Assembly: GCA_003819975.1 (NCBI GenBank)
Contig: RPPU01000169.1
Coordinates: 1-8,279 of the forward strand
From: Desulfobacteraceae bacterium
GTDB taxonomy: Bacteria; Desulfobacterota; DSM-4660; Desulfatiglandales; HGW-15
Direction of reading: 5' to 3'
Length of the DNA stretch: 8,279 nt
The notes under the pieces: generated by a model
The model's input: only the letters and a program-made list of their open reading frames with translations
Database searches by the model: none
What the model was told of the DNA's origin: nothing
Shown here: positions 1 to 8,279 of the stretch, in pieces
How the letters are laid out: every line of letters starts with the position of its first letter
How positions within the stretch are numbered: the stretch's first letter is position 1
Position numbers and translations under genes: made by a program

Positions 1-3000
1 AGGGCTATATCGCCTTGATCGCTATGGGCCGGTATGTGGAAGCGGCCCGGTTGATCCTGAAGAATAATCCGCTGCCCATGACCTGCGGCCGGGTTTGCCC
101 GCATCCCTGCGAAGCCAATTGCCGGCGCAACCGGGTGGATGCTCCGGTGAATATCAATCACCTCAAACGTTTTTGCTGCGATATTGCCTATCAAAATATC
201 GCCGATCTCGGCATCCAACCGGAACCTAGTACCGGCAAAAAAGTGGCCGTGATCGGCGGCGGGCCGGCCGGGCTTAGTGCTGCTTTTTATCTGGCCTTGC
301 GGGGGCATGAGCCCACTATATTCGAAGCCTATCCAAAATTAGGCGGCATGCTGCGTTACGGCATTCCCGAATATCGGCTGCCCAAGAAGACTCTGGATCG
401 TGAAATAGAAGCCATATTAAGCGCGGGGGTCCAGGTGCAGACCGGAAAAGTCTGGGGCCGTGATTTTACCCTGGCCGATCTGAGAGCCCAGAAGTTCGAC
501 GCTATATTTTTAGGCATCGGCGCGGCCGTCAACCGTGAACTCGAATTTGTGCCGCCCGGCACCCGGGGCATCCAATACGGCACGATCTTTTTGTCTCAAG
601 TCGGCTTGGGCGAGGATACCGGGATCGGCAAACGCGTGGCGGTGATCGGCGGCGGCAACACGGCCATGGACTGCGCGCGCACCAGTCTGCGCTTAGGCGC
701 GGAACAAGTCACGATTTTTTACCGGCGTTCGCGCCAGGAGATGCCGCCGCCAGCCATTGCAGTCGATGAAGCGGCGCTGGCGGGGGTCAAACTGGAGTTG
801 TGCGTGGCGCCGACCGGGATGGAAGGCCGCGACAACCGCCTGACCGGTCTCAAGTTCGTGCGCATGGATCTTTGCGGCGTGGACGAATCGGGTCGGGCCA
901 AGCCCATGCCGATCGCGGGTTCGGAATTCACCGTGGAACTCGATACGGTCATCATGGCCGTGGGCCAGGTCGCGGACGGACCGGTGCTGCAAAAAGATCC
1001 GGTTGCCAAGACTTTAAAATTCGGCCGCGACAGCACGGTCAGCGGCGATGCCCTGACCGGCCATACCAATCTGGAAAGTATTTTTACGGGCGGCGATTTG
1101 ATGTCGGGTCCGGCCACGGTCGTGGAAGCGATCGGCGGCGGCCGGCGGGCTGCGGAAGCGATCGACCGTTTTCTCAAGGGTCAACCCGTAGCCGCGAAAC
1201 GGCCGTTTCTGTTCAGCAAAGGGGCCAAACTCACGGAAGTGGACCAAAGCAATTTTGATGACCGTCCCAAACTGGCGCGCGCACATATGCCCATGATCGA
1301 ACCGCCGGAGCGCAAAGGCAATTTTAAGGAAGTGGAGCTGGGTTTGAGCCAAGACCAGGCCCGGGCTGAAGCATTACGCTGCCTTTCCTGCGGGTGCCAG
1401 GCCGTGGAAGACTGCCGCATCCGGAAGACCGCGCACGATATCGGCTTGCGCGAACTGGTGATCCGGCCGTCGCCGAACACACCTTTCAAGATTTTAGAAC
1501 AGCATCCCTATATAGCAGTTGAAAACGGCAAGTGCATTGTATGCCGTACGTGCGAAAGAGCTTGCGAGCAGTATCATGGCCGGAAAGCGGTCCGGGTGGA
1601 ATTGGAGCGGGTGGGTGCGCTGAATCAATACCGGCATCATCAAGTCCTCTTTAACGACCATTGCGACAACTGCGGTTTATGCACCGCGCTTTGCCCGACC
1701 GGCACTCTGAGCAATCGGGGTCCCTGGGCCAAACCGGGTCCATGGCCGTTGACCTGGGCCGAATCGGTTTGCAATTTTTGTTCGTTAGGCTGCCGCACGC
1801 GCATTGGATATTTCAGTCAAAAAGTATTGGCCGTGGACGGATTGCCGAGCTTGCCGGCCATGGGTCATCTTTGCAGCCGGGGACGTTTTGAATCCATAGC
1901 GGGCTGCGACAGTCCGGATCGCATTACCCGGCCCATGGTGCGTAAACAGGGCCAACTGGTCGAGACCGGCTGGGATGAAGCGATTCAGGCCGTGATCAAA
2001 GGCTTCAGCGATATCAAGAAGAATACCGGATCCCAGGCTTTGGCCGGCATCAGTTTGGGCCAAGGAACCCTGGAAGAACTCTATTTATTCGGCAAACTGG
2101 TCCGCAACGGATTTTCCGTGAACCAGGCGGCCGTGATGAGTCCGGCCGGAACAGAAGCCCTAAAAGATAGGGCATTGGCGGGTTTGACTCTGGCCTATAC
2201 GGAGATTGAACATCAGGATCTCGTGATCGTTGTGGGTTCCGGGCTTTCCCAAACCCTGCCGCTGCTTGAAGCGGCTTTGCACCGCATGATTCTCAAAGGC
2301 GGCAAATTGGTTCTGATCGGCCAAGACCGGAATTTGACCCCGCGCGCAGCCCTGCATCTGCAGCAAGCGCCTAATCATGCTTTGGATCTGCTTGCCGATC
2401 TTTTGCAAAACCGGAATGCGGATCCGGGGCTGAGCAATCTGTATAAAGCTGCCGATAAGGTTATGATTATTTTGAGCCATGAAGCGGATAAGAAACAAGC
2501 TCTGTCCGGATTATTTGCAGCCCAAAAGGGTGTGCAAGAGAAACAGGTCCAATTCGGGTTTATTCCGGTCGTGGCATCCGGAGCCGCCTTACGTCCGGCC
2601 GGTTTGAATCCGGAAGCCGGAACCGGCACCGCCCAAATCCTGGAAACAGCCCGGCAAGGCAAGATCAAGGGATTGTTTTTTCAAGCCGGTCATAATCCGG
2701 CCAAAGAACCTCTGGCCGAGTGGGTTGGCGCGGCTCTGCAAGCAGTCGAGTTCCTGGTCGTGACGGCGCTTTATCAAGAACCGCTTTTGAAAAAAGCCCA
2801 GGTGGTTTTACCGGCCTTGTTCTCTTTTGAAAATGAAGGCACTTTTATCGGTGTAGACGGCCAAAAATGCGCAACGGTTCCGGCGGTATTGCCTCCGCAA
2901 GGTATTCTGCCGACCTGGCAAGTGTTGGGCCGGATTCTGCAGGGTTTGACCGGGGAAGCGGGCTACAAAGACCTGCAGCAAATGCGCAAGGAAATAGGCG

Positions 3001-3005
3001 TTTAG
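1..3005 (+). CDS. GltD/NfnB-like NAD(P)H oxidoreductase fused to ferredoxin and NuoG-like modules, 5'-partial
   Basis: Probable cytoplasmic NAD(P)H-linked electron-transfer protein. The frame is open to the left edge and the first codons (from position 3) read GYIALIAMGRYVEA, a typical internal stretch of the GltD/DPYD iron-sulfur domain, so the true start lies outside the window. Residues below are counted from the TTG at position 15. Cys24/28/32/36 belong to the N-terminal Fe-S domain. FAD motif: G81-G82-G83-P-A-G86. NAD(P)H motif: GGGNTAMD at 212-219, then RRSR at 237-240. TGGD at 358-361 is the GltD C-terminal FAD contact. Cys456/459/461/467, Cys507/510/513/517 and Cys550/553/556/560 look like cluster ligands. 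C586-x2-C589-x3-C593 with C620 is the Fe4S4 motif of molybdopterin oxidoreductases. The rest (about 630-996) is a shortened NuoG/FdhA-like domain with no C-terminal dinucleotide-binding domain. Domain order recalls a fusion of the Geobacter SfrB and SfrA types; physiological partner unknown. Confidence 0.93.
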   Translation, partial: GYIALIAMGRYVEAARLILKNNPLPMTCGRVCPHPCEANCRRNRVDAPVNINHLKRFCCDIAYQNIADLGIQPEPSTGKKVAVIGGGPAGLSAAFYLALRGHEPTIFEAYPKLGGMLRYGIPEYRLPKKTLDREIEAILSAGVQVQTGKVWGRDFTLADLRAQKFDAIFLGIGAAVNRELEFVPPGTRGIQYGTIFLSQVGLGEDTGIGKRVAVIGGGNTAMDCARTSLRLGAEQVTIFYRRSRQEMPPPAIAVDEAALAGVKLELCVAPTGMEGRDNRLTGLKFVRMDLCGVDESGRAKPMPIAGSEFTVELDTVIMAVGQVADGPVLQKDPVAKTLKFGRDSTVSGDALTGHTNLESIFTGGDLMSGPATVVEAIGGGRRAAEAIDRFLKGQPVAAKRPFLFSKGAKLTEVDQSNFDDRPKLARAHMPMIEPPERKGNFKEVELGLSQDQARAEALRCLSCGCQAVEDCRIRKTAHDIGLRELVIRPSPNTPFKILEQHPYIAVENGKCIVCRTCERACEQYHGRKAVRVELERVGALNQYRHHQVLFNDHCDNCGLCTALCPTGTLSNRGPWAKPGPWPLTWAESVCNFCSLGCRTRIGYFSQKVLAVDGLPSLPAMGHLCSRGRFESIAGCDSPDRITRPMVRKQGQLVETGWDEAIQAVIKGFSDIKKNTGSQALAGISLGQGTLEELYLFGKLVRNGFSVNQAAVMSPAGTEALKDRALAGLTLAYTEIEHQDLVIVVGSGLSQTLPLLEAALHRMILKGGKLVLIGQDRNLTPRAALHLQQAPNHALDLLADLLQNRNADPGLSNLYKAADKVMIILSHEADKKQALSGLFAAQKGVQEKQVQFGFIPVVASGAALRPAGLNPEAGTGTAQILETARQGKIKGLFFQAGHNPAKEPLAEWVGAALQAVEFLVVTALYQEPLLKKAQVVLPALFSFENEGTFIGVDGQKCATVPAVLPPQGILPTWQVLGRILQGLTGEAGYKDLQQMRKEIGV

Positions 3006-3030
3006 CCGCTAAACAGCAGTCAATAGATTC

Positions 3031-3073
3031 TGTCATTTCGAACGTATGTGAGAAATCTTACATCGAGATGTAA
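3031..3073 (+). repeat. Degenerate TTTCGAAC-type interspersed palindrome ending in a 16-nt inverted repeat
   Basis: The stretch starting TGTCATTTCGAACG and continuing GTGAGAAATC resembles a short palindromic intergenic repeat (TTTCGAGCG...GAGAAATC) known from many environmental bacteria; this match is from memory. It ends in TTACATC-GA-GATGTAA (3058-3073), a perfect inverted repeat. The block fills the gap between the large oxidoreductase gene and the small membrane-protein gene and stops just before the latter's ribosome binding site. Confidence 0.45.
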
Positions 3074-3085
3074 AGGAAAATGATC

Positions 3086-3238
3086 ATGGACAGCAAACAA
3101 TGGGCCCTGAAAAAAATGGAACAGGCCAACAAAATCTTCGAGCCCAATGAAGTCAAACCCGGCATTCAACTGGCTGAGCTCATTCTTTGGACCATTGAAA
3201 TTATTCTGGTTGTCTTAATTGTTTCAAGATTTTTTTGA
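3086..3238 (+). CDS. Small one-helix membrane protein (50 aa), unknown function
   Basis: A short gene of 50 residues (MDSKQWALKKMEQANKIF...). The N-terminal half is charged and amphipathic. It is followed by one hydrophobic helix (LAELILWTIEIILVVLIVSRFF split at about residues 29-50) that runs to the C-terminus, so it is probably anchored in the cytoplasmic membrane with the N-terminus inside. AGGA at 3074-3077 lies 8 nt before the ATG at 3086 and only 2 nt before an in-frame ATG at 3080, so 3086 is preferred; the earlier start would add MI. It lies 80 nt after the oxidoreductase gene on the same strand with no obvious terminator between, so co-transcription is possible. No family recognised. 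A coding call rests on the ribosome binding site, the coherent helix and the lack of any other gene here. Confidence 0.6.
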   Translation: MDSKQWALKKMEQANKIFEPNEVKPGIQLAELILWTIEIILVVLIVSRFF

Positions 3239-3284
3239 TTCCAAATACGATTGTCGTTTAGTAAGATAATATTTCACCGCCCGT

Positions 3285-3312
3285 TTCACTCGAGGCGCAG
3301 AGATCGCAGAGA
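3285..3312 (+). repeat. CAGAG-rich 3'-flank repeat, copy 1
   Basis: Reads TTCAC-TC-GAGGCGCAGAG-ATCGCAGAGA. It aligns with the reverse complements of the copies at 3701-3730 and 6898-6925. It lies 46 nt after the stop of the 50-residue membrane-protein gene and points the same way as that gene. Similar CACAGAGGCACAGAG sequences are recalled as scattered repeats in many environmental genomes. Confidence 0.6.
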
Positions 3313-3332
3313 AGAATTATTATTTTTCTAAA

Positions 3333-3359
3333 GCCGGTTTCAAAAAATCTGAAACCGGC
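3333..3359. terminator. Strong 10-bp hairpin between convergent genes
   Basis: GCCGGTTTCA (3333-3342) and TGAAACCGGC (3350-3359) form a perfect 10-bp stem around a 7-nt A-rich loop. It sits between the end of the + strand genes (3238) and the end of the minus strand genes (3430), where terminators are expected. No good T-run follows on the + strand; on the minus strand the stem is followed by TTTAGAAAAATAAT, only a weak tract. It may end transcription from either side. Confidence 0.5.
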
Positions 3360-3383
3360 GTTGCTGTTGAGCGGATCGTAGAG

Positions 3384-3401
3384 AAAAACACCCGCAGCGG
3401 G
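3384..3401 (-). terminator. Possible rho-independent terminator after the 49-aa ORF
   Basis: On the minus strand CCCG-CTG-CGGG is followed directly by TGTTTTT. It lies 28 nt past the stop of the 49-residue membrane-protein gene. The stem is short (4 bp, all G-C), so the call is tentative. Confidence 0.35.
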
Positions 3402-3429
3402 AAGTGATGGTGATCTACTTATTCGGGTT

Positions 3430-3579
3430 TTAGGGCCATTTGCTGGCTAAGACAACGAGTAATCCGACGGCAATCCCGCCAATCCAATCGGATACATTAA
3501 TTCCGGTAAATTTTTTGAAAAGACCTCCGAAAATACCTGCTGCGGCGCCCACAATAATGGCCATTATCCAAATATTCAT
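3430..3579 (-). CDS. Small two-helix glycine-rich membrane protein (49 aa), unknown function
   Basis: Encodes MNIWIMAIIVGAAAGIFGGL, then FKKFTGINVS, then DWIGGIAVGLLVVLASKWP. Two hydrophobic segments (about residues 3-20 and 31-46) are separated by a short positively charged loop (FKKF). Both helices carry small-residue patterns (GAAAGIFGG and GGIAVG) that favour tight helix packing, loosely like the short GlsB/YeaQ-type or phage-holin-like hairpins, but I cannot assign a family. AAGGA (3586-3590) lies 6 nt before the ATG at 3579; another in-frame ATG at 3585 touches the AAGGA directly and is unlikely. It is the last gene of the minus strand series, 159 nt after the HD-domain gene, and is followed by a short G-C hairpin with a T-run. 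Confidence 0.6.
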   Translation of the reverse strand: MNIWIMAIIVGAAAGIFGGLFKKFTGINVSDWIGGIAVGLLVVLASKWP

Positions 3580-3623
3580 GTTCATTCCTTTACCTTATTA
3601 ATGATTCCCGTTTCTTTGGCAGC

Positions 3624-3637
3624 AAAAGCATGCTTTT
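3624..3637. promoter_or_regulatory. 14-bp perfect palindrome upstream of the 49-aa ORF
   Basis: AAAAGCATGCTTTT is fully self-complementary. It lies 45 nt upstream of the ATG of the 49-residue minus-strand gene, a plausible place for an operator, but no convincing -35/-10 pair is seen beside it. Confidence 0.25.
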
Positions 3638-3700
3638 CTCATTTCAAGGAGTTAGCTGTTTCATGGCCCTAAAAACACTCTTAAAGCACAAAATATAAAA

Positions 3701-3730
3701 TCTCTGTGACCTCTGCGCCTCTGTGGTGAA
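3701..3730 (-). repeat. CAGAG-rich 3'-flank repeat, copy 2
   Basis: On the minus strand it reads TTCACCACAGAGGCGCAGAG then GTCACAGAGA. It begins 8 nt after the stop codon of the HD-domain gene and runs the same way as that gene. It is the cleanest of the three copies (others at 3285-3312 and 6898-6925). Confidence 0.65.
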
Positions 3731-3738
3731 TCTTCTTC

Positions 3739-4305
3739 TTACATTCCAATCGTCGGCGCGATGGCGCGCATGCCCATGATCACATCGCCAATCAGCGCCT
3801 CCAATTCCACGCCCATCATCTGGGCCCCTTTTTCGATCACGTCGCGGTTGGCGCCGGCTGCAAATCCTTTTTGCTTCCATTTTTTGCGCACGGAAGAGAC
3901 TTCAAGATCCATCACGCTTTTGGAGGGTCGCACCAACACGCAGGCCGTGACAAACCCGACCAATTCGTCAATGGCATAGAGCGTCTTTTCCAGGGTCGTT
4001 TGCGGTTCGACATCGGTGCAAAGGCCCCAGCCGTGCGATACCACGGCCCGGATGTATTCCTCGGGCCAGCCGCGCTCTGTCAGTATTTCTTTGGTCTTTT
4101 GGCAATGCCGCTCCGGATATTGCTCGTAATCCAGATCGTGAATCAGGCCGATCAGCCCCCACTTGTCCGCATCCTCGCCCTTTTTTTGGGCCATGTAGCG
4201 CATAACCCCTTCGACCGCCAGGGCATGTTTGATGAGCGACTCGTTGCCATTGAATTCCTTGAGCAGAGCCAAGGCCTCTTCCCGGTTCGGAACATGAGTG
4301 TTCAT
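3739..4305 (-). CDS. HD-domain (HDIG-type) phosphohydrolase-like protein
   Basis: A 188-residue protein of the HD superfamily of metal-dependent phosphohydrolases, made almost entirely of the HD domain. The metal-ligand pattern is visible: H27 in LIKHALAVE, the H56-D57 pair in GLIHDLDYE, H91 in VVSHGWG and D113 in YAIDELVGF. The C-terminal part (LVRPSKSVMDLE, then KKWKQKGFAAGANRDVI) matches my recollection of short stand-alone HDIG proteins of about this length. Substrate unknown; members act on nucleotides or other phosphate esters. No signal peptide or membrane segment, so cytoplasmic. The start is supported by GGGAG ending 6 nt before the ATG at 4305. It begins 44 nt after the nucleotidyltransferase gene with no strong terminator between, so read-through is possible, though its G+C-richer composition suggests a different origin. 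A CAGAG repeat follows 8 nt after the stop. Confidence 0.88.
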   Translation of the reverse strand: MNTHVPNREEALALLKEFNGNESLIKHALAVEGVMRYMAQKKGEDADKWGLIGLIHDLDYEQYPERHCQKTKEILTERGWPEEYIRAVVSHGWGLCTDVEPQTTLEKTLYAIDELVGFVTACVLVRPSKSVMDLEVSSVRKKWKQKGFAAGANRDVIEKGAQMMGVELEALIGDVIMGMRAIAPTIGM

Positions 4306-4349
4306 TGGTTACTCCCTGTGTATGTAAAATTAAAAATATGAAAATAATA

Positions 4350-4934
4350 TTATTCAGACGCTATTTTATTTTTCTCATCAAGCTTTTTTAGAATCGCTTT
4401 CCAAATTTCAGTCAATCCGAGATGATCAGCCCATGACGAAATATATGATCGGTCTACATCTGTTCCACTGACCTTCAAGATACCGGTTATATCCCGAAGA
4501 TGTTTTTCAGAACTGCCGGCTTTGTAATATTCCATCTTTTTAATGATCACGTCCTCAGGGGCTGCAAAATTGGCTTCGTAAGACTCTGCCGGTTGGATGC
4601 GGCGGATACGCTTGAAGCGGCTTACATCAAAAGGGGTATTTTGAAGAATGATAATATCCACTTTTAAACCGGAAAATGGATGGATGATATTAAATTGACC
4701 CTGATTCCGTATGGCCTCGCGTATCATCTCTTCGCTTATGTAATATTTTTCGGCAGGAAAAGCTTGTAGTAAATTCCAAATATGCTCTTTTTTAATTCCG
4801 GCAACGATATCAATATCATTCGTCAGGCGAGGCTCGCCATAGGCCATGGCGGCGACAGAGCCGGTTACAATATAGGGGATATGAAGCCGTTCGAATATCC
4901 CAACAACTTTTTGCAGTAATTCATAAGGTCCCAT
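4350..4934 (-). CDS. MNT/AbiEii-type nucleotidyltransferase
   Basis: A 194-residue protein with the nucleotidyltransferase fold. The signature is G25-S26 (VTGSVAAMAYG) followed by D40-I-D42 (TNDIDIV), with a third acidic residue at D93 (KVDIIIL). The stretch PEDVIIKKMEYYKAG, then EKHLRDITGIL (126-153) is typical of the C-terminal helices of the AbiEii/DUF6036-like branch. Such proteins transfer nucleotides to RNA or protein targets, and many are toxin halves of two-gene systems. The start ATG (4932-4934) lies inside the preceding small gene: the 14-bp overlap, with GGAG 8 nt ahead of the ATG, indicates translational coupling. Both genes look clearly more A+T-rich than the HD gene and the large oxidoreductase, which fits horizontal acquisition. 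Whether it is a toxin cannot be told from sequence alone; the catalytic residues look intact. Confidence 0.85.
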   Translation of the reverse strand: MGPYELLQKVVGIFERLHIPYIVTGSVAAMAYGEPRLTNDIDIVAGIKKEHIWNLLQAFPAEKYYISEEMIREAIRNQGQFNIIHPFSGLKVDIIILQNTPFDVSRFKRIRRIQPAESYEANFAAPEDVIIKKMEYYKAGSSEKHLRDITGILKVSGTDVDRSYISSWADHLGLTEIWKAILKKLDEKNKIASE

Positions 4935-5136
4935 TTAGGAATCTCCGGGTGACTTCCCGTTCGACCGCTTTTTCATCCCAGTCAGGATGCGTTTTTTGAA
5001 GATGATGGGCCAACATTTTCCGGGCGGATATCCAAATGTTAAATCCGATTTCAATTCGTTCTGCCGGGCTTTTGTGCCTGAACACTTCCGCCATGTCGTC
5101 GTCGATCACTTCAATCTGTCCCGGATCCAATCTCAT
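4921..5136 (-). CDS. Small acidic/helical protein paired with the nucleotidyltransferase
   Basis: A small cytoplasmic protein (71 aa from ATG 5136: MRLDPGQIEVIDDDMAEVF, then RHKSPAERIEIGFNIWISA...). It ends in a helical segment with HPDWDEKAVEREVTRRFLNG. I recall similar short proteins (pattern GQIEV.DD.MAEV...K.PAER) just upstream of nucleotidyltransferase genes in many bacteria, but know no proven function; a partner or antitoxin role is inference. Start choice: the frame extends to a TTG at 5175 (84 aa), right after an in-frame TAA, but that TTG has no Shine-Dalgarno and lies upstream of the expected transcription start of the predicted promoter. The ATG at 5136 has GAGG 8 nt before it, so I prefer it; the extra residues (RPEDIL) look protein-like, so 5175 stays possible. 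The 3' end overlaps the nucleotidyltransferase start by 14 bp. Confidence 0.75.
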   Translation of the reverse strand: MRLDPGQIEVIDDDMAEVFRHKSPAERIEIGFNIWISARKMLAHHLQKTHPDWDEKAVEREVTRRFLNGTL

Positions 5137-5172
5137 CAGGATATCCTCTGGCCGTTTGAACGGTAACTCATA

Positions 5173-5202
5173 CAATTATGCATTTAAAATGCAAAATTGC
5201 AA
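5173..5202 (-). promoter_or_regulatory. Promoter with overlapping 27-bp palindromic operator for the nucleotidyltransferase module
   Basis: On the minus strand TTGCAA (5202-5197) and CATAAT (5180-5175) form a sigma70-like -35/-10 pair 16 nt apart. A 27-bp palindrome (5173-5199) covers the spacer and the -10 box: arms CAATT-A-TGCATTT and AAATGCA-A-AATTG on the + strand, centred on 5186, with 12 of 13 pairs complementary. An operator here would block RNA polymerase directly, as in self-repressing two-gene modules. The promoter fits wholly in the 35-nt gap after the acetyltransferase gene. Confidence 0.5.
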
Positions 5203-5210
5203 GAAAAACG

Positions 5211-6089
5211 CTAACTGTTTGATATTGTATAATTTTTCAACGGCAGACGCGAATAATCGTATGCCGTAAACACCTTGAACCCAATCTTTTCATATAGGGA
5301 AAGCGCCCGGATGTTTTCGGTCTGAACTTCAAGTTCGATATCTTTTCTGGGGTCGAGGTTCCTGAATTTTTTTACGATAAAATGCAAAGCCTGGCCGCCC
5401 AAGCCTTTGCCCCGGTATGGGGGGTCGATGGCGAAGCCGTGAATATAATATTTTTGGCCGTCATCATAGACCGCGATCAACCCGATGATCTCGTGATGAT
5501 AGAACAGAGTGTGAACAACACGGTTTTCCGCTAAAAAAAACGGCATAAAAGATTCATCGGTTTGATCCCGGAATGAAGCCCTACGGATTTTTATGAGCGT
5601 CGGCCGATCAGCCGGTTTTGTTTCCCGAATCTGCAGGGCCGGGTCCATGGTCAAATCCGGTATTTTTTCCGGGTTTAATTTCATGGCGAATTCCGAATAT
5701 TCATAAACCGCCTTTAAATGCGTCACAACCTTTTGGCCGTCTTGCGAACTTTTATCGCAGACAAACAAAAAGTCGGGAATCCGGCGCCGGGAGAGCTCGG
5801 CGGCTGCTGCGCTCAAAAGACTCGAAAACAATCCTTTTCTTCTGAACTCGGGATGGGTAAAAGCCGAAACCTCGGCCTCGTTGCGGGGCGTAAACAAGAT
5901 GACGACGCTTAAGAGCTTATCCGCGTCATAAAGCAGGAAATGGTTGATATCCGCTTTTTTCTTGAAGTTGTCGTTCGGGTCGAATGAATACTGGAGACGA
6001 TCGTGGCGGTTGCATAATGAAACCAGGTTGTTGATGTCTCTGATTTGAGTATCGCTTAATTTATTCGATTTGACGATTTGATAGGGCAT
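5211..6089 (-). CDS. Tandem-GNAT-domain N-acetyltransferase
   Basis: A 292-residue cytoplasmic protein with two GNAT (Gcn5-related acetyltransferase) domains. The N-terminal one has a strand VSAFTHPEF followed by R83-R84-K85-G86-L87-F88, a diverged acetyl-CoA pyrophosphate loop. The C-terminal one (from about residue 153) is canonical: IHGFAIDPPYRGKGLGGQAL with R226-G-K-G-L-G-G232, then LEVQTENIRALSLYEKIGF (253-271), the classic motif B with the N259/A262/Y266 pattern. The second domain is therefore probably catalytic and the first perhaps structural or substrate-binding. Two-domain GNATs include mycothiol synthase and several antibiotic-modifying types; the acceptor here is unknown. AAGG lies 5 nt before the ATG at 6089. 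Its upstream flank is entirely repeat sequence, starting with the 33-bp heptamer repeat 16 nt before the ATG, so its promoter is probably inside or beyond those repeats. Confidence 0.88.
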   Translation of the reverse strand: MPYQIVKSNKLSDTQIRDINNLVSLCNRHDRLQYSFDPNDNFKKKADINHFLLYDADKLLSVVILFTPRNEAEVSAFTHPEFRRKGLFSSLLSAAAAELSRRRIPDFLFVCDKSSQDGQKVVTHLKAVYEYSEFAMKLNPEKIPDLTMDPALQIRETKPADRPTLIKIRRASFRDQTDESFMPFFLAENRVVHTLFYHHEIIGLIAVYDDGQKYYIHGFAIDPPYRGKGLGGQALHFIVKKFRNLDPRKDIELEVQTENIRALSLYEKIGFKVFTAYDYSRLPLKNYTISNS

Positions 6090-6105
6090 TTGAACCTTTT
6101 CAAGT

Positions 6106-6138
6106 AAAAGGATGAAGGCTGAAGGATCAAGGATGAAA
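6106..6138 (+). repeat. Heptamer-based 33-bp repeat, copy 1
   Basis: AAAA followed by the heptamers GGATGAA, GGCTGAA, GGATCAA, GGATGAA and a final A. It differs at one base from the copies at 7674-7706 and 8094-8126. It forms the left arm of an inverted pair with 6454-6486 around the four-helix-bundle remnant, and lies directly upstream of the acetyltransferase gene. Confidence 0.8.
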
Positions 6139-6155
6139 AATCGGTTAGGAAAAGA

Positions 6156-6195
6156 GAATATCGAATATCGAACTCCGAATATCGAATGATGAAGG
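6156..6195 (+). repeat. GAATATCGAA tandem/near-tandem repeat tract
   Basis: GAATATCGAA, overlapping ATATCGAA, then CTCC, GAATATCGAA and TGATGAAGG. The core unit occurs three times in about 35 bp. Similar AATATCGAATATCGAA tracts are recalled from other repeat-rich environmental genomes. No gene is seen in it on either strand. Confidence 0.6.
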
Positions 6196-6219
6196 TGAGA
6201 AACGAGAAACCAGGGTCAA

Positions 6220-6303
6220 TTTTGGAATGCGGCGACGCGTCGCCGCTTTAAAAGCGCGGACCAGGGCAGGAGCCCTCGTGTGACGCGTCCGTGCACTCCA
6301 AAA
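6220..6303. repeat. 84-bp GC-rich hairpin element with inverted ends
   Basis: The ends are near-perfect inverted repeats: TTTTGGAATGC (6220-6230) and GCACTCCAAAA (6293-6303), 10 of 11 bases complementary. Inside are an 18-bp perfect palindrome (6229-6246, half-site GCGGCGACG), GCTTT-A-AAAGC (6245-6255) and AGGGC-AGGA-GCCCT (6263-6276). A 7-bp direct repeat GTCAATT lies at each side (6215-6221 and 6307-6313), though not symmetrically spaced. The layout is like a REP/MITE-type non-autonomous element. It carries no open frame. Confidence 0.55.
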
Positions 6304-6365
6304 GGTGTCAATTGAGTTGAATCATCATTTTTAAAAAGTGACAACTTTAAATCAGGACTTGACCT

Positions 6366-6434
6366 TCAGCGAGCCTTTATTCTTTTAACACAGGTAACCA
6401 GAATGGCCATTGGTCCATCAGTCTTTTCAGTAAG
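6366..6434 (-). pseudogene. C-terminal remnant of a four-helix-bundle (23S rRNA IVP-type) gene
   Basis: In one frame this encodes LTEKTDGPMAILVTCVKRIKAR and a stop, against LTAEADELTAILVTCVKRVKVRRS in the intact gene at 7711-8076. At DNA level 6370-6434 and 7721-7785 match at 47 of 65 positions without gaps. No start codon or the other about 100 residues are present: upstream comes straight to the heptamer repeat at 6454-6486. It is thus an internally deleted, dead copy of the same kind of gene in the same orientation. Confidence 0.8.
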
Positions 6435-6447
6435 ATCCGATTTTGTT

Positions 6448-6855
6448 TTAATTTTTCATCCTTCCGTCTTCATCCTTTATCTTTTTCTTTAAGGTCGGAA
6501 CTATGAAAAGAACACCGATAACCAAACATAAAATAAAAAAGAATTGAGATTCGGAAGTCCGAATGTTGCCGAAAATCAACTCCGCTGCGGAACGGAAAAG
6601 ATAAAGGCCGGCATTTGCCCATAGCAGAGCGCGGCCTATGCGGGTGGTCAGAATTTCTTCGCGTAAGGCAAACAAAGAGTAGGTGAAAAAGATAAAAATC
6701 GGAATCATGCAGAAATTAAAGGTCTGCATGAGCATGCGGTGTTCGGCGGTCATATAAGCCAGGCCGGCGGGCCAGTCCAGTATCCACCAGAAGGCTATAT
6801 GAAACAGGGTTAATAGGGCGCTGATGATTCCGCAAATGATGATCAATGATTTCAT
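6448..6855 (-). CDS. Four-helix integral membrane protein, unknown function
   Basis: A 135-residue protein with four hydrophobic segments, at about residues 3-25, 45-63, 75-93 and 103-121. The first loop carries WILDWPAGLAYMTAEHR and the second REEILTTRIGR, which I recall as recurring features of an uncharacterised family of small four-helix membrane proteins; no function is known to me. It should sit in the cytoplasmic membrane. AAGGA lies about 10 nt before the ATG at 6855, a rather long spacing. The last twelve residues (KKIKDEDGRMKN) and the stop region are encoded by a copy of the 33-bp heptamer repeat (6454-6486), so the natural end of the protein has probably been replaced or extended by repeat sequence. 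It starts 77 nt after the isochorismatase-like gene. Confidence 0.75.
   Translation of the reverse strand: MKSLIIICGIISALLTLFHIAFWWILDWPAGLAYMTAEHRMLMQTFNFCMIPIFIFFTYSLFALREEILTTRIGRALLWANAGLYLFRSAAELIFGNIRTSESQFFFILCLVIGVLFIVPTLKKKIKDEDGRMKN
6454..6486 (-). repeat. Heptamer-based 33-bp repeat, copy 2 (diverged), inside a coding end
   Basis: On the minus strand: AAAA, then AGATAAA, GGATGAA, GACGGAA, GGATGAA and A. It matches 26 of 33 positions of the perfect copies at 7674 and 8094. It is inverted relative to 6106-6138, and the two enclose the four-helix-bundle remnant. It also encodes the C-terminus of the membrane protein that stops at 6448. Confidence 0.65.
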
Positions 6856-6878
6856 AAGGCATCTTTCCTTGTTATGAA

Positions 6879-6893
6879 TTTAATAGTATTAAA
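6879..6893. promoter_or_regulatory. 15-bp A+T palindrome upstream of the four-helix membrane protein
   Basis: TTTAATA-G-TATTAAA is a perfect inverted repeat around one base, 23-38 nt upstream of the ATG at 6855. On the minus strand it follows a run of seven T residues that ends the CAGAG repeat. It may be an operator, or part of the end of the preceding transcript. The A+T stem is too weak for a confident terminator. Confidence 0.25.
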
Positions 6894-6897
6894 AAAA

Positions 6898-6925
6898 CTC
6901 CGTGATCGCCGTGTCTCTGTGTGAA
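6898..6925 (-). repeat. CAGAG-rich 3'-flank repeat, copy 3
   Basis: On the minus strand: TTCACACAGAGACACGG then CGATCACGGAG, followed by seven T. It starts 7 nt after the stop of the isochorismatase-like gene, in the gene's direction, as copy 2 does after the HD gene. It is more diverged than copies 1 and 2. Confidence 0.55.
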
Positions 6926-6932
6926 TAATTCT

Positions 6933-7592
6933 TTAGAACTTTATCAAACCGGTTTTAGTCAAAGTCGTTTGTCTGCGGCTGCCGGGTGCATTAACCAAAT
7001 GCCAGGCCGTGTATTGCTCGGCATAGAGATCGGCCGACATCAGGTCCACGGGCACGATCACCTGAAAGCCGCGCACGGCCGCGCCGGTGGCGGTGTGCAG
7101 GACCGCGCCATTGGCGGCGGTTCCGCAAATGATAACGGTTTTAATGCCTTTGTCTTTCAGGATTTTTTCAAGATCGGTGTTGTAGAATTTATCCACGCTC
7201 GAGCGCACGACCGGTTCGCCGCCCAGAAGCGCGACTTCGGGAAGGATGTCTTCGGCCGTAACTGTTCCGGCCAAGCTGTAGACGACCATCATCTTGGCTG
7301 CACGCACTCGTTGAAGGAATTCCTTGATTTTCGGCAAGGAGGCAATGCAACGTGGCCTGTTTTCCGGGTTGCAGGTTAATTTCTGTATGTCCAGCACGAG
7401 GAAGGCGGTTTCTTTGGGATTGACGGGCACTTCTTTCAGCTCCGGCGCCGGAGGAACGGCCACCGCCTTCCATTCATCGATAATGGTTTTGTCGGTTTGT
7501 TGGGAAAAGCAAGTAAAGGCCATTGCTAAGGTTAGACCGACAAAAAAGGCAAAAAACACTATAATGCGATTATTTTTTTTGGTTTTGTTCAT
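6933..7592 (-). CDS. Exported isochorismatase-like protein lacking the catalytic cysteine
   Basis: A 219-residue protein of the isochorismatase-like hydrolase fold. The N-terminus is a Sec signal peptide: basic MNKTKKNNR, a hydrophobic core to about residue 27, and polar QQ after residue 30; C28 is not in a good lipobox, so a soluble periplasmic protein is expected. The usual triad is Asp-Lys-Cys: the Asp is D68 (LVLDIQ) and the Lys is K135 (SSVDKFYNTD). The motif normally ending TNVCV reads CGTAANGAVLHTA (156-168), placing Ala163 (codon GCG, 7104-7106) where the nucleophile belongs. C156, seven residues earlier, is not in the catalytic position. I recall a natural subgroup with NGAV here, so this is likely a lineage trait rather than a mutation, and the protein may bind rather than hydrolyse its ligand. 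Strong ribosome site: GGAGG 7 nt before the ATG at 7592. The CAGAG repeat follows the stop by 7 nt. Confidence 0.87.
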   Translation of the reverse strand: MNKTKKNNRIIVFFAFFVGLTLAMAFTCFSQQTDKTIIDEWKAVAVPPAPELKEVPVNPKETAFLVLDIQKLTCNPENRPRCIASLPKIKEFLQRVRAAKMMVVYSLAGTVTAEDILPEVALLGGEPVVRSSVDKFYNTDLEKILKDKGIKTVIICGTAANGAVLHTATGAAVRGFQVIVPVDLMSADLYAEQYTAWHLVNAPGSRRQTTLTKTGLIKF

Positions 7593-7673
7593 AGCTTTGC
7601 CTCCATTTATAAGTTCCGTAACTTTTTTTGCATTTCGTTTTTTAAAAAGTGCGATCTACTTTCTCATCCATAA

Positions 7674-7706
7674 AAAAGGATGAAGGCTGAAGGATAAAGG
7701 ATGAAA
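7674..7706 (+). repeat. Heptamer-based 33-bp repeat, copy 3 (left arm)
   Basis: AAAA, then GGATGAA, GGCTGAA, GGATAAA, GGATGAA and A. It is identical at 33 of 33 bases to the reverse complement of 8094-8126. It ends 4 nt beyond the stop codon of the four-helix-bundle gene. Confidence 0.85.
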
Positions 7707-7710
7707 AAAA

Positions 7711-8076
7711 TCAAGATCGTCGAACCTTTACTCTCTTAACACAGGTGACAAGGATAGCCGTAAGTTCATCGGCTTCCGCGGTAAGGCTTGAGGTATTATT
7801 GGGACTTATTATACCGGATTCTGTGGCCAATTCAAGCCAATACCGAGTTTCCTCCAATTCCTGCAAAGCGCCTTCCAGTTTGCTGATAACTTCTGCATTG
7901 GAGCGGCTTCGAATGCTTTCGCAATAATGAGCGCCCACGGATGTCCCGGATCTAAGCATCTGTTTACCGATAACTTGAGCTTCTGTACTTTTCGGTAATT
8001 TTGAGTAAAAACGAACGATCTCCAGCGCGAACCTTTTTGTTCTTGTTCTCAAATCCTCCGGCTTTTCTTTATTCAT
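7711..8076 (-). CDS. Four-helix-bundle protein, 23S rRNA intervening-sequence (IVP) family
   Basis: A 121-residue, all-helical protein of the family first described from open frames in intervening sequences of 23S rRNA (TIGR02436-type) and related in fold to the Avd accessory protein of diversity-generating retroelements. Family features are clear: FALEIVRFYSKLP near the start, VIGKQMLRSGTSVGAHYCES (35-54), RSRSNAEVISKLEGALQELE, then ETRYWLEL (78-84), and ADELTAILVTCVKRVK at the end. Length is normal. Biochemical role is unknown; fold relatives form pentameric barrels that bind nucleic acid. There is no rRNA nearby, so this is a free-standing copy. GAGG lies 5-6 nt before the ATG at 8076. The gene is tightly enclosed by perfect inverted 33-bp repeats, and a deleted relative lies at 6366-6434. 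It starts 53 nt after the edge gene, nearly all of that being repeat. Confidence 0.9.
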   Translation of the reverse strand: MNKEKPEDLRTRTKRFALEIVRFYSKLPKSTEAQVIGKQMLRSGTSVGAHYCESIRSRSNAEVISKLEGALQELEETRYWLELATESGIISPNNTSSLTAEADELTAILVTCVKRVKVRRS

Positions 8077-8093
8077 CTTTTCCTCTTTTCTTC

Positions 8094-8126
8094 TTTCATC
8101 CTTTATCCTTCAGCCTTCATCCTTTT
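8094..8126 (-). repeat. Heptamer-based 33-bp repeat, copy 4 (right arm)
   Basis: The perfect inverted partner of 7674-7706. It sits 3 nt after the stop of the edge gene and 17 nt before the start of the four-helix-bundle gene, so nearly the whole intergenic gap is repeat. Confidence 0.85.
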
Positions 8127-8129
8127 CTT

Positions 8130-8279
8130 CTAATAAATATCAAACACCACCAACTTCACCGGAACCATGCCGTTCAAGAACGGCGCTTGTTTTTGGGGTT
8201 TCAGTCCGATTTCCTTGAGCGGAGCAGCGGCGGGCGCCAGGATACCGCAGCGCCAGCCTTTGACATGATTTTTGAGGTG
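8130..8279 (-). CDS. C-terminal end of an unidentified protein (partial)
   Basis: The reading frame enters from the right edge and gives 49 residues before a TAG at 8130-8132: HLKNHVKGWRCGILAPAAAP, then LKEIGLKPQKQAPFLNGMVP, then VKLVVFDIY. The last segment (MVPVKLVVFDIY) looks like a closing beta strand. There are no cysteine clusters, membrane segments or catalytic motifs in this part, and I do not recognise the family. Coding is inferred from the open frame, its G+C-rich third positions and its abrupt end at the repeat; the start lies outside the window. Confidence 0.6.
   Translation of the reverse strand, partial: HLKNHVKGWRCGILAPAAAPLKEIGLKPQKQAPFLNGMVPVKLVVFDIY

What the first reader, a model, noticed from the sequence alone, without database searches (positions are those of the whole stretch)
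7674..8126. Four-helix-bundle gene enclosed by perfect 33-bp inverted repeats
The two arms (7674-7706 and 8094-8126) are identical over all 33 bases and leave only 4 and 17 nt beside the gene. A free-standing IVP-type gene with terminal inverted repeats looks like a minimal cassette. IVP genes are known to invade 23S rRNA genes by an unknown route, and the Avd relatives work in retroelements, so repeat-delimited stand-alone copies could show how the family spreads. No transposase is present. The mobility idea is inference; the repeats are directly seen.
Basis: partly seen in the sequence, partly recalled or inferred. Interest (0 to 1): 0.72.

Follow-up and report, generated by a model that had tools for sequence, protein, structure and literature searches.

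The report
Transposase-free mobile cassette with heptad ends
A tiny stretch of bacterial DNA, one small gene between two mirror-image runs of a seven-letter repeat, turns out to be one of a widespread class of mobile DNA in which no known moving enzyme was found, and it may explain how a related gene long known inside ribosomal RNA genes has spread.

Summary
The 33-bp perfect inverted repeat is real and brackets a PF05635/TIGR02436 (IVP) gene. Its arms are degenerate tandem heptads (AAGGATG-type); a second, decayed copy lies at 6106-6489. It is not local: 144 of 201 IVP genes tested (window included) have inverted arms, against 7 of 455 control ORFs and 5.8% of swapped flanks; 18 of 19 in a later Chloroflexota set. 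Best arm period is 7 nt in 111 of 143 arms. The cassette moves as a unit: in Nitrospira, homology between copies at different sites ends at the arms, the pyrB-pyrC site is empty in 22 of 29 loci, and 169-185-nt gene-less derivatives have terminal inverted repeats and an 8-bp target duplication. No transposase was found with these ends. Best reading: ~0.4-kb TIR elements organised like RAYT-REP, IVP being the probable end-recognition factor; the enzyme is unknown and may be an unlinked transposase. Against: no duplication in gene-carrying cassettes as a set; outside the window's clade the repeat unit follows the protein only above about 60-70% identity.

The parts
7674..7706 (+). left arm (3' side of the gene), 33 nt, degenerate heptads AAGGATG AAGGCTG AAGGATA AAGGATG
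7711..8076 (-). four-helix-bundle (IVP, S23-type) gene, 121 aa
   Evidence: PDB relative 2rld
8094..8126 (-). right arm (5' side of the gene), exact reverse complement of 7674-7706
7674..8126 (-). whole cassette; its RNA folds with a closing stem of about 36 pairs, -151.8 kcal/mol, z -7.2
6106..6140 (+). left arm of a second, decayed copy (97% identical to 7674-7708)
   Evidence: D1
6370..6434 (-). remnant of the C-terminal end of a second IVP gene (72% identical to 7721-7785); reading frame broken
   Evidence: (D3)
6446..6489 (-). right arm of the decayed copy (77% identical to 8086-8129)
   Evidence: D6, I3, I4

Best explanation
The feature is one copy of a widespread class of small mobile elements (about 0.4 kb): a lone IVP four-helix-bundle gene between terminal inverted repeats that are mostly built of degenerate 7-nt tandem repeats. 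SHOWN: the architecture is general among the IVP genes sampled; the two arms of one cassette share their unit while cassettes of one genome differ; the cassette is the unit that occupies different sites; and it gives rise to gene-less derivatives, some with an 8-bp target duplication. INFERRED: the IVP oligomer recognises the repeats of its own cassette (on DNA or on the RNA stem), pairs the two ends and so directs movement of cassette and derivatives. UNKNOWN: which enzyme cuts and joins the DNA. In transcripts the arms form a long double strand that RNase III-type processing could cut out, which would let the element be tolerated between operon genes and, in the same design, inside 23S rRNA (inference from the published IVS work).
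For: Inverted arms: 144 of 201 IVP genes (window included) vs 7 of 455 control ORFs vs 5.8% of swapped partners; 1 of 36 controls with ORF-free flanks; 18 of 19 in a later Chloroflexota set (one of them the G004 copy already counted). Period: best lag 7 in 111 of 143 arms and in 42 of 56 non-redundant arms. Different units within one genome: cross-arm similarity 0.30-0.39 for 204 same-genome pairs below 50% protein identity. Unit and protein: in the window's clade 0.74-0.75 at 50-70% identity across genomes; outside it 0.96 at 70-80% (10 pairs) and 1.02 above 80% (39 pairs). Movement: copies about 81-86% identical whose homology ends at the arms, at five sites counted by eye; pyrB-pyrC filled, gene-less, degraded or empty; two G004/G016 presence-absence sites. 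Derivatives: 8-mer flank identity 0.60 vs 0.28 null, 7 of 16 copies at 7/8 or better, null 0.4%; a nested 405-nt element with 8/8. IVP under purifying selection, dN/dS 0.05-0.25 in the 45 lowest-dS pairs. AAGGATG hairpins in 4 of 201 Chloroflexota genomes, 3 of which are among the 12 with an IVP at least 50% identical to the window's (P 6e-4); at 55%, the cut I had first in mind, 2 of 4 (P 2e-3).
Against: No target duplication in gene-carrying cassettes taken together (0 of 143 with an 8-mer, 1.0 expected), none in 29 G004 heptad hairpins, and of 17 elements paired only 2 reach 7/8, 5 reach 6/8 and 10 fewer, the 63-bp forms among these. Outside the window's clade the unit is not shared at 50-60% protein identity (mean 0.38, 0 of 44 pairs at 0.7 or more) and only partly at 60-70% (0.62, 4 of 10), and 8 same-genome pairs at 50-70% give 0.26 and 0.43; the closest pairs include same-site orthologues. 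Covariation is also what simple co-inheritance gives. IVP has no recognised catalytic domain. Gene-less copies occur in genomes without a detected intact cognate IVP (G034, G037; G038 has no TIGR02436 match), though assemblies may be incomplete. 57 of 201 IVP genes fell below the bracket threshold.
Confidence: 0.55

Rival explanations
1. Pure MITE-like passenger: the arms are ends recognised by an unlinked DDE-type transposase; the IVP gene is cargo or a regulator and plays no part in movement.
For: A target duplication of fixed length, 8 bp, is typical of cut-and-paste transposases (general knowledge). Derivatives without the gene moved; one with an exact duplication (L327) lies in G034, where no intact cognate IVP was seen.
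Against: No element with the same ends and a transposase was found: of 35 end sites in four genomes the completed pairs delimit elements under 450 bp, and 12 ORFs of 180 aa or more round three single-ended sites held no transposase; one site at a contig start was not examined. IS66, which came to mind by recall, gave no match in G013 and G034. One genome holds many different units, each round its own IVP gene. The gene is under purifying selection.
Confidence: 0.32
2. The arms are not transposon ends but signals: heptad arrays grown by slippage that give translation starts and stops in all frames and a processed RNA stem; IVP binds them to regulate itself. Spread is by ordinary recombination between arrays.
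For: The AAGGATG unit holds an SD-like AAGGA and overlapping ATGA, and 7 nt shifts the frame each unit (sequence). Upstream arms have stops in 1.93 frames on average against 1.54 shuffled. Some cassettes sit between operon genes. Stem of about 36 pairs, z -7.2. No duplication in gene-carrying cassettes.
Against: In the non-redundant set the stop signal almost vanishes (1.64 vs 1.49), so it belongs mainly to the AAGGATG clade. Slippage does not give inverted copies of one unit on both sides, nor target duplications.
Confidence: 0.11
3. Chance or assembly artefact.
For: None found.
Against: Control tests; complete and isolate genomes among the loci; chance of the window's repeat negligible.
Confidence: 0.01

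Closest known systems
23S rRNA intervening sequence (IVS) with S23/IVP ORF, as described for Coxiella, Leptospira, Salmonella (PMC4990558; abstract and passages seen)
   Same: About 430 nt, S23-type ORF, terminal inverted repeats forming a 28-bp stem of similar stability (-143 kcal/mol there, -151.8 here), ORF-less versions, mobility hypothesised but unresolved.
   Different: Here the element lies between protein genes, its ends are heptad arrays, and sites with, without and with a deleted element plus a target duplication in derivatives are shown.
RAYT-REP/BIME systems (recalled)
   Same: Gene bracketed by an inverted repeat, gene-less hairpin copies dispersed in the genome; a RAYT gene (NF047646) was picked out of the controls by the same test.
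   Different: RAYT is a Y1 transposase; IVP is a four-helix bundle with no known catalysis; ends are mostly 7-nt tandem repeats.
MITEs
   Same: Short, terminal inverted repeats, target duplication in some copies, no transposase, several copies.
   Different: The parent form carries a gene under purifying selection, and no transposase parent was found.
Diversity-generating retroelement Avd (related to PF05635; PMC10053308, passages seen)
   Same: Fold relative; partner protein of a mobile system.
   Different: No reverse transcriptase among the 8 window ORFs scanned.
Intergenic heptamer repeats, e.g. TAACTGA in Beggiatoaceae and cyanobacteria (PMC4679880, abstract and passages seen); cyanobacterial STRR (search listing only)
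   Same: 7-nt tandem repeats, often before start codons, scattered over distant lineages.
   Different: There almost always direct repeats and no IVP link in the passages seen; here inverted pairs around IVP genes.

Membership tests
PF05635 / TIGR02436 protein family | profile match above curated cut-off | tested here: met
   76.8 bits (cut-off 33.8) and 91.8 bits (cut-off 24)
23S rRNA intervening sequence | located inside an rRNA gene | tested here: not met
   No Rfam match in the window; neighbours are protein genes
23S rRNA intervening sequence | complementary ends closing a long stem round an S23-type ORF | tested here: met
23S rRNA intervening sequence | excision by RNase III | not testable with these tools
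   needs RNA work
Insertion sequence | own transposase | tested here: not met
   None among 8 window ORFs; none with the same ends in Nitrospira
Insertion sequence / MITE | target site duplication | tested here: inconclusive
   Met for part of the Nitrospira derivatives, 8 bp (7 of 16; 2 of 17); not seen for the window's copy or for 143 gene-carrying cassettes
MITE | short, terminal inverted repeats, no transposase, several copies | tested here: met
RAYT-REP | REP-associated Y1 tyrosine transposase | tested here: not met
Diversity-generating retroelement | reverse transcriptase with template and variable repeats | tested here: not met
   no RT among 8 window ORFs; TR/VR repeats not searched for as such
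Integron cassette | attC site recognised by an integrase | not tested
   not examined

The most novel reading that the evidence does not exclude
IVP proteins are the end-binding (perhaps catalytic) subunits of a new class of transposition system whose ends are tandem short repeats of a period set by the protein family: 7 nt for IVP, about 9-10 nt for the unrelated GxxExxY (PD-(D/E)XK) genes, which are bracketed in the same way. Much of the short hairpin and heptad-repeat content of environmental bacterial genomes would then be their derivatives, and 23S rRNA intervening sequences a special case.
Probability: 0.3. Interest if true: 0.92.

Novelty: new variant of a known kind. Interest (0 to 1): 0.8.

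Why it matters
How IVP genes reach 23S rRNA genes has been an open question for decades (hypotheses from 1990 and 1993 quoted in PMC4990558, passages seen). Stand-alone copies with defined ends, empty sites, deletion derivatives and a target duplication make it directly testable. It would give a common identity to thousands of 'four helix bundle protein' genes (6021 proteins matched) and to many unexplained intergenic hairpins, and would point to a movement system in which the only encoded protein is a four-helix bundle.

Tried and rejected
Source genome: none is held for the window, so copies in its own genome could be judged only within 8.3 kb; the GNAT neighbour's best named relatives are Spirochaetes MAGs at 56%, too weak to name the organism.

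IS66 as trans-acting enzyme (suggested by recalled GTAA ends and 8-bp duplications): no match in G013 and G034, one each in G026 and G037. Target duplications for gene-carrying cassettes and G004 hairpins: none. Frame-independent stop/start function as a class property: weak once redundancy is removed. A second G004/G016 hairpin site (site B) did not align well and is not used. The upstream neighbour of the DUF4391 gene in L006 looked like a helicase end by recall but matched no family. Literature: nine searches listed no paper that, by title, abstract start or the passages I looked at, links IVP genes to heptad or terminal repeats outside rRNA; the library holds only CC-licensed PMC papers and no preprints, and I read no paper in full. 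PMC10910872 (one passage) only lists IVP in a figure legend; PMC5896051 (passages) did not bear on IVP.

For this I lowered the best explanation from 0.6 to 0.55 and the novel case from 0.35 to 0.3. One search displayed 15 of 29 pyrB-pyrC loci; one search gives all 29. The 50% cut in the hairpin test was set after seeing the list; 55% is given beside it.

Rows dropped: 5 of 206 IVP genes for short flanks; hits under about 80 residues; 4 of 20 derivatives without both ends located; 3 of 30 GxxExxY loci; 1 of 20 Chloroflexota loci, pairs with high divergence. The 201 IVP genes are not independent (orthologues among them), and the control ORFs include overlapping ones. The 20 derivatives were chosen from the listing by their match to the 3' end of the cassette. 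L313 counts as 2 of 8 although by eye an exact 8-mer appears at a shifted boundary.

Full report
Observation. The inverted repeat is exactly as described: 33 of 33 bases, 4 and 17 nt from a 121-aa minus-strand gene. The gene is a PF05635/TIGR02436 four-helix-bundle (IVP, S23-type) gene with a solved relative, 2rld. Two things were missed. The arm is a tandem array of degenerate heptads (AAGGATG AAGGCTG AAGGATA AAGGATG; lag-7 self-match 19 of 26). And a second, decayed copy lies 1.5 kb away at 6106-6489: left arm 97% identical, a 65-nt C-terminal gene remnant at 72%, a right arm at 77% (alignment).

Is it general? A genome scan with an IVP alignment gave 80 loci (the best 80 of 245) from Planctomycetota, Chloroflexi, Acidobacteria, Cyanobacteria, Deltaproteobacteria, Nitrospirae, Verrucomicrobia, WOR-3 and others. 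Their flanks carry purine-rich heptads upstream and the reverse complement downstream; lag-7 self-match is 0.46 and 0.44 against 0.26 in 1417 stretches further away. Adding copies from 15 whole genomes, the genus Nitrospira (28 of 32 genomes positive) and fetched regions gave 206 distinct IVP genes, the window's included, 201 with at least 100 nt on both sides. An inverted repeat of score 13 or more within 180 nt was found for 144 of 201, for 7 of 455 control ORFs of the same loci, and for 5.8% of flanks with swapped partners. By source: 64 of 80 genes in the loci, 41 of 71 further Nitrospira copies, 39 of 50 others (window included); of 36 controls with ORF-free flanks 1 passed. Cassettes with visible ends such as L223, L203 and L210 fell below the threshold, so the rate is probably a lower bound. 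A later set from Chloroflexota, again found by similarity to the window's protein, gave 18 of 19.

What are the arms? In the 144 bracketed cassettes lag 7 matches 0.61 of positions and lag 14 0.57; the other lags from 2 to 15 lie between 0.21 and 0.35. Lag 7 is best in 111 of 143 arms, lag 8 in 16. With proteins thinned to below 60% identity, 7 is best in 42 of 56. One Anaerolineales genome (G004) shows the key pattern: arrays of many different heptads (AAGGATG, GGAGTAG, GTAGACG, ATTTACG, GTGGTGC, CAGTAGT, AGTGTCA, GAATGGC and more), with IVP genes bracketed by arms that share a unit within a cassette and differ between cassettes. Same-genome pairs below 50% protein identity have a cross-arm similarity of 0.30-0.39. 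Between genomes it is 0.33-0.37 below 50% identity. Above that the picture splits: in the window's clade (63 of 144 arms, many phyla) it is 0.74-0.75 at 50-70%; outside it, 0.38 at 50-60% (44 pairs), 0.62 at 60-70% (10 pairs), 0.96 at 70-80% (10 pairs), 1.02 above 80% (39 pairs). So both arms of a cassette change together, the unit of the window's clade has travelled across phyla with its gene, and in other clades the unit changes faster than the protein. This fits recognition of the ends by the cassette's own protein, but co-inheritance of gene and ends would give the same, and the closest pairs include same-site orthologues.

Does it move? (a) In Nitrospira one subfamily (ten loci, mostly 81-86% DNA identity between sites) sits at five sites counted by eye, and homology between sites ends at the arms, with termini CTCAGG...CCTGAG; the same holds for L031/L068 in cyanobacteria and for two cassettes in a cas operon of L058 (cas4 and cas2). 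(b) One of these sites is the pyrB-pyrC junction (families confirmed). Of 29 loci, 2 carry the cassette with the gene (G018, G047), 1 is cut by a contig end inside it (G039), 2 have a gene-less version with arms (G026, where an internal deletion lies at a short direct repeat, and G023), 1 a degraded hairpin (G031), 1 has 43 unrelated nt (G013) and 22 are empty. (c) In G004 against its relative G016, an IVP cassette and an 82-nt hairpin are absent from the orthologous sites; at the cassette's site G016 has a different gene-less hairpin. (d) Twenty dispersed copies in Nitrospira keep about the last 110 nt of the IVP gene; most show the ends GTAACTACTCAGGTAGATAGGCTGAAGG and an inverted partner. 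In 16 with both ends located, 169-185 nt long, the flanking 8-mers agree at 0.60 against 0.28 for mismatched pairs; at 6, 7, 9 and 10 nt the values are 0.30, 0.31, 0.26 and 0.23 against 0.25-0.28. Seven of 16 agree in at least 7 of 8 positions (null 0.4%), four exactly. This is a transposition signature. Among 17 further paired elements, one nested 405-nt element has an exact duplication, a 155-nt one 7 of 8, five 6 of 8 and ten fewer; the 63-bp minimal hairpins have none.

What moves it? Of 35 end sites in four genomes, the pairs completed delimit elements shorter than 450 bp, the longest with IVP sequence inside. Three sites had a single end (L334, L338, L348); their 12 ORFs of 180 aa or more match no transposase. 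One site at a contig start (G013:C249) was not examined. IS66 gave no match in two of the genomes. IVP is under purifying selection (dN/dS 0.05-0.25 among the 45 lowest-dS pairs; the median over all 316 pairs with dS below 1.5 is 0.61, which I put down to saturation). Against a necessary role of IVP: gene-less copies occur in G034, G037 and G038 without a detected intact cognate gene. Against uniform transposition with duplication: 143 gene-carrying cassettes as a set show no 8-mer duplication and neither do 29 G004 hairpins. Gene-less AAGGATG hairpins (perfect pattern) occur in 4 of 201 Chloroflexota genomes; 3 of these are among the 12 genomes with an IVP at least 50% identical to the window's (P 6e-4), or 2 among the 4 at 55% (P 2e-3). 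The other 9 genomes with such an IVP have no such hairpin.

Wider class. The control set's best inverted repeat belonged to a GxxExxY gene (PD-(D/E)XK) and the next to a REP-associated tyrosine transposase, the known precedent. A separate test gave brackets for 17 of 27 GxxExxY genes (30 loci, 3 dropped: two without the motif, one with a short flank) against 4% for swapped flanks, with an arm period of 9-10 nt (0.44 and 0.41) instead of 7 (0.27). So at least two unrelated orphan gene families have brackets, with different periods.

Comparison with the known. IVS elements of 23S rRNA have the same size, ORF and closing stem and have been suspected of mobility for decades (passages of PMC4990558). 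The window cassette's RNA folds with a closing stem of about 36 pairs at -151.8 kcal/mol, z -7.2. It is not an IVS by position and not an insertion sequence by content. It is organised like RAYT-REP but with a different protein. The searches listed under Tried and rejected showed no paper connecting stand-alone IVP genes with heptad ends. IVP genes inside 23S rRNA were not examined here.

Verdict. The repeat-bracketed IVP cassette is real, general among the genes sampled and, in Nitrospira at least, mobile; that the IVP protein directs the movement is the most likely but unproven step, and the enzyme that does the chemistry is unknown.

Noticed in passing
window 3292-3312 and 3701-3721: Inverted CAGAG-type repeats (GAGGCGCAGAGATCGCAGAGA, 90% complementary) bracket 388 nt with a small membrane-protein-like ORF (by eye); the unit resembles arms found round GxxExxY genes.
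   Followed up: partly
window 6156-6188 and about 6217-6314: Inside the decayed copy: a heptad run GAATATC, and a separate palindromic insert (CAATTTTGGAATGC ... GCACTCCAAAA), seen by eye.
   Followed up: no
window 4350-5175, - strand: Two overlapping genes, one matching an Rv0078B-related antitoxin family, the other unassigned; looks like a toxin-antitoxin-type pair.
   Followed up: no
L005 4232-4633; L373-L402: GxxExxY (TIGR04256) genes bracketed by inverted tandem repeats of period 9-10; 17 of 27 tested.
   Followed up: partly
L006, L024, L013, L019, L051: IVP cassettes sit directly before a DUF4391-like gene (PF14335 confirmed for L006 only); the downstream arm reads in frame as an extra N-terminus of that protein.
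   Followed up: partly
L058 about 2355-2603 and 2989-3351: Two IVP cassettes inserted in a cas operon, before cas2 and before cas4.
   Followed up: yes
G004 (L111-L150): An Anaerolineales genome with a heavy load of heptad hairpins of many different units (regions chosen round arrays and IVP genes).
   Followed up: partly
G006:C1:2409445-2432303 (L232, L233): Cluster of six IVP genes within 23 kb of a planctomycete chromosome.
   Followed up: no
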